This document shows, piece after piece, positions 1 through 64,000 of a stretch of 64,000 nt of DNA. The translations under genes were made by a program, and so were the position numbers. How positions within the stretch are numbered: position 1 is the first letter of the stretch; each line of letters begins with the position of its first letter. The DNA lies in contig NZ_LOAJ01000001.1 of assembly GCF_001542905.1 (NCBI RefSeq), positions 496,001 to 560,000 of the forward strand, in the 5' to 3' direction. Under the pieces are notes generated by a model. The model did not search any database, had not been told where the DNA came from, and worked only from the letters and a program-made list of their open reading frames with translations. Source of the stretch: Halorubrum aethiopicum. Its GTDB lineage: Archaea > Halobacteriota > Halobacteria > Halobacteriales > Haloferacaceae.

Positions 1-42
1 AAGGGTGGGGCCGAGACGACTAATAGCTCCCCGTTCCCGCAT
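1..42 (-). CDS. Possible start of a gene running off the left edge
   Basis: A minus-strand ATG at 42 opens a frame without stops to the edge (14 codons, MRERGAISRLGPTL). A TATA-like AGATATAAAG lies about 25 nt upstream on the same strand, the usual spacing for a leaderless haloarchaeal transcript. The fragment is too short to name a product. The promoter is the main support, and the call could be chance. Confidence 0.3.
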   Translation of the reverse strand, partial: MRERGAISRLGPTL

Positions 43-99
43 CGAACTGGACGTTCGTCGACTTTATATCTATCAGTGTGGCAGATTGATGACCGACAC

Positions 100-300
100 C
101 CGATCGAAGCGATCGTATCGCGGTCGGCGCGCGCCTCCGAGCGCCCGACGGGCGCGAGGAGCCCGCGCGAGGTCGCCGGCGCGACGCGCCGGCTGCCGGA
201 GAATCTCCGATTCTCGCTGGAGGCGGCGGCCCGGAGCGGCGTGCCCGCGACGGTCCGCCCGCCGAGGCTGGGGAGGCGTGAGGTGCGGTCGTAGAGCCGT
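100..300 (+). repeat. Dispersed structured repeat, copy A (right-truncated)
   Basis: First of five copies of a non-coding element in this window. It starts near a GGCGCGCGCC stretch, has a hairpin around GAGCGCCCGACGGGCGC, and ends with the conserved core GAGGCTGGGGAGGCGTGAGG (core 263-288). It lacks the right-hand blocks present in copies B and D (AAAGGGGCAGCC, GGCTGGGGCTTTG, CCAGCAACGATC), so it is truncated. The rest of the 43-379 gap holds no convincing gene. Long open frames here are GC-rich shadows. Confidence 0.75.
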
Positions 301-379
301 CCGCGGTCGGGACCTCGGCGGCCGTCACCGCGTCGGCAACGACGCCCGACCCGCTCGCCCGACCCACGACGACGATCCG

Positions 380-1006
380 CTACTCCAACATCCCGTCGTG
401 TTCGGCCAACAGCAACCCCTCCAGCGTCGCGTCGTTCGTCGGCGTCTCGCGCGCGATCGCGAGCGCCTCGTCGATCGGCACGGTCCGCGGGACGAGGAAT
501 TCATTGCTGTCGTGGTCGACGTCGACCGGCTCCAGTCCCTCCGCGAACACGTACCCCCGCCGGTGTCGCAACACGCCGGTCGAACACCACACCTCCTGGA
601 GCAGCGTCGTCGACGAGGGGGAAAAGCCCGTCTCCTCGGCGAGCTCGCGGGCCCCCGCGGCGGTGTAGGACTCGCCGGGCTCGACGATCCCGGCCGGCAG
701 CTCCAGCTGGGTGTTCCGCACCGTCGGGCGGTACTGCTCGACGAACAGGACCGCGTCGTCGGCGACCGCGACCACGACCGTCGCGGGCGGGAGCTCCGCC
801 CAGTAGTAGTTCTTCTCCGTCCCGTCGGGCTGTTCGACCCGGTCGTATCCCCCGACGAACCAGCCGGGGTCGTACTCGACGGCGACCTCCCGGACCGGCC
901 ACTCCGGCTCGCCCGGCAGCGAGTGGAGCCGCCCGTCGGAAAAGGCCGCCAGGTCGCGGAGGTCGCTCGCGGGGCGCTCGTCGTCCGCGGGAGCGTCGTC
1001 GCTCAT
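380..1006 (-). CDS. NUDIX hydrolase, ADP-ribose pyrophosphatase type
   Basis: Cytosolic hydrolase of nucleoside diphosphates linked to another moiety, most likely ADP-ribose or a related sugar nucleotide. The NUDIX box is clear (GESYTAAGARELAEETG), preceded by the strand pattern VLFVEQYRP and ELPAGIVEPG typical of the NudF/ADPRase branch. The protein has about 208 residues, the family's usual size, with a short acidic N-terminus. I chose the ATG at 1006 because it overlaps the stop of the upstream membrane-protein gene (ATGA), implying a two-gene operon. The exact substrate is not determinable from sequence. Confidence 0.9.
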   Translation of the reverse strand: MSDDAPADDERPASDLRDLAAFSDGRLHSLPGEPEWPVREVAVEYDPGWFVGGYDRVEQPDGTEKNYYWAELPPATVVVAVADDAVLFVEQYRPTVRNTQLELPAGIVEPGESYTAAGARELAEETGFSPSSTTLLQEVWCSTGVLRHRRGYVFAEGLEPVDVDHDSNEFLVPRTVPIDEALAIARETPTNDATLEGLLLAEHDGMLE

Positions 1007-1392
1007 GTCGGAGACTGCGTCACCTCGACGTAATACGTTTCGCCGTCGCGCTCGACGCGAACGCCGCCGTCGGTGCTCGCCGCCGGCGCGCGCCGAACGA
1101 GCGCGTCCACCTCGTCGAACGGGGTGTGGGTGAACCACTCCTTCATGCCGTACGGGCCCGTCAGGTACGGCTCCGAGCGGCCGTCGTCGCTCGCGATCGC
1201 ACCGGTCAAGAACGGGTAGCGCCGCTCGGAGAGGCCGGTGGCGTTCGCGGTCGGCTCGTCGGTCTCGATCGGCTCGGCGGTGAGGTAGTAGGGGTCGCCG
1301 CTCCCGAGGTAGCTCGGCAGCGCGCCCAGCGCCAGCAGCGCGAGCGCGACCACCGCGAGCGCGACGAGGAGGTTCCGCGTGACCGGGCGCAT
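1003..1392 (-). CDS. Small membrane-anchored protein, unknown function
   Basis: About 129 residues. An N-terminal hydrophobic segment (LLVALAVVALALLALGALPSY, approximately residues 8-28) is followed by a soluble, probably extracytoplasmic domain. I do not recognise a family. The ATG at 1392 places the hydrophobic segment directly after a short basic start (MRPVTRN), so the longer frame to 1500 is not preferred: it would cover the divergent promoter region. The stop overlaps the start of the NUDIX gene, so the two are probably cotranscribed. Confidence 0.7.
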   Translation of the reverse strand: MRPVTRNLLVALAVVALALLALGALPSYLGSGDPYYLTAEPIETDEPTANATGLSERRYPFLTGAIASDDGRSEPYLTGPYGMKEWFTHTPFDEVDALVRRAPAASTDGGVRVERDGETYYVEVTQSPT

Positions 1393-1498
1393 ACGCGAGC
1401 TAGGAGGCGGCGTCGAATACGGGTTTCGGCCGCGGACGGGCGTGGTCGAACCCGCCACCGGCCGACGCGCTTTAGCGCTCGGCGACCCTCCCCCAGAC

Positions 1499-2455
1499 AT
1501 GGAGTTCCGGTTCGAGCTGGCCCTCTGTGCGGCCCTCGAGTCGTCCGACCGCGTGGTCGCCCGACAGCTCGGCGCGGGCGTGACGCGACCGGGCGCGCGG
1601 ATCGTCGACGTCTGCGTGCTGACGCCGGGGCCGGGTTTCGACGCGCGGACCGGCCTGACGCCCGACCGGATCCCGGACGCGGCGATCGAGGCGCGCGTCG
1701 GCCCCGGCGAGGCGGTCCCGATCGCCGACGCGTTCGACCTCCCGCCGGAGCGGGCGAACGCGGTCGCCGACGCCGCCGTCGAGGCCGGCTACCTCGAGCG
1801 CGAGCGCCGCGGCGGGCGGCCGGTCGTGCGCGCGACCGCCCGCTACCCCGACGACTGGGTCGGGTCGCTGACCGCGATCGAGAACAAGCCCGACCTCGGG
1901 ACGCCCGGCGACCTGGCGGCCCAGCTCCGGTACGACGCCGCGCTCGGGCTCTTCGATCGGGTCGTGCTCGCGACCGCCTCCTACGTCACCCGCGCGCACC
2001 TCAACCGGATCCCCGACCCGGTCGGCGTCTGGCGGTTCGACCCGGAGACGGGCGAGCGCGAGGTGGTCCGGGAACCGATCCCACTCGACCCCGACGCGCC
2101 GGGCGTCGAGATCCGCGAGGAGCGGTCGCTCCGGACCGACGTCGCGCTCGTCTCTCCGGGGGCGAAGGCGCGGAAGCGCCGCCGGATCGCGGAGCGCGCC
2201 TACGGGAAGGGATGGCGACCGGAGCCGCCGGCGTGCGCACACGCGACGGCCACCGACGACGGTCGACCCTACTGCGAGCGGTTCGACCGCGTCGTCGATC
2301 CGGGTCGCGAGTGCGGCCCCGGCTGTCCCGAACGCGACCCCGCCGACCCGCCGCCGCTCGGCCGCGACCGCCTCCGCGACGAGCGGACGGCGTGGGTCGC
2401 GGACCCCGACGGCGACGGCCCGCGCAGGCAGTCGGGGCTCTCCCGATTTCGGTGA
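1499..2455 (+). CDS. DUF5787-like haloarchaeal protein
   Basis: A 318-residue soluble protein. The N-terminal half has a winged-helix-like region (DAFDLPPERANAVADAAVEAGYLE) followed by a core containing SLTAIENKPDLGTPGDL, which resembles nuclease-fold proteins of the DUF5787 group. The C-terminus has a possible metal site, CAHATATDDGRPYCERF with a later CGPGCPE, four cysteines in a spacing suggestive of an Fe-S or zinc centre. That pattern, together with ExK, would suit a restriction-like or PD-(D/E)XK enzyme, but this is inference. The ATG at 1499 sits in the divergent intergenic region shared with the membrane-protein gene. Confidence 0.75.
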   Translation: MEFRFELALCAALESSDRVVARQLGAGVTRPGARIVDVCVLTPGPGFDARTGLTPDRIPDAAIEARVGPGEAVPIADAFDLPPERANAVADAAVEAGYLERERRGGRPVVRATARYPDDWVGSLTAIENKPDLGTPGDLAAQLRYDAALGLFDRVVLATASYVTRAHLNRIPDPVGVWRFDPETGEREVVREPIPLDPDAPGVEIREERSLRTDVALVSPGAKARKRRRIAERAYGKGWRPEPPACAHATATDDGRPYCERFDRVVDPGRECGPGCPERDPADPPPLGRDRLRDERTAWVADPDGDGPRRQSGLSRFR

Positions 2456-2524
2456 GGCAGCTCGGTTGAAACACCCAGCAGGCGATACGTTCTATCCTGG
2501 AGCGGTCAGGACGGGCAAAGGAGT

Positions 2525-2930
2525 GAGCGATCGCCCGAGCGGTGGCGCGCCGGTGAGTGCCCGAAGGGCACGAACCCGACCGCGAGGGACGCGGTGAGCG
2601 CTCGGAGAGCGCGAACCGCGAGGCTGGGGAGGCGTGAGGTGCGGTTGCGGGGCTGTGCGGGGTGGGACTCAAAGGGGCAGCCGCGAGGGCGAAGGCGGCC
2701 GACGTAAGAACCGCAGGGAGCGAGTGAAACGAGCGACTGAGGAGCGTGGTTCGAGACGCCGGAGGCGTCTCGTCATCACGAAAGGCGCGAAGCGCCTTTC
2801 GAACGACAACGAGGCCCCCGAGTCCTCGCGGCTGGGGCTTTGAACTGGGTCTCGACAGTCGTGTCCACCGCGCCAGCAACGATCCTCTTCTATCCATCAG
2901 ATTCTCTCACGAAACCCCCGTACCACTAGC
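2525..2930 (+). repeat. Dispersed structured repeat, copy B (most complete)
   Basis: Most complete copy. Order of blocks: GGTGGCGCGCC; hairpin GTGCCCGAAGGGCAC; GCGAGGGACGC; hairpin GCGCTCGGAGAGCGC; core GAGGCTGGGGAGGCGTGAGG (2619-2644); GGGGCTGTGCGG; CAAAGGGGCAGCCGCGAGG; GAAACGAGCGACTGAG; hairpins GACGCCGGAGGCGTC and AAAGGCGCGAAGCGCCTTT; GGCTGGGGCTTTG; GCCAGCAACGATCC (about 2872-2884). The 2456-3071 gap contains this element and no credible gene. The 69-residue frame at 2634-2843 is basic, low-complexity and not kept open in other copies. Confidence 0.85.
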
Positions 2931-3071
2931 AACCTTCAGCGATCGACGGTTCCGAACGAACCCGGATCCAAGAAGGGGCGTCTCGACGACAACCGCGTCC
3001 GTCGAGACTCGACTCGATCGCCCGTCTCCAGTCGTGAGAACGCTTATACGGCAACGGAGGGATTCACGGGT

Positions 3072-3479
3072 ATGAACGGAATCGAAGACGTCTTCGTCGC
3101 CCGGCTGATGACGACCGACCTCCACACCGTGACCCCTGACACGCTCGTCGAGGACGCCGCGGCCGTCCTGCTCGACAACGACATCAGCTCCGCGCTCGTC
3201 GTCGAGGACGGCCGGCTGGTCGGGATCCTCACCACCACCGACTTCGTCGAGATCGTCGCGAAGAGCCAGCCCAAAGCCGAGACGACGGTCGAACGCTACA
3301 TGACCTCGGACCCGATCACGGCGGACGCACAGGACGCCGTCTCCGCGGTCGCCGCCACCATGATCGACCACGGGTTCCACCACGTCCCGGTCGTCGACGA
3401 CGAGGGGACGCCCATCGGGATCATCACCACCTCCGACTTCGCGGCGTACGTCTCCAGCTCCTCGCCGCTCGCGTCGTAG
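3072..3479 (+). CDS. Tandem CBS-domain protein
   Basis: A 135-residue stand-alone CBS pair (Bateman module) that would bind adenine nucleotides or similar ligands as a cytosolic sensor. CBS1 spans about residues 10-65 (MTTDLHTVTPDTLVEDAA, GRLVGILTTTDFVE) and CBS2 about 75-130 (MTSDPITADAQDAVSAVA, GTPIGIITTSDFA). No other domain is present. A TATA-like GCTTATACG at 3042-3050 lies about 26 nt upstream of the ATG, so the mRNA may be leaderless, although a GGAGG also lies at 3056-3060. The partner or target is unknown. Confidence 0.9.
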   Translation: MNGIEDVFVARLMTTDLHTVTPDTLVEDAAAVLLDNDISSALVVEDGRLVGILTTTDFVEIVAKSQPKAETTVERYMTSDPITADAQDAVSAVAATMIDHGFHHVPVVDDEGTPIGIITTSDFAAYVSSSSPLAS

Positions 3480-3585
3480 GCGACGCGGTCCGGTCACTCG
3501 TTCGGCCCCTCGCGCCCGCGTCCGCGAAATCGTCAAGATACACCCCTTCCTCGGGGGTATTACCGGTGGCGTCCCAACGGGAACC

Positions 3586-4956
3586 GTGAGCGACCACCTA
3601 CACCTCAACCTCTTCACGATGGCCTCCGTCGAGCACGTCTCGCCGGGGTCGTGGACGTATCCCGGCGACCGCTCGCCCGAGTACACCGACACGGAGTACT
3701 GGACCGAGGTCGCCCGCACCGCCGAGCGCGGCGGCTTCGACGCGGTGTTCTTCGCCGACGTCCGCGGGATCTACGACGTGTACGGCGGCGACCGCGAGAC
3801 CGCGGTCGAGCGCGCGGTCCAGACGCCGGCGAGCGACCCGCAGCTCGTCGTCCCCGCGATGGCCGCCGTCACCGACGAGCTGGGCTTCGCCGTCACGCGC
3901 TCGACGACCTACACCCATCCCTACCAGCTCGCCCGCGAGTTCTCGACGCTCGACCACCTCACCGACGGCCGGATCGCGATCAACGTCGTCACCTCCTATC
4001 TGGAGTCGGCCGCCGAGAACCTCGGGCTCGAGGAACGGATGGAGAAGGGCGAGCGGTACGACCGCGCCGACGAGTTCCTCGACGTCTGTTACGCGCTGTG
4101 GGAGGAGTCGTGGGCCGACGACGCCGTCGAGCGCGACCGCGACGCCGGGCGGTACACGGACCCCGAGAAGGTCCACACGATCGACCACGAGGGCGAGCAC
4201 TTCTCCGTGCCCGGCCCGCACGGCTGTGAGCCCTCGCCGCAGCGGACGCCGGTCGTCTACCAGGCCGGCTCGTCGGACCGCGGCCGGGAGTTCGCGGCCG
4301 CCAACGCGGAGGCGGTGTTCGCGAGCCAGCCGACCGAGGAGGGCGTCCGCGAGTACATGGAGGACGTGAAGGCGCGCGCGGCCGAACACGGGCGCGACCC
4401 CGAGAGCCTCCAGTTCTTCATCGGCGTCGTCCCGATCGTCGGCGAGACCGAGGCGGCCGCCGAGCAGAAACACGAGCGGTACCGCGACCACGTCGACGTC
4501 GAGGCGACGCTCGCGCTCCTCTCGGGCTTCCTCGACATGGACCTGTCCGATCTCGATCCCGACCGGAAGGTCGAACACATCGAGACCGACGCGATCCAGG
4601 GGACGATGAACGCGTTCACCCGCTCACAGCCCGACCGCGAGTGGACGGTCCGGGAGGTCGCGGAGTTCTGCGGGCTCGGGACCACGTCGCCGACGATCGT
4701 GGGCACGGCCGAGGACGTGGCCGACGAGCTGGCGTACTGGCACGAGGAGGTCGGCGTCGACGGCTTCAACGTGAAGGAGGTGGTCCGGCCCGACTCGCTC
4801 GTCGACTTCGTCGACCTCGTCGTCCCCGAACTGCGCGAGCGCGGGCTCCTCTCTCCCGCGGATGCCGACTCGCCGGGCGACACCCTCCGCGAGCGACTCC
4901 ACGGCGAGCCGGGGCCTCGACTCCGCGCGGACCACCCCGCACGCTCGTCCGAGTGA
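3586..4956 (+). CDS. Luciferase-like FMN/F420-dependent monooxygenase (NtaA/DszA type)
   Basis: A 456-residue member of the bacterial-luciferase superfamily, in the nitrilotriacetate/dibenzothiophene-sulfone/alkanesulfonate monooxygenase branch. Supporting motifs are the N-terminal HLNLFTM, the FDAVFFADV strand, GRIAINVVTSYLESAAENLGL, and VVYQAGSSDRGREFAA, which forms part of the flavin site in this group. It starts at a GTG (3586). It stands alone between a CBS gene and a repeat region with no adjacent reductase, so the flavin would be supplied from elsewhere. The substrate cannot be read from the sequence. Confidence 0.88.
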   Translation: MSDHLHLNLFTMASVEHVSPGSWTYPGDRSPEYTDTEYWTEVARTAERGGFDAVFFADVRGIYDVYGGDRETAVERAVQTPASDPQLVVPAMAAVTDELGFAVTRSTTYTHPYQLAREFSTLDHLTDGRIAINVVTSYLESAAENLGLEERMEKGERYDRADEFLDVCYALWEESWADDAVERDRDAGRYTDPEKVHTIDHEGEHFSVPGPHGCEPSPQRTPVVYQAGSSDRGREFAAANAEAVFASQPTEEGVREYMEDVKARAAEHGRDPESLQFFIGVVPIVGETEAAAEQKHERYRDHVDVEATLALLSGFLDMDLSDLDPDRKVEHIETDAIQGTMNAFTRSQPDREWTVREVAEFCGLGTTSPTIVGTAEDVADELAYWHEEVGVDGFNVKEVVRPDSLVDFVDLVVPELRERGLLSPADADSPGDTLRERLHGEPGPRLRADHPARSSE

Positions 4957-4990
4957 GGGGACCGTCGGCGGATCGGCGTCAGCGACCCCT

Positions 4991-5096
4991 ATCGTCGCCC
5001 CGATCGACGTTTCGACCCGCGCCGCCGGTCGACGTGTCGGCCCGCGCCGCCGGTCGACGTGTCGGCCCGCGCCGCCGGTCGATGTTCCGACCCGCG
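4991..5096. repeat. 25-bp tandem repeat, about four copies
   Basis: Unit beginning CCCGCGCCGCCGGTCGACGT repeats with an exact 25-bp period at 5016, 5041, 5066 and 5091; the outer copies are degenerate and a partial copy precedes the first. It follows the monooxygenase stop and is not part of a conserved gene. Each unit holds a GTCGAC palindrome. Confidence 0.9.
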
Positions 5097-5207
5097 TTGG
5101 CGTCCGGATCGCCAGGTTCCTCATGGTTATTAAGTAAACAGCTATCGTTAACACGTCGTATCTGCCGCCCCCGGCACCGTTAAGTGGTTCACGCGTCAGA
5201 CACCAGA

Positions 5208-5294
5208 TGACGCTTCGCTTGGAGGGCCGAAGCGTCAGCGGGGACCTACTGAACGACCCCGCGTGCCACCTTTTGTCGGCACGCGGGGTCGTTC
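5208..5294. other. Two strong hairpins; candidate ncRNA or bidirectional terminator
   Basis: Two inverted repeats lie back to back. TGACGCTTCG (5208-5217) pairs with CGAAGCGTCA (5228-5237) over a 10-nt loop. GAACGACCCCGCGTGCC (5251-5267) pairs perfectly over 17 bp with 5278-5294, with loop ACCTTTTGTC. They sit in the 4957-5334 non-coding stretch, just beyond the stop of the minus-strand dUTPase-like gene. A possible plus-strand promoter (TTATTAAG, about 5127-5134) lies upstream. The pair could be a terminator for that gene or a small structured RNA of its own. Confidence 0.6.
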
Positions 5295-5334
5295 GTTCCT
5301 TTCGAACCGCGAGCTACAGCCGCGTAACCGTCGT

Positions 5335-5808
5335 TTAGAGCCCCTCGGACTGGTAGTCGCCGTCGTACGTCCCGTCGTGGTCCGCGCGCGCGAGCACCAG
5401 CTGGGCGATCCGCGCGCCGGGTTCGACCTCGAGCGGGTGGCCGACGTCGAGCCGCCCCTCGCCGACGCCCTCGTAGCCGGCGTCCCAGACGGCCGTATCG
5501 AGCGTACACGAGTTGCGGAGCAGCGTCGACCGCGGGAGCACGAACCCGACGTGCCCCTCCGGGATCCGGACCGGCTCGCCGTACCGGACGACGTAGGTAC
5601 CGCGCTCGAGTCGATACGCGCCGTCGGCGACCGCGACCTCCTCCCGGTCGCCGACGCGTTTCCCGTCTCGACCGATCCGGCCCGCTTCGGCCTGTCGGAA
5701 GACGGCCCCCGCCGTGAGGTCGACCCCGTTCGGCTGTCGCTGTTCCGGCTCGAGCGTCGCGCCCGCGGCCTCCAGGGCGGCCGCGACGAACTCCCCCGAT
5801 TCGAACAT
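5335..5808 (-). CDS. dUTPase / dCTP-deaminase-like nucleotide hydrolase
   Basis: A 157-residue member of the trimeric dUTPase/dCTP deaminase fold, removing dUTP or making dUMP to keep uracil out of DNA. Motifs: PNGVDLTAG near residue 30, PRSTLLRN (motif 2), LDTAVWDAGYEG (motif 3, substrate binding) and ARIAQLVLAR (motif 4). The ATG at 5808 (MFESGEFV) fits the family start; the in-frame longer start adds a non-conserved proline/arginine run. Family members differ in being dUTPase, dCTP deaminase or bifunctional, and the sequence alone does not settle this. Confidence 0.85.
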   Translation of the reverse strand: MFESGEFVAAALEAAGATLEPEQRQPNGVDLTAGAVFRQAEAGRIGRDGKRVGDREEVAVADGAYRLERGTYVVRYGEPVRIPEGHVGFVLPRSTLLRNSCTLDTAVWDAGYEGVGEGRLDVGHPLEVEPGARIAQLVLARADHDGTYDGDYQSEGL

Positions 5809-5975
5809 GTCACTCCGGAGCCGCGGCGGGGGCAAAACCGTGTCGTCCGCGCGTCGCGAACGTCGAGAGACCCCGCCGACCGCCTCCCGTTCGGTGTGTC
5901 ATCACGGCCGCGTTCGCCCAATTCTTGCTGGATCCGGCGGTTCCACACGGACGATCCGGCGGAACACTCGCGGGT

Positions 5976-5983
5976 TTTATATT
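5976..5983 (+). promoter_or_regulatory. TATA box for aconitase
   Basis: TTTATATT centred about 29 nt before the ATG at 6009, inside otherwise GC-rich DNA. The spacing implies a leaderless or nearly leaderless transcript, and it decides the start against the longer in-frame extension. Confidence 0.7.
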
Positions 5984-6008
5984 CACGGGACGGCCATCTT
6001 CGACCGAT

Positions 6009-7991
6009 ATGGGAAAGACGATTACGGAGAAGATCCTCGACGATCACCTCGTCGAGGGCGAGCTGACTCCCGGAGAGGAGATCGGCATCGACATCGACCA
6101 AGTGCTCACACAGGACACCACGGGGACGATGGTCTGGCTCCAGTTCGAGGCGCTCGAGCTCGACGAGGTCCAGACCGAACTCGCCGCGCAGTACTGTGAC
6201 CACCAGACGTACCAGTTCGACTTCAAGAACACCGACGACCACCGCTTCCTCCGCTCGGCCGCCGGCACCTACGGCGCGTACTTCTCCCGGCCCGGCAACG
6301 GCATCTGCCACCAGGTCCACAAGGAGAACTTCGCCGCGCCCGGCAAGACGCTGCTCGGCTCCGACTCGCACACCCCGACGCCCGGCGGGCTGGGCCAGCT
6401 CGCGATCGGCGCGGGCGGGCTCGACATCGCCGTCGCGATGGGCGGCGGCCCCTACTACGTCGAGATGCCCGAGGTCGTCAACGTCCACCTCGAGGGCGAA
6501 CTCCCCGAGTGGGCGACCGCGAAGGACGTCGCGCTCCACCTGCTCGGCGAGCTGACCGTCAAGGGCGGCGTCGGCAAGATCTTCGAGTACACCGGCCCCG
6601 GCGCGGAGAAGCTCACCATCCCCGAGCGGACGACGATCACGAACCTCGGCACCGAACTGGGCGCCACCTCCTCGATCTTCGGCACCGACGAGAAGACGAG
6701 AGACTGGCTCGCGCGCCAGGACCGCGAGGAGGAGTTCGTCGAGCTCGAACCCGACGAGGACGCCGAGTACGCCGAGACGATCGAGGTCGACCTCGACGAG
6801 CTCGAGCCGCTCGTGGCCGCGCCGTCGATGCCCGACAACGTCGCCCCCGTGAGCGAGTACGAGGGCACCGACGTCGAGCAGGTCATCATCGGCTCCTGTA
6901 CGAACGGCGCCTACGAGGACATCCTCCCGAGCGCGAAGATGCTCGAGGGCCGCGAGGTCGACAGGGGGACCGAGATGATCGTCGCGCCCGGCTCCAAGCA
7001 GGCCTCCGAGATGCTGGCCCGCGAGGGGTGGACCGCGGAGATGATGGCGGCCGGCGTCAACTTCTCCGAGGCGACGTGCGGTGCCTGTATCGGCATCGGC
7101 CACGTGCCCGCCTCCGACTCCGTCTCGCTGCGCACCTTCAACCGTAACTTCGAGGGCCGCTCCGGCATCGAGGACGACTCCGTCTTCCTCTGTTCGCCCG
7201 AGGTCGCCACCGCGGCGGCGATCACCGGCGAGATCGTCGACCCGCGCGACCTGGCCGACGAGCTCGGCGACCTCGAGGCCCCCGGCCTCGAGATGGGGAC
7301 GAAGTACGGTCCCGGGATGGGGAGAGACGACTCCGACATCATCTCGCCCGACGAGGCCATCGACGACGGCCTCGTCAAGGGGCCGAACATCGGCGACGTG
7401 CCGATCAAGGACGGGATCGACGTGGACGGCGGCGAGGCCCTCCTCAAGATGGAGGATAACATCACCACCGACCACATCATCCCGGCGACGGCGGACATCC
7501 TGAAGTTCCGCTCGAACATCGAGAAGCTCTCGGAGTTCACGCTCTCGCGCGTCGACGACACGTTCGCGCAGCGCGCGCTCGACGCCGACGGCGGCGTCCT
7601 CGTCGCCGGCGAGAACTACGGACAGGGCTCCTCGCGCGAACACGCCGCCCTCTGTCCGATGTACCTCGGCATCGAGGCCGTCTTCGCGCAGAGCTTCGCG
7701 CGGATCCACAAGGCGAACCTGTTCAACTTCGGGATCGTCCCGCTCGCCATCGACGCGGAGACGTACGAGAAGATCGACCAGGGCGACGACATCGAGATCG
7801 TCGACGACGTGCCCGCGGGCGTCGACTCCGGCCAGACGGAGTTCACCGCACGCGTCAACGGCGACTGGGAGTTCACCGCCGAGCTCGACGCCTCCGAGCG
7901 CGAGCGCGACATCCTCGCGGCCGGCGGCAAGCTCTCGTGGGTCAAACAGCAGCACGACGGCGGCTCCGACGCCGCTCCCGCCGACGACTGA
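6009..7991 (+). CDS. acn: Aconitate hydratase
   Basis: TCA-cycle enzyme isomerising citrate to isocitrate through a [4Fe-4S] cluster. It has 660 residues, in the shorter mitochondrial-like/AcnA-X group used by haloarchaea. Visible motifs: LLGSDSHTPTPGGLG (substrate loop), IGSCTNGAYEDI with the first cluster cysteine, and ATCGACIGIGH with the two others. The swivel domain follows near residue 480 with TDHIIPATADILKF and GENYGQGSSREHAALCP, which carries the catalytic serine/arginine loop. The start follows from the TATA box. It is monocistronic and converges on the rpsG end of the ribosomal operon. Confidence 0.97.
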   Translation: MGKTITEKILDDHLVEGELTPGEEIGIDIDQVLTQDTTGTMVWLQFEALELDEVQTELAAQYCDHQTYQFDFKNTDDHRFLRSAAGTYGAYFSRPGNGICHQVHKENFAAPGKTLLGSDSHTPTPGGLGQLAIGAGGLDIAVAMGGGPYYVEMPEVVNVHLEGELPEWATAKDVALHLLGELTVKGGVGKIFEYTGPGAEKLTIPERTTITNLGTELGATSSIFGTDEKTRDWLARQDREEEFVELEPDEDAEYAETIEVDLDELEPLVAAPSMPDNVAPVSEYEGTDVEQVIIGSCTNGAYEDILPSAKMLEGREVDRGTEMIVAPGSKQASEMLAREGWTAEMMAAGVNFSEATCGACIGIGHVPASDSVSLRTFNRNFEGRSGIEDDSVFLCSPEVATAAAITGEIVDPRDLADELGDLEAPGLEMGTKYGPGMGRDDSDIISPDEAIDDGLVKGPNIGDVPIKDGIDVDGGEALLKMEDNITTDHIIPATADILKFRSNIEKLSEFTLSRVDDTFAQRALDADGGVLVAGENYGQGSSREHAALCPMYLGIEAVFAQSFARIHKANLFNFGIVPLAIDAETYEKIDQGDDIEIVDDVPAGVDSGQTEFTARVNGDWEFTAELDASERERDILAAGGKLSWVKQQHDGGSDAAPADD

Positions 7992-8130
7992 ACGCGGAGC
8001 CGCGCTCCGGGTTCTCCGTTTCTCTCCTCTCTTTCGTCCGTTCCCCCGAGCGACCGCTCTCCGTGATCGTCGACGGGAGTACGTCTCCACGGCGCGGCCG
8101 CTCACGGTTTCGAGAACTCGAGAAATGGAA

Positions 8131-8142
8131 CGAAAAACCGCC
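8131..8142 (-). terminator. Probable terminator of the rpsL-rpsG end
   Basis: On the minus strand, CGGTTTTTCG follows a GC-rich stretch about 20 nt after the rpsG stop, as expected for archaeal T-tract termination. Confidence 0.45.
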
Positions 8143-8161
8143 CGTCGCTCGGTCGCCCGCG

Positions 8162-8812
8162 TCAGCGGGCCGCAGCGGCGACGCGCTCGCGCTCCTCCTT
8201 CTGTGAGATGGAGTAGGAGGCGTTGGCGTCGTAGTCGGCGGCCGCGATCAGCTCGTTCGCGAGCGCCTCGGCGGCCGAGGTGCTGGATTTGTACGTCGCG
8301 TTCGCGACGCCGTCGGAGATGAACAACAGCGCCTGGTCGACGCGGCGCTGGGGCGCGACGTCGACGGCCTTCGGGACGGAGATCCCGCCGTACTTCAGGC
8401 GGACCGTCTCCTCGCGGGGCGCGGCGTTCTCGACGGCGCGCACGAGGATCTGGACCGGGTTCTCCTCGGTGCGCTCGTGAATCACGTCGAACGCGTCACG
8501 GACGATCCGGGTGGTCTGCTGTTTCTTGCCCGTGTTCTCGTCGGTCTGCATCAGCCGGTTGATCAGCCGCTCGACGAGCGAGATCTCGCTCTTCTGGAAC
8601 TGCTTGGACGCGTGTCGCCCCATCGTGTGGGCGATCGGCGTCACCGTCATGTACCGCTTCGTCGAGGGGTCCTCGTAGGCGATCTCGGTGACGTCCCAGA
8701 CGCCGAACAGCTCCGCGTTCTCGTTGGCGGCCTCGCTGGCGGCGGGCGCGTCCGGTTCGGGCTCGTCGGCGGCGACGTCCGCGTCGTCCGCCTCGACTTC
8801 CTCCCCGCTCAT
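8162..8812 (-). CDS. rpsG: 30S ribosomal protein S7
   Basis: Small-subunit head protein nucleating assembly of the 16S 3' domain. The 216-residue archaeal form has an acidic extension of about 35 residues rich in D, E and A, a halophilic trait. The core is unmistakable: [58 protein letters not shown] and the C-terminal [13 protein letters not shown]. Its ATG overlaps the stop of rpsL (ATGA), so translation is coupled. No EF-2 gene follows; the next gene, aconitase, is on the opposite strand. Confidence 0.98.
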
Positions 8813-9237
8813 CGGACGGGTTTCTCCGCGTTGCCGCGAACCAGTTCGATCATCGACACGCCGTTGACCTTCTCGACCTTGTAGTTGACGCCGGAGAGGT
8901 CGCCCATCGCGCGACCCTTCGCGCCGCCGATGCCGGCGATCGTGACCTCGTCGTGCTCGTCGATGAAGGAGATCGCGCCGTCGCCGGGACAGAAGGCCGT
9001 GACCTGCTTCCCGTTCTTGATGAGCTGAACCCGGACGCACTTCCGGATCGCCGAGTTCGGTTGCTTCGCCTCGATCCCGACCTTCTCTAAGACGATCCCG
9101 CGGGCCTGCGGGGCGCCCTCGAGGGGGTCGGACTTCTTCTTGAGCCCGCGCTCTCGCCGAGCGTACTCGGAGTCGGACCAGCGGCGCTTCTGCCGGTCCT
9201 GTTTGAGCTTACGGGCGGCATATTTGCCGTTCGCCAT
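8809..9237 (-). CDS. rpsL: 30S ribosomal protein S12
   Basis: Decoding-centre protein of the small subunit. The 142 residues match the archaeal/eukaryotic S23 length. Diagnostic segments are [21 protein letters not shown], which carries the conserved KQPNSA loop contacting the decoding site, and the [16 protein letters not shown] strand. It is coupled to rpsG by a 4-nt overlap. Unlike many haloarchaea, rpsL is not directly behind nusA: 288 bp and a lipoprotein gene intervene. Confidence 0.98.
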
Positions 9238-9525
9238 CGTACGCTGTCTTCCCGACGGAGCTACTTAAGCGTCGTCTTTCCGCCCGGAGAAACGCGCGCA
9301 GAACGCTCGAGCGGTACCTCTCGGCGGATCTGCGTGCGTTTCGCCGATCGATCCGGATGAGAACGACGGGCGCTCCCGACCGCTGAACCGATAAGCCTCC
9401 CTGAGAGCCCGTCGTTGCCCCGGCGATCGACTACATCGTCGACCCCGCCTCGCTCCGTCGTTCACGCCTCGCTCCGTCTTCCCCGCCTCATCCCGCCGCT
9501 TCCGTCTCAGCCCGCCGCTCCCCTC
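9238..9525. other. Intergenic region upstream of rpsL
   Basis: No credible gene. Positions 9430-9530 are a pyrimidine-rich low-complexity run with repeated CCCGCCG/CTCGCTCCGTC units. The part nearest 9240-9410 is likely to hold a minus-strand promoter for rpsL-rpsG (the minus strand reads GGCTTATCGGTTC near 9386-9398), because the upstream lipoprotein gene separates this pair from the polymerase operon. Confidence 0.5.
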
Positions 9526-10353
9526 TCATCCCGCCGTCTCCTCGCGCGCCGTCTCGACCCAGTCGGGTACCGGGACCGTCGCGCCCCGGTCGCGGTACGC
9601 GATGTCGACCTCGACGATCGCGGTCCCGTCGTCGTGTGGCCCCTCCCACGACTGTTCGACGCGCGGGACGAACCCCGACTCGAACACGTGGGCGGTCGCC
9701 GACGCCGTCTCGACGGTCGCCGGAACGTCCCGATCGCCGTCGAACGACTCGGAGACGAACCGGGCGGTCGCTCGCCCGTCGACCTCTCCTTCCCCGTCCG
9801 TCTTCGGGTCCCAGTTCCCGAGTCCCGCGTACGTCGTCTCGCCCGAGTCGTCGCTCCCTTGCGGTACCCGGATCCCCACGCGCGCCTCGGAGCGAAGCGC
9901 CGCCTCGAAGTCGTCGGCCGACCGGTCGACCGCCTGCCGGCCGTACCGCACGTTCTCGCCGGTCCGCTCGCGGATCAGCGCCTCGCCGTCCGCGACGTAC
10001 CGCTCGAACACCTCCCGCACCTCGGTCCCGGTCAGTTCCTGTCTCACGTACCACCGGCCGTTCTCGAGGTCGTAGCTCGACTCGTACTCCTGTGTGGGGA
10101 GCCACGGGCTCGGATCTCCCTCGCCGTCGTAGGTCGTCTCCGCCGTCGAGAGGAGCGTCACCCCGCCCGACTCGACGGCCGACTCGACGTGGCTCTCGGC
10201 CAGCGTCGCGACGTCGAGCCCGTCGCCCTCGCGCCAGGCGGCGTCCGGGAAGGGACCGTCGGCGCTCCCGCCGAGACATCCCGCGAGGCCGACGCCGGCG
10301 ACCGTGCCGACCGCCGTGAGAACCCGTCGTCTGTTCACGTGCCGTCCGTTCAT
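9526..10353 (-). CDS. Tat-exported lipoprotein, unknown function
   Basis: A 275-residue predicted secreted lipoprotein. The N-terminus has a twin-arginine region (NRRRVLTAVGTVAG) and a lipobox LAGC at about residue 31, so the mature protein would be anchored to the outer face of the membrane, as usual for haloarchaeal lipoproteins. The mature part is acidic with beta-rich stretches and no recognised domain. It lies between nusA and rpsL in the same orientation, an unusual place for an envelope gene; its expression could be tied to the polymerase operon. Confidence 0.85.
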   Translation of the reverse strand: MNGRHVNRRRVLTAVGTVAGVGLAGCLGGSADGPFPDAAWREGDGLDVATLAESHVESAVESGGVTLLSTAETTYDGEGDPSPWLPTQEYESSYDLENGRWYVRQELTGTEVREVFERYVADGEALIRERTGENVRYGRQAVDRSADDFEAALRSEARVGIRVPQGSDDSGETTYAGLGNWDPKTDGEGEVDGRATARFVSESFDGDRDVPATVETASATAHVFESGFVPRVEQSWEGPHDDGTAIVEVDIAYRDRGATVPVPDWVETAREETAG

Positions 10354-10456
10354 ACTCGCCCGTGGCGGCGAATCGGAAAAAGCCCGCCGAAGGTGACGGG
10401 CGACCGGAGCCGACGGGAGCGCTCCGCGACCACGGTCGGCTCCGATACAGGTCGGA

Positions 10457-10876
10457 TCAGGTCAGTTGGACGTCGTCGATGTCGTGGTGACGCTTCGCCA
10501 GCGTCCGCGCGGTCTCGATGTTCCGGCCGTCCGCGCCGATCGCGACGCCGCGGTCCGGTTCGGGAACCTCCACGTACGCGACCCGGTCGTTCTGCTCCGA
10601 GACGGTCACCGCGTTGACCGCCGCCGGCGCGAGCGCGCTCGCGACGAACGCCTCCGCCGTGTCCGCGTCCTCGACGAGGTCGATCGACTTGCCGAGGTCC
10701 CGCTCGGCCGCCTCGACGGTCTCGCCGGCCTGGCCGATCGCCGCGGCCATCTCGCCGGCCGGGAGGAGAAAGACGAGCCGGTCGCCCTCCACGAGGCAGT
10801 CCTTCGGCGCCACGCCGGTCAGCTCGTCGAACCGGCCGATGTAGCGCCGCGCCTCGTCGGAGAGCTCGACGCGCAT
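10457..10876 (-). CDS. nusA: NusA-like transcription factor with two KH domains
   Basis: A 139-residue archaeal NusA homologue holding only the two KH RNA-binding domains and lacking the bacterial polymerase-binding and S1 parts. KH loops are visible as AAAIGQAGETVEAAE (KH1) and VAIGADGRNIETAR (KH2). It probably binds nascent RNA during elongation or termination. The ATG overlaps the rpoA2 stop by one base (TAATG), placing it in the polymerase operon, its standard archaeal position. Confidence 0.93.
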   Translation of the reverse strand: MRVELSDEARRYIGRFDELTGVAPKDCLVEGDRLVFLLPAGEMAAAIGQAGETVEAAERDLGKSIDLVEDADTAEAFVASALAPAAVNAVTVSEQNDRVAYVEVPEPDRGVAIGADGRNIETARTLAKRHHDIDDVQLT

Positions 10877-12090
10877 TAGTCGTCGCCCACGACGCGCGAT
10901 CCCATGCGGAGGTCGACGTCGCCGGTCCCGATCGAGATCGGCTTGCCCGCGATGACGTTCTCGATGACGCCGTCGAGCTCGTCGTACTCGCCGTGAACCG
11001 CCGCGTCGAGCAGATGGTTGACCGTCACCTCGAACGCCGCGCGCGCGAGCACGGAGTCCTTCGAGCCCGAGATCCCGTGGCGGCCGATCGACTCGATCTC
11101 GCCGTTGTTCGTCATGATGTCCGCGACGAGCATGAGATGCCGGACGTTCACGTCGTCGAGCCCCTGCTCTTCGAGCGTGTTCTTCGTCTCGTCGATGATC
11201 GTCTCACGGGCCGCCTCGACCCCGAGGTTCCGGTAGATCTCGTGGATGTTGTTACACGTCGTCCGCGAGGCGTCGACACCCTCGATCTCGAGGACGTCGC
11301 CGAAGGCCGACCCCTCGGTGTAGAGGACGAACTCCTCGCCGCCCTCGAGCTGCTCTTTGCGGATGACGACGCGCTCGACCTCCTCGATCCCCTTGAAGAC
11401 GATGTCGCGGAGCCGCTCGACGAGCTGGAGCAGCTCGCGGTAGCTCGGCTCGTTGGGGCCGAACTCGATCACGGTGCCCGCCTGCCGGGCGTCGACGCCG
11501 AGCGAGTCCTCGATCGTCTCCGTGATGATCTCGGCGACCTCGGTGGGGTCGGAGTGGGTCGGCCACCGCTCGAGGAGGGTGTCGTCGTTGAGGTCGATCC
11601 GGACCAGCATGTCGGCGACGTTCGTGGAGACGTCCCCGAGCGCTAAGATCCGCGTCGACTCGATGGACCAGACGACCTCGTGGGCGCGCTCGCGGTCGGT
11701 CGCGTACTCGCCCTCGAGGTGGACCGTCATCATCGGCGTGTCCGGCGTCTTCCGGGCGTCCACCAGCTCGATGAGCCGCGGGAGCCCCTGCGTGACGTCG
11801 ATCTCCGCGACGCCGGCGTAGTGGAAGGTGTTCATCGTCATCTGCGTGCCGGGTTCCCCGATCGACTGCGCGGAGACGGTCCCGACGGGCTCGAGCGGGT
11901 CCACGCGGGTCTCGATGTAGCGGTTCTCGACGCCGGTGACGATGTCCGTCGCCTGCTCGATCGAGATCTCGCCGTGCTCGTCGGCCTTCGCCTCCAGCGT
12001 CTCGTACACCTTCGTCTTCAGCCGCTTCGGGAGCTCCGTCGCCTCCACGACGGCCTCCATGTCGTCGGTGACGTGCTCGTACTCAGTCAT
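10876..12090 (-). CDS. rpoA2: RNA polymerase subunit A'' (Rpo1C)
   Basis: C-terminal part of the largest RNA polymerase subunit, encoded separately as in most archaea; it supplies the jaw and the end of the trigger-loop region. The 404 residues include [27 protein letters not shown], the bridge/trigger-loop segment contacting the active site, and near the C-terminus [20 protein letters not shown]. It overlaps rpoA1 by 8 bp and nusA by 1 bp, so all three are translationally linked. Confidence 0.97.
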
Positions 12091-15016
12091 CCGACTCCAC
12101 CCCCAGCTCGTCCGCCTTGTTCAGGCCCGGACCGGCGTGCTCCGAGAGGTTCGTCGGCGGCGCGCGCTCGCCGAGGAACCGCTCCTTCTCGTCGTCGGAG
12201 TCGAACTCCGACTCGAGGACGCGGTCGGCGATGCCGTCGACGTCGATGCCGTCGCCCTCGCCGGAGGAGACCTTGATCGGCGAGGTGCCGTCCTCGCCGA
12301 ACTCGAACTGGACGATCCGCCCGGAGGTGTCCCGGACGGTGCCGTCGTACTGCGCCTCCAGCTCGGAGAGCGCGTTGATGAGCCGCCGCTGGAGGTAGCC
12401 GGACTTCGAGGTCCGGACCGCCGTGTCGACGAGCCCCTCGCGGCCGCCCATCGCGTGGAAGAAGAACTCCTCGGGCGTGAGCCCGCCGCGGTAGGAGTTC
12501 TCCACGAAGCCGTGCGCCTCCGCGGAGAGGTCGTCCGCCTCGTAGTGGGCGAGCGTGCGGTCCTCGTAGCCGCGGTTGATCCGCTCGCCGCGAACCGCCT
12601 GCTGGCCGACGGAGCCGGCCATCTGCGTGAGGTTGAGCATCGATCCCCGCGCGCCGGAGCGGGCCATCACGACCGCCGGGTTGTCGTCGCCGAAGTGCTG
12701 GTCGGCGATCTCGCCGGCGGAGTCGCGGGCCTTCCCGAGCGTCTGCATGATCTTCATCTCCAGCGTCTCGTCGACGCCCCGGCCGGGAAGCGACTCCAGC
12801 TCGCCGGCCCGGTACGTCTCGATCAGCTCGTTGACGCGGTCGTACGCGCTGCCGATCGCCTCGTCGACCTGCTCTTCGGCCTCCGGCGGGATCGACTCGT
12901 CGTCGATCCCGATCGAGAAGCCGAAGTGCATGATCGCCCGCATCGCGAGCGAGGCGATCTCGTTGATGAAGACGCGAGCGCGCGTCTCGCCGTACTGCTT
13001 GGTGAGGGTGTCGACGACCTCGCCGCCGAACGCCCCGACGGCGTCCTCGTCTATCGTCCCCTCGACGAGCTGACCGCCCTCGATGACGACGGCGTCGCCG
13101 GTCGAGGAGGTGAACTCGAGCGTGAGGTCGTCGGGCAGAAGCTCCGAGAAGAGCGTCCGGCCGGTCCAGAACTCCCGGCCGTCGTCGTCGACCCCGTCGG
13201 CCTCGGGCAGCTCGTCCACCCGCGTCGCCCGGAGCAGGTCGAGCGCCTGCGTCTCCGTGAACTCGGGGTTGGCGTGGGTGAGCAGGTACGTCCCGGAGAT
13301 GTGGTCCTGGATCGCGCCGATGATGTTCCCGCCGAACCGGGGCGAGAGGATCTGCTCTTGGACGCGCATGAGCACGCGCGCCTCGGCGCGTGCCTCCTCG
13401 TTCTGGAGCGCGTGCATGTTCATCTCGTCGCCGTCGAAGTCGGCGTTATACGGCGGACAGACGACGGTGTTGAGCCGGAACGTCTTGTACGGCATCACGA
13501 CCACCTCGTGGGCCATGATCGACATCCGGTGGAGCGACGGCTGCCGGTTGAAGATCACGATGTCCCCGTCGACGAGGTGGCGGTTCACCTCCCAGCCGGC
13601 CTCGACCTTCTCCGCCAGCTCCTCGCAGTTCTTCTCGGTCACCTTCAGCCGGCGGCCGTCGGGACGGCGCACGTAGTTCGCGCCCGGGTGCGCCTCGGGG
13701 CCGTTCCGGACGTACTGGCGCGCGTCGTCGACGTTGCGCTCGGTGACGTTGAGCGTCTGGGTCATCTCCTTGGCCACGCGGTCGGGGACGCCCACCTCGT
13801 TCAACGAGAGCGTGGGGTCCGGCGAGATGACGGTCCGCGCCGAGAAGTTGACGCGCTTGCCGGAGAGCGACCCGCGGAATCGGCCCTCCTTCCCCTTCAG
13901 CCGCTGTGAGAGGGTCTTGAGGGGGCGACCCGAGCGGTGTCGCGCCGGCGGCGTCCCGCTGATCTCGTTGTCGACGAAGGTGGTGACGTGGTACTGTAAC
14001 AGCTCCCAGAGGTCCTCGATGATCAGCTGGGGGGCACCCGCCTCGCGGTTCTCCATGAACCGCTGGTTGATGCGGATGATGTCGACGAGCTTGTGGGTGA
14101 GGTCGTCCTCGGAGCGCTGGCCGTTGTCCAGCGTGATGGAGGGGCGGGTGGTGACCGGCGGCACCGGCAGCACCGTCAGGATCATCCACTCCGGTCGGGA
14201 GTGTTCGGCGTCGATGCCGAGCACCTCGAGGTCCTCGTCGGGGATGTCCTCGAACCAGTCGCGGACGTCCGAGGGCATCAGCTTGTTCATGTCCTCCTCC
14301 GTGAGGTCGATGTCGAGTGCCTTCTCGATGGCGCGGCGGTCCTCCTTGCGCGGACGGAACTCGCCCGCCATGATCTCGTTTATCCGCTCGAGGGAGATGT
14401 CCGTCTTCTCGGCCAGCTCCTGCGGGGAGGTGCCGGGGTCGTCCGCCTCCTCGTCGGGCTGCATCGCGGCCGCGATGTGCTCGGAGTAGTCGCCCGAGAG
14501 CACGTCCTGGACCTCGTAGTAGGTCGTCGGCTTCTCGTGTTTGATGTCCGCCTGCGGCTCGCCGCAGTAGGGACACGTCGACGCCTTCCGGGCCTGCCGG
14601 ACGGCCGCCTTCAACACGTCGTGGGGGTCCTCGCCGAGCTCCTCGGCGCGCTCCAGCCGCTCTCCGAACTCCTCGCGTTCCGCCTCCGTGAGCGCCAGCT
14701 TCCCGCACTCGCGACACGTCGACCGCAGCAGCCGACGGATGAGTTTCGTGAAGCCGACGTGGATGACGGGGGCGGCCAGCTCGATGTGGCCGAAGTGGCC
14801 GTTACACGACCCGGAGTGGGAGCCGCAGGTCCGACACTCCAGTCCGGGGTCGATGACGCCGAGCCGCGGATCCATCAGCCCCATGTCGATCGGGTAGCCG
14901 TCGTCGTCGTACGTGTCCGCGGTGATCACCTTCGTGGCCGACATGTCCCGGTACGTCTCCGGGTCCATGAGGCCGAAGTCGATCCCGCCGAGCACCTTCG
15001 GTGTTTGCATTGACAT
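12083..15016 (-). CDS. rpoA1: RNA polymerase subunit A' (Rpo1N)
   Basis: Catalytic half of the largest polymerase subunit, 977 residues. The magnesium-binding motif [12 protein letters not shown] is intact, as are the clamp zinc sites [22 protein letters not shown] and CPYCG near the N-terminus. [26 protein letters not shown] marks the rudder/switch region. An acidic insert ([23 protein letters not shown]) is a halophilic feature. Its ATG abuts the stop of rpoB1 (TAA then ATG). I see no intein in this copy. Confidence 0.98.
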
Positions 15017-16846
15017 TTAAATCGCGTCCTCCAGTTCGAGTTTCGGTCGGATGCCGAGGGCGATCATCTCGTCGAGCAGCAGCTTGAACGCGTAGCTGAC
15101 CTCCAGCTCGTGGATGTCGTCCTCGTCGCCCGTGACCGGGTCGTACACGCGGCGCTGCTCTCTGTCCTCGACGGCGACGAGGCCCGTCTCCGCGGAGACG
15201 TACACCTGCTCGGCGTCCGAGGACTCGAGCAGTCGCTCGTTGAGCACCATCGACGCGCCGTGGCCGATGATCGTGTCGCGCTCCATCTCCCCGACGCGCA
15301 GGCCGCCCTCGCGGGCGCGCCCCTCCGTCGGCTGGCGCGTGAGCACCTGGACCGGCCCGCGCGAGCGGGCGTGGAGCTTGTTCGACACCATGTGGTACAG
15401 CTTGTGGTAGAAGATCGTCCCGACGAAGATCTCCGCGTCGATCTTCTCGCCGGTGACGCCGGAGTACATGACCTCCTTGCCGGAGGACTTGAACCCGTGC
15501 TCCTCCAGCCCGCTCCGGAGCTCCTCCTCGTCCTCGCCCTGGAACGGCGTGCCGTCGACGCGCGAGCCGCGCAGCGAGCCGACCTTGCCGCCGAGCATCT
15601 CCAGCACGTGGCCGACCGTCATCCGCGACGGCAGCGCGTGCGGGTTCATCACGAGGTCGGGGACGACCCCCTCCTCGGTAAAGGGCATGTCCTCCTGGGG
15701 CGCGAGGTGGCCCACGACGCCCTTCTGGCCGTGTCGGGACGCGAACTTGTCGCCGAGTTCGGGCACCCGCTGGTCGCGCACCTTCACCTTGGAGAGCTTC
15801 GAACCGTCCTCGCCCTCCATCAGCGTGACCGTGTCGACGACGCCGGACTCGCCCGAGCGCATCGTCACGCTCGTCTCGCGGCGCTTCTGGGGGGAGAGCC
15901 CGCCCATGTCGTCCGGCTCCTCGAGGAAGCGCGGCGGGCTGGTCTTGCCGAGCAGTACCGAGGACTCGTCGACCCGCGTCTCGGGGTTGACGAGGCCGTC
16001 CTCGTCGAGGTGCGTGTACGCGTCCTCGCCGCGCGCGCCGCGGACGTCCTGGTCCGGTATCTCGAAGCGGTCCTCCTGGCCGCCGGGGTACCGGCGCTCC
16101 TCGCCCTCGTAGGTCCGGAAGAAGTGTGAGCGCGTGAGCGCGCGGTCGACGGAGCCCTGGTTCATCACCAGCGCGTCCTCGATGTTGAACCCCTCGTAGC
16201 TCATCACGGCGACCACGAAGTTCTGGGCGGCCGGCCGCTCGTCGAAGCTGATCTGGTCGGACGTCTGCGTCTTCACCATCGCCAGCTGCGGGTAGTGTAG
16301 CAGGTGTTGGCGGGTGTCCGGCCGGATCCGGTAGTTGGCGGAGGGGAGCCCGAGCGACTGTTTCATCATCCCCGCGCCCATCGTGATGCGCGGAGAGGCG
16401 TTGTGCTCGGGGTACGGGATCATCCCCGCGCCGATGCCGAAGACGAGCTGCGGGTCGATCTCGAGGTGAGTGTGCTTGTCGGTCACGTCCTCCTCGTCGA
16501 CCGCGACGAGGATGTCCTCCTCCTCCTCGGCGTCGATGAACTCGATGTAGCCGCGGTCGACGAGGTCCTCGAAGTCGACGTCGTCACGCTCGAGGGCGGC
16601 GATCTCCTCGTCACCCAAGAGGGGCTCGCCGTTCTCGACGACGATGAGCGGACGACGGGCCCGCCCCGCGTCCGCGTTGACGATCACTTCCCGGGTCCGC
16701 TCTTTCACCGAGACGTTCACCATCTCGCTCACGTCGCCGCGTCGGCGCGCTTCGCGGATCTGGTCGGCGAGCTCGTGCGGGTCCGGATGGGTCCCGACGA
16801 GGCTCCCGTTGACGTACACCTTCGCTTCGCGTTCTGCTTGTGCCAT
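15017..16846 (-). CDS. rpoB1: RNA polymerase subunit B' (Rpo2C)
   Basis: C-terminal half of the second-largest subunit, 609 residues, contributing the hybrid-binding and wall regions. Signature segments are [44 protein letters not shown] and [25 protein letters not shown]. The B subunit is split into B'' and B' as in euryarchaea such as halobacteria and methanogens. I chose the ATG at 16846 (MAQAER), one base after the rpoB2 stop; the in-frame upstream extension overlaps rpoB2 and has no family support. Confidence 0.97.
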
Positions 16847-16847
16847 G

Positions 16848-18413
16848 TTAGTCGTCCGCCGTCTGTCGTTCGACGCCCTCGATGCCGGGGATCCCCTCGA
16901 CACCCATCGACGCCAGTTCTCGTTTCAGCCCCTGTTCGTCCTCGACGGTCTGTGACAGCTCCATCGCCTGCGCGAAGTTCTTCACGAGCCCGCAGTTCGG
17001 CCCCTCCGGCGTCTCGGAGGGACAGATGCGACCCCACTGGGTCGCGTGGAGGTCCCGCGCCTCGAAGTGCGGCTGCGAGCGGGAAAGCGGCGACCGGAGG
17101 CGGCGCAGGTGAGAGAGAACGCCCATGTAGTCGGTCCGGTCGACGAGCTGGGAGACGCCGGAGCGACCACCCACCCAGTTGCCCGTCGCGATCGGGTGTT
17201 CGAGCCGCTCGGTCAGCACGTCGGAGCGGACCACCGTGTTCACCGTGAGCTGGCGGTTCCGCATGTTCGCCCGCTCGAGCTGGTATTTCACGTCGCGCGC
17301 CAGCTTGTTCAGGGCGGTCCGGAACAGGTCGCGCATCAGGTCGCCGGAGACCTTCAGGCGCTTGTTCGCGTAGTGGTCCTTGTCGTCGGCCTCCCGGCGG
17401 TCCAAGGCGAGCTCGAAGCACGCCTCGGCCATCCGGCAGAGGTAGTACGCCTTGTTGATCCGGACGTCCTCCTCGTCGACGCCCTCCTCGTGGAGGTGCG
17501 GCAGGAGGTAGCGGTCGATGACGTAGTTCGCCCGCTTGAGCTGGTAGTTCTTCCCCTGGCCCGAGGCGACCCGTTCGCCGAGGGTCTCGATGGCCCCCTC
17601 GGTGGTCTGGACCGAGGCCTCCTCCAAGTTCTCCAGCATGAACTTCACGATCTCGGGGTCGTCGCTCACGCGGTGGACGATCTCCTCGTCGGACTCGAGT
17701 CCGAGCGCGCGGACGAGCGTGACGAAGTCGATCGAGCCGGACACCGAGGGGAACGACACCTCGAGGAGCCCCTCGCGGTTTCGCTCACACAGGACGAGGG
17801 CGCGGTAGCCGCGCCGTTGGGAAAACGTCTTCGCGACCTGGATCTCGTCGCCGTACTTCGAGTCGTACTCCGCGAGGATCTTGTTCGGTGCGAGGTCCTC
17901 GCTCGTCATCAGCACGCGCTCGGAGCCGTTGACGATGAAGTAGCCGCCGGGGTCGACGGGGTCCTCGCCGATGTCGATCAGCTCCTCGTCGGAGAAGTCG
18001 GCCATGTTACACTTGTCGGAGCCGACCATGATCGGCATCCGGCCGACCTTCGTCTCCGTGCTGTCGACGACGGTCTCGGGCTCCTCGTCGCCGCCGCGCA
18101 CGATGGACATCTCCATGAACACGGGCGCGGAGTAGGTGATGTTCCGGAGGCGGGCCTCCTGGGGGTACAGAAGCTCCTCGGAGCCGTCGGCCTCGCGGAC
18201 TCGGGGCGTGACCATCCGCACGTCGCCGAGTTCGACGTAGACGGGCTCTTGGCCCTCCTTGTCGCCGATGTCGGTCTCGATCGTCTCCTTCTCGTCGACC
18301 ACTTCCTGCATCCCGCGGCCCAGGAAGTTGTTGAACGATCGGAAGTGGTGTTCGGCGAGCCGTTCGTCGGAGAAGTACTCGCGTGACACCACGCGTCGGT
18401 CTTGCCTGTTCAT
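16848..18413 (-). CDS. rpoB2: RNA polymerase subunit B'' (Rpo2N)
   Basis: N-terminal half of the second-largest subunit, 521 residues, forming the protrusion and lobe. Recognisable blocks: [22 protein letters not shown], the fork region [22 protein letters not shown], and [20 protein letters not shown], the conserved end of this half. It overlaps rpoH by 4 bp (ATGA) and is followed one base later by rpoB1. Confidence 0.97.
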
Positions 18414-18640
18414 GAGACGACCAGTCGGAACACGACCGCTCGGTCGGTCGTGCGTGAGTCTCGGACGATCTTCACCACGTCCCCGACCTCGGCGTCGTCG
18501 GGGGTCGCGGGGTCGGTGCGTTTGATCTTGGGTAGGTTCGTCTTCTTCACGTCGTACTCGGACAGGACCGCCTCGATCTCCTCGGGATCGTCGATCAGGA
18601 CGTGGTCCGGAACGAGTTCGTGTTGGCTTACGTCTACCAT
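18410..18640 (-). CDS. rpoH: RNA polymerase subunit H (Rpo5)
   Basis: A 76-residue small subunit homologous to the C-terminal domain of eukaryotic Rpb5, binding near the jaw. Features: [33 protein letters not shown] and [22 protein letters not shown]. It is the first gene of the polymerase operon. A minus-strand TATA-like ACCTTATGC lies near 18700, giving a leader of about 35 nt. Confidence 0.96.
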
Positions 18641-18830
18641 GGGTGGTGGTGGTGGGGAAAAGCTATCACGAGATACTACAGCGTGTTACCGACTCCAGCC
18701 GCATAAGGTTTGTCAACTCCGCCGCGCGCGGCTCTCCGCGCGGGGCGTTCCACGTCCTCACGCTCGGGAGTGACACACAAAAACGTACCGCCCTCCCTGT
18801 GAGCGTTCACCACCGCCGCCGCCGATGGCA

Positions 18831-18840
18831 AGCCTTATTT
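18831..18840 (+). promoter_or_regulatory. TATA box for tRNA-Asp
   Basis: AGCCTTATTT lies about 35 nt upstream of the first tRNA-Asp gene, the usual archaeal distance. Confidence 0.6.
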
Positions 18841-18870
18841 GCCAGACACGGGTACGACAGGTTGCGACGC

Positions 18871-18943
18871 GCCCGGATGGTGTAGTGGCCCATCATACGA
18901 CCCTGTCACGGTCGTGACGCGGGTTCAAATCCCGCTCCGGGCG
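18871..18943 (+). tRNA. tRNA-Asp (GTC), copy 1
   Basis: A 73-nt cloverleaf. The acceptor GCCCGGA pairs with TCCGGGC, discriminator G; the anticodon stem CGACC/GGTCG closes the loop CTGTCAC with anticodon GTC; the T arm is GCGGG-TTCAAAT-CCCGC. CCA is not encoded. It is followed 28 nt later by an identical gene. Confidence 0.97.
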
Positions 18944-18971
18944 TCCCCTCTTTCGGGGCCCGTCGCTGTCT

Positions 18972-19044
18972 GCCCGGATGGTGTAGTGGCCCATCATACG
19001 ACCCTGTCACGGTCGTGACGCGGGTTCAAATCCCGCTCCGGGCG
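18972..19044 (+). tRNA. tRNA-Asp (GTC), copy 2
   Basis: Identical in sequence to the gene at 18871, so a recent duplication or one kept homogeneous by gene conversion. It has no clear TATA box of its own in the 28-nt spacer, so the two are probably cotranscribed. Its 3' end recurs as fragments at 19112-19182. Confidence 0.97.
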
Positions 19045-19111
19045 TCTCTCGCTGCCGCAAAACGAACGAGGAGCGGAGCGACGAGCGAGTGCTGCGACAG
19101 CGAAGCGCCGA

Positions 19112-19182
19112 GGGATTTGAACCAAGGAGTGGAGCGAGCGAAGCGAACGGAACGACTGGGGTTCAAATCCCGCTCCGGGCGT
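19112..19182 (+). repeat. Palindrome built from tRNA-Asp T-arm copies
   Basis: GGGATTTGAACC (19112-19123) is an inverted copy of the tRNA T-loop. It faces a direct copy at 19159-19182, which matches 24 nt of the tRNA-Asp 3' end including the acceptor strand and one base beyond it. The arms enclose about 36 nt with the GAGCGAGCGAAGCGAACG pattern common in haloarchaeal palindromes. No tRNA can form here because the 5' half is missing. Confidence 0.85.
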
Positions 19183-19308
19183 GTTCTATCGACGCCGACG
19201 ACGACCGGAAAGCGTAGCGAGCGACAGTTCGTCGTTGGGAGCCTCGACGGGATCACCCCCGCTCGACGTGTCCGAACGCGTTCCCAGTCCGAGACGCCCC
19301 CAGTCCGA

Positions 19309-19362
19309 AACGTCCTGACGGAGTCCCACGCGAGCGAAGCGAGCGTGGGGCACGTCAGGACG
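19309..19362 (-). repeat. Hairpin built from tRNA-Arg 3'-end copies
   Basis: AACGTCCTGACGGAG (19309-19323) repeats the 3' end of the tRNA-Arg gene (19406-19420) in the same orientation. It then folds against an inverted copy CGTCAGGACG (19353-19362), with an inner stem CCCACGC/GCGTGGG and loop GAGCGAAGCGA. The arrangement mirrors that beyond tRNA-Asp. Confidence 0.85.
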
Positions 19363-19407
19363 TGAACGCGGCGGCTGTCGAACGAAGTGAGAGAGCCGCA
19401 AAGTGAA

Positions 19408-19480
19408 CGTCCTGACGGAGATTTGAACTCCGGTCCCTGGCTCCGCAAGCCAAGAGGATAGTCCACTACCCTACCAGGAC
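19408..19480 (-). tRNA. tRNA-Arg (GCG)
   Basis: A 73-nt cloverleaf on the minus strand. The acceptor GTCCTGG pairs with TCAGGAC (one G-U), discriminator G; the anticodon loop TTGCGGA gives anticodon GCG, reading CGC/CGU arginine codons; the T arm is CGGAG-TTCAAAT-CTCCG. A minus-strand TATA-like CTTAAGTATC lies near 19500-19510. It is convergent with the tRNA-Asp pair. Confidence 0.95.
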
Positions 19481-19741
19481 TCGATTACACGTACCGCCGA
19501 GATACTTAAGACGGTTACGGTCCGCTCTCCTCCGTGTCCGGCGGTCGCACGGATCGAGCACCGCTCCCGGCCCGACGGCGACGAGTCGACTGAACGCTTT
19601 TGTACGGAGCCGGGACCAGAGCCCGGCATGCCCGGAGAACACGCGGCCGGAGAGCGGACGGAGAACGCGGCCGGCGACGGCGCGGAAACGGCGCAAGGAC
19701 AACGCTTATCCGCCGAGTCGACGACCCTACGAGGTACGCGT

Positions 19742-21202
19742 ATGGGAGCCATAGAGGACGTCTACGAGGACCTCGAGACCGACGTCGAGTTCGAGGAGTT
19801 CGCGGCCGCCGTCGAGGACAAAGTCGAGCAGATGGGCGGGCTCGCGGACGAGGAGACCGCCGCGATGCTCATCGCGCACGAGCTCCGCGACGAGGAGGCC
19901 GACACCATCGCCGACATCGAGCCCGGCATGAACGACGTGAAGTTCCTCGGGAAGGTGACCTCCATCGGCGACGTCCGCACGTTCGAGCGCGACGGCGAGG
20001 ACGCCGAGGGGCGCGTCTGTAACGTCGACGTCGCGGACGCCTCCGGCTCCGTCCGCGTCGCCCTCTGGGACGAGATGGCGACCGCGGCCGAGGAGGAACT
20101 GGAGGTCGGCCAGGTGTTGCGGGTCATGGGCCGGCCGAAGGAGGGGTACAGCGGCCTCGAGGTGAGCGCCGACAAGGTCGAACCCGATGAGGACGCCGAG
20201 GTCGACGTCCAGGTGCTCGACACCTACCGCGTCGAGGACCTCACGCTCGGGGCCTCCGACGTCGACCTCGTCGGGAAGGTGCTCGACACGGACACGGTCC
20301 GGACGTTCGACCGCGACGACGGGAGCGAGGGCCGGGTGGCGAACCTCACCGTCGGCGACGAGACCGGCCGCGTCCGGGTCACGCTGTGGGACGACAAGGC
20401 CGACCTCGTCGAGGAGTTCGCGTCGGGCGAGGTCGTCGAGGTGGGCGACGGCTACGTCCGCGAGCGCGACGGCGACCTAGAGCTCCACGTCGGCGACCGC
20501 GGCACCGTCGACCGCGTCGACGAGGACGTCGAGTACGTCCCGGAGACGACGGACATCGCCGAACTGGAGATCGGCGAGACCGTCGACATCAGCGGCGGCG
20601 TCATCGAGACGGACCCGAAACGGACGTTCGACCGCGACGACGGGAGCGAGGGACAGGTCCGCAACGTCCGGATCAAAGACGACACCGGGGAGATCCGCGT
20701 CGCGCTCTGGGGCGAGAAGGCCGACCGCGAGATCGAACTGGCGGACCGCGTCGTCTTCACTGACGTGGAGATCCAGGACGGGTGGCAGGACGACCTGGAG
20801 GCGTCCGCCAACTGGCGCTCGACCGTCTCCGTGCTCGACGCCGACGGCGACGGAGCGGGTGCCGGAGGGTCGACGGGCGGCGCGGGGACCGCCGACGCGA
20901 CGACGGAGTCGACGGCCGACACGGGGCTGGACGCCTTCGGCGACGCGGAGGGAGCGGCCGGCGGGGGCGAAGCCGAAGCGGTGACGGACGGCGACGGCGC
21001 CGCCACGGCGACCGCCGACCCCGACGCGACCGAGGACGTGGAGTTCACGGGAACGGTCGTCCAGACGGGGGACCCGGTCGTGTTGGACGACGGAGAGCGG
21101 ACGAAGAGCGTCGAGACGGGCGCGAGCCTGCGGCTCGGCGAGGAGATCACGGTCCGCGGGCCGGAGCGCGACGGCACGATCCACGCCGAGGACGTGTTCT
21201 GA
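19742..21202 (+). CDS. Single-stranded DNA-binding protein, RPA (RpaC/Rpa2-like)
   Basis: A 486-residue replication protein A homologue binding single-stranded DNA in replication and repair. After a helical N-terminus there are three similar OB-folds (about residues 60-150, 165-260, 270-365), each with a V-RTF-RDG-EG motif and a VRVALWD-type strand. A glycine/alanine/acidic linker follows, then a short C-terminal OB-like segment (DVEFTGTVVQTGDPVVLDD). The start follows the TATA-like CGCTTATC (19703-19710); a longer in-frame ATG at 19628 lies upstream of that promoter. In Haloferax volcanii the equivalent gene is also near a histone and deacetylase gene (from memory). Confidence 0.93.
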   Translation: MGAIEDVYEDLETDVEFEEFAAAVEDKVEQMGGLADEETAAMLIAHELRDEEADTIADIEPGMNDVKFLGKVTSIGDVRTFERDGEDAEGRVCNVDVADASGSVRVALWDEMATAAEEELEVGQVLRVMGRPKEGYSGLEVSADKVEPDEDAEVDVQVLDTYRVEDLTLGASDVDLVGKVLDTDTVRTFDRDDGSEGRVANLTVGDETGRVRVTLWDDKADLVEEFASGEVVEVGDGYVRERDGDLELHVGDRGTVDRVDEDVEYVPETTDIAELEIGETVDISGGVIETDPKRTFDRDDGSEGQVRNVRIKDDTGEIRVALWGEKADREIELADRVVFTDVEIQDGWQDDLEASANWRSTVSVLDADGDGAGAGGSTGGAGTADATTESTADTGLDAFGDAEGAAGGGEAEAVTDGDGAATATADPDATEDVEFTGTVVQTGDPVVLDDGERTKSVETGASLRLGEEITVRGPERDGTIHAEDVF

Positions 21203-21336
21203 CACGCGCGGGAGGTCTTCCCATCGAGAGCGCGAGCGCCGGGGCGCCGACGGACCGCTCGGGACGCCGTGACGGAACGACCCGCTGAGTGCCCCCGAGG
21301 CCGTCGTTCGGGCGCGTAGACGCCGGTAACGGAAAG

Positions 21337-21346
21337 CGTTATACGG
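21337..21346 (+). promoter_or_regulatory. TATA box for the histone-deacetylase operon
   Basis: CGTTATACGG centred about 26 nt before the histone ATG, implying a leaderless transcript. It supports the ATG at 21368 over the overlapping GTG six bases upstream. Confidence 0.65.
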
Positions 21347-21367
21347 TGGACGGACCCGACTGTGTGT

Positions 21368-21799
21368 ATGAGTGTCGAGTTGCCGTTCGCGCCGGTGGAC
21401 ACGATCATCCGGCGGAACGCCGGCGAGCTCCGGGTCAGCGCCGACGCCGCCGAGGAGCTGGCCCGGCGGATCCAGTCGCACGGCGCGGAACTGGCGATCG
21501 ACGCGGCCGACCGCGCGACGGCCGACGGACGGAAGACGCTGATGGCGTCCGATTTCGGCGTCGAGCAGGTCGTCTCCCGCGAGGAGCTGTCCCTCCCCGT
21601 CGCGCCGATCGACCGGATCGCGCGGCTCCGCATCGACGACCGGTATCGGGTCGGCGTCGACGCGCGGATCGCGCTGGCCGACATCCTCGAGGACTACGCC
21701 GACAACGTGGCGAGCGCCGCGGCGACGCTGGCTCGCCACGCGGACCGCCGGACCGTACAGGCCGAGGACATCGAGACGTACTTCGCGCTGTTCGAATAG
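21368..21799 (+). CDS. Archaeal histone, fused doublet
   Basis: A 143-residue chromatin protein with two histone folds in one chain, as is usual in haloarchaea where they replace a dimer. Fold 1 covers about residues 5-68 (LPFAPVDTIIRRNAG to TLMASDFGVEQ) and fold 2 about residues 77-141 (LPVAPIDRIARLRI to RTVQAEDIETYFALF). The RKTL/RRTV DNA-contact loops are kept. There are no N-terminal tails, so any acetylation would have to be on core lysines, of which there is only one obvious (K in RKTL). It is immediately followed by a deacetylase gene. Confidence 0.95.
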   Translation: MSVELPFAPVDTIIRRNAGELRVSADAAEELARRIQSHGAELAIDAADRATADGRKTLMASDFGVEQVVSREELSLPVAPIDRIARLRIDDRYRVGVDARIALADILEDYADNVASAAATLARHADRRTVQAEDIETYFALFE

Positions 21800-22804
21800 A
21801 TGCGCTTCGGCTACAGCGAGCGGTGTCTCGACCACGACACCGGCGACCGACATCCCGAGAATCCCGACCGACTGCGCGCGATCCGGCGGGGGCTCGCGAA
21901 GCGACACGGCGTCGAGTACGTCGAGGCGGAGCCGGCGGACCGCGAGGCGGTGACCGCCGTCCACGACGACGACTACGTGGACGAACTCGAGGCGTTCTGT
22001 GCGGACGGCGGGGGCAACTGGGACCCGGACACCGTCGCGGGCGAGGCGACGTGGAACGCCGCGCTCTCGGCGGCCGGACTGGCCCGGTGGGCGGCGGAGG
22101 CGGCGTTGGACGGCGAGAACGGTCGGAAGACTCCCTTCGCCATCGGCCGGCCGCCGGGCCACCACGCGGTCACGGACGACGCGATGGGGTTCTGTTTCTT
22201 CAACAACGCCGCGGTCGCGGCCCAGCGCGTCGTCGACGCCGGCCGCGCCGACCGGGTGGCGATCCTCGACTGGGACGTCCATCACGGCAACGGCACCCAG
22301 GACATCTTCTACGACCGGGGAGACGTGCTGTACGCGTCGATCCACGAGGACGGGCTCTACCCGGCGACGGGCGAGTTGACGGAGACGGGCGAGGGCGACG
22401 GCACGCGCGCGACGGTGAACCTCCCGCTCGCGGCCGGCGCGGGCGACGCCGACTACCTCTACGCGATCGACGAGGCGATCGAGCCGGCGTTCGACCGGTT
22501 CGATCCCGACCTCGTGATCGTCTCCGCGGGGTTCGACGCGCACCGCCACGACCCCATCTCGCGGATGCGCGTCTCCTCGGAGGGGTACGCGCTGTTGACC
22601 GACCGGATCCGGTCGGTCGCGGACGGCGTCGACGCGGCCGTGGCGTACGTCCTGGAGGGCGGCTACGGCCTCGACACGCTCGCGGAGGGCGTCTCGATGG
22701 TCCACGAGACGTACGACGGCCGAACCCCGGTCGAGCCGGACGGCGAGCCCGACGAGAAGACCGAGAGCCGGGTCGCCGACCTCCGGTCGGCGTTGGAACT
22801 GTGA
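21800..22804 (+). CDS. Histone deacetylase family protein (class II / acetoin-utilisation type)
   Basis: A 334-residue zinc amidohydrolase. Catalytic features are intact: RPPGHHAV (the His pair), ILDWDVHHGNGTQDIFY (zinc Asp and His), IVSAGFDAHRHDP (second zinc Asp) and the LEGGYGLDTLA loop with the transition-state tyrosine. Its ATG follows the histone stop with no gap, so the two are one operon. Possible substrates are histone or other acetyl-lysines or small acetylated amines; the family does not decide this. The genomic pairing favours a chromatin role. Confidence 0.93.
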   Translation: MRFGYSERCLDHDTGDRHPENPDRLRAIRRGLAKRHGVEYVEAEPADREAVTAVHDDDYVDELEAFCADGGGNWDPDTVAGEATWNAALSAAGLARWAAEAALDGENGRKTPFAIGRPPGHHAVTDDAMGFCFFNNAAVAAQRVVDAGRADRVAILDWDVHHGNGTQDIFYDRGDVLYASIHEDGLYPATGELTETGEGDGTRATVNLPLAAGAGDADYLYAIDEAIEPAFDRFDPDLVIVSAGFDAHRHDPISRMRVSSEGYALLTDRIRSVADGVDAAVAYVLEGGYGLDTLAEGVSMVHETYDGRTPVEPDGEPDEKTESRVADLRSALEL

Positions 22805-22853
22805 GGGACGCTCGATCCGAACCGACCCCGATCGATCGGGTCGATCCCCGCCG

Positions 22854-24710
22854 TCAGTCGTGGGGGTGGAACCGGTTCATCGCTCGCTTGACGGCGTCGG
22901 CGTCGCCGACGAACGTGACGCGGTCGCCGTACTCGAGCACGCGGTCGGCCGAGGGGACGTAGTTCTCGCCGTCGCGGCTGACGACGGCGACGAACGCCCC
23001 GTCGGGGATGTCCGAGTTGAGATCGCGAATGCTCTTGCCGGCGAACTCCTCGGAGGTCACCTCGATCTCCTGTACGTCGTGATCGTCGCCGAGCTCGTTC
23101 ATCCAGTGGGTGAGCGCCGGGCGCTCGATCTCGTCGTCGATGGCCACCGCGGTCGCCGTGGTGGCGTCGATGGCCTCGACGCCGATGCTCTCGAACGCGT
23201 CGACGTTGTCGGGGTCGTTCACCCGCGAGTACACCGACTCGACGTCGAACTTGGTGATGGCGAGCTGGCACGCGAGGAGGTTGATGTCGTCGTCGCCGGT
23301 CGTCGTGACGAACCGCTTGGCGTCCTCGATCCCGGCTTTGCGCAGCGCCGCCGCCTCGCTGCCGTCGCCCCGGTGGACGGTGTACCCCTCCGCCCGCGCG
23401 CTCTCGACGGCGTCCTCGTCCGACTCGACGACGACGACGAACTCGCCCCTGTTCTCCAGTCGTGTGGCGAGCGCGCGGCCGACCCGGCCCCCGCCGATGA
23501 TTATCGTGCGCATTGGTGACACTCCGAGGTACTCGCCGATCTGCCGCGCCAGCCCCGCCTCGACCGCGACCGTCGCGAAGATGACCGCGAACACCGTTCC
23601 GACGAGCAGTTCGCCGGCCGCGACGTTCCCCGCCAGCTCCAGCTCGATGGCGAAGAGCGTCGCCACGCTCGCCGGGATGATCCCGCGCGGCCCGACGGCC
23701 GCGATGAACAGCCGCTCGGCTCGCGTGAACCGCTCGACGCCGACGGTGGCGACGAACGCCCCCAGCGGGCGCAACACGAGCACCACCACGAGGACGAGCC
23801 CGATCGCGCCGACGCCGAGTTCGAGTATCGCCTCGACGTCTATCAGCGCCGCCAACGAGATGAACACGAACGAGAGGACGATGAGCGTCGTGTTCTGTGC
23901 GAACCGCTCGATCTCCTCTCTGTTGTCGATGTCGGCGTTCCCGAGCAGGATCCCGCTCGTCGCCGCCGCGGCGATCCCCGCCTCGGCCGCGACGGCCTCC
24001 GCGGCCGCGAACGACCCGACCGCCGCGGCCAACACGAGGAACTGCGACGCCTGGACGTCGCGTTCGGGGACGAACTCGCTCTCCAGGAGCAGGTAGATGA
24101 CGACCGTCGCGAGGATCCCGGCGGCGACGCCGGTCCCGAACCGCTGGAGGAAGGACAGGAGCGTCGCGGGCACCCCGAGGTCGTCGAGAAGCAGCGTCTC
24201 GAAGACGACCACCGCGACGATCGCCGCGGTCACGTCGTTGACGATCCCCTCCGTCTCCAGCGCGGTCGCGACGTGGTCCCTGACCCGGACGACGTCGAGG
24301 ATGGGCGTGATCACCGTGGGGCCGGTCGCGACGAGAAGCGCCCCGATGAGCAGCGCGATCTCCCAGGTCGCGCCCTCGAGGACGCGGACCGCGACCGCGG
24401 TCCCGAGGAACATCACGACCGCGCTGATCGTGACCAGCCGGAGCGAGACCGTCGACGCGCGCCGGATCCGGTCGATCCGGAGGGCGAACGCCCCCTCGAA
24501 GACGATGATCGCGACGCTGAGGCCGACGATGATCTCGAGGCCGTCTCCGAACGTGTCGAGCGTCACGAGCCCGAGCACCTCGGGACCCAGCACCACGCCG
24601 ATGACGAGGTAGAAGACCACGCTCGGAACCTTCAGCCGGTGTGCGAGGAGCTGTACGCCGAGGCCCGAGACGAGGACGACCGCGACGACCGGCAGGAGGC
24701 TACTTGACAC
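22854..24710 (-). CDS. Cation/proton antiporter with TrkA-type NAD-binding domain
   Basis: A CPA-type exchanger, probably moving Na+ or K+ against protons. The N-terminal portion (about residues 1-390) has 11-13 hydrophobic segments with the ion-path motif EGIVNDVTA and the PRGIIPASVA stretch. The C-terminal part carries TrkA_N (RTIIIGGGRVGRALATRL, near residue 400) and TrkA_C domains (GKSIRDL, to the end), which sense NAD(H) or nucleotides. I prefer the GTG at 24710, which puts the first membrane helix right after the start; an ATG at 24740 would add ten residues without membrane character. It ends convergently with the deacetylase gene. Confidence 0.88.
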   Translation of the reverse strand: MSSSLLPVVAVVLVSGLGVQLLAHRLKVPSVVFYLVIGVVLGPEVLGLVTLDTFGDGLEIIVGLSVAIIVFEGAFALRIDRIRRASTVSLRLVTISAVVMFLGTAVAVRVLEGATWEIALLIGALLVATGPTVITPILDVVRVRDHVATALETEGIVNDVTAAIVAVVVFETLLLDDLGVPATLLSFLQRFGTGVAAGILATVVIYLLLESEFVPERDVQASQFLVLAAAVGSFAAAEAVAAEAGIAAAATSGILLGNADIDNREEIERFAQNTTLIVLSFVFISLAALIDVEAILELGVGAIGLVLVVVLVLRPLGAFVATVGVERFTRAERLFIAAVGPRGIIPASVATLFAIELELAGNVAAGELLVGTVFAVIFATVAVEAGLARQIGEYLGVSPMRTIIIGGGRVGRALATRLENRGEFVVVVESDEDAVESARAEGYTVHRGDGSEAAALRKAGIEDAKRFVTTTGDDDINLLACQLAITKFDVESVYSRVNDPDNVDAFESIGVEAIDATTATAVAIDDEIERPALTHWMNELGDDHDVQEIEVTSEEFAGKSIRDLNSDIPDGAFVAVVSRDGENYVPSADRVLEYGDRVTFVGDADAVKRAMNRFHPHD

Positions 24711-24774
24711 GTCTGTCCGACTATTGTAGCCACCGCACATTACCGTGTTGGTTCCGGACCGGTCGAACTCGGGG

Positions 24775-24782
24775 TTTATTTT
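24775..24782 (+). promoter_or_regulatory. TATA box for the DUF309 gene
   Basis: TTTATTTT lies about 26 nt before GTG 24805, which decides that start over the GTG at 24745. Confidence 0.6.
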
Positions 24783-24804
24783 CGTTCCCGACCGAGACCG
24801 TCAC

Positions 24805-25665
24805 GTGACACGGGACGCTCGCGGCGACGGCGGGGATCGCGACGCCCGCAACGACCCCGACGATGCCAGCGGCGGCACCGTCGACGGCGACGGCGATGCC
24901 GGCGACGAGGCCATCGACGCGGCGTTCGAGGCGGGAGCGGCCCTGTTCAACGCCGGATACGTCCTCGCGGCGCGCGATCGGTGGGAGGCGGCGCGGAGCG
25001 CGATCGCCGAGGACGCCGAGCCCGAAGACGAGGAAGCGCGGGTTCTGCGGGGGTTGATCGCGGCCGCGACCGCGACCGACCACGCGAGAGACGGGGATCG
25101 ATCGGACGAGGATCGGTCGGATCGCACGCGAGGCGTGCAGCGGTCCGACGCCGCAGAGCAGGGAACACGCGCGCTGAACCTCCTCGAGGGGACGGGCGGG
25201 ACGTATCGCGGCCTCGCCCTCGAGCCGGTTCGCGAGTGGTGTCGACTGCTCGCCGCCGACGTCGACGCGGCCGGGTCCGTCCCCGACGCACCCGATGCTT
25301 CCGACGCTTCCGACGCGCTCGACGCTTCCGACGCGCTCGACGCTTCCGACGCGCTCGACGCTTCCGACCGTCCGACGCTCCGGGTCGACGGCGTCGCCGT
25401 CGGGTTCGGGGACCTGGATCTCGCGGCAACGCTCTCGGCCGCGCCCGCGTTGGCGGCCGCGATCGACGCCGGAGAGCCGGAGACGCTGGCGGCGGCGGCG
25501 CGGCTCGCGCGCGAGGAACGCGGAACGGGCCGGACGCGGGTCACGGAGCTCGTGTTCGCGTACCTCCGGCGGGCGGAGGCGCGCCCGCAGATCGCGGCGC
25601 GGATCGCCGACCACGTCGACCGGGACCGTCGCGAGCGACGGGACGTGTCGGGACTCTTCGAGTGA
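24805..25665 (+). CDS. DUF309-domain protein with internal ASDALD repeats
   Basis: A 286-residue acidic soluble protein. The DUF309 region is near residues 35-90 (EAGAALFNAGYVLAARDRWEAAR), the helical module also seen in proteins near threonine synthase and others; its function is unknown. A run of four Asp-Ala-Ser-Asp-Ala-Leu hexapeptides lies near residues 160-190, encoded by an 18-bp tandem repeat, so its length is probably variable. Start chosen from the TATA box. It is divergent from the antiporter gene. Confidence 0.75.
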   Translation: MTRDARGDGGDRDARNDPDDASGGTVDGDGDAGDEAIDAAFEAGAALFNAGYVLAARDRWEAARSAIAEDAEPEDEEARVLRGLIAAATATDHARDGDRSDEDRSDRTRGVQRSDAAEQGTRALNLLEGTGGTYRGLALEPVREWCRLLAADVDAAGSVPDAPDASDASDALDASDALDASDALDASDRPTLRVDGVAVGFGDLDLAATLSAAPALAAAIDAGEPETLAAAARLAREERGTGRTRVTELVFAYLRRAEARPQIAARIADHVDRDRRERRDVSGLFE

Positions 25666-25738
25666 ACGGGCGCGTCGGCGGTAGGGCGACATCAGGTGCG
25701 TCGGCGGTAACGACGGCGACGTCGGCCGCGTGGGACCC

Positions 25739-26545
25739 TCAGGGCTCGTCTGTCGGCGGGTCCTCGGCGATCGGTTCGCCCTCGAAGGTGTAGTTCGCGG
25801 AGTTGTCCTGCGGGTCGTAGTCGAGGACCTCGCGGGCGCGGTCGATCGAGTAGTACTTCCGGTCGTTATCGGAGATGCCGTAGACGATCTCGAAGCCGTA
25901 CTCCGCCAGGAGACACCGCTCGAAGAGGTGCGCGCAGTCGCCGTGTGAGAGCCACATCGCCTGGCCGCGCTCGTACTCGCGCGGCGGGTGGTCCTTGGTG
26001 AGGTTGCCGATGCGGACGCAGACGACGGCCATCCCGAACTCGTCGTGGTAGTACCGCCCGAGGAACTCGCCGGTCGCCTTCGAGACGCCGTAGAGGTTGC
26101 CCGGTCGGGGGAGCTCGTCGCCGTCGAGCCGGTAGTCGTCGTCGGGGCGGTACAGGTCGGGGGTCCGGTCGTCGGTCTCGTAGCCGCCGACGGCGTGGTT
26201 CGAGGAGGCGAACGCGAACTTCTCGACGCCGGCCTCGGCGGCGGCGCGCATCACGGCCTGCGTCCCGTCGATGTTGTTCCGGAGGACGGAGTCCCACGGC
26301 GCGGTCTTCCGGGGGTCGCCCGCGAGGTGGATCACCGCGTTCACGCCCCGCATGGCCTCGCGGACGGCGCGCTCGTCGGTGATGTCCGCGACGTACTGGT
26401 CGGCGTCGGTCACCCGGTCGGGGACCTTCGCGGCCGGGAGCGGCTCGCGGTCGAGGAGCCGCCAGTCGTACTCCTCGCCGATGCCATCGAGGATGGCCTG
26501 GCCGACCCGCCCGCCCGCGCCAGTGAGTAGGACCGGATCGTCCAT
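25739..26545 (-). CDS. azf: NAD-dependent glucose-6-phosphate dehydrogenase, Azf-like SDR
   Basis: A 268-residue extended short-chain dehydrogenase. The Rossmann motif LLTGAGGRVGQ, the AFASSNHAVGGYE strand carrying the catalytic Ser, and LYGVSKATGE with the Tyr/Lys pair are present. The sequence resembles the Haloferax volcanii archaeal zwischenferment Azf (including NNIDGTQ and GISDNDRKYYS, from memory), which oxidises glucose-6-phosphate with NAD+ for the oxidative pentose phosphate route. A UDP-glucose 4-epimerase-like role is the main alternative. Confidence 0.8.
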   Translation of the reverse strand: MDDPVLLTGAGGRVGQAILDGIGEEYDWRLLDREPLPAAKVPDRVTDADQYVADITDERAVREAMRGVNAVIHLAGDPRKTAPWDSVLRNNIDGTQAVMRAAAEAGVEKFAFASSNHAVGGYETDDRTPDLYRPDDDYRLDGDELPRPGNLYGVSKATGEFLGRYYHDEFGMAVVCVRIGNLTKDHPPREYERGQAMWLSHGDCAHLFERCLLAEYGFEIVYGISDNDRKYYSIDRAREVLDYDPQDNSANYTFEGEPIAEDPPTDEP

Positions 26546-26570
26546 TCAGCCTACTATGGACGCGAGGACG

Positions 26571-26579
26571 GCATATATG
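26571..26579 (-). promoter_or_regulatory. TATA box for azf
   Basis: Minus-strand CATATATGC centred about 30 nt before the ATG at 26545, consistent with a leader of a few nucleotides. Confidence 0.65.
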
Positions 26580-26678
26580 ACACGGTTCGACCGCCGAGAG
26601 CGCCGATCGCCGGTCCGCGCGCTCACGCGACGATTCGGACCCGCACGGAACGGCTCACGCTCCCGGGGAGCGGCGCGC

Positions 26679-27032
26679 TCACGAGAGCTTCTGGCGCGAG
26701 ACGGTGACGCCCGTCGGCGCGACCACCAGCTGGTCGTCGCCCTTCTGGACGATGTCGCCGTCGACCTCCTCCGCCACCTGGCGGAGCTCGTCGATGATGT
26801 GTTCGACGGTCCGGTCCGACGTGGAGTGGCGGGTGATGTCCGCGATGACGAAGTCGCCGTCGTAGACCGCGTCCTTGATCGGGATGACGTCGCTCTGGTC
26901 GCCGATCTCCGCGATGTGTACCTTCATGCCCGCTTCCGCGCTCGCCTCGGCGAAGTCGTCTATGTCGAGTTCGACGTAGTCGTCGACGGAGCGCTGTCCG
27001 CCCCCGCCGAGGATCTTGCTCATAATGCCCAT
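26679..27032 (-). CDS. sepF: Cell division protein SepF
   Basis: A 117-residue FtsZ membrane anchor. The N-terminal MGIMSKILGGGGQ is the short membrane-targeting segment, followed by an acidic linker and the SepF core (PIKDAVYDGDFVIADITR, EHIIDELRQVAEEVDGDIVQKGDDQLVVAPTGV). In archaea with FtsZ and no FtsA, SepF recruits FtsZ1/FtsZ2 to mid-cell, as shown in Haloferax and Methanobrevibacter. I chose the ATG at 27032; 27023 (MSKIL) is the alternative. It is monocistronic. Confidence 0.93.
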   Translation of the reverse strand: MGIMSKILGGGGQRSVDDYVELDIDDFAEASAEAGMKVHIAEIGDQSDVIPIKDAVYDGDFVIADITRHSTSDRTVEHIIDELRQVAEEVDGDIVQKGDDQLVVAPTGVTVSRQKLS

Positions 27033-27172
27033 ACCCGTGTTACGACGAGGTCGCACATTAGTTCTTACGTCAGACGCGGTCGCCGGATCCGCCCGTCGAC
27101 GGCCATCGAGTCCGCCCGTCGAGCGGGAGGTCGGGAGCGTCAGTCGCCCTCGTCGAGCGGGAATTCGAGGCG

Positions 27173-29956
27173 TCAGTCGTCCTCGTCGAGTCGCTCCTGC
27201 CACTCCTGGACCCGCGAGAGCAGCTCCACCGGCGCGGTCGCCGCGACATCGACGTCGGCCAACTCCTCGATCACCGCGCGCGCCTCCGGATCGAGTTCCG
27301 TCGGGTCCTCGACCTCCGTCCCGGCGTCCCCGACGGTCGCGGCCGTCGCGCCGGGCGATCCGTCGCCGCGGTCGGTGCCGTGGTCGGTGCCGTCGCCGCG
27401 GTCGGCTTCGGTTCCGTTTCGCGCGTCGGTCTTCCCGTCCTCGCTCCCCGCGAACGAGCCGGTCGAGAGGTCGAAGACGGCCTGTCTCGTCCCGCCGCCC
27501 CCCTCCCCGCGCTCCAAGCCGCCCTTCGCCTCGATCGCCTTCTCCTCGCGCAGCCGGTCGAGCACCCGGTCCGCGCGGTCGACGACGGGTTCGGGGACGC
27601 CCGCGATGTCCGCGACGTGGACGCCGTACGACCGGTTCGTCGGCCCGTCCCGCACCGTCCGGAGGAAGGTCACGTCGCCGTCGCGCTCGTCGACCGCGAC
27701 GTGGACGTTCTCGACGCGCGGGAGGTGGTCGGCGAGGGTCGTCAGCTCGTGGTAGTGGGTGGCAAAGAGCGTGCGGGCGCGCACCTCGTTGTGGAGGTAC
27801 TCCGTGGCCGCCCACGCGATCGAGATGCCGTCGTAGGTGGCGGTGCCGCGGCCCACCTCGTCGAGGATCACCAGCGAGTCCGCGGTCGCGGAGTGGAGGA
27901 TGTTCGACAGCTCCTGCATCTCGACCATGAACGTCGACCGCCCCTGCGCCAGCTCGTCGAGCGCGCCGACGCGGGTGTAGATCCCGTCGACGAGCCCGAC
28001 CTCGGCCGACCGCGCCGGGACGAACGAGCCCGCCTGCGCGAGCAGCTGGATCAGCGCGGCCTGCCGCATGTACGTCGACTTCCCGCTCATGTTCGGCCCC
28101 GTGACGATCAGGAAGCCGCGCTCGGCGTCGAGCTCGAGGTCGTTCGGCACGAAGTCCGTCGTCCGCTCGACGACCGGGTGCCGGCCCGCCTCGATCGAGA
28201 GGGTCCGCGACTCCGTCAGCGTCGGCCGCGTCCAGTCGTTTCCCGCCGCATGCGTCGCGAGCGACGCGAGCGCGTCCACCTCCGCGACCGCCCGGCCGAC
28301 GTTCTGGAGCAGCGTCGCCGCCTCGGCGACCCGCTCGCGGAGCTCCTCGAACAGCTCGTACTCCAGCTCGCCGCGCGCCTCCTCCAGCCGGAGCACCTCC
28401 CGTTCCCGCTCCTCCAGCTCGTCGGTGACGAACCGTTTGGAGTTCTTCAGCGTCTTGATCTCCCGGTAGTGTTCCGGGACTCCGTCCGCGACCGACTTGC
28501 CGACCTGAATGTAGTAGCCGTCCGTCTTGTTGCGGTCGACCGTGACGTGAGAGAGGCCGTGGTCGCGCTTCTCGCGCTCGGCGAGCATGTCGAGCCACTC
28601 GAGGGCGGCCTCGTGGCGCTCGATGAGGTCGTCGAGCTCGTCGTCGTACCCCGTCCGGAACAGCCCGCCCTCGGTCTTCGTCTTCGGCGGGTCCGCCGCG
28701 AGCGCCCCGTCGAGCTCGCCGTGGAGGTCGCGGGCGCGGTCGCGGTCCGGCCGCCGGAGGATCCCCGCGACCGGCGAGTCGGCGAGCGGCGTCCCCTCCA
28801 CCGCCTCCGCGAGCGCGGGCAGCAGCGCGAGGGTGTCCCGGACCGCCGAGAGCTCCCGCGCGCCCGCGCTCCCGCTCGTCGTCCGGGCGGCGAGCCGCTC
28901 GAGGTCGTACGCGTCGCCGAGCGTCTCGCGGAGCCGGTCGCGCGCGAGCGCCGCGGACGCGAGCGCCTCCACCGCGTCGAGCCGGCGGTCGAGCTCGTCG
29001 CGGTCCCGTTTCGGCCGCGTGAGCCACTCGCGGAGCAGCCGTCCGCCCGCGGCGGTGACCGTGTGGTCGACGGCGTCGAAGAGGGATCCCGCCGCCTCCC
29101 CGCGCATCGTCTCCGTGATCTCCAGGTTGCGCTGAGTCGTCGCGTCGAGCTCGACGTGGTCCGCCGCGGCGTACGTCGTCAGGCGGGTCATCGACGCGAG
29201 CACGCCCGCGCCCGTCTCGGCCACGTACGCCAGCGCCGCGCCGGCCGCCCGCGTCGCGGGGTCGGAGTCGAGTCCGACGCTGTCGGCGGTCTCCGCGCCG
29301 AACTGCTCGCGGACCGCGTGGGCCGCCCGCCCCGGCGCGAACGCCTCCGCGTCGAAGACGGAGACCGACCCCGAGAGGTCCTCGCGGACCGCCCCGAGGA
29401 AGGCGTCGTCGTTCCGGAGGTCGGGGCCGGGCAGCACCTCCGCGGGGTCAAACCGGTACAGCTCCGCGCGGAGGTCGCTCCGGTCGGCGAGCTCGGCGGC
29501 GAGGAACCGGCCGGTGGTGACGTCCGCGAACGCGACGCCGTAGGGGCCGTCGGCGGCGTCGCCGCCGTTTCCGCCGCTCCCGCCGCCCCCGCGCACCACG
29601 GTCGCCAGGTACCGCGCGTCGTCGTCGCTCGTCTCGAGGAGGGTCCCCGGCGTGACCACTCGGGTGATCTCCCTCGCGTGGCCGTCCTCCGTCTCGTACT
29701 GGTCCGCGACGGCGACCCGGTAGCCGCGCTCGACGAGCGCCTTCAGGTACGGCGTCAGCTCCGAGAGCGGGACGCCCGCCATCGGGTACGACGACCCGTG
29801 CGAGGACTTCTGTGAGACCGTCAAGTCGAGCTCGTCGGCGACCAGCTCGGCGTCGTCGGCGAAGAACTCGTAGAAGTCGCCGCACTGCATCGCGAGGACG
29901 TCCGCGTCCGTCGACTCCTTGAGTTCGAGGAACTCCCCGACGATCCCCGTTGGCAT
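27173..29956 (-). CDS. mutS: DNA mismatch repair protein MutS
   Basis: A 927-residue MutS1-type ATPase. The mismatch-wedge motif F28-Y29-E30 is intact in CGDFYEFF, connector and lever domains follow, and the ATPase has Walker A GPNMSGKST near residue 620, LVILDEVGRGT (Walker B) and LFATHYHEL. A long acidic, low-complexity insert near the C-terminus (GTEADRGDGTDHGTDRGDG) precedes the final helix-turn-helix dimerisation region. MutL is not adjacent. In haloarchaea MutS/MutL coexist with a NucS/EndoMS pathway. Confidence 0.96.
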   Translation of the reverse strand: MPTGIVGEFLELKESTDADVLAMQCGDFYEFFADDAELVADELDLTVSQKSSHGSSYPMAGVPLSELTPYLKALVERGYRVAVADQYETEDGHAREITRVVTPGTLLETSDDDARYLATVVRGGGGSGGNGGDAADGPYGVAFADVTTGRFLAAELADRSDLRAELYRFDPAEVLPGPDLRNDDAFLGAVREDLSGSVSVFDAEAFAPGRAAHAVREQFGAETADSVGLDSDPATRAAGAALAYVAETGAGVLASMTRLTTYAAADHVELDATTQRNLEITETMRGEAAGSLFDAVDHTVTAAGGRLLREWLTRPKRDRDELDRRLDAVEALASAALARDRLRETLGDAYDLERLAARTTSGSAGARELSAVRDTLALLPALAEAVEGTPLADSPVAGILRRPDRDRARDLHGELDGALAADPPKTKTEGGLFRTGYDDELDDLIERHEAALEWLDMLAEREKRDHGLSHVTVDRNKTDGYYIQVGKSVADGVPEHYREIKTLKNSKRFVTDELEEREREVLRLEEARGELEYELFEELRERVAEAATLLQNVGRAVAEVDALASLATHAAGNDWTRPTLTESRTLSIEAGRHPVVERTTDFVPNDLELDAERGFLIVTGPNMSGKSTYMRQAALIQLLAQAGSFVPARSAEVGLVDGIYTRVGALDELAQGRSTFMVEMQELSNILHSATADSLVILDEVGRGTATYDGISIAWAATEYLHNEVRARTLFATHYHELTTLADHLPRVENVHVAVDERDGDVTFLRTVRDGPTNRSYGVHVADIAGVPEPVVDRADRVLDRLREEKAIEAKGGLERGEGGGGTRQAVFDLSTGSFAGSEDGKTDARNGTEADRGDGTDHGTDRGDGSPGATAATVGDAGTEVEDPTELDPEARAVIEELADVDVAATAPVELLSRVQEWQERLDEDD

Positions 29957-30047
29957 ACCCGTACTCCCGCCGTCGGCGGCTAAAACCCTACGGGTCGCTC
30001 GCGACCCCGTCGGGCGATCGCTCCGCGTCCGTCGCGGGCGGAGCCGT

Positions 30048-30878
30048 TCACCGCGCGTCCGTCGCGGTCGGGTTCACCGCCCCCGGGCCCTCACCCACGT
30101 CGTAGCCGCGCCGGATCGCCTCGCCCATCCCGTCGACCGCGGCGACGACGGCCTCCTCGAGGGGCTCGCCACGGGCCAGCCGCGAGGCGATCGCGCTCGA
30201 CAGCGTACAGCCGGAGCCGTGGGTCGCCGCGGCGTCGATCCGCGGGTTCTCGATCCGCCGCACGCGAGGGTCCTCGCCCTCGGTTCCCCACACCAGGGTA
30301 TCGACCACGACCTCTCCGTCACCGTCGAGGTGCCCGCCCTTCACGAGCGCCGCGTCGGCACCGCGCTCGACGAGCGTTCGCCCGGCCGCCGCGGCGTCGG
30401 CGGGCGTCTCGACCGCGCCGTCGACGAGGATCGCCGCCTCGTCGGCGTTCGGCGTGACGAGCGTCGCCGACGCGACCAGGTCCTCGTAGGCGGCCTCGGC
30501 CCCGGCCGACAGCAGCCGGTCGCCGGTCGCGGCCACCATCACCGGATCGACGACGACCGGGCCGTCGAACCCCCGTACCTTCCGCGTCACCGCCTCGACG
30601 ATCTCCCGCGTCGCCAACATTCCGGTCTTGGCCGCCTCGGGCGCGAAGTCCTCGACGACCGCGTCGTACTGGGCGGTCACGTGCTCGGCCGACAGCGGGA
30701 CCACGTCGTGGACGCCGCGGGTGTTCTGGGCGGTCGTCGCCGTCACGACCGACGTGCCGAAGACGCCGTGGGTCGTCATCGTCTTCAGATCCGCCTGTAT
30801 CCCCGCTCCGCCGCCGCTGTCGCTGCCGGCGATCGTCAGCGCGACGGGCGGCGAGACGGGATCGAGGGAAGGTGTCAT
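30048..30878 (-). CDS. thiD: Hydroxymethylpyrimidine phosphate kinase ThiD
   Basis: A 276-residue ribokinase-fold enzyme that phosphorylates HMP and HMP-phosphate for thiamine synthesis. Motifs: [18 protein letters not shown] (substrate loop), [27 protein letters not shown], and the anion hole [12 protein letters not shown] with the catalytic cysteine. It lacks the C-terminal ThiN domain common in archaeal ThiD-ThiN fusions. The start at 30878 is supported by a minus-strand TATA-like TAGTAAAAC about 30 nt upstream; no TPP riboswitch is visible. Confidence 0.93.
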
Positions 30879-30963
30879 ATCCGAGTGGTATTCGTCGGTT
30901 TTACTAGTGGCTGGCGATCGCCGCCGCCGAACGGGCTTTCCGCGTCGAGGGCGGAGGGCGGGC

Positions 30964-31656
30964 ATGAGCGATACCGAAAACGACGGCGAGAACGCGAGCG
31001 CGACGGCCGGCGACGGGAGCGGCGGAGACCCAGTCACCGTCACGATATTCTCGGACTACGTCTGTCCGTTCTGCTACCTGGGCCGCCGCTCGCTCGAGCG
31101 GTACCGTGAGTCGCGCGGGGAGGACGCGAGCGACCTCGAGATCGACTGGCACCCCTTCGACCTCCGGAGCGGGAAGCGTCGACCCGACGGGAGCATCGAT
31201 ACATCGGTCGACGACGGGAAGGACGAGGACTACTACGAACAGGCGAAAGAGAACGTCCGCCGGCTCCAGGAGGAGTACGACGCCGAGATGGATCTCGAGA
31301 TCGCGACCGACGTGGACTCGCTCGACGCGCAGGTCGTCTCCTACTACCTGAAACAACACCACCCCTACGAGACGTGGCTCGCGTTCGACGAAGCCGTCTT
31401 CGCCACGCTCTGGAAGGACGGCGAGGACATCGGCGACCGCGACCTCCTCGTCTCGCTCGCCGAGGACGCCGGCGTCGACCCCGGCGAGGTTCGCTCCGCG
31501 CTGGACGACGACACGCTGCGGGAGGAGGTCACGGAGCTGTTCGAGGAGGCGAAACGTCGCGGCGTCACCGGCGTCCCGACGTTCGCGTACGACGGCCACG
31601 CCGCCCGCGGCGCGGTCCCGCCCGAGCACCTCCGTCGGCTGATCGAGGGAGCGTAG
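30964..31656 (+). CDS. DsbA-family (FrnE-like) thiol oxidoreductase
   Basis: A 230-residue thioredoxin-fold protein with an alpha-helical insert. The active-site motif CPFC lies in [19 protein letters not shown], and the cis-proline loop [12 protein letters not shown] is kept. There is no signal peptide, so it acts in the cytosol. FrnE-like members include 2-hydroxychromene-2-carboxylate isomerase relatives and redox stress proteins. It is divergent from thiD, sharing an 85-bp promoter gap. The exact substrate is unknown. Confidence 0.9.
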
Positions 31657-31672
31657 CTCCGTCCCGCGGCGG

Positions 31673-32533
31673 TCAGGCGTTCGCCTCCGCGTTTCCGGGT
31701 TCCGTTCCGTCCGGTTCCGCGTCGTCGGACCCGTCCCCGCCCGGATCCACGTATCGGCAGGCGGCGTATACGCAGCCGAGCGCCAGCGCGGTTCCGAAGA
31801 CCACGTCCGTGAGCCAGTGGATCCCGAGGTACATCGTCGAGACGACCACGGAGCCCGCGATCCACCAGGCGACCGGCGTCCACCTCGGATACCTGTCGTG
31901 CGTGAGCGCGGCGAAGGCCGCGACCGTCACGGACAGGGAGGTGTGAAGGGAAGGGAACACGTTCGTCTCGACGTTCACCTCCCCGGTGAGCGTCTGGAAG
32001 TCCGGGTTGAACGTGTACAAAAGCGAGGTCACGAGGTCCGGCATCACGTTTCTCGGGCCGTACGCCAACACGACGGTGTACAACACGAGCCCGATCGCGT
32101 AGTTGAGCGTGTACGCCACGATCAGCCGCTTCAGCGTCTTCGGCTCCGGAAGCGCCGCGTACGCGAGAAACGGGAACACGAGCAGGAACGCGTATCCGAA
32201 CACGTAGACCGACGAGAAGTACAGCGTCAGCCGCGGGCTCTGGAAGGTCGCCTGGAGCCACGGAACGAAGTCGCCCTCGAGTGCGATGATCGCGCCGGTC
32301 AGTCGCAGGCCGAACACCTCGGAAACCGACTGGAGCGCGGGCCGGCCGATCCCGCTCACGACGAGCACGACGAGCAGGGCGGCGACCTCGCGGCGCGACT
32401 CGCGGAGGTGCGGAACGAGGTTCCCGCCGATCCCGTACAGCCGCCGCGGGCCGACGATCGCGACCCCCGCCACGAGACACATCGCGGTCACCCAGAACAG
32501 GACGCTCGTGACGATCGAGAGGAGCGGACTCAT
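31673..32533 (-). CDS. PAP2-superfamily integral membrane phosphatase / phosphotransferase
   Basis: A 286-residue polytopic protein with about six hydrophobic segments. Motifs of the PAP2 active site are present as FPSLHTS (motif 2 with His) and GIHWLTDVVFG (motif 3, HxxxD). The spacing and the VFPSLHT form recall inositolphosphorylceramide-synthase-like PAP2_3 members, so a lipid phosphate phosphatase or head-group transferase is likely. Its ATG overlaps the stop of the upstream solute-binding gene (ATGA), so the two are translationally coupled. The C-terminal tail is acidic and disordered. Confidence 0.88.
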   Translation of the reverse strand: MSPLLSIVTSVLFWVTAMCLVAGVAIVGPRRLYGIGGNLVPHLRESRREVAALLVVLVVSGIGRPALQSVSEVFGLRLTGAIIALEGDFVPWLQATFQSPRLTLYFSSVYVFGYAFLLVFPFLAYAALPEPKTLKRLIVAYTLNYAIGLVLYTVVLAYGPRNVMPDLVTSLLYTFNPDFQTLTGEVNVETNVFPSLHTSLSVTVAAFAALTHDRYPRWTPVAWWIAGSVVVSTMYLGIHWLTDVVFGTALALGCVYAACRYVDPGGDGSDDAEPDGTEPGNAEANA

Positions 32534-34374
32534 GGGCTCCGCGCGAGCAGCCTGTCGGACTCGTCGAACCGATAGCCGATCTCGCGGAGCGCCTCGCGCG
32601 CCGCGGCCACGTCGAGCGACCCGCCCTCCCCGTGGAACGGGTGTACCGGGTCCTCGTCGCGCTCGTCGTCCCAGCGGAGGTCCTCGGGGACCCACTCGGG
32701 CGACGCCGCGAGCGGAGTGCTCGCCGGGTGTGCGTACCCGGCGAACGCGTCGTCGACGAGCGACGCCTTGTCCACGAGCGACGCGACGACCCCGCGGAAC
32801 CGCGGGTTCGAGAGCGGCGCGCGACGCGCGTTGTATCCCACGTAGTAGAACGCGGCCGACCGCGTGCTCACGAGACGGATGTCGTCCTCCCGACCGATCC
32901 GCGGAACCGAGTCCGGTCCCAGATTGGAGACGGTCCCGTCGGCGTGGCCGTCGGCGACCCACTGTACCGCCTCCACGTCCGACCCGACGACCGACACCTC
33001 GAGCCGGTCGAACGACGGCTTCCCCCGATACGCGTCCGGGATCGACCCCCAGCCCTCGTCCGCGACCGTCGATCCGCCCGACCGGCCGTCGTCCGCGTCG
33101 ACCGGTCCGGCGCGAGCGAGGAAGTGGTCGGGGTTGCGCTCGAAGACGACCCGCTCGCCGGGCGTCGCCTCGACGAAGCGCATCGGGCCGCTCCCCACGG
33201 GCTCCTCGTTGGGGATGACGAGCGCCTCCGTGGTCTCGAGGTCGAACTCGAACCCGCCGACCGTCGCGGTCTCGGCCCGATCGCGCCAGACGTGCTCGGG
33301 GAGTATCGGGACCTGGAGGGCCCGCTTCGCCACGTCCGCGGCGGTGTCGCCGATCCGCAGTCTGACGGTGGAGTCGTCGACGGCGGTGGCCGACTCCACG
33401 ATCGAGCCGCGCCCGCGGAACTGCGGCGCGGGGATCGGCGTCTCGGCGTTTCCCATCGAGGTGTCCCGGAGGAACTCGTAGGTGAACGCCACGTCCGCCG
33501 CAGTCAGCGGCTCCCCGTCGTGCCACGTCGACGGCCGCAGCTCGACCTCGAGCGTCTCCGGATCGTGCCACCCCCAACTGCGAGCGAGCCACGGGATCGC
33601 GCTCCCGTCGTCGACGACCGTGAGCCGGTCGTACAGGATCGACATGAACGTCCCGTATCGCCGGTACTCCGCCGCGATCGGGTTCCAGTTCTCGGAGATG
33701 CGCCCGTCGGTCGTCACGAGACGGAGGGTGACCGGATCCGCGCCGTCTCCGCTCTCGGTGTCGACGTACTCCATGTTGAGGAGCCCGACCGCGGAGACGG
33801 GCGGTCCCGTCGCCCAGCCGACGAACCGGTCCGTCCGCGTCGCCGCGAGCGCGTCCGGGAAGGCGACGACCGTGAAGGGCTGTTTCTCGCACGTGCCGGT
33901 GAGGAGGTCCGCGACGACGTCGACCCGGTCGGACCCGTTGGCGGTCCGTTGTGCCTCGAGGTGCTCGTCGGTCTCGAGGTCGGTGAACCCGAACGGGTTC
34001 TGCCATCCCGCCTCGGCGGCGAACCGCGAGTGGATCAGTCCGTAGAGCTCGTCCGGATCGAACGGGAGCACCTCCGTGTACTGGCCGACGTACACGTCGA
34101 AGTCGTGGTTGAGGAGCACCGTCCGGTGGAGGTCCGTCCCGTTCATCGTCTCGACCCGTGCGTCGACGCCGACAGCGGAGAGGTTCTCCGCGAGCGCCCG
34201 CGCGATCCGGATCCCGTTCGGGTCCTCGTCGGCGGGAGTGGTCCGGATCTCCAACACGAGCTGTGAGGACCCGTCCCGTCCGGCGATGTTCCGCGCGCGA
34301 CCGACACAGCCGGCGCTCCCGGCGGCGAGGCCGATACCCGCGAGCGCCTCACGACGACTGATCGGTCCCGTCAT
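32530..34374 (-). CDS. ABC-type peptide/nickel solute-binding lipoprotein, orphan
   Basis: A 614-residue SBP of the family 5 type (DppA/OppA/NikA). Tat-type start PISRREALAGIGLAAG, lipobox GSAGC at about residue 22, then the two-lobe fold with LEVELRPSTWHDGEPLTAADVAFTYEF and GSGPMRFVEATPGERVVFERNPDHF, characteristic of the family. No permease or ATPase genes lie nearby; instead the gene overlaps a PAP2 membrane protein. It may work with a distant permease or have become a ligand-binding envelope protein for the PAP2 enzyme. Confidence 0.9.
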   Translation of the reverse strand: MTGPISRREALAGIGLAAGSAGCVGRARNIAGRDGSSQLVLEIRTTPADEDPNGIRIARALAENLSAVGVDARVETMNGTDLHRTVLLNHDFDVYVGQYTEVLPFDPDELYGLIHSRFAAEAGWQNPFGFTDLETDEHLEAQRTANGSDRVDVVADLLTGTCEKQPFTVVAFPDALAATRTDRFVGWATGPPVSAVGLLNMEYVDTESGDGADPVTLRLVTTDGRISENWNPIAAEYRRYGTFMSILYDRLTVVDDGSAIPWLARSWGWHDPETLEVELRPSTWHDGEPLTAADVAFTYEFLRDTSMGNAETPIPAPQFRGRGSIVESATAVDDSTVRLRIGDTAADVAKRALQVPILPEHVWRDRAETATVGGFEFDLETTEALVIPNEEPVGSGPMRFVEATPGERVVFERNPDHFLARAGPVDADDGRSGGSTVADEGWGSIPDAYRGKPSFDRLEVSVVGSDVEAVQWVADGHADGTVSNLGPDSVPRIGREDDIRLVSTRSAAFYYVGYNARRAPLSNPRFRGVVASLVDKASLVDDAFAGYAHPASTPLAASPEWVPEDLRWDDERDEDPVHPFHGEGGSLDVAAAREALREIGYRFDESDRLLARSP

Positions 34375-34472
34375 TCTCCAGCCGGACTCGTTCCCGAAAC
34401 TATATCAGTTCTATGGTGTCGTCCCCGCTCCCGTCTCCCGGGTTCGCCCGTCGACGAGCGTCGTCCGGCATC

Positions 34473-35720
34473 TCAGATCACGTCCGCGAGCGGGAGGGCG
34501 AGCCCGATCGCCCAGGCGACCGCCCCGGCGACGAGGACCGGCCGGTCCTCGGCGGCCCGACCCACCGCGATCAGCCCGAGCGCGGCGAGGACCGCCACGC
34601 GGTGGACGATGAGTCCCGGCGGCACCGCCACCCCGACCGCGGCGAAGTCGAGGACGAACCCGGCGCCGAGCCCCAACACGACCCCGAGGAACGCCGCGGT
34701 CGGGTCGGCCCGTTCGCTCCCGATGACGACGATCGTCGGGAGCCCGACCGCGATCACGAGGTACAGCGGCGCGGCGATCGCCTTCGGCGGGAGGGCGGGG
34801 TACGCCGTCTCCACGGCGACCCCGACGTATCTGACCGAGGCGAAGACCGCCGCGAGCGTCACCGCGAGGGCCAGCGCGGCACCGTGTCGGTTCCCCTCCC
34901 GGCGGAGGCGGTACGCCGCCTCCAACGTCGCCTCGCGGGTCCGTCGTCGCAGGAGCGCCCCCGCCGTCGGGAGGAACACCATGACCTCGATCACGGAGAG
35001 CCAGCCGTCGCTCCAGCCGCCCTCGATCCCGCGGTACTCCCGTGTCACCTCGGCGGCGGTCGGGTTGTCGATGAACTCGTCCTCGAGCCGGGTCGCCGGA
35101 TCGTCGATGTCGGAGACGGTGTGACGGAGGCGGAACCAGTCGTAGTACTCCTCGTGGATCTGTACCGCCGTGTACTCCCCGGCGGGCGACTCGTAGGCCC
35201 GGATGTGATCGCGCGTGCCGAGGTAGGTCCCGTCGTGGATCTCGAACGTGACCGCCTTCCAGACGCCGCCGTCGGGTCCCCTGAAATACGAGTAGCGCTC
35301 CGACCCGCTGGCGCTCTCCCAGTTCCCCTCCACGAGGTCACGAACCGGATCCGGTCCATCCGGATCGACGGGATCCGTCAGCGCCGTCCCGTTGTCGCCT
35401 TCCGCCCTGTCGCCGAACTCGTCGGTCTCCTCCGCCTCCTCCGTCTCCCGCCAGTCGGCGTTCGGGTCCGCGGTCAGCGTCCCCTCGATCGTCTCGGCGT
35501 CGTTCCGGAACACGACGTTTATCGCGAGGGTCTGTCCGTAGACGGATCGGCTCCGGCTCGTGTACGGCCACAGCTCGTAGTCGCCCTCGACCTCGATGAG
35601 CGACTCTTCGGGGACCTCGCCGGGCTCCGGCCGTTCGACGGTCCCGCCGAGCAGCCCCGAGAGGACCAGCCCTGCTCCGACCACGAGCAGCAGGGCGACG
35701 ACGACCCGCGTCCGGTCCAT
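34473..35720 (-). CDS. Polytopic membrane protein with large extracytoplasmic domain
   Basis: A 415-residue protein. It has one N-terminal membrane helix (VVVALLLVVGAGLVLSGLL), then an outside domain of about 230 residues with DYELWPYTSRSRSVYGQT and SYFRGPDGGVWKAVTFE, then five or six C-terminal helices. I do not recognise a family, though a short motif resembles haloarchaeal DUF membrane proteins. A TATA box at 35741-35750 gives a leaderless start at ATG 35720. Confidence 0.8.
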   Translation of the reverse strand: MDRTRVVVALLLVVGAGLVLSGLLGGTVERPEPGEVPEESLIEVEGDYELWPYTSRSRSVYGQTLAINVVFRNDAETIEGTLTADPNADWRETEEAEETDEFGDRAEGDNGTALTDPVDPDGPDPVRDLVEGNWESASGSERYSYFRGPDGGVWKAVTFEIHDGTYLGTRDHIRAYESPAGEYTAVQIHEEYYDWFRLRHTVSDIDDPATRLEDEFIDNPTAAEVTREYRGIEGGWSDGWLSVIEVMVFLPTAGALLRRRTREATLEAAYRLRREGNRHGAALALAVTLAAVFASVRYVGVAVETAYPALPPKAIAAPLYLVIAVGLPTIVVIGSERADPTAAFLGVVLGLGAGFVLDFAAVGVAVPPGLIVHRVAVLAALGLIAVGRAAEDRPVLVAGAVAWAIGLALPLADVI

Positions 35721-35740
35721 GGCCGGTTCGCACGCGTTCG

Positions 35741-35750
35741 ATATATAAAA
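35741..35750 (-). promoter_or_regulatory. TATA box of the membrane protein gene
   Basis: The minus strand reads TTTTATATAT, a near-consensus haloarchaeal TATA box, about 25 nt before the ATG at 35720. Confidence 0.75.
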
Positions 35751-35775
35751 TCTCCCCGGGCCGACCGCGGCGCGA

Positions 35776-36078
35776 TCACCACGTCTCGACGTAGCCGTCA
35801 CGCACGTCCTCCGCACACCCCTCGCAGTCGGCGTGATCCGGCTCGAAACAGGCCGGGCGTCCCTCGGCGTCGACGGTCACCGCCCGCTTTTCGGCGTGCC
35901 GTCGGCAGACGATCCGCGCGCGCCCGTCCTCGTCGGTCGGCAGGTCGTACCGCTCCGTGCCGGCGTTCTCGCCGTCGGGGTCCGCTCTTCCCTCCGCGTA
36001 CGCCCGCCTGGCCTCCTCGAACTGCCGGCCGGCCTTCCGGAGCTGCTGGCGGATCACCCGTTCGAGCCGGTCGTCCAT
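35776..36078 (-). CDS. Small zinc-ribbon-like protein
   Basis: A 100-residue soluble protein. The N-terminal half is helical and charged (DDRLERVIRQQLRKAGRQFEEARRAYAEG); the C-terminal half has a potential metal site CRRH, then CFEPDH and CEGC, giving four Cys and two His in a short span. A family name is not secure. It is divergent from the RPA operon across a 367-bp gap, a position suggesting a DNA-transaction link, which is inference only. Confidence 0.8.
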   Translation of the reverse strand: MDDRLERVIRQQLRKAGRQFEEARRAYAEGRADPDGENAGTERYDLPTDEDGRARIVCRRHAEKRAVTVDAEGRPACFEPDHADCEGCAEDVRDGYVETW

Positions 36079-36445
36079 ACCGCGGGGTTCGACCGCCCGG
36101 AGTATAGGTCCGTTGCCGACGACCCGACCGAAGGCGCGCCGCTCGTGAACGCTCCCGTCCGCAGATCGTTTCCGTCCGCATCGATCGTTCCCGTTCACGA
36201 GCAACCGTGTCTGCGTCCGCGAACGCGACTCGTGTGAACGTTCCACTCGAAACGCAGCCCGCGTGCGGCTGACGCGCGTCGGACGCTCGCCCGACGCTCC
36301 CTCGAACGAACCGTCGCGATCGGGCGACTCGAGCCGCGGTCGGTCGGTCGAGCGCCACTTTCACCGCGGTCACCGTCGTTTTAATACCATGAGGAACCAA
36401 CCGTCGTACGCCTCCCATTGAAACACGACCGGAGGCGAGACACCC
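36079..36445. other. Divergent promoter region of the RPA operon
   Basis: No gene seen. The right end has a plus-strand TATA TTTTAATACC at 36378-36387 and a GGAGG (36431-36435) ten bases before the RPA ATG, so this transcript has a leader of roughly 35 nt with a Shine-Dalgarno, unlike the leaderless genes around it. The middle contains inverted GAACG/CGTTC elements near 36140-36240. Confidence 0.55.
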
Positions 36446-37372
36446 ATGAGCGAACTGCGACAGGAAGCGGAAGCGATAGCGGAACAGTTCTCGGACCACC
36501 TCGACGTGGGCCCCGACGAAGTCGAAGAGCGGCTCGAAAACCTGGTCAACGAGTACCGCGTGCCGCTCGAGGAGGCGCGTCGGAGCGTCACCAACAGCTA
36601 CCTCGACGACGCCGGGATGGAGCGCGACGAGCTCGGCCGCGGCGGCACCGAGCGGGTCCGGGTGAACGACATCGACGAGGACGAGCAGTGGGTCGACCTG
36701 CGCGTGAAACTCGTCGACCTCTGGGAGCCGAGGAGCGACTCCATCTCGCAGGTCGGGCTCGTCGGCGACGAGTCGGGCACGATCAAGTTCGTCGCCTTCG
36801 AGACCTCCGACCTCCCCGAGTTGGAGGAAGGAGCCTCCTACGAGCTCTCGAACGTCGTCACCGACGAGTACGAGGGGAGCTACTCGGTGAAGCTCAACCG
36901 CACGACGGGGATCACCGAGATCGACGAGGAGATCGAGGTCGGCGACAACGCCGAGACCGTCGAGGGCGCGCTGGTCGACATCCAGTCCGGCTCCGGGCTG
37001 ATAAAGCGCTGTCCCGAGGAGGACTGTACCCGCGTCCTCCAGAACGGCCGGTGCTCCGAACACGGCCAGGTCGACGGCGAGTTCGACCTGCGGATCAAGG
37101 GCGTCCTCGACGACGGCGAGACCGTCACCGAGGTGATCTTCGACCGCGAGGCCACGGAGGAGCTCACCGGGATGGGCCTCGAGGAGGCCAAGGACATGGC
37201 GATGGACGCGCTCGACACGACCGTCGTCGCCGAGAAGATGGCCGAGGACGTGCTCGGCCGCTACTACCGGGTCACCGGGCCGACGTTCGGCCGGTACGTC
37301 CTGGTCGACGAGATGGAGGAGTCCGGGAGCGTGGACGTCGAGAGCGCGCTCATCGAAGCGAGGTCGATCTGA
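36446..37372 (+). CDS. Replication protein A with zinc finger (RpaB1/Rpa3-like)
   Basis: A 308-residue single-stranded DNA-binding protein. It has an N-terminal helical domain, an OB-fold (VDLRVKLVDLWEPRSDSISQVGLVGDESGTIKF), a second OB-like strand set, and a zinc finger CPEEDCTRVLQNGRCSEH near residues 190-208. The C-terminus has the conserved TEVIFDREATEELTGM. It corresponds to the Haloferax Rpa3 system, where it works with the neighbouring Rpap3 (from memory). The next gene starts one base after its stop. Confidence 0.93.
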   Translation: MSELRQEAEAIAEQFSDHLDVGPDEVEERLENLVNEYRVPLEEARRSVTNSYLDDAGMERDELGRGGTERVRVNDIDEDEQWVDLRVKLVDLWEPRSDSISQVGLVGDESGTIKFVAFETSDLPELEEGASYELSNVVTDEYEGSYSVKLNRTTGITEIDEEIEVGDNAETVEGALVDIQSGSGLIKRCPEEDCTRVLQNGRCSEHGQVDGEFDLRIKGVLDDGETVTEVIFDREATEELTGMGLEEAKDMAMDALDTTVVAEKMAEDVLGRYYRVTGPTFGRYVLVDEMEESGSVDVESALIEARSI

Positions 37373-37373
37373 A

Positions 37374-38048
37374 ATGAGCCAGTCAACCCCCACCCGAGAG
37401 GTCGCCCGGCGCGTGTTCGCGAGCGAGTTCAACGACGCCGGCTACACGTTCAAGGAGTCCGACGACGAGCGCGCCCCCGTCTACCTGCTGTTGCCGACGG
37501 GCGAGTCCGCGAACCGCGTCTTCTTCGTCGGCACCCTCACCGAGAAGGAGGACGTCGGGGAGGACTCGGAGTACTGGCGGGGCCGGGTCGTCGATCCGAC
37601 GGGGACGTTCTTCGTCTACGCCGGCCAGTACCAGCCCGAGGCCGCCTCGAAGCTCCGAGACCTGGAGCCGCCCGCGTACGTCGCGGTCGTCGGCAAACCG
37701 CGGACGTACGAGACCGACGACGGGACGGTCCGCGTCTCGGTCCGCCCCGAGTCGATCACGGAGGTCGACGCGACCGTCCGCGACCGCTGGGTCGCCGAGA
37801 CGGCCAGTCGGACGGTCGAGCGCGTGGCCGCCTTCGACGAGGAGGGCAACGAGTACGCGCGGATGGCCCGCGAGCAGTACGACCTCGATCCCGAGACGTA
37901 CAAGGCCGCGGCGCTGTCGGCGCTCGAGGACCTCGACGACACCGACGAGCTCGCCGACGGCGGGGATGACGGCCCCGTCACGGACGGGTCGGCCGCGGGG
38001 GACGACGCGGCTGAGGACGCGGAGACGCCGGACGCGGCCGGCATCTGA
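37374..38048 (+). CDS. RPA-associated protein (RpaB2/Rpap3-like, COG3390)
   Basis: A 224-residue partner of the zinc-finger RPA. The OB-like domain (ANRVFFVGTLTEKEDVGEDSEYWRGRVVDPTGTFFVYAGQYQPE) lies near residues 45-90, followed by helical and acidic low-complexity tails. RPA-associated proteins co-precipitate with their cognate RPA and do not substitute for the others (established in Haloferax volcanii). The tight spacing to the RPA gene implies a shared transcript. Confidence 0.92.
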   Translation: MSQSTPTREVARRVFASEFNDAGYTFKESDDERAPVYLLLPTGESANRVFFVGTLTEKEDVGEDSEYWRGRVVDPTGTFFVYAGQYQPEAASKLRDLEPPAYVAVVGKPRTYETDDGTVRVSVRPESITEVDATVRDRWVAETASRTVERVAAFDEEGNEYARMAREQYDLDPETYKAAALSALEDLDDTDELADGGDDGPVTDGSAAGDDAAEDAETPDAAGI

Positions 38049-38168
38049 TCGCCCGGCGCGTCCGGGATCCGACGCCCCCTCGACGGGTCCTTTTCCGGAT
38101 CCGGCGCGAGCGGAGCCCTGCCACCGTCTGACAAATGTTTAAGTAGTCCGCGTGACGATCGGACGGTG

Positions 38169-38573
38169 ATGGGCAACAAGAACAAGACGATCTCGTTCCG
38201 CGTCAACGAGGACGCCTTCGAGACCCTCCGGGACATCGCCGAGGAGCGGGACATCTCGCTTTCGGCCGTCTTCCGGGACTACGTGGATACGCTCGTTGCC
38301 CACGACGGACAGGTCCGCGTCATTCCCGAGGCGGAGCTCGAGAGCATGGGCGACAGCGGCGAGTCGTTCCCCCCGAAGATCGAGGTTCCGAAGAGCTTCG
38401 TTCGGGAGCACGAACGCCTGGAGCTCGAGGCCGACCACCTCCGCGAGCAGCTCGAGGAGCACAAACGCTACGTCAACTACCTCCGCGAGCAGCTCGAGGA
38501 CGAGGACGAGGACGTGATCCAGCTGGAGGACCTCGACGGCGAGCCCGACGAGCCCTCCTTCCGGCTCGGATAG
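38169..38573 (+). CDS. Ribbon-helix-helix protein with C-terminal coiled coil
   Basis: A 134-residue protein. Residues 1-45 form a CopG/Arc-type RHH DNA-binding fold (NKTISFRVNEDAFETLRDIAEERDISLSAVFRDYVDTL). A long charged helix, about residues 75-120 (HERLELEADHLREQLEEHKRYVNYLREQLED), predicts a coiled coil. It has its own TATA (TTTAAG, 38138-38143) but follows the RPA pair in the same direction. A DNA-associated role, perhaps architectural or regulatory, is likely; no target is visible. Confidence 0.87.
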   Translation: MGNKNKTISFRVNEDAFETLRDIAEERDISLSAVFRDYVDTLVAHDGQVRVIPEAELESMGDSGESFPPKIEVPKSFVREHERLELEADHLREQLEEHKRYVNYLREQLEDEDEDVIQLEDLDGEPDEPSFRLG

Positions 38574-38697
38574 TCTCCCGGCCTTTCGATCCGCCTCGCC
38601 GAGCCGTAGAGTTCCCTTCGGGTCCGTCGAGAGTCTGCTTTTCGGACGTGTTCCCGTCCGAAACGCCCGTTCGCCGCGGAGCGTTCTCGATCGCGTG

Positions 38698-38885
38698 GAG
38701 ATCGTTGCTGGTGCGGTGACCACCGCCAACGCCCCAGCCGCGAGGGCGACGCCCCTTTGAGTCCCACCCAACCGCGCCGCCCCGCACCTTACGCCTCCCC
38801 AGCCTCGCCGCTCCCTCCGGTCGCGGCGTCCCTCGCGGGCGGTCGCGGGCCTTCGGCCCGCTCCCGGGCGCGCCACCGCACCGAC
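38698..38885 (-). repeat. Dispersed structured repeat, copy C
   Basis: Copy in the opposite orientation: on the minus strand it runs from GGTGGCGCGCC-like sequence, through the hairpin GCGGGCCGAAGGCCCGC, the core (38782-38807, one base different from copies A, B, D and E), GGACTCAAAGGGGC, GGCTGGGGC, to CCAGCAACGAT. It is shorter than copies B and D, missing the GAAACGAGCGACTGAG block. It occupies most of the 38574-39120 gap, which otherwise has no gene; a TATA-like GGATATTACC near 39082 precedes the E1 gene. Confidence 0.85.
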
Positions 38886-39120
38886 GACTTCCGCATCCGA
38901 TCGTCCCGTCGACCCCGAACCATCACGTTCGTTCAGTATATTCACCGAACGCGGCGCTCCGACGAAAGGAGTTCACTTCTGAGCCCGTTTGTCTATACAT
39001 CATCAGTCAGAATTCGATCGAGTGAACGAACCGTCATCTCATCGGCGGGATTTCTGGCCATCGTAAACCGACTGACGAAAAGGATATTACCCGGGCGTCG
39101 GACTGTACTGACATGAAGGG

Positions 39121-40236
39121 GTGGCTCCGACCGTGAACGTGTTCGACAGGGCGTACGACGACCCGGTTCGCGTCCTCGACGAGGACGGCACGGTCGTCGG
39201 CGACGTGCCCGACCTCGAGACGGAGGAACTCGTCGGGATCTACCGCGACATGCGGCTGGCCCGGCACTTCGACGGCCGGGCGGTGAGCCTCCAACGCCAG
39301 GGGCGGATGGGGACGTACCCGCCGCTGTCGGGCCAGGAGGGCGCGCAGGTCGGGTCGGCGACCGCGCTCGCCGAGGACGACTGGATCGTCCCCTCCTACC
39401 GCGAACACGGCGCGGCGTTCGTCCACGGGCTCCCGCCGGAGCGGACGCTGCTCTACTGGATGGGCCACGGCGACGGCGCGCGCGCGCCGGACGACGTCAA
39501 CGTCTTCCCGATCGCCGTGCCGATCGCCTCGCACGTCCCCCACGCGGTGGGGGGCGCGTGGGCGTCGAAGCTGCGGGGCGACGACGACGTCTTCGTCTGT
39601 TACTTCGGCGACGGCGCGACGAGCGAGGGGGACTTCCACGAGGCCTGTAACTTCGCGGGCGTCTTCGACACCCCGACCGTCCTCTTCTGTAACAACAACC
39701 AGTGGGCGATCTCCGTCCCGCGAGAGCGGCAGACGCGGAGCGCGACGCTGGCGCAGAAGGCGGAGGCGTACGGCTTCGACGGCGTCCAGGTCGACGGGAT
39801 GGACCCGCTCGCGGTGTACGCGGTCACGGAGGCGGCCGTCGAGAAGGCGCGCGACCCGCCGGACGGCCGGCTCCGTCCGACGCTGATCGAGGCGGTCCAG
39901 TACCGCTTCGGCGCGCACACCACCGCCGACGACCCCACCGTCTACCGCGACGACGACGAGGTCGAGCGGTGGCGGCGCAAGGACCCGATCCCGCGGCTGG
40001 AGCGGTACCTCCGCGACGAGGGGATCCTCGACGACGACCGGGTCGACGCGATCGAAGCCGAGGTCGAGGAGCGCGTCGCCGACGCCATCGAGGCGGCGGA
40101 GTCGGCCCCTCGGCCGGAGCCGCGGGCGCTGTTCGAGCACGCCTACGCCGAACTCCCGCCCGAACTGGAGGCACAGTACGCGGAGCTCACGGCGCTCCGC
40201 GAGGAGCGCGGCGACGCGGCCTTCCTGGGTGAATAA
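39121..40236 (+). CDS. pdhA: 2-oxoacid dehydrogenase E1 component, alpha subunit
   Basis: A 371-residue thiamine-diphosphate-dependent decarboxylase subunit. The ThDP motif GDGATSEGDFHEACNFAGVFDTP to NNNQWAIS is intact. The substrate end resembles pyruvate/branched-chain E1 alpha; the true 2-oxoacid is not determined by sequence. It starts at a GTG, with a further GTG at 39133 as alternative. First gene of a four-gene operon. Haloarchaea oxidise pyruvate mainly with ferredoxin oxidoreductases, so the physiological substrate of such complexes is uncertain. Confidence 0.94.
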   Translation: MAPTVNVFDRAYDDPVRVLDEDGTVVGDVPDLETEELVGIYRDMRLARHFDGRAVSLQRQGRMGTYPPLSGQEGAQVGSATALAEDDWIVPSYREHGAAFVHGLPPERTLLYWMGHGDGARAPDDVNVFPIAVPIASHVPHAVGGAWASKLRGDDDVFVCYFGDGATSEGDFHEACNFAGVFDTPTVLFCNNNQWAISVPRERQTRSATLAQKAEAYGFDGVQVDGMDPLAVYAVTEAAVEKARDPPDGRLRPTLIEAVQYRFGAHTTADDPTVYRDDDEVERWRRKDPIPRLERYLRDEGILDDDRVDAIEAEVEERVADAIEAAESAPRPEPRALFEHAYAELPPELEAQYAELTALREERGDAAFLGE

Positions 40237-41229
40237 ATGAGCGACACGCAGAACCTCACGCTGGTACAGGCGGTCCGGGACGGGCTCCACGGCGAGCTCC
40301 GCGCGGACGACGACGTGGTCGTGATGGGTCAGGACGTCGGGAAGAACGGCGGCGTCTTCCGCGCGACCGAGGGACTGTACGACGAGTTCGGCGGCGACCG
40401 CGTCGTCGACACGCCGCTGGCGGAGTCCGCCATCGTCGGCTGCGCGGTCGGGATGGCCGCCATGGGGATGCGGCCGGTCCCCGAGATCCAGTTCTCGGGG
40501 TTCATGTACCCCGGCTACGACCAGATCGTCTCGCACATGGCCCGGTTCCGGGCCCGCTCGCGGGGGCGGTTCACGCTGCCGATGACCCTCCGAGCCCCCT
40601 ACGGCGGCGGGATCCGCGCGCCGGAACACCACTCGGAGTCGAAGGAGGCCTTCTACGCCCACGAGGCGGGGTTGAAGGTCGTGGTCCCCTCTACCCCCTA
40701 CGACACGAAGGGGCTGCTCGCGGCGTCGATCCGCGATCCCGACCCCGTGATCTTCCTCGAGCCGAAGCTGATCTACCGCGCGTTCCGCGAGGAGGTCCCC
40801 GAGGAAGCGTACACCGTCCCGATCGGCGAGGCGGCGACCAGACGCGAGGGCGACGACGTCGCCGTCTTCACCTACGGCGCGATGACCCGGCCCACCCTCG
40901 AGGCGGCCGAGACGCTCGCCGAGGAGGGGATCGACTGTGAGGTGCTCGACCTCCGGACGATATCCCCGCTCGACCGGGAGGCGATCGTCGACGCCTTCGA
41001 GCGGACCGGCCGCGCGGCGGTCGTCCACGAGGCCCCGAAGACGGCCGGGCTCGCCGCGGAGATCACGGCGATCCTCCAGAAGGAGGCGCTGCTGTACCAG
41101 GAGGCCCCGATCGAGCGGATCACCGGGTTCGACGTGCCGTACCCGCTGTACGCGCTCGAGGACTACTACCTCCCGAGCGCGACGCGTATCGAGGAGGGTA
41201 TCAGGGAGGCCGCGGAGTTCGAGCCATGA
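40237..41229 (+). CDS. pdhB: 2-oxoacid dehydrogenase E1 component, beta subunit
   Basis: A 330-residue partner of E1 alpha. The typical blocks are VMGQDVGKNGGVFRATEGL, VDTPLAESAIVGCAVGMA and GGGIRAPEHHSES (active-site His pair), with a C-terminal transketolase domain (DLRTISPLDREAIVDAFERTG). Its stop overlaps the E2 start (ATGA), and its ATG follows the E1 alpha stop directly. Confidence 0.95.
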   Translation: MSDTQNLTLVQAVRDGLHGELRADDDVVVMGQDVGKNGGVFRATEGLYDEFGGDRVVDTPLAESAIVGCAVGMAAMGMRPVPEIQFSGFMYPGYDQIVSHMARFRARSRGRFTLPMTLRAPYGGGIRAPEHHSESKEAFYAHEAGLKVVVPSTPYDTKGLLAASIRDPDPVIFLEPKLIYRAFREEVPEEAYTVPIGEAATRREGDDVAVFTYGAMTRPTLEAAETLAEEGIDCEVLDLRTISPLDREAIVDAFERTGRAAVVHEAPKTAGLAAEITAILQKEALLYQEAPIERITGFDVPYPLYALEDYYLPSATRIEEGIREAAEFEP

Positions 41230-42887
41230 CGATCGAGGAGTTCCGCCTCCCGGACGTCGGCGAGGGGGTCGCGGAGGGCGAGCTGGTCTCGTGGCTCGTC
41301 GCGCCCGGCGACCGCGTCGAGGAGGACCAGCCCGTCGCCGAGGTCGAGACGGACAAGGCGCTCGTCGAGGTCCCCTCCAGCTACGACGGCGTCGTCGAGG
41401 AGTTGTTCGTCGCGGAGGGCGATATCGTCCCCGTCGGCGACGTCATCATCTCGTTCCGCGTCGGCGAGGACGACGCGGAGTCGACCGACGCGGAATCGAC
41501 CGATGCGGAGTCGGCCGACGCGGAATCGACCGACTCGGAGCCTATTCCCGCCCCTGCCGAGAGCGACGAACCGGGTTCCCCGTCGGGTCGCACGTTCGCC
41601 CCGCCGTCGGTCCGTCGGCTGGCGCGCGAGCTCGGCGTCGACCTCTCCGCGGTCGACGGGAGCGGTCCCGGCGGCCGGATCTCCGAGCGCGACGTTCGCG
41701 AGCACGCCGACTCCGGCGGCCCCGCGGACGACGGAGACGGCGAGGACGCCGCGACCGGCCCGAAGCCGGTCGACATCGGGTCCGGCGACCGGACGTCGGC
41801 GGTGAGCAAGCGCGGCTCCGCGGCGGGGACGGACATGACGACCGCGGCGGAACCGGGTTCGGGTCCCGAACCCGCCGGCCGCGATCGGACGCTCGCGACG
41901 CCGGCGACCCGGAAGCTGGCGAGCGACCTGGGCGTCAACCTCGACGACGTGCCCACCGGCGAGACGCGCGAGGGCGAGGCGTTCGTCGCGGCGGAGCACG
42001 TCCGGGCGTACGCCGAGGCGAGCGCGCGGCCGGACGCCGAGGCCGCGCCGCCCGCCGGCGAGGACGAACCGGGCGTGGAAACGGAGCCGACGCCGGCCGA
42101 TCCGGCGACCGACGCGCCGACGTCGACCGCGACCACGGCGTCGATCGACGCCGACGCCGGAACGACCGACGGGCCGGGAGAGACGATCCCGTACCGGGGC
42201 GTCCGCCGGACGATCGGGAAGCGCATGGCACAGTCGAAGTTCACGGCACCGCACGTCACGCACCACGACACCGCCGAGATCGACGACCTCGTCGCGGCCC
42301 GCGAGCGGCTGAAACCGCGGGCGGCGGAGGCGGGAGTGACGCTCACCTACCTGCCGTTCGTGATGAAGGCGGTCCTCGCCGGACTGCGGGAGTACCCGAT
42401 CCTCAACAGCGAGCTCCGCGAGGAGGACGAGGAGATCCTCCTGAAAGGGGAGTACCACTTCGGCGTCGCGGTGGCGACCGACGCGGGACTGATGGTCCCG
42501 GTGGTCGAGGACGTCGACGAGAAGGGGCTCTTCGAGCTGGCCGCCGAAGTGAGCGACCTCGCGTCGCGGGCGCGCGACCGGTCGCTCGCGCCGGAGGAGC
42601 TCCGCGGGAGCACGTTCACGCTCACCAACTTCGGCGCGATCGGCGGCGAGTACGCGACGCCGATCATCAACTACCCCGAGACCGCCGTCCTGGGACTCGG
42701 CGCGATCGAGAAGCGGCCCGTCGTGCGGGAGTCCGAGGACGGAGCGGGAGAGGAGGTCGTCCCGGCCTCGACGCTGCCGCTGTCGCTGTCGATCGACCAC
42801 CGGGTCGTCGACGGCGCGGTCGCCGCCGAGTTCGCGAACGTCGTGATGGACCACCTTGAAGAGCCGCTGCTGCTGTTGAACGAGTGA
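41226..42887 (+). CDS. pdhC: 2-oxoacid dehydrogenase E2, lipoyl acyltransferase with two E3-binding domains
   Basis: A 553-residue core protein. Lipoyl domain with K44 in VETDKALVEV; a linker of STDAE repeats; peripheral-subunit-binding domain 1 at about residues 122-155 (PPSVRRLARELGVDL); a second PSBD-like module at about 221-260 (TPATRKLASDLGVNL); a second linker; and the catalytic acyltransferase from about residue 320 to the end with the active-site DHRVVDG near residue 524. Two PSBD-like modules in tandem are unusual. It overlaps E1 beta and E3 by 4 bp and 1 bp. Confidence 0.94.
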   Translation: MTIEEFRLPDVGEGVAEGELVSWLVAPGDRVEEDQPVAEVETDKALVEVPSSYDGVVEELFVAEGDIVPVGDVIISFRVGEDDAESTDAESTDAESADAESTDSEPIPAPAESDEPGSPSGRTFAPPSVRRLARELGVDLSAVDGSGPGGRISERDVREHADSGGPADDGDGEDAATGPKPVDIGSGDRTSAVSKRGSAAGTDMTTAAEPGSGPEPAGRDRTLATPATRKLASDLGVNLDDVPTGETREGEAFVAAEHVRAYAEASARPDAEAAPPAGEDEPGVETEPTPADPATDAPTSTATTASIDADAGTTDGPGETIPYRGVRRTIGKRMAQSKFTAPHVTHHDTAEIDDLVAARERLKPRAAEAGVTLTYLPFVMKAVLAGLREYPILNSELREEDEEILLKGEYHFGVAVATDAGLMVPVVEDVDEKGLFELAAEVSDLASRARDRSLAPEELRGSTFTLTNFGAIGGEYATPIINYPETAVLGLGAIEKRPVVRESEDGAGEEVVPASTLPLSLSIDHRVVDGAVAAEFANVVMDHLEEPLLLLNE

Positions 42888-44314
42888 TGGTGGTCGGAGA
42901 CATCTCGACGGGAACGGAGGTACTTGTCATCGGCGCGGGACCCGGCGGCTACGTCGCCGCGATCCGCGCCGCACAGAAGGGGCTCGACGCGACGCTCGTC
43001 GAGAAGGACGCCTACGGCGGGGCGTGTCTCAACCGCGGCTGTATCCCCTCGAAGGCGCTCATCACGGCGAGCGGGCTCGCCCACGAGGCGGGCACCGCCG
43101 AGGAGATGGGGATCCACGCCGACCCGGCCGTCGACCTCTCGCGCATGATCGAGTGGAAGGAGGGGGTCGTCGACCGGCTCACGGGCGGCGTCGAGAAGCT
43201 GTGTAAGGCCAACGGCGTGAACCTGGTCGAGGGGACCGCGCGGTTCGTCGACGACCACACGGTCCGGGTCGCCCACGGCGGCGACGGCCAGGGCTCCGAG
43301 TCGATCGAGTTCGAGCACGCGATCGTCGCCACCGGCTCCCGGCCGGTCGAGATCCCCGGCTTCTCGTTCGCCGACGAACACGTCTGGAGCTCCGCCGACG
43401 CGCTCGCGGCCGAGAGCGTCCCCGAGCGCCTCGTCGTCGTGGGCGGCGGCTACATCGGGATGGAGCTCGCGACGGTCTACGCGAAGCTCGGTGCCGAGGT
43501 CACGGTCGTCGAGATGCTCGAGGACGTCCTCGACCCCTACGAGGACGACGTGAAACGCGTCGTCCGGAAGCGCGCCGAGGAGCTCGGGATCGCGTTCAGC
43601 TTCGGCGAGGGCGCGACCGGCTGGTCGGAGGCGAACGACGGCGGCTACCTCGTCCACACGGAGACCGAGGACGGGGAAGAGTCGACGTACCCCGCCGACA
43701 GAGTCCTCGTCGCGGTCGGTCGAGAGCCCGTCACCGGCGGGCTCGACCTCGCGAACGCGGGCGTCGAGACCGACGATCGCGGGTTCATCGAGACGGACGA
43801 CCGGACCCGGAGCGCGGTCGAACACGTCCACGCCGTCGGCGACGTCGCCGGCGAGCCGATGCTCGCGCACGCCGCCTCGAAGGAGGGGATCGTCGCCGCC
43901 GAGACGATCGCCGGCGAGCCGGCCGCGCTCGACCAGCAGGCGATCCCCGCCGCCGTCTTCACCGATCCCGAGATCGGAACGGTCGGGATGACCGAGACCG
44001 ACGCCGAGGACGCCGGCTTCGACGTCGCGGTCGGCGAGATGCCCTTCAACGCCTCCGGCCGCGCGCTGACGACCGGCCACACCGACGGCTTCGTCCGGAT
44101 CGTCGCCGACGCGGACGAGGGGTTCGTCCTCGGCGCGCAGATCGTCGGTCCGGAGGCCTCGGAACTGATCGCGGAGGTCGGGCTCGCGATCGAGCTCGGC
44201 GCGACCCTCGAGGACGTCGCCGCGACCGTTCACACCCATCCGACGCTCTCGGAGGCCGTGATGGAGGCCGCCGAGAACGCCCGCGGACAGGCGATCCACA
44301 CGCTGAACCGGTAG
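42887..44314 (+). CDS. lpdA: Dihydrolipoyl dehydrogenase (E3)
   Basis: A 475-residue flavoprotein reoxidising E2 lipoyl groups with NAD+. FAD motif GAGPGGYVAA, redox cysteines C47 and C52 in GGACLNRGCIPSK, NAD site VVGGGYIGMELATVYAKLG, and the C-terminal active-site His in THPTLSEAVMEA. The ATG shares its first base with the E2 stop; the GTG three bases upstream is an alternative. It is the last gene of the operon. Confidence 0.97.
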   Translation: MVVGDISTGTEVLVIGAGPGGYVAAIRAAQKGLDATLVEKDAYGGACLNRGCIPSKALITASGLAHEAGTAEEMGIHADPAVDLSRMIEWKEGVVDRLTGGVEKLCKANGVNLVEGTARFVDDHTVRVAHGGDGQGSESIEFEHAIVATGSRPVEIPGFSFADEHVWSSADALAAESVPERLVVVGGGYIGMELATVYAKLGAEVTVVEMLEDVLDPYEDDVKRVVRKRAEELGIAFSFGEGATGWSEANDGGYLVHTETEDGEESTYPADRVLVAVGREPVTGGLDLANAGVETDDRGFIETDDRTRSAVEHVHAVGDVAGEPMLAHAASKEGIVAAETIAGEPAALDQQAIPAAVFTDPEIGTVGMTETDAEDAGFDVAVGEMPFNASGRALTTGHTDGFVRIVADADEGFVLGAQIVGPEASELIAEVGLAIELGATLEDVAATVHTHPTLSEAVMEAAENARGQAIHTLNR

Positions 44315-44394
44315 ACCACGTTTCCACTCGGATCCTCCGTTTCCACCCGACGCCGCGAGCGTCGCGAGCGCAGCCTCACGGACGGCTCATTTCT

Positions 44395-44418
44395 CGTTTT
44401 CATATCGCGATATACAAT
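44395..44418 (+). promoter_or_regulatory. Palindromic motif around ATATCGCGATAT, copy 1
   Basis: A 24-nt motif starting CGTTTTCATATCGCG and containing the perfect 12-bp palindrome ATATCGCGATAT. It lies in the AT-rich gap between E3 and the next gene (44537). Copy 2 at 45399 is in the opposite orientation and agrees at 21 of 24 positions. It could be an operator or a shared promoter element. Confidence 0.65.
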
Positions 44419-44536
44419 ATACGAACGGACAGGATCCGGAACCTTCCGGATCGACGTACGCCGGCAGGTCGGTCGATCGCGTCGCCGGTTCCGGCGGATC
44501 GACCGGCTTTTTCCCCGGCAGCCCCTCGCTCTCGGC

Positions 44537-44863
44537 ATGGCCGACGAGTTCGACCCCGAGAAGTTCGAGGACAAGTACGTCCACTACTTCCCCGAGCTCC
44601 AGCGGGCGTACAAGAACGCGTTCAACCAGATGAACGAGCGCTACGACTCCGAGCTGATCCACGGGATCGATCAGATGGTGCTCAACGAGTCCGAGCCGAT
44701 GTACGAGGACGGCGAGTTCCGCGTCGAACTGCCCGAGAACCCCCGCGAGCGGCTCCAAGGCGTCCTCGTCGACGACGAGAAGTTCGAGGCGACGCTCGAG
44801 GAGTACGTCGACCGGATCGAGACGGAGCTCTACCGGACGCTCGGCGTCGACGCCCCCGAATAG
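44537..44863 (+). CDS. DUF5783-like small haloarchaeal protein
   Basis: A 108-residue conserved acidic protein (EFDPEKFEDKYVHYFPELQ, LIHGIDQMVLNESEPMYEDGEFRVELPENP). I recall this pattern as DUF5783, present throughout haloarchaea and without known function. No metal or membrane motifs. It may share a transcript with the following NifU-like gene, 55 bp away. Confidence 0.85.
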   Translation: MADEFDPEKFEDKYVHYFPELQRAYKNAFNQMNERYDSELIHGIDQMVLNESEPMYEDGEFRVELPENPRERLQGVLVDDEKFEATLEEYVDRIETELYRTLGVDAPE

Positions 44864-44918
44864 CCGGGAGATACCCACGAACCAAAGGCATAAGCCGACC
44901 GACCGCCAACTCGGGGAC

Positions 44919-45293
44919 ATGAGCACGGATACGAGCGACGCGGACAACGACCTCCGCGAGCGGATCACGAACTTCCTGCGGCGGAACTTCCCGCAGATCC
45001 AGATGCACGGCGGGAGCGCCGCGATCAGCCACCTCGACCGCGAGAGCGGCGAGGTCCAGATCCAGCTCGGCGGGGCGTGTTCCGGCTGCGGCATCTCCCC
45101 GATGACGATCCAGGCGATCAAGTCCCGGATGGTCAAGGAGATCCCCGAGATCGAGACCGTCCACGCCGACACCGGCATGGGCGCGGGCGCCGACGGCGAC
45201 CTCGGCGGCACCGGCGGGGGCGGCATGTCCCCCTCCTTCCCCGGCGAGACGACCGACGGCGACGACGACGAGGGGCCGCAGGCCCCCTTCTAA
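44919..45293 (+). CDS. NifU-like Fe-S scaffold protein
   Basis: A 124-residue protein consisting of the C-terminal NifU domain (Nfu), carrying or delivering [4Fe-4S] clusters through its CSGCGISP motif near residue 52. A C-terminal glycine/acidic tail (GMGAGADGDLGGTGGGG) is disordered. It probably matures proteins such as aconitase, the PolD iron-sulfur region and others. There is a T-rich CCCGTTTTG after its stop, possibly a terminator. Confidence 0.93.
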   Translation: MSTDTSDADNDLRERITNFLRRNFPQIQMHGGSAAISHLDRESGEVQIQLGGACSGCGISPMTIQAIKSRMVKEIPEIETVHADTGMGAGADGDLGGTGGGGMSPSFPGETTDGDDDEGPQAPF

Positions 45294-45398
45294 ACCCGTT
45301 TTGAACGGTCTTCTGCCGTCTTTCTGCCGTACGGCCTAGCGGCCGCGTTCTTCGAGATCGCTCGTTCGACCTCGAATCCGTATCGATCGTCTTGATAA

Positions 45399-45422
45399 AT
45401 CGTATGTCGCGATATCAAAACG
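45399..45422 (-). promoter_or_regulatory. Palindromic motif around ATATCGCGA, copy 2
   Basis: On the minus strand it reads CGTTTTGATATCGCGACATAC. It lies 64 bp before the PPC-domain gene and about 105 bp after the NifU-like gene. Differences from copy 1 are three base changes, one within the palindrome. Confidence 0.6.
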
Positions 45423-45485
45423 GGATCGTCGCGCTCGTCCCGCCCGACTGAAGGCTTTTTGTCCCGCGGCCCGTCACCGGTTCCT

Positions 45486-45905
45486 ATGCAGTACCGCGAA
45501 GTCGAACCGACGGCGGAGTACGTCGCGCGGTTCGAGACGGGGGCCGACTGGCGCGAGGAGATCGAGGACCTCGCCCGCGAGGAGGACGTCGACGCCGGGT
45601 GGTTCTCGGCGCTCGGCGCGGTACAGGACGCGGAGGTCTGGTTCTACGACCAGGAGGAGACGGAGTACCGGTCGGTGACCTTCGACGAGCCGCTCGAGGT
45701 CGCCGCCTGCGTCGGCAACGTCGCGCTTCTGGAGGGGGACGTGTTCGCGCACACCCACGCCGTGCTGTCGCGGCCGAGCGGGCAGGCGCTCGCCGGCCAC
45801 CTCGACTCGGCGACCGTCTGGGCGGGCGAGTGTCACCTCCGGTCGTTCGCCGAACCGCTCGAGCGCGAACACGACCCGGTCACCGACCTGGACCTATGGC
45901 TCTGA
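45486..45905 (+). CDS. PPC/DUF296-domain DNA-binding-like protein
   Basis: A 139-residue stand-alone PPC (plant and prokaryote conserved) domain, a trimeric fold that in plants is attached to AT-hooks. Recognisable: EEIEDLAREEDVDAGWFSALGAVQDAEVWFYD and VFAHTHAVLSRPSGQALAGHL, whose histidines may bind metal. No AT-hook is present. The PolD large-subunit gene starts 35 nt later, so the two may be cotranscribed. Function in prokaryotes is not settled. Confidence 0.88.
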   Translation: MQYREVEPTAEYVARFETGADWREEIEDLAREEDVDAGWFSALGAVQDAEVWFYDQEETEYRSVTFDEPLEVAACVGNVALLEGDVFAHTHAVLSRPSGQALAGHLDSATVWAGECHLRSFAEPLEREHDPVTDLDLWL

Positions 45906-45939
45906 GAGCGGGACCGACCGCACCGACCCGGCGGCCGCG

Positions 45940-48900
45940 ATGAGAGCCGACGACGAGCGCTACTTCGCGCGGCTCGAGGAGCGGCTCGACGAGGCGTTCG
46001 AGGTGGCGGAGACGGCGAAGGCACAGGGGAAGGACCCCGAGCCGGAGATCGAGATCCCGGTCGCGCGCGACATGGCCGACCGCGTCGAGAACATCCTCGG
46101 GATCGACGGGGTCGCGGAGCGCGTCCGCGAACTCGAAGGCGAGATGTCCCGGGAGGAGGCCGCCCTCGAGCTCGTCACGGACTTCGTCGAGGGGACCGTC
46201 GGCGACTACGACTCCCGCGCCGGCAAGATCGAGGGGGCGGTCCGGACCGCCGTCGCCCTGCTCACCGAGGGCGTGGTCGCCGCGCCGATCGAGGGGATCG
46301 ACCGCGTCGAGCTGTTGGAGAACGACGACGGCACCGAGTTCATCAACGTCTACTACGCGGGACCGATCCGCTCCGCGGGCGGGACCGCACAGGCGCTGTC
46401 GGTGCTGGTGGCCGACTACGCGCGGGCGCTTCTGGGGATCGACGAGTACCACGCTCGAACCGAGGAGATCGAGCGGTACGCCGAGGAGATCGCCCTCTAC
46501 GACCGCGAGACCGGGCTCCAGTACACGCCGAAGGACGAGGAGGCGAAGTTCATCGCGGAGAACATCCCCATCATGCTCGACGGGGAGGCCACCGGCGACG
46601 AGGAGGTCTCCGGCTTCCGCGACCTCGAACGGGTCGACACCAACTCCGCGCGCGGCGGGATGTGTCTCGTCGCGGCGGAGGGGATCGCGCTGAAGGCCCC
46701 GAAGATCCAGCGGTACACCCGCGACCTGGAGGAGGTCGACTGGCCGTGGCTCCAGGACCTCATCGACGGGACGATCGGGAAGGACGGCGGGGCGGAGGGA
46801 GCCGAGGGATCCGATGGCGACGACGCGGGCGGCGGGGACGGCGGCACGGACGACGATGGCGACGAGGCGAGCGGCGACGGCGACGACACGCAGGCCGGGA
46901 ACAGCGACGACGAGGCCGCCGGACCCCTCCGACCGAAGCCCTCACAGAAGTTCCTGCGTGACCTGATCGCCGGACGCCCCGTGTTCACACACCCCTCTGA
47001 GGAGGGCGGGTTCCGGCTCCGGTACGGCCGCGCGAGAAACCACGGGTTCGCGACCGCGGGCGTCCACCCGGCGACGATGCACCTCGTGGACGACTTCCTC
47101 GCGACCGGGACGCAGATCAAGACCGAACGGCCGGGGAAGGCCGCGGGCGTCGTCCCCGTCGACTCCATCGAGGGGCCGACGGTGAAGCTCGCGAACGGCG
47201 AGGTCCGCCGGATCGACGATCCCGAGGAGGCGCTCGCGGTCCGCAACGGCGTGGAGGAGATCCTCGATCTCGGCGAGTACCTCGTCAACTACGGGGAGTT
47301 CGTCGAGAACAACCACCCCCTCGCGCCCGCGTCGTACGTCTACGAGTGGTGGGTTCAGGAGTTCGAGGCCGCGGGCGCGGACGTCCAGGCGCTCGCGGAC
47401 GACCCCAACGTCGACCTCGAACGCCCGGGGCCCGGAGCGGCGCTCGAGTGGGCGGAGGCGTACGACTGCCCGCTCCACCCCGCCTACACCTACCTCTGGC
47501 ACGACGTGTCGGTCGCCGACTTCGAGGCGCTCGCGGAGGCGGTCGCCGGCGGCGAGGTCGTCGAGGGGGTGCTGGCGATCGAACACACCGAGCGGGTCGC
47601 GCGGTCGCTCGAGACCCTGCTCGTCGAGCACGCCGCCACGCCCGACGCGCTCCGGATCCCGACGTGGCGGCCGCTCGCGCGCTCGCTCGGGGTCGACGAC
47701 GGGCTGCGGAAGGAGTGGACCCCGGAGGACCTCCCGCGGGAGGCCCGCGAGTGGGACGGCGGCGACGACGCGGTGAAGGCGGTCAACGCGGTCGCGCCCT
47801 TCGCGGTCCGCGAGCGCGCGCCGGTCCGGATCGGCAACCGGATGGGCCGCCCGGAGAAGTCGGAGAGCCGCGACCTCTCCCCGGCGGTCCACACGCTGTT
47901 CCCGATCAACGAGGCCGGCGGCCCCCAGCGCGACGTGGCGGAGGCGGCCCGGACGATGGACGACCGCGGGCGACGCGGCCGCCACGAACTCGAGGTCGCC
48001 GACCGGGCGTGTCCCGACTGCGGCACCCACACCTACCGGTCGGCGTGTCCCGACTGCGGCACCCACACCGAGCCCCACTACGAGTGCGGCGACTGCGGCA
48101 CCGTCTGTGAGCCCGACGAGGCCGGCCGCGTCGAGTGCCCGCGCTGTGAGTGGGAGGTGACCGCCGCGACCCGCCAGGAGGTCGACCTCAACGACGCCTA
48201 CCGCTCGGCGCTGGAGTCCGTCGGCGAGCGGGAGTCCGCCTTCGAGATACTGAAGGGGGTCCAGGGGCTCACCTCGACGAACAAGACGCCCGAACCCATC
48301 GAGAAGGGGATCCTCCGCGCGAAGAACGGCGTCACCTCGTTCAAGGACGGGACGGTCCGGTACGACATGACCGACCTCCCGGTCACGTCGGTCCGGCCCG
48401 AGGAGCTCGACGTCACGGCCGACCACTTCCGGGAGCTGGGCTACGAGACCGACATCGACGGCGACCCGCTCCGTCACGACGACCAGCTCGTCGAGCTCAA
48501 GGTCCAGGACGTGGTGCTCTCGGACGGCGCGGCCGAACACATGCTGCGGACCGCCGACTTCGTCGACGACCTCCTCGAGCAGTTCTACGACCTGCCTCGC
48601 TTCTACGAGGTCAACGAGCGCGACGACCTCGTCGGCGAGCTCGTGTTCGGGATGGCTCCCCACACGAGCGCCGCTACTGTCGGAAGGGTGATTGGTTTCA
48701 CCTCGGCCGCGGTCGGATACGCTCATCCGTACTTTCACGCCGCGAAGCGTCGGAACTGCGATGGTGACGAGGATTGCGTGATGCTCCTCATGGACGGTCT
48801 TCTCAACTTCTCGAAAACGTTTCTGCCGAACCAGCGTGGCGGGAAGATGGACGCGCCGCTCGTGATGTCCTCGCGGATCGACCCCTCGGAGATCGACGAC

Positions 48901-49509
48901 GAGGCGCACAACATGGACATCGTGCGGCGGTACCCGCTGGAGTTCTACGAGGCGACCCGCGAGATGGCGGATCCGGAGGCGGTCGAGGACCGGATCAAGC
49001 TCGGCGAGGACACGCTCGGCACCGACGACGAGTACCGCGGGTTCGACCACACCCACGACACGACGGACATCGCGATGGGGCCGGATCTGTCGGCGTACAA
49101 GACGCTCGGCGACATGATGGAGAAGATGGACGCCCAACTCGAACTCGCCCGAAAGGTCCGCGCGGTCGACGAGACCGACGTGGCGGAGCGGGTCATCGAG
49201 TACCACTTCCTGCCGGACATCATCGGGAACCTCCGGGCCTTCTCGCGCCAGGAGACGCGGTGTCTCGACTGCGGCGAGAAGTACCGCCGGATGCCGCTCT
49301 CGGGCGACTGTCGCGAGTGCGGAGGCCGTGTGAACCTCACCGTCCACGAGGGCTCCGTGAGCAAGTACGTCGACACCGCCATCGAGGTCGCGGAGCGGTT
49401 CGGCTGCCGGCCCTACACCAAACAGCGGCTGTACGTGCTCGAGGACGCCCTGGAGTCGATCTTCGAGGACGACACGAACAAGCAGTCGGGCATCGCGGAC
49501 TTCATGTGA
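45940..49509 (+). CDS. polC: DNA polymerase II (PolD) large subunit DP2
   Basis: Catalytic subunit of the replicative archaeal D-family polymerase, 1189 residues and no intein. It begins with the conserved YYAGPIRSAGGTAQALSVLVADYAR block; an acidic low-complexity insert lies near residues 285-325; zinc fingers are near 690-740 (CPDCGTHTYRSACPDCG) and 1107-1130 (CLDCGEKY, CREC). The catalytic NCDGDED motif with D941 and D943 is intact. Codons 905-968 (48653-48843) use many A/T-ending codons, unlike the rest. The C-terminal end GIADFM has a near copy at 50645. Confidence 0.97.
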   Translation: MRADDERYFARLEERLDEAFEVAETAKAQGKDPEPEIEIPVARDMADRVENILGIDGVAERVRELEGEMSREEAALELVTDFVEGTVGDYDSRAGKIEGAVRTAVALLTEGVVAAPIEGIDRVELLENDDGTEFINVYYAGPIRSAGGTAQALSVLVADYARALLGIDEYHARTEEIERYAEEIALYDRETGLQYTPKDEEAKFIAENIPIMLDGEATGDEEVSGFRDLERVDTNSARGGMCLVAAEGIALKAPKIQRYTRDLEEVDWPWLQDLIDGTIGKDGGAEGAEGSDGDDAGGGDGGTDDDGDEASGDGDDTQAGNSDDEAAGPLRPKPSQKFLRDLIAGRPVFTHPSEEGGFRLRYGRARNHGFATAGVHPATMHLVDDFLATGTQIKTERPGKAAGVVPVDSIEGPTVKLANGEVRRIDDPEEALAVRNGVEEILDLGEYLVNYGEFVENNHPLAPASYVYEWWVQEFEAAGADVQALADDPNVDLERPGPGAALEWAEAYDCPLHPAYTYLWHDVSVADFEALAEAVAGGEVVEGVLAIEHTERVARSLETLLVEHAATPDALRIPTWRPLARSLGVDDGLRKEWTPEDLPREAREWDGGDDAVKAVNAVAPFAVRERAPVRIGNRMGRPEKSESRDLSPAVHTLFPINEAGGPQRDVAEAARTMDDRGRRGRHELEVADRACPDCGTHTYRSACPDCGTHTEPHYECGDCGTVCEPDEAGRVECPRCEWEVTAATRQEVDLNDAYRSALESVGERESAFEILKGVQGLTSTNKTPEPIEKGILRAKNGVTSFKDGTVRYDMTDLPVTSVRPEELDVTADHFRELGYETDIDGDPLRHDDQLVELKVQDVVLSDGAAEHMLRTADFVDDLLEQFYDLPRFYEVNERDDLVGELVFGMAPHTSAATVGRVIGFTSAAVGYAHPYFHAAKRRNCDGDEDCVMLLMDGLLNFSKTFLPNQRGGKMDAPLVMSSRIDPSEIDDEAHNMDIVRRYPLEFYEATREMADPEAVEDRIKLGEDTLGTDDEYRGFDHTHDTTDIAMGPDLSAYKTLGDMMEKMDAQLELARKVRAVDETDVAERVIEYHFLPDIIGNLRAFSRQETRCLDCGEKYRRMPLSGDCRECGGRVNLTVHEGSVSKYVDTAIEVAERFGCRPYTKQRLYVLEDALESIFEDDTNKQSGIADFM

Positions 49510-49544
49510 GCGGCCATCATTACTGGTTGGTTATAGATTAATCC

Positions 49545-50001
49545 GACTCTGTTGAAATCGTTAGAGAGATAGACATTTCCTTTTCCTTACGATCTGTACA
49601 GCCTAAGCAACGATCGATCTCCGGAGCAGTGGCGCGCCTCCGAGCGCCCAAGGGGCGCGAGGAGCCCGCGAGGGACGCTGCGAACGAAGTGAGCAGCGAG
49701 GCTGGGGAGGCGTGAGGTGCGGGGCTGTGCGGAGCGGGGGGGACCAAAGGGGCAGCCGCGAGGACGAAGCACGGCGACGTAAGCACCGCAGCGAAGGAAC
49801 GAGTGAAACGAGCGACTGAGCGAGGAGCACAGCGAGCCGCGCGAGTTCTCGTGGCTGGGGCTTTGGAAGAGTTCACCGCTCCAGCAACGATCCCGTTCTG
49901 CCCACCTCGATCTCCGTCGAAACACCCGTTCGATAGGCATTCTTCATGAATTCGCTGTTTCAGAAGCGTTTGTGTCCGAAAAATAGAATTTCAACAGAGT
50001 C
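49545..50001. mobile_element. MITE-like element with perfect 14-bp terminal inverted repeats
   Basis: GACTCTGTTGAAAT (49545-49558) and its exact reverse complement at 49988-50001 bound 457 bp with no transposase. Similar GACTCTGTTGAAA ends occur on haloarchaeal IS elements (from memory, IS5-like), so this is probably a non-autonomous derivative mobilised in trans. Its interior is copy D of the dispersed repeat. No clear target duplication is visible. Confidence 0.72.
49613..49935 (+). repeat. Dispersed structured repeat, copy D
   Basis: Near-full-length copy: GAGCAGTGGCGCGCC, hairpin GAGCGCCCAAGGGGCGC, core (49697-49722), GGGGCTGTGCGG, CAAAGGGGCAGCCGCGAGG, GACGTAAGCACCGCAG, GAAACGAGCGACTGAG, GGCTGGGGCTTTG, CCAGCAACGATCC, then a tail like copy B (CGAAACACCCGT). 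It lies wholly inside the MITE-like element. Confidence 0.85.
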
Positions 50002-50130
50002 ACGAGTCGAGATCTATTGAGAGCTCCTCAAGAGTAACCGGCGGCATGTGCGTGTCCAAGTTTACGACTTTAAATACAAATACGAATTCCTGTTTCGGGA
50101 GTTTGATGAGAACATGACTATCAAAAAGAA

Positions 50131-50140
50131 TTAAAATATT
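50131..50140 (+). promoter_or_regulatory. TATA box of the HTH-membrane gene
   Basis: TTAAAATATT about 19-25 nt before the two candidate ATGs at 50154 and 50160. Another AT-rich element, GACTTTAAATACA, lies at about 50066-50078. Confidence 0.55.
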
Positions 50141-50153
50141 GGGATGTGTTGGC

Positions 50154-50534
50154 ATGACCATGTCAGGCAGTCAAAAAACAGAATTACAACGAGATATACT
50201 ACTGGCGTGGTACCAGAATCCGAATGCAACAAACAAGCAGATCGCCGAAGCTTGTGATTGTAGTGCTTCATACGTTAGTACCGTCAAAAATCGGTTTGAC
50301 GACTACAACGAATTTGAAGCTATGATGGATCGGCAGGATAGAGAAATGGAACAAATGTTTGGAGAAGACATCTTTGGAGGCAATCATACAGTAAGTGGAG
50401 GCTCTTCGGGCCAACCCGGTCTAGCTCAGCAATGGGAAGAGATACCAAACAATGCGCCCGGCCTAATCATCAAAGCCATTGTGTTGATTGCACTTCTATA
50501 TGCCGCATTTCAATTCATAATGGTTTTAGTGTGA
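50154..50534 (+). CDS. Small HTH protein with C-terminal membrane helix, AT-rich
   Basis: About 126 residues. Residues 10-52 form a winged-helix/HTH region (LLAWYQNPNATNKQIAEACDCSASYVSTVKNRFDDY). A flexible glycine/serine middle follows, and the C-terminus is one membrane helix (PGLIIKAIVLIALLYAAFQFIMVLV). A membrane-tethered transcription regulator is one reading. Base and codon use are AT-rich against the surrounding genome, implying recent transfer. The start may be 50154 or 50160. Confidence 0.8.
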   Translation: MTMSGSQKTELQRDILLAWYQNPNATNKQIAEACDCSASYVSTVKNRFDDYNEFEAMMDRQDREMEQMFGEDIFGGNHTVSGGSSGQPGLAQQWEEIPNNAPGLIIKAIVLIALLYAAFQFIMVLV

Positions 50535-50710
50535 AATTCAGCTCCGAATCTTGATGGATATATTTTTGATTTGAGATCTCATTTCTAGCGATCTCAGCGA
50601 TAACCAGAAGTATAATAGAAGGATTCGGGCGAAACGGATGATCCGGCATCGCGGACTTCAGGTGAGGTCGCCGCTGCGATCCCAGAGCACTCGTCGCTCT
50701 CCGGAATCCC

Positions 50711-51925
50711 CTACTCGGCGTCGTCCGGGTCGGTCGGCACGCCGCCGAGGTTCCCGTCGTCGTCGAACAGCTTCGCGCGGAGGAACCGCGTCCGGTAGCG
50801 GTTCGCGCCCTCCTTCGTGTCGGCCTCACGGATCTCGTCGATCCGGCCGTCCGCGACCGCGTCGACGATCGCCTCGAGCTGGTCCTTCTCGCTCGGAGTG
50901 AGCTCGAACTCGTAGGTCCGCGGCTGCTCGCTCTCCAGACGGGTCCACTTGCGGGCGGCGCTCACGACGACCGAGCACGGCTCCCGGCAGGGGAAGACCC
51001 CGTCGCCGCCGTCGACGTCGAGGTCGGTGTCGTCGTCGTACTCCCACTCTCGGCGTTTCAGACACTGCGAGTCGTCACAGCAGGCCTCGGCGACCCAGTT
51101 CACGTGTTCATGGCCCTCGCCGCGGTCCCAGGTTTGGATCACGCCGTAGATGCCCGACTGCCGCTCCATCGTCTCGCGCCAGTGGTTCACGTCGAGTTCG
51201 CCCTCGCGCTCGCGGTGCCAGTTGGCGACCGTGGCCGGATAGATCGTCTCGACCGTCTCGTAGACCACCTTCGGCCCCAGGTCGGGGAAGACCCACCCGG
51301 TCCGCAGCGTGGGGGCGGTCTTGAGCGGCCGGTACCGTCCCGTCCCGTCCAGCTTCACGATCTCGCGGGCGTCGAGCGGGTCGTCGTGGGCGGTCAGCTC
51401 CTCGCGGGAGACGCCCGCGTCCGCCTCGTGACGCACCTCGTACCGGCGCTCGCCGCGGTCGGTGATCGTGGCCGTGATCCGGAGCTGGCCCCACGCGCGC
51501 TCGATCCCTGCCGCGAGCGCGGCGTATCGGGCCTCCACCGTCGCGCCGTCGGCGTCCTCGATCCACCGCAGGAACGCCCGCCGGGGGCCGAATTCGCCGA
51601 CGACGCGCTCGAAGACGTACCAGTCGGTGACGGCGGCGGCGCGGTCGACGAGCGCCGCGTGGAGGTCGCGCTCGCTCAGGCCCGTCCGGGCGTCGTCGCC
51701 GGCGGGGTCGAGGACGTAGGCGGCGTCCTCGTCCGCGGCGTCCCGCCCGACCGCGAACCCCTCGAATCGAAGCCGCTCGTCGGGCGCGAGGTCGGAGAGA
51801 GCGTCGAGCACCGCGTCGAACGCGTCGCTCGGGAGGTCGATCTCGGGGACCGTGAGCTCGTCGTCGGTCGTCGCCGTTCCGTCGTCATCGGTCGCGGGAG
51901 CGGCGTCGGGGGTCGGTTCCGCCAC
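50711..51925 (-). CDS. DR2241-family iron-sulfur protein, CbiX partner
   Basis: A 404-residue protein. The central part has a possible Fe-S site, ACCDDSQCLKRREWEYDDD followed by FPCREPCSVVVSAARKW, matching the DR2241-type four-cysteine stabilising domain placed after CbiX-like proteins. It follows the cobaltochelatase gene by two bases on the same strand, so a role in siroheme or cobalamin metal insertion is likely. Acidic N-terminus. Confidence 0.82.
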   Translation of the reverse strand: MAEPTPDAAPATDDDGTATTDDELTVPEIDLPSDAFDAVLDALSDLAPDERLRFEGFAVGRDAADEDAAYVLDPAGDDARTGLSERDLHAALVDRAAAVTDWYVFERVVGEFGPRRAFLRWIEDADGATVEARYAALAAGIERAWGQLRITATITDRGERRYEVRHEADAGVSREELTAHDDPLDAREIVKLDGTGRYRPLKTAPTLRTGWVFPDLGPKVVYETVETIYPATVANWHREREGELDVNHWRETMERQSGIYGVIQTWDRGEGHEHVNWVAEACCDDSQCLKRREWEYDDDTDLDVDGGDGVFPCREPCSVVVSAARKWTRLESEQPRTYEFELTPSEKDQLEAIVDAVADGRIDEIREADTKEGANRYRTRFLRAKLFDDDGNLGGVPTDPDDAE

Positions 51926-51927
51926 GG

Positions 51928-52797
51928 TCAGTCCCCCGCGGCGACGCGAGTGGTCTCACGCACGGCCGCGAGCGCGTCGCCGAGGTCCGCGCCGGCGTCG
52001 GCCGCGCGCTCTAAGATCACGTCGGCCATGAGGGGTTCGGTGCCCACCGCGCCCGCGTACCAGATCCGGGTGCCGTCGACCGCGGTCGGCACGTCGTATC
52101 CCTCGGTGTGGTCCTCACAGAGCCCCACGTCCTCCGGGATGTCCTCCTGGGTGTGGTAGCCGTCGGCGATGAACAGCGGGACGAGGACGACGTCGTCGCT
52201 CTCGAAGTGCTCGGGGAGGTCGTCGACCTCGGGATCCTCGTCCATGTACAGCGCCTTCACCTCGTCGAAGCGGCCGCGCTCTGCGATCCGGTCGGCGTGG
52301 TACTCGATCGCCTTCGCCGAGTTCTCGTTGCGCTCGGTGCCGTGCCCGACGACCGCCAGGCCGAACCCTTCGCCCACGTCGGGGTCGCCGGTGACCGACT
52401 CCGCGCGGCGCTCGATCACGTCGGTCATCGCGCGGTGGGTTCCCACGGGGCCGCAGTAGTGGACCTCGCGGCCGACGTCCTCGGCGACGAGGGTGGCCTG
52501 GTCGGCGGAGAGCCCGTCTGAGTCCCACTCGGAGACGTCCCACCCCTCCAGGCGGAGCTCGCGGGGGATCACCTGCTCGGTGAAGTAGCCCTCGGAGACG
52601 AACAGCGGGACGACGTACACCTCGTCGCCCTCGACGGTGCGGAGCACCTCCCGGAAGTGCGGTTCCTCCTTCCAGAAGCCGGTCTTCACCTCGTCGAACG
52701 CGCCGGACGCGCGGATCGTGTCGGCGTGGTCGTACGTCGGCGCGCTCGATTCCGGGTTGAGGTGGGAGCCGTGCGCGACGATGACGAGCGACTGCAT
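51928..52797 (-). CDS. cbiX: Sirohydrochlorin cobaltochelatase CbiX, two-domain
   Basis: A 289-residue class II chelatase inserting cobalt (or iron/nickel) into sirohydrochlorin. Two CbiX domains in tandem: VIVAHGSHLNPESS (His ligand) with VYVVPLFVSEGYFTEQ, and AVVGHGTERNENS with VVLVPLFIADGYHTQEDIPE. The tandem form contrasts with the short CbiXS of methanogens. It is the first gene of a pair with the DR2241-like protein. Confidence 0.92.
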   Translation of the reverse strand: MQSLVIVAHGSHLNPESSAPTYDHADTIRASGAFDEVKTGFWKEEPHFREVLRTVEGDEVYVVPLFVSEGYFTEQVIPRELRLEGWDVSEWDSDGLSADQATLVAEDVGREVHYCGPVGTHRAMTDVIERRAESVTGDPDVGEGFGLAVVGHGTERNENSAKAIEYHADRIAERGRFDEVKALYMDEDPEVDDLPEHFESDDVVLVPLFIADGYHTQEDIPEDVGLCEDHTEGYDVPTAVDGTRIWYAGAVGTEPLMADVILERAADAGADLGDALAAVRETTRVAAGD

Positions 52798-52886
52798 ACC
52801 CGATCTGGGGGCGCGCCGCTCTTAGGGACTTCGGAGGCTGCGAGCGCGCGGGAACGCTCGACGAGCGACGGGCACCGGCCGAGCCG

Positions 52887-52981
52887 GCACGCACCGACCG
52901 AAACGGCACGCACCGACCGAAACGGCACGCACCGACCGAAACGGCACGCACCGACCGAAACGGCACGCACCGACCGAAACC
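52887..52981. repeat. 19-bp tandem repeat, five units
   Basis: GCACGCACCGACCGAAACG repeats head to tail five times without spacers (last base of the last unit differs). It lies in the 214-bp divergent gap between cbiX and the DUF-like gene at 53012, close enough to affect either promoter. Confidence 0.95.
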
Positions 52982-53011
52982 GCCATGCCGACCGCACGTG
53001 CAGGGAGGGGC

Positions 53012-53581
53012 ATGTCGCTGGCAGCCGACACCCGCGAGGCGGTGCGGGATCACCCCTTCCTGCTCGACGCGCTCCGCGCGGGGGTCCTGAACCACAGCGC
53101 GGCCGCCGCGTGGCTTCTCGAGTCGACCGACCTCGACGGCGACGCGGACGCGGTCGCGACCGCGCTCCGCCGGTTCCGCGAGGACCTCCCGGCGTACGCG
53201 ACCGCCCGGCGCGAGGCGAGCGTCACGATGCGGAGCGGCGTCGGCGTCGTGAGCGACGACGAGTCCGGAGGAGCCGGTGACTCGAGGACCGGCGATCCCC
53301 TCCTCCGGGTCGGCGGCGCGGCGGTCGTCCCCGAGGGCTCACACACCGCGCTGCTCGCGACCGGCGAGGTCGACGCCGCCGCGTTGGCCGCCGCGCTCGG
53401 CCGGCTCGACGCGGCGGGCGTGGCGGTCGCGGCCGCGGGCGTCGCGGTCGCGGAGAACGGCGAGGTCGCGGGGGACGCCGACGGCTCGCTCGTCGCGGTC
53501 GTGGACCGGCGCGACGGCGCGACCGCGCTCCGGGTCGTCGAGGACGTGTTGGCCGCGGTCCCGGGCGACGACGACGAGTGA
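53012..53581 (+). CDS. Haloarchaeal protein of unknown function
   Basis: A 189-residue soluble alpha/beta protein (AADTREAVRDHPFLLDALRAGVLNHSAAAAWLLE, LAAALGRLDAAGVAVAAAGVAVAENGEVAGDADGS). It has no catalytic motif I recognise; the alternation of helix and strand suggests a small binding domain, possibly ACT-like. I place the start at 53012; an in-frame ATG at 52985 directly abuts the tandem repeat. Confidence 0.75.
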   Translation: MSLAADTREAVRDHPFLLDALRAGVLNHSAAAAWLLESTDLDGDADAVATALRRFREDLPAYATARREASVTMRSGVGVVSDDESGGAGDSRTGDPLLRVGGAAVVPEGSHTALLATGEVDAAALAAALGRLDAAGVAVAAAGVAVAENGEVAGDADGSLVAVVDRRDGATALRVVEDVLAAVPGDDDE

Positions 53582-53654
53582 GTGCGTGATCGATACGTCG
53601 CGGATGACGTCGTCAACGCCCCGGTCGTTCGGCCGTAGGTCGTGGTAAGCGCGG

Positions 53655-53805
53655 AGAACACCGCCAAAGCCCCAGCCGCACAGCCCCGCACCTCACGCCT
53701 CCCCAGCCTCGGCGACCGCCCTCCGCTTCGCTCCGGTCGGTCGCCTCCCTCGCGCGGTGCGTTCGCGGCCCACCGGGCCGCTCACGGCACGCGCCACTAC
53801 GGAAA
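53655..53805 (-). repeat. Dispersed structured repeat, copy E (short)
   Basis: Minus-strand copy with core at 53686-53711 identical to that in copies A, B and D, preceded by the hairpin AGCGGCCCGGTGGGCCGC and followed by GGGGCTGTGCGGCTGGGGC, which joins the left and right blocks with the middle (AAAGGGGCAGCC to GAAACGAGC) deleted. It therefore looks like an internal-deletion derivative. It lies 53 bp before the threonine deaminase ATG. Confidence 0.85.
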
Positions 53806-53858
53806 AACCGGGTTCCGCGACCGAGTCCTTTTCGCGTCCGGGCGTGAACCGGCCGCCC

Positions 53859-55112
53859 ATGTCCCGAGTCACGATCGACGACGTCGAGGCCGCGGCGGCG
53901 CGGTTCGCCGACGCCGACATCGTCCAGCGCACCCCCGTCCAGCGGAGCCGGTCGCTCTCCGAGCGGTGCGGCGCGGAGGTCAGACTGAAGATGGAACACC
54001 TCCAGCGCACCGGCTCGTTCAAGCCGCGCGGCGCGTACAACGCGATCTCCCGGCTCGTGGAGTCGGACCCGTCGGCCGAGCGGGTCGTCGCCGCGAGCGC
54101 GGGCAACCATGCACAGGGGGTCGCGCTGGCGGCGACCGCGGCGGGGCTCGACTCGACGATCGTGATGCCCGAGTCCGCGCCGGGCGCGAAGATCGAGGCC
54201 ACCCGGTCGTACGGGGCCGACGTGGTCCTCGAGGGGGCCGTCTTCGCCGAGGCGATGGCCCACGCGCGGACGCTCGTCGACGACCCGCGAACGCGGTTCG
54301 TCCACGCCTTCGACGACCCGGACGTCGTCGCCGGACAGGGCACCATCGGGCTCGAGGTGCTCGAGCAGGCCCCCGACGTCGACACCGTGCTCGTCCCCGT
54401 CGGCGGCGGCGGGCTGGCGGGCGGGGTCGCGACCGCGATCAAGGCGCGCGACCCCGACGTGCGCGTCGTCGGGGTCCAGACCGAGGGGGCCTCGACGCTC
54501 TCGGAGAGCCTCGCCGCCGGCGAACTCGTCACGCGCGAGGAGCCCGACACGATCGCCGACGGGATCGCCACCGGCGGGATGAGCGACCTCACCTTCGACC
54601 TCCTCGAGGAACACCTCGACGGCGTGGTGGTCGTCAGCGACGACGACGTGGCCGCCGCGATCCTCCTCCTTCTGGAGCGCGCGAAACAGATGGTCGAGGG
54701 TGCGGGCGCGACCGCCGCGGCCGCGCTCCTCGACGACCGGATCGTCGAGGAACTGGAGCTGGCCGGCGAGACGGTCGTCCCGCTTCTGTGTGGCGGCAAC
54801 ATCGACATCACGTCGCTCCAGGAGGTGTTGACCCACGCGCTGGTCGACCGCCACCAGCTGGTCGAGCTCACCGTCCGCATCGACGACACGCCGGGGAAGA
54901 TGGGCGAGATCGCGACGCTGATCGGCGGCGAGCGCGCGAACATCCGCACCGTCCGCCACGAGCGGAGCCGGCCGGACCTCCCCGTCGGCGACGCCGACCT
55001 CGTCTTCGAGGTGGAGACGAACGGTCCGGCCCACATGGAGCGCGTCGTCGAGGCGGTCCGCGAGGCGGGCTACGAGGTGACCTCCCGGACCGACGTCGGC
55101 TCCCGGCAGTAG
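53859..55112 (+). CDS. ilvA: Threonine ammonia-lyase
   Basis: A 417-residue PLP enzyme making 2-oxobutyrate for isoleucine synthesis (or degrading threonine). The PLP lysine lies in TGSFKPRGAYNAI, phosphate loop PVGGGGLAGGVATA, and AGNHAQGVA are present. A C-terminal ACT domain near residues 330-410 (LTVRIDDTPGKMGEIATLIG) suggests allosteric control. A citramalate route is the alternative source in haloarchaea. The start ATG at 53859 precedes the conserved region. Confidence 0.95.
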   Translation: MSRVTIDDVEAAAARFADADIVQRTPVQRSRSLSERCGAEVRLKMEHLQRTGSFKPRGAYNAISRLVESDPSAERVVAASAGNHAQGVALAATAAGLDSTIVMPESAPGAKIEATRSYGADVVLEGAVFAEAMAHARTLVDDPRTRFVHAFDDPDVVAGQGTIGLEVLEQAPDVDTVLVPVGGGGLAGGVATAIKARDPDVRVVGVQTEGASTLSESLAAGELVTREEPDTIADGIATGGMSDLTFDLLEEHLDGVVVVSDDDVAAAILLLLERAKQMVEGAGATAAAALLDDRIVEELELAGETVVPLLCGGNIDITSLQEVLTHALVDRHQLVELTVRIDDTPGKMGEIATLIGGERANIRTVRHERSRPDLPVGDADLVFEVETNGPAHMERVVEAVREAGYEVTSRTDVGSRQ

Positions 55113-55131
55113 CGCGGGGGATCGGGACCGC

Positions 55132-56049
55132 CTACTCGGGCGCGACCCACCGAAGGACCTCGGAACCGCGGTCGAGAAGCGTCCCGAGGTGGTCGGCGTC
55201 GACGGAGCGAAGCGTCCCGCCGCAGGCGTCCGCGAACGCCTCGACCGGCGCGATCGGGGCGTTGTCGTCTCGGGTACCGTGCCACACGCGGACCGGGAGG
55301 GCGATCCGGTCGGGGTCGACCGGGTCGTTCGCGAACGACCGGCTCTCGCGCTCGACCGCGCTCGCGCCGCTCCCGAGCAGTCCGCCGGAGAGCGCCTCGT
55401 GGAAGTCCGCGGCCGTCGCCCGCGCGACCGCCGGCGACACCGACCGGTCGGTGTACTGGGAGACGACCGCGTCCGGCCCCAATATCGACGCGACCCTCCC
55501 GAAGAGCGGGAAGAGGAGCCGGATCGCGTACGGGATCCGGGCGAGACCGGCGAGCCCCTCGTCGCTCGGCGGAACGACCGCGCTCACGAGCGCGAGCCGA
55601 GCGGCCCGATCGCTCTCCGCGGCCGCGACCGCGAACGGGCCGCCGCCGGAGAAGCCGACGATCCCGGCGCGGTCGATCGACTCCGCGCGGAGGACCCTCG
55701 TCAGGTCCTCGCGCCACTCGTTCCACCCCCAACCGTCCGGCGGCGGCGAGGAGCGCCCGTATCCCGGGCGGTCGGGGGTGACGATCCGGATCCCCGCGTC
55801 GACGGCGGCGTCCGCGAGCAGCGCCGCGAACAGCCGCGAGCCGGGCGTTCCGTGATGGAGGACGACCGCCGAGCCGTCCGCGGGGCCACGGACCGAGTAG
55901 GCGACCTCGCGGCCGTCGGAGAGGTCGACGGTCTCGGTTCGGAGGGTCGCGTCGCCGTCGGCTCGGACCGCGTCGCCGGCGGCGTCACCGCGGCCCGTGT
56001 CGTCGACGGCGTCGTCGGCGTCGGCTCCGATGGTCGCGTGCTGACCCAT
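55132..56049 (-). CDS. Alpha/beta hydrolase
   Basis: A 305-residue hydrolase. Oxyanion HHGTPGSR, nucleophile elbow GFSGGGP with the catalytic Ser, acid and base residues in VWHGTRDDNAP and ADHLGT. An acidic N-terminal leader of about 40 residues precedes the core. Substrate unknown. It is convergent with ilvA. Confidence 0.9.
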   Translation of the reverse strand: MGQHATIGADADDAVDDTGRGDAAGDAVRADGDATLRTETVDLSDGREVAYSVRGPADGSAVVLHHGTPGSRLFAALLADAAVDAGIRIVTPDRPGYGRSSPPPDGWGWNEWREDLTRVLRAESIDRAGIVGFSGGGPFAVAAAESDRAARLALVSAVVPPSDEGLAGLARIPYAIRLLFPLFGRVASILGPDAVVSQYTDRSVSPAVARATAADFHEALSGGLLGSGASAVERESRSFANDPVDPDRIALPVRVWHGTRDDNAPIAPVEAFADACGGTLRSVDADHLGTLLDRGSEVLRWVAPE

Positions 56050-56217
56050 GGTGGATCGACGTTTCGGTTCCGGCGTCATAACCCGTCGGGAGACTCACGC
56101 TCTCGTTGTAGCCTTCGGGCGGGCCGACCCGATCGAGCCGGTTCGAACACCCCGCTCCGGCGATGATCCGACGACGATCCGACGATTTCAAAGCCTCCCC
56201 GCGGGTACCGGCGCGTA

Positions 56218-57693
56218 ATGAGTCTCGTCGTTACCGACACCCTGGAAGACGAGCGCGTCGAGTTCACGGCCGACGGCGACGTCACGCTGTACGTCTGTGG
56301 GCTGACGGTGTCGGACGACCCGCATCTCGGGCACGCCCGCCTCTGGTTCCACGCGGACGTGCTCCACCGGTGGCTCGAGCACCTCGGCTACGACGTGCGC
56401 CACGTCGAGAACGTCACCGACGTCAACGAGAAGATCACGGCCCGCGTGGGCGAACGCGAGGAGTGGACCGAGGAGCGGGACGTGGCCGAGACGTTCACGG
56501 CGCGCACCTTCGAGGCGATGCGCGGGCTGAACCTGCTGCGCGCGGAGGTGTACCCCCGCGTCACCGAGCACGTCCCGGAGATACTCGACCTCGTGGAGAC
56601 GCTGGTCGAGAAGGGGTACGCCTACGAGTCGAACGGCTCCGTCTACTTCGACGTCACGACGTTCGACGACTACGGCACGCTCTCGAACCAGGACGTCGAG
56701 GAGCTGGAGGCGCAGGGCGAACCCGACGAGCGGTCGGAGAAGCGCCACCCCGCGGACTTCGCGCTCTGGAAGGCCGGCGGGGTGAGCGAGACCGCCGCGC
56801 GCGACCACGCCAAACACGACCACGGCGACGCGGTCCCCGAGGGCGAGACGTGGGAGTCGCCGTGGGGCGAGGGTCGCCCCGGCTGGCACGTGGAGTGTTC
56901 CGCGATGTCGACGACGCACCTCGGCGACACTCTCGATATCCACATGGGCGGGCGCGACCTGGTCTTCCCGCACCACGAGAACGAGATCGCCCAGTCGACG
57001 GCGGCGACCGGCGAGGAGTTCGTCCGCCACTGGCTCCACGTCGGCCTGCTGGCGATGGAGGGCGAGAAGATGTCCTCCTCGATCGGCAACTTCTGGACCG
57101 TCCCGGACGCCTTGGACGAGCTCGGCGTCAACGCCGTCCGGACGTTCTACGCCGGGGCGGCCTACCGCTCCGAGCAGGCGCTCACCGAGGAGACGATCGC
57201 GGAGGCCGAGGAACGGTGGGACCGGCTCTCTCGCGCCCACGAGCGCGCTGTCGACGCGCTCGACTCCGTCGACGCGCACGCGAAGACGGTCGATGAGGGG
57301 CTTCGCCGGGCGGTCGCCGACGCCCGCGACGACTTCGAGACGGCGATGAACGACGACCTCAACCTCCGGGAGGCGACCGCGGCCCTGCTACGACTCACCG
57401 ACGCCGTGAACCGCCACGTCGACGCGGAGCCCCCCTACGACTACCGCGGGCTCCGCGAGGCCGTCGAGGCGTTCGAGGAACTCGGCGGCGACGTGTTGGG
57501 GCTCCAGTTCGAGACCCCCACCGACGGCGACGTCGATCTCGCCGGCGACGTAGTCGAACTCGTCTTGGACGTCCGCGAGGCCGAGCGCGAGGCCGGCAAC
57601 TACGAGCGCGCCGACGAGCTCCGGGACGCGCTCCGCGACGTTGGCGTCGAGATCGAGGACGGCCCGGACGGGGCGACGTACCGGTTCGAGTAG
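56218..57693 (+). CDS. cysS: Cysteine--tRNA ligase
   Basis: A 491-residue class I aminoacyl-tRNA synthetase. Zinc/Cys-binding residue C27 in YVCGLTV, the HIGH variant HLGH in DPHLGHAR, WHVECSAM, HHENEIAQS, and the KMSKS variant EGEKMSSSIGN. The first segment has GLTVSDDPHLGHAR where most family members have GPTVYxxxHIGNAR, a haloarchaeal-type departure. The C-terminal DALR-like helical part is complete. The start follows its neighbouring divergent gene by about 170 bp. Confidence 0.95.
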   Translation: MSLVVTDTLEDERVEFTADGDVTLYVCGLTVSDDPHLGHARLWFHADVLHRWLEHLGYDVRHVENVTDVNEKITARVGEREEWTEERDVAETFTARTFEAMRGLNLLRAEVYPRVTEHVPEILDLVETLVEKGYAYESNGSVYFDVTTFDDYGTLSNQDVEELEAQGEPDERSEKRHPADFALWKAGGVSETAARDHAKHDHGDAVPEGETWESPWGEGRPGWHVECSAMSTTHLGDTLDIHMGGRDLVFPHHENEIAQSTAATGEEFVRHWLHVGLLAMEGEKMSSSIGNFWTVPDALDELGVNAVRTFYAGAAYRSEQALTEETIAEAEERWDRLSRAHERAVDALDSVDAHAKTVDEGLRRAVADARDDFETAMNDDLNLREATAALLRLTDAVNRHVDAEPPYDYRGLREAVEAFEELGGDVLGLQFETPTDGDVDLAGDVVELVLDVREAEREAGNYERADELRDALRDVGVEIEDGPDGATYRFE

Positions 57694-57757
57694 GCCCGCT
57701 CGGCTCGCCGAGGGCGGATCCGCGGCGACGACGGCCCGCCGAAGTTTTATCACACAT

Positions 57758-57773
57758 GTTGGCAAATGTCAAC
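57758..57773 (+). promoter_or_regulatory. Operator-like dyad before the membrane gene
   Basis: GTTGGCAAATGTCAAC is an imperfect dyad (GTTG...CAAC, with CA/TG inside). It lies between an upstream TATA-like TTTTATC (57745-57751) and TTATAA (57774-57779), 24 bp before the ATG, so it could block transcription. Confidence 0.5.
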
Positions 57774-57796
57774 TTATAACAAGGAGAGTCATCCAT

Positions 57797-58780
57797 ATGA
57801 ACCGGCTCACACGCTACTACTGGTTTGTCAAGAGTCAGCTCCGAATGATAGCGCTGTACTTCCTCGTGTACCTGTTCGTCGGCGGGCTGGCCTTGGCCGT
57901 CCTGGACGCCGTCGGGGGAGGCGACGCGGTCAAGAGCCTCGCGATGTCCGCGTTGTTCCTGGGGTTCCTGGCCTTGACGGGACGCAGACTGTACTCGAGC
58001 GAGCCGCCGGGGGAACTGGAGCTGCTGGCGAAACGCGAGGACTCGCCGAGCGCAACGAGGGTCATGGAGCTTCTCGAGGGGAACCCGTCGGTCGACCGGG
58101 GGACCGCGAGGACGCTGGTCGACAGCCTGTTCGACGCGACCAGGAACCCGGGGAGGCGAGGTAACTTCTGGTCGGGACTCGACTGCGGGGACGGGGAGGT
58201 GTACGAGCGCCTGTTCGGCCTCTACTCGCAACACCGGAACAAGCAACTGCTGCTGGTCGTCGAGCGGTTGGCGCGCGACGCCCCCCTGGAGGCCAGGGCG
58301 TACGAGGAGACGCTGCTGGCGGAACTGGACCCGGACCGCGAGCGGGAGGGCGTCGCGCTCGACGACTGGCGGCCGCGACACCAGCGCTTCTGGACGATCC
58401 CGGCCCTCGTCCTGGCGCACATCAGCCGGGAGCTTCCCGGGAGCGCGGAGCGATACGCCCCGAAGGTCGTCGAGATGCTCGACCCACAAGGGAGCAAGTC
58501 CGAACTGTGGGGGGTGCTCGCGTTGGGCGAACTCGCCGCCAACGACGAGAGCGCGAAGGAGGCGATACGGGACCTCCGCGACTCGCGGGTTGCCGGGCTA
58601 CGGAACGCGGCCGGCGAGATCCTGTCCCACTACGAGGAGAGCGACCGGCCGTATCCGGCCGGCCGACGCCTCGACGAGTTCGACGTCGAACACGAGGAGA
58701 AGTACCAGGAGTGGAGAAAGGAGGCGAACCGGGCCAGAGCCGAATCCGGACCGGACGACTGGTGGGAAGACGAGTGGTGA
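57797..58780 (+). CDS. Membrane protein with HEAT-like helical repeats
   Basis: A 327-residue protein. Two N-terminal membrane helices (MIALYFLVYLFVGGLALAVLDA and SLAMSALFLGFLALTG) are followed by a cytosolic helical repeat region, about residues 100-270 (RTLVDSLFDATRN, LLLVVERLARDAPLEARAYEETLLAEL, LWGVLALGELAANDESAKEAI). The end is charged. I do not recognise a family, but HEAT-like folding is likely. It has an AAGGAG Shine-Dalgarno (57781-57786) and an operator-like dyad upstream. Confidence 0.78.
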   Translation: MNRLTRYYWFVKSQLRMIALYFLVYLFVGGLALAVLDAVGGGDAVKSLAMSALFLGFLALTGRRLYSSEPPGELELLAKREDSPSATRVMELLEGNPSVDRGTARTLVDSLFDATRNPGRRGNFWSGLDCGDGEVYERLFGLYSQHRNKQLLLVVERLARDAPLEARAYEETLLAELDPDREREGVALDDWRPRHQRFWTIPALVLAHISRELPGSAERYAPKVVEMLDPQGSKSELWGVLALGELAANDESAKEAIRDLRDSRVAGLRNAAGEILSHYEESDRPYPAGRRLDEFDVEHEEKYQEWRKEANRARAESGPDDWWEDEW

Positions 58781-58856
58781 GGGCGGACGGCGTCGTCCAG
58801 CAGGGGAGACGGAGGGACGCGGTCGCGAGGCGGACGAACGAGGCCCGACCGTGTGA

Positions 58857-59663
58857 CTACTCCAGCACGTGTTGGGTGTCGTAGGACCCCAACACCCGGA
58901 CCCAGCCGTTGTCGGCGATCGCCTCGATGTCCTCGACCGCCTTCGCCATGTGGTCCTCGTAGAGGCCGGCCTCGACGTCGAAGTGGAAGAGGTAGTCGCC
59001 GAGGCGCTCGCCGCTCGGGCGCGACTCGATCCGCGAGAGGTTGAGGTTTCGGTCGGCAAAGGCCTCCAGCAGTTCGAGCAGGAGGCCGGGGTAGTTGGCG
59101 TTCGGGTAGACGATGAGCGTGGTCTTCCCGCCGGCCTCCGAGCGCGCGCTCGTCGGTCCGACCACGAGGAAGCGGGTCGCGTTCGAGGTGCGGTCCTGGA
59201 TGTCCGCGGCGAGGATCTCGAGGTCGTCGCCGGCGTTGTCGGGGTGGCCGATGCCGGCGACGCGGGCGTCCTCGCGGGCGCGCTCGACCCCGCGGGCGGT
59301 CGAGGCGACCGCCTCCAGCCCGGCGTCGGGGTGGTTCGCCTCCAGCCAGTTGCGACACTGCGCGAGCGCCTGCGAGTGGCTGGCGACGAGCTCGAACTCC
59401 GGCGACTGCGCGAGCAGCGCGTGCCGGATGGGAGTGACGACCTCGCGGGTGACCGCGACCTCGTGGTCGGCGAGCGCGTCGAGGCTCTCCGAGACCGACC
59501 CCTCGATGCTGTTCTCGATGGGGACGACCCCCCGCTCGAACTCGCCGCTCGCGACGGCGTCGACGATGGCGGTGACCGACTCGCGGAACGACACCTCTGC
59601 GGCGACGGCCCGCGCCGCGCGGTGGGAGTACGTGCCGGCGGGACCGAGCGTGACGGCGTTCAT
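58857..59663 (-). CDS. pheA: Prephenate dehydratase
   Basis: A 268-residue enzyme converting prephenate to phenylpyruvate. The catalytic domain carries the substrate Thr in RTSNATRFLVVG and VVPIENSIEGSVSESLD. The C-terminal ACT domain (GKTTLIVYPNANYPGLLLELLEAFADRNLNLSRIESRPSG) binds phenylalanine as feedback effector. Start at ATG 59663 (MNAVTLGPAGTYSH). Confidence 0.96.
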   Translation of the reverse strand: MNAVTLGPAGTYSHRAARAVAAEVSFRESVTAIVDAVASGEFERGVVPIENSIEGSVSESLDALADHEVAVTREVVTPIRHALLAQSPEFELVASHSQALAQCRNWLEANHPDAGLEAVASTARGVERAREDARVAGIGHPDNAGDDLEILAADIQDRTSNATRFLVVGPTSARSEAGGKTTLIVYPNANYPGLLLELLEAFADRNLNLSRIESRPSGERLGDYLFHFDVEAGLYEDHMAKAVEDIEAIADNGWVRVLGSYDTQHVLE

Positions 59664-59728
59664 CGCGTCGACGTAGACGGCCGGGTGCGAAAAGCGTGGT
59701 GGGACGGCGACGGGGTCCCGGGCGAGCC

Positions 59729-61081
59729 TCACAGCAGTCCGGGGTCCTCGTCGTACCGCTGGAGCCACACGAACTCGCCGGTGTCGAACGCGAACGCGAC
59801 CGTGTCGCCGTCGATCCAGCCGTCGACGACCGTCGACGATCGGATCTCGAGTTCCCGCGTCCAGACCCGGCCGCCGCCGGAATCCTCGGAACCGACCGCG
59901 ACCGCCTCCCCGTCCCGGTCGACGAAGTACGCGCGCCCCGCGTCGGTGACGAGGGAGCGGCGTCGGTCGCGGGCGGGTGCGATCCCGCTCCGCCACAGCG
60001 GGTCGCCGGAGTCCCGGTCGAGGACGCGAAGCGTGCCCCCGCTCACGGCGGCGACGCGGTCGCCCGTCACCGTCGGGGGCGGACCGCCGCCGCCGACCCC
60101 GGTCCGCCACGCCTCCGCGCCGTCGGGACGCGTGAGCGCGAGCAGATCGTCGCCCTCGCGGAGCAGGACCAGGTCGCCGTCGACGACGAGGGCCGATCCG
60201 GTCCCGGACTCGCGACGCCATCGGCGGGAGCCGTCGGGAGCGAGCGCGACGACCGCGTCGGCCGCCGCGACGACGACGCCGTCGAGTCCGTCCGAACCGC
60301 CGGAATCGCCGGAATCGCCGGAGTCGCCACACCACAGCCCGCGGACCTCCCCACCGACCTCGACCGCCCAGTCGACTTCACCCTCTCGGGCGGCGATCAC
60401 GACCGAACCGCTCCCGACGTACGCGCCCAGTCCGTCGGCCGCGATCGGCTCCGACTCGCGCCGTTCCACGGGATCGGTCCCCACCCAGTCGCCCGTCGAC
60501 TTCCCGGCCGCGTCGGCGATCGACGCCCGCCAGTCGGGCGCGTCGACCCGCGGCGAGAAGTCGGGGTCGCTCCCGTCCGCGTCGTCGACGCGGTCGGCGT
60601 CGGTGTCGTCGGCGGTTCCGCCGCCCGACCCGCTCCCGTCGCCGGATTCATTGCCATCCCCCGTCTCGTCGCCGTCTCCCGTCTCGTCGCCGGCGGTGGC
60701 CGTCCCGGCCGCGTCGTCGTCCGTGGGCGTGACGGCGACCACGCTCCCGGTCGACTCGCGGAGGTACGCCCGCTCCCCGGCGGAGCCGAGCGCCAGCCCG
60801 ACGCTCAACCGGTCGTGCCGGAAGGACCCGATCGCCTCGGCGTCGCGGTCGACCACGTCGACGGCGGTCCGCTCGCCCTCGAAGGGCGAATCGCCCGACT
60901 CGGCGAAGGCGATCCGGTCCCCGGCGGTCGCGTGGGCGCTCCAGCCGGCCATGAAGACGCCCGACCCGCCCGCGAGCTCGCGGGCGCGGACGTCGCCGCC
61001 GCCGTAGGCGTACCCGCAGCCCGCCAGGCTCGCCGCCGACCCCGTCGCGAGCGCGGCGAGCAATCGTCGTCGGTTCATCAT
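59729..61081 (-). CDS. PQQ/beta-propeller-like lipoprotein
   Basis: A 450-residue Tat lipoprotein (NRRRLLAALATGSAASLAGC, lipobox LAGC near residue 22). A propeller-type repeat of WRR, W-A, and GDLVLLREGD strands follows, with an acidic linker near residues 125-165 (ETGDGDETGDGNESGDG). It starts at 61081 or 61078 by an ATGATGA overlap with the stop of htpX, so it is coupled to the protease. Its ligand is unknown. Confidence 0.87.
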   Translation of the reverse strand: MMNRRRLLAALATGSAASLAGCGYAYGGGDVRARELAGGSGVFMAGWSAHATAGDRIAFAESGDSPFEGERTAVDVVDRDAEAIGSFRHDRLSVGLALGSAGERAYLRESTGSVVAVTPTDDDAAGTATAGDETGDGDETGDGNESGDGSGSGGGTADDTDADRVDDADGSDPDFSPRVDAPDWRASIADAAGKSTGDWVGTDPVERRESEPIAADGLGAYVGSGSVVIAAREGEVDWAVEVGGEVRGLWCGDSGDSGDSGGSDGLDGVVVAAADAVVALAPDGSRRWRRESGTGSALVVDGDLVLLREGDDLLALTRPDGAEAWRTGVGGGGPPPTVTGDRVAAVSGGTLRVLDRDSGDPLWRSGIAPARDRRRSLVTDAGRAYFVDRDGEAVAVGSEDSGGGRVWTRELEIRSSTVVDGWIDGDTVAFAFDTGEFVWLQRYDEDPGLL

Positions 61082-62100
61082 CGCTCGAGCTCCCCGGCCA
61101 TCTCCCGAAGCCGGTCGATCCGATCGGCCGTCGACGGGTGCGTGGCCGGGAACACGTCCGTCGACACCAGCTCCGCGTCGGTGAAGGCTCTCCCCTCCAG
61201 GGGTGCGACGTACAGCGCCTCCGCGCCGCCGTCGAGCGACCGGAGGTCCCGGTCGGGTACGTCCGCCATCCGCTCGTCGAGCGCCCGGAGCGCGCTCGCG
61301 AGCGCGGTCGGGTCGCCAGTGATCGCGGCCGCGCCCCGGTCGGCGGCGTACTCGCGGTACCGCGAGAGCACCCGGTGGACGAGCACGCTCGCCGCCCAGA
61401 ACATCGCGGAGACCGCGAGCGTGACGACCGCGGTGACGAGCAGGACGATGATCGCCTTCGCCGCGCCGTCGCCGCCGTCGCCGTCGCCGCCGTGGCCCAT
61501 CGTCCGCGCCATCCCGTAGATGACGTACGCGGCCGCGGTCGCGAGGTAGTAGGTGACCGTCGGCAGCAGCCACGCCACGGTCATCACGGTGGCGTCGTCG
61601 TTGGCGAGGTGTGACACCTCGTGGGCCACCACGGCCTCCAGCTCGCGCTCGTCGAGGGCGTCGAGCAGCCCCGTGGTGACGACGACGACCGCGCCGCGGG
61701 GGCCCTGAACGGCCATCGCGTTCGGCGCGTCGTTGTGCGCGACCGCGACGTCCGGCGGCTCGACGTCCGCCGTCCGCGCCAGACGCGTGACGCGCGCGTG
61801 AAGGTCGGGATACTCGTCGGCGTCGACGCGGCGGGCCCCGACGCTGCCGAGCACGATCGAGGGACCTTTCCACGCCTGAAGCGCCAGCCCGCCGGCGACG
61901 ACGACGATCGCGAACAGGGGGTCGACGTACACCCGGCCGTGGTAGGGGCCGCCCCCCTGCCACTCCAACAGCGGGAGGACGATCTGGTTCGTCACGAACA
62001 CGAACGCGTAGATGAACGCGAACGGGAGGACGGCGACCAGCGCGGTCGCGACGAGCAGGCGACGCCGGAGGCTGGGGTCCTCGGGGAGGGTGGAGGGCAT
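61078..62100 (-). CDS. htpX: M48 family membrane metalloprotease HtpX
   Basis: A 340-residue integral membrane zinc protease. Catalytic HEVSHLAND near residue 160, a downstream glutamate-containing segment (REYAADRGAAAITGD) as third zinc ligand, and four membrane segments. It is thought to degrade damaged membrane proteins. The stop overlaps the start of the PQQ-type lipoprotein gene. Confidence 0.93.
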   Translation of the reverse strand: MPSTLPEDPSLRRRLLVATALVAVLPFAFIYAFVFVTNQIVLPLLEWQGGGPYHGRVYVDPLFAIVVVAGGLALQAWKGPSIVLGSVGARRVDADEYPDLHARVTRLARTADVEPPDVAVAHNDAPNAMAVQGPRGAVVVVTTGLLDALDERELEAVVAHEVSHLANDDATVMTVAWLLPTVTYYLATAAAYVIYGMARTMGHGGDGDGGDGAAKAIIVLLVTAVVTLAVSAMFWAASVLVHRVLSRYREYAADRGAAAITGDPTALASALRALDERMADVPDRDLRSLDGGAEALYVAPLEGRAFTDAELVSTDVFPATHPSTADRIDRLREMAGELER

Positions 62101-62176
62101 CGCTCGCGCGTTGTGAGCGGTCCGATAAAAATCCCGCGCGCGTCGACGGCGGCGCGACGCGGAACGGCGACGGTCC

Positions 62177-63175
62177 CTACGCGACCGGCGTCCGCTCGAC
62201 GACGGTCCCGTTCACGGTCGGGTACTGCTCGACGATCTCGCCCTCCTCGAGGTCTCCGTCCTCGACCATCTCCTCGAGGAGCCACCAGGCGACCTCGACG
62301 TGGTTCGTCTTGACCGTGTAGAACTCCTCGGGGACGCCGAGCGCCTCGAACCGCTCGGGGGCGGCGAACGCCTTGCCGTAGACGAGCGTCCCGTCGTCCG
62401 TGACCTCGTCGAACTCGCGGCGGACGTTCCGGGCCATCCGCTTGAGCCGGTTGCGGTGTTGGGCGGCGTCCTTGAACACCGACGTACAGAAGTACACCTT
62501 CTCGTGGCTCGCCATCTCCTCGACGATGGCCGCGTCCTTCGATCCTTCGACGGCGGACATGTGGCCCTCCTGGAGCTCGAAGCCCTCCTCTTGCATCCGG
62601 CGGTAGTTGCCGTCGCTCATCTCGAACTCGTTGACGTTACAGAACTCCGCGGCCCCCTCGTCGAGGAACTCGAGGAACTCCGGCTCCGCGCGGATGCCCG
62701 GGATCTCGAAGGCGGGCGTGAGCCCCTCCTCGCGGGCGATATACAGGATCTCCTCCCACTCCGTGCCGTGCATGTCGCCCCACAGCTCCAAGGGCGGATG
62801 AAAGCGGATCTCGTCGAGGCCGGCCTCGCTGAGCCGGCGCATGTTCTCGCGGCCGCCGGGGATCCCGGTGTAGAGGTGGGTGTGGTGGTCCTCGCCGAAC
62901 TCGTCTTTCAGGAGTCGGAGGTACCGCGTCGTCTTCGCCATCGCCTCCTGGGGCTCGCCGCCCGTGATCGACGTGCCGAGCGCACTCATGCGCTTGGCCT
63001 CCTCGATCACGTCCTCGTCGGACTCCACCTTCCGCTCGTTGGCGTACACGTCGGTGACGTTCTTCCGGTTCTCCCCGAGGGGGCAGTAGAAACAGTCCCG
63101 CTGGTCACAGTAGCCGTAGACGAAAAGCACCATCTTGCCGCCCTTGGCGCACTGTTCACAGCCCTTGGAGATCAT
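62177..63175 (-). CDS. Radical SAM protein, COG2108-like
   Basis: A 332-residue radical SAM enzyme. The cluster motif lies at C23-x4-C28-x2-C31 (CDQRDCFYC), one residue longer than the usual CX3CX2C, and a preceding CEQC (6-9) may hold another metal. SAM-binding GGEP in SITGGEPQEA and LDEIRFHPPLELW are present. COG2108 members are conserved in euryarchaea; the reaction is unknown. Confidence 0.88.
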   Translation of the reverse strand: MISKGCEQCAKGGKMVLFVYGYCDQRDCFYCPLGENRKNVTDVYANERKVESDEDVIEEAKRMSALGTSITGGEPQEAMAKTTRYLRLLKDEFGEDHHTHLYTGIPGGRENMRRLSEAGLDEIRFHPPLELWGDMHGTEWEEILYIAREEGLTPAFEIPGIRAEPEFLEFLDEGAAEFCNVNEFEMSDGNYRRMQEEGFELQEGHMSAVEGSKDAAIVEEMASHEKVYFCTSVFKDAAQHRNRLKRMARNVRREFDEVTDDGTLVYGKAFAAPERFEALGVPEEFYTVKTNHVEVAWWLLEEMVEDGDLEEGEIVEQYPTVNGTVVERTPVA

Positions 63176-63314
63176 CTACGCCCCGATACTCGCTCCGACG
63201 TGAAAAAGCGTCCGAAGCGCCGTCTCGGGCGTGAACCCCCCGCACGGGCCGCGAGGGCGGTTCCGGCCGGTCGCGAACACAAAGTATGTACCCCCGCTCG
63301 CTCGGAGGGATGGT

Positions 63315-64000
63315 ATGGAACGCACCACGACCGCGCCGGAGACGACCGAGAGCCGAGACGGCCGCGACGGCGAGGGCGACGCGGACGGAAGCGTCACCAG
63401 ACGCCGGGCGCTCGCCGCCGCCGGGTCGCTCGGGATCGCCGGCCTCGCCGGCTGTACCGCGCTCGACGTCGCCACCGGCGAGCCCGCCGAGTTCACCGCC
63501 GGCACCGCGACGGTCGGGGACGCCACGCTCGACGAGAGCGGGTACGAGCTCAACGAGGTGACCGAGGAGACGGTCTCCAGGGAGGTCGAGGTCGCCGGGA
63601 CGACCCGCGAGGTCCGGGTGACGAACAGCGTCGCCGAGTACGACAAGGCCGTCGAGCTGCTCGGCGAGCGGTACCAGGCGGCCGTCTTCGCGGCGGTGGC
63701 GACGCCGCAGGTCCGGGTGCTCGGTCAGGCGTTCAACCCGGTCGCGGACCTCGAGGCCCGAGAGCTCGCGGAGATCGTCTTGAGCCGGTACGAGAACGTC
63801 GGCGAGCTCGAACGGGGGTCGGAGTACACGACGACGGTGCTCGACGCCGACGCGGAGGTCGTCGTGTTTACCGTCGACGGCGAGATCGAGGGAACGGGCG
63901 TGAGCACCGAGCTGGAGCTTCACGTCGGCAGCCCGGTCGAAGCCGGCGGGGACTTCGTCCTCCCGCTGGCGGCGTACCCCGCCGCGTTCAGCGACGGCGA
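63315..64000 (+). CDS. DUF6517-like lipoprotein (cut by window end)
   Basis: The first 228 codons of a gene that continues past the window. N-terminal region with TRRRALAAAG and lipobox LAGC near residue 51 predicts a Tat-exported lipoprotein. The mature part (SVAEYDKAVELLGERYQAAVFAAVATPQVRVLGQAFNPV) resembles DUF6517 haloarchaeal proteins. A GGAGGGA (63306-63312 region) lies close before the ATG at 63315. Function unknown. Confidence 0.8.
   Translation, partial: MERTTTAPETTESRDGRDGEGDADGSVTRRRALAAAGSLGIAGLAGCTALDVATGEPAEFTAGTATVGDATLDESGYELNEVTEETVSREVEVAGTTREVRVTNSVAEYDKAVELLGERYQAAVFAAVATPQVRVLGQAFNPVADLEARELAEIVLSRYENVGELERGSEYTTTVLDADAEVVVFTVDGEIEGTGVSTELELHVGSPVEAGGDFVLPLAAYPAAFSDG

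Follow-up and report, generated by a model that had tools for sequence, protein, structure and literature searches.

A PATE- and REP-like dispersed element of Halorubrum chromosomes with a putative single-stranded DNA fold

Related repeat systems and the element at copy B

High-copy intergenic hairpins in mosaic arrangement are known from the bacterial REP/BIME sequences and their RAYT transposases, for which recognition of single-stranded DNA has been proposed; REPs are short, use few hairpin sequences, and carry a GTAG-type tag. Integron attC sites are recognized as folded single-stranded DNA whose stem sequence is variable. The PATEs of Haloquadratum walsbyi have no terminal inverted repeat (ITR) and no target duplication, carry near-terminal palindromes, number ~180 copies, and are attacked inside their palindromes by SMR-A repeats (PMC3119063); Haloquadratum SMR-A repeats are also reported to target IS605-type transposons. 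PATE transcription has been reported in Halobacterium and Halorubrum lacusprofundi, and one of the PATEs so reported is shared by H. lacusprofundi and its virus (PMC10544981). DNA mini-hairpins of extraordinary stability and nuclease resistance, containing a sheared G-A pair, have been published with GNA and GNNA loops (PMC4686876). Here we describe a repeat family that resembles each of these in part, found in a 64,000-nt stretch of the Halorubrum aethiopicum genome (the window). At a probability of roughly 55%, we read it as a non-autonomous dispersed element of Halorubrum chromosomes, PATE- and REP-like and structured as single-stranded DNA.

A single copy (copy B, on the + strand with all its parts) fills the region from 2525 to 2930, in the intergenic gap bounded by the end of an ORF at 2455 and the start of a CBS-domain gene at 3072. 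Conservation among 104 copies from the same genome places copy B at 2539 to 2884, from GCGGTGGCGCGCC to TCCACCGCGCCAGCAACGATC. Hairpin H1 (2552 to 2576; GGT-[GA]-GTGCCC-GAA-GGGCAC-[GA]-ACC, inner hairpin 2557 to 2571) is joined by the linker GAGGGAC to hairpin H2 (2591 to 2619; GCGGT-[GA]-GCGCTC-GGA-GAGCGC-[GA]-ACCGC), whose inner hairpin (2598 to 2612) has a 6-bp stem and a GGA loop, not the "GGAGA-type" loop initially read there. An invariant, G-rich core of 25 nt, GAGGCTGGGGAGGCGTGAGGTGCGG, follows at 2620 to 2644 and is predicted to be mostly unpaired. A variable G-rich spacer then leads to the 5' arm of a long-range stem, P3 (CAAAG-GGG-CAGCCGCGAGG, 2670 to 2688), which covaries with a 3' arm at 2824 to 2842 (CCTCGCGGCTG-GGG-CTTTG). 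The P3 arms enclose further small hairpins, such as GC-[GA]-GT-GAA-AC-[GA]-GC at 2720 to 2734, read from the sequence by the same GA/GA and GNA rule, and, at 2747 to 2806, a nested SMR-like insert of 60 nt that itself contains two hairpins. About one-third of copies carry extensions (where present, ~37 nt left and ~50 nt right), which in copy B lie at 2502 to 2538 (..GTCAGNACRGGCRAAGGAGTGAGCGATCGCC.., consensus of 38 own copies) and 2885 to 2931 (..GAAACNCCCGTACCACTAGCA, consensus of 37 own copies). The extended element thus spans ~2502 to 2931, near the 2525 to 2930 of the preliminary description, with termini that are approximate because relatives are too diverged at the empty sites. At own copies 15, 19, 20, 22, 30, 33, 44, 65, and 95, the right end recurs in a second module, GTACAGCCGAGCGRCTGGGGCTTTGGAGACGTTCACCGCGCCAGCAACG, 3' of the element.

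Four further copies lie in the window. Copy A (122 to 340, + strand) is degenerate and holds a nested two-hairpin insert of a second type near 170 to 230; copy C (38700 to 38879, − strand) is a short form with a GAA loop in H1 and GCCGC-[GA]-CC-GGA-GG-[GA]-GCGGC as H2; copy D (49627 to 49892, + strand) has GCTGC-[GA]-AC-GAA-GT-[GA]-GCAGC as H2; and copy E (53649 to 53798, − strand) is the shortest, at ~150 nt. The short forms (copies C and E; 150 to 180 nt) are without most of P3. Perfect 14-bp inverted sequences, GACTCTGTTGAAAT, bracket copy D at 49545 to 49558 (+) and 49988 to 50001 (−), where none is expected by chance, as if copy D lay within, or had been struck by, another inverted-repeat element. 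Elsewhere in the window, a tandem repeat of 25-bp period (CCGGTCGACGTGTCGGCCCGCGCCG type, ~4 copies) lies at 4999 to 5096, downstream of an ORF ending at 4956, and two tRNA genes ~100 nt apart (18871 to 19044) have identical model scores and are apparently a recent duplication.

The core matched the 3.3-Mb genome 125 times (68 + 57) at up to 3 mismatches, and a reversed-pattern control matched 0 times. All listed core positions fall on the main chromosome; 240 kb sampled from two small contigs held no copies against 9 expected (P = 1e-4). Among 391 genomes drawn from the class, 63 carried the core, including all 46 genomes of the same genus (3 to 157 copies each), one further genus of the same family (38 copies), and, in lower numbers, a few genera from other families. 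Among carriers identified by name through exact matches to H2 plus core, nearly all were Halorubrum, with one Halobellus. Phage and viral collections contained no copies, and the full element was nearly absent from plasmids: most plasmid matches (Haladaptatus, Natribaculum, Haloferax, and others) cover just the nested-insert part of copy B. The sequence strings of the element had no match in the open-access literature, and an earlier description elsewhere is possible.

The element shares with PATEs the lack of a notable ITR and of target duplication, the palindromes, a size that leaves no room for a transposase, >100 heterogeneous copies, and nested small repeats. Its terminal inverted repeat is at most six bases (GCGGTG/CACCGC), words common to the left and right flanks were as frequent as in shuffled sequence, and an 8-bp target duplication candidate at copy 74 was discarded since there was no excess over chance overall. 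At 150 to 350 nt it is too short to encode a transposase, and its palindromes are near-terminal, with H1 starting within ~15 nt of the left core end and P3 closing ~20 nt before the right one. Unlike PATEs, it has hypervariable palindromes with a fixed GA/GA and GNA rule and a 25-nt core, is confined to the chromosome in the sampled parts, and has palindromes unlike IS605-type ends at the 24 loci compared. Those loci (20 tnpA loci in relatives, plus 4 own tnpB loci) gave just sporadic short matches, together with one full element ~1.6 kb away, a total no higher than copy density predicts, and an origin from IS605-derived ends was rejected. Beside one of the four own tnpB genes (positions 1304 to 1354 of locus L400), a fragment shares 94% identity with a segment internal to another element copy. 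REP/BIMEs are alike in their high-copy intergenic hairpins and mosaic arrangement but differ in being short and GTAG-tagged, and the Halorubrum genome is without a Y1-domain transposase. Y1_Tnp (PF01797) had no match in this genome or in several other carriers, and mobilization by a resident Y1 transposase was rejected; reverse transcriptase (PF00078) was found in 0 of 20 carrier genomes, and a retron, group II intron, or similar retroelement was likewise rejected. We accordingly call the element PATE-like and REP-like without filing it as a member, the search for IS605-type ends at the 24 loci having failed. Its resemblance to attC sites would lie in folded single-stranded DNA with variable stems, and its architecture sets it apart.

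Paired stems, strand, and the folded form

The preliminary description had taken the palindromes, which change on both sides together, as stems under selection for structure and had proposed a covariation analysis. H2 was split into three length classes (A1, A2, and A3), aligned gap-free, with 500 shuffles each. Paired cells amounted to 98.4% in A1, 97.2% in A2, and 96.2% in A3, with covariation scores of 0.586, 0.464, and 0.296 (shuffled, 0.199, 0.214, and 0.114); in each class 0 of 500 shuffles matched the percentage or the score, and slid controls collapsed. P3 formed 11.3 of 14 Watson-Crick pairs, compared to 8.2 when arms from different copies were combined (200 trials, none above 8.5), so that its arms covary across ~135 nt. 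Pairing of 96 to 98% is thus not a matter of chance: the stems are homologous and vary on both sides together, under a structural constraint common to hundreds of copies in many species. Since the copies are related and not independent samples, the covariation probabilities, and those for wobbles below, are indicative.

Two regularities go beyond what had first been noticed. One is a fixed tandem GA/GA mismatch: both GA dinucleotides beside the helix are invariant in 26/26 sequences of H2 class A1 while the stems around them change, GA/GA occurs in 69 and GGA/GGA in 6 of ~80 own H2 copies, and GA/GA flanks 153 of 204 unique H1 hairpins, among which there are 63 different inner stems. In own-genome copies 68, 23, and 94 (L123, L130, and L152), H2 is enlarged to a branched tree of nested GA/GA hairpins, for example with GAGGTGCGAGTGAAACGAGCACCTCG and GCGGTGAAACCGC within one outer stem. 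The other regularity is a strand bias. Among 109 unique symmetric H2 hairpins, 74 loops were GNA and none TNC, and mismatches were G.A in 200 cases versus C.T in 3. Wobbles read on the + strand were more often G.T than A.C in both H2 (27 versus 8; P = 0.002) and P3 (83 versus 31; P = 1e-6), counts that come from related copies. Together, the loop, mismatch, and wobble biases indicate that the + strand, single-stranded, is the structured form. Folding energy cannot make this choice: the + strand of copy B beat 100 of 100 dinucleotide shuffles (z = −4.25 as DNA and −4.34 as RNA), but the minus strand also folded better as RNA (z = −4.98).

The loops also bear on whether the structured strand is DNA or RNA. 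Of 204 unique H1 hairpins, 58 had GNA and 26 had GNNA loops, and the third position of the latter was a pyrimidine in 23 of 26, so these are not the GNRA loops of RNA. Minus-strand RNA with UNCG tetraloops was ruled out, since the palindrome loops are odd in length and the register does not fit. The element instead follows the rule of the d(GNA)/d(GNNA) mini-hairpins (PMC4686876), with the same loops, G-C-rich stems, and a sheared G-A pair in the loop, although those are short synthetic oligonucleotides and this is a genome-wide natural repeat family. The match favors single-stranded DNA, short of proof, through loop statistics and literature; energy models of DNA versus RNA loops supported neither, since the DNA parameter set used carries no bonus for GNA.

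A multicopy structured noncoding RNA family, in which copies would be transcribed on the + strand and selection would keep the RNA fold, is the strongest rival and in our estimate an unlikely one. The strong covariation, the + strand wobble bias, and the invariant core would suit RNA equally, the + strand RNA fold has the z score of −4.34 given above, and PATEs are reportedly transcribed in H. lacusprofundi and Halobacterium (PMC10544981). Such a family would nevertheless have loops that are GNA or GNNA and seldom GNRA, hairpin blocks and nested inserts that vary freely at one site, sites that are lost in relatives, and no consistent sense orientation to genes. Rfam covariance models gave no match to it, either at the gathering threshold or at E values up to 1. 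A dispersed element folding as single-stranded DNA is the reading that we carry forward.

Nested inserts and the replacement of hairpins

All of the copy B palindromes quoted in the preliminary description, which had listed them together with stems from copies C, D, and E, are present in the sequence. That grouping stands for the GTGCCC palindrome, which occupies the H1 position, as do the stems given there for the other three copies. Two others from copy B, GACGCC-GGA-GGCGTC (2755 to 2769) and AAAGGCGC-GAA-GCGCCTTT (2781 to 2799), form the two arms of the nested insert and have no homology to the hairpins in those three copies. The possibility that the palindromes are unrelated insertions, raised at the outset, is thus real for these two and does not apply to H1 or H2.

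The insert at 2747 to 2806 separates GAGGAGCG and CAACGAGG, which are contiguous in insert-free copies; its insertion is exact and without duplication, and its ends are inverted (TGGTTCGA/TCGAACGA). In 1.06 Mb of the genome there were 6 inserts of this type, every one within 450 nt of a core, and 8 of the second two-hairpin type; all 14 were located inside elements, and in two copies H2 itself is interrupted by an insert. SMR-A repeats (PMC3119063) are similarly short, with inverted ends, no duplication, and the palindromes of a larger repeat as their target. The two differ in that SMR-A is ~110 nt and inserts of the copy B type are ~60 nt (58 to 60 nt, falling outside the ~110 bp that defines SMR-A), and the likeness drawn here is one of anatomy.

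Comparison with relatives shows both presence and absence of the element and the manner in which its stems change. The site of copy B is empty in 10 relatives, with gaps of 60 to 150 nt compared to 616 nt, and at other sites the element is, depending on the species, present, reduced to its two ends, or absent; synteny at the copy E site was lost in the relatives tested, which makes it uninformative. These comparisons of occupied and empty sites are between species, while the mobility criterion used for PATEs is strain-specific insertion. At orthologous occupied sites with flanks 90 to 97% identical, the hairpins are usually wholly different. Site 32, for example, has GCGCCC and GCGGC.GA.CC stems in genome G000, GTGCCC and GCCAC.GA.GC in G011, and GTGCCCC and GCTGC.GA.GCGCGT in G033, and at site 66 G000 and G014 share H2 and differ in H1. 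Point substitution of a few percent cannot yield whole-stem differences, which means that whole hairpins are replaced. Exchange among the ~125 copies would explain this most simply. The first reading of paired stem change as a mark of structural selection accordingly holds in that the fold is kept; at orthologous sites the change itself comes in blocks and is not simple point-by-point compensation.

Gene context and candidate explanations

Gene context was assessed over ~1 Mb of genome stretches with a simple codon-usage gene finder. All 97 placeable copies were intergenic, with no gene running across any. Convergent gaps held 44 of 97 copies, compared to 188 of 890 gaps overall (P = 5e-7). 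Divergent gaps longer than 150 bp were avoided (P = 1e-4). Tandem gaps held 14 sense and 24 antisense copies, which is no significant strand preference (P = 0.14). This context is compatible with tolerance of insertion where genes end and also with a role at 3' ends; it argues against a sense 3'-UTR RNA.

The same distribution, including the lack of copies on the sampled small contigs, might suggest that the element is kept for a chromosomal function at gene ends, either transcription termination or insulation of convergent genes. We regard this as quite improbable: insertion tolerance predicts the same enrichment between convergent genes and avoidance of divergent gaps, relatives that keep the genes intact lack the element at the copy B site and at other sites, and the invariant core and nested inserts are left unexplained. 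Very improbable is an origin by mutation alone, in which template switching at quasi-palindromes, via stable GNA hairpins in single-stranded replication intermediates, would produce the stems without structural selection; entire stems do change at once, and GNA or TNC loops occur in 58 of 155 hairpins with a 3-nt loop and a stem of ≥8 bp in sampled genome DNA that includes the elements (~10% in shuffled sequence, whose stems are shorter), but template switching would be expected to remove the GA/GA mismatches, which hardly vary, and it accounts neither for P3 arms that covary across ~135 nt nor for conservation of the unpaired core.

Points against the dispersed-element reading are that PF01797 is missing from this genome, that the IS605-type loci compared have different ends, and that some PATEs are transcribed (PMC10544981). 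For the dispersed element structured as single-stranded DNA, a fuller mechanism can be offered tentatively. The + strand would be recognized as a folded single strand of DNA. Its GNA/GNNA loops, GGA/GGA loops, and tandem sheared G.A mismatches may together build a stable cluster of hairpins, which would display the G-rich core to a host factor or enzyme supplied in trans. The letters of the stems would matter little. Gene conversion or recombination could then pass whole hairpins between the ~125 copies, and both sides of a stem would change at once with the fold retained. On this proposal, which we hold as possible and no more, the fold of a genus-wide chromosomal element is itself selected, its mini-hairpins and tandem sheared G.A pairs are what is recognized, its hairpin cassettes are swapped among copies, and the machinery that mobilizes or converts it is something other than a Y1 transposase or a reverse transcriptase.

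The family raises the question of what moves or converts such elements in genomes where searches find no Y1 transposase and no reverse transcriptase. It also carries a warning: block exchange of hairpins among repeats can give strong covariation, and covariation alone is no proof of a structured RNA. Above all, it provides a natural, testable case in which the structure of single-stranded DNA, not its sequence and perhaps not an RNA, seems to be conserved at ~100 loci per genome, genus-wide.
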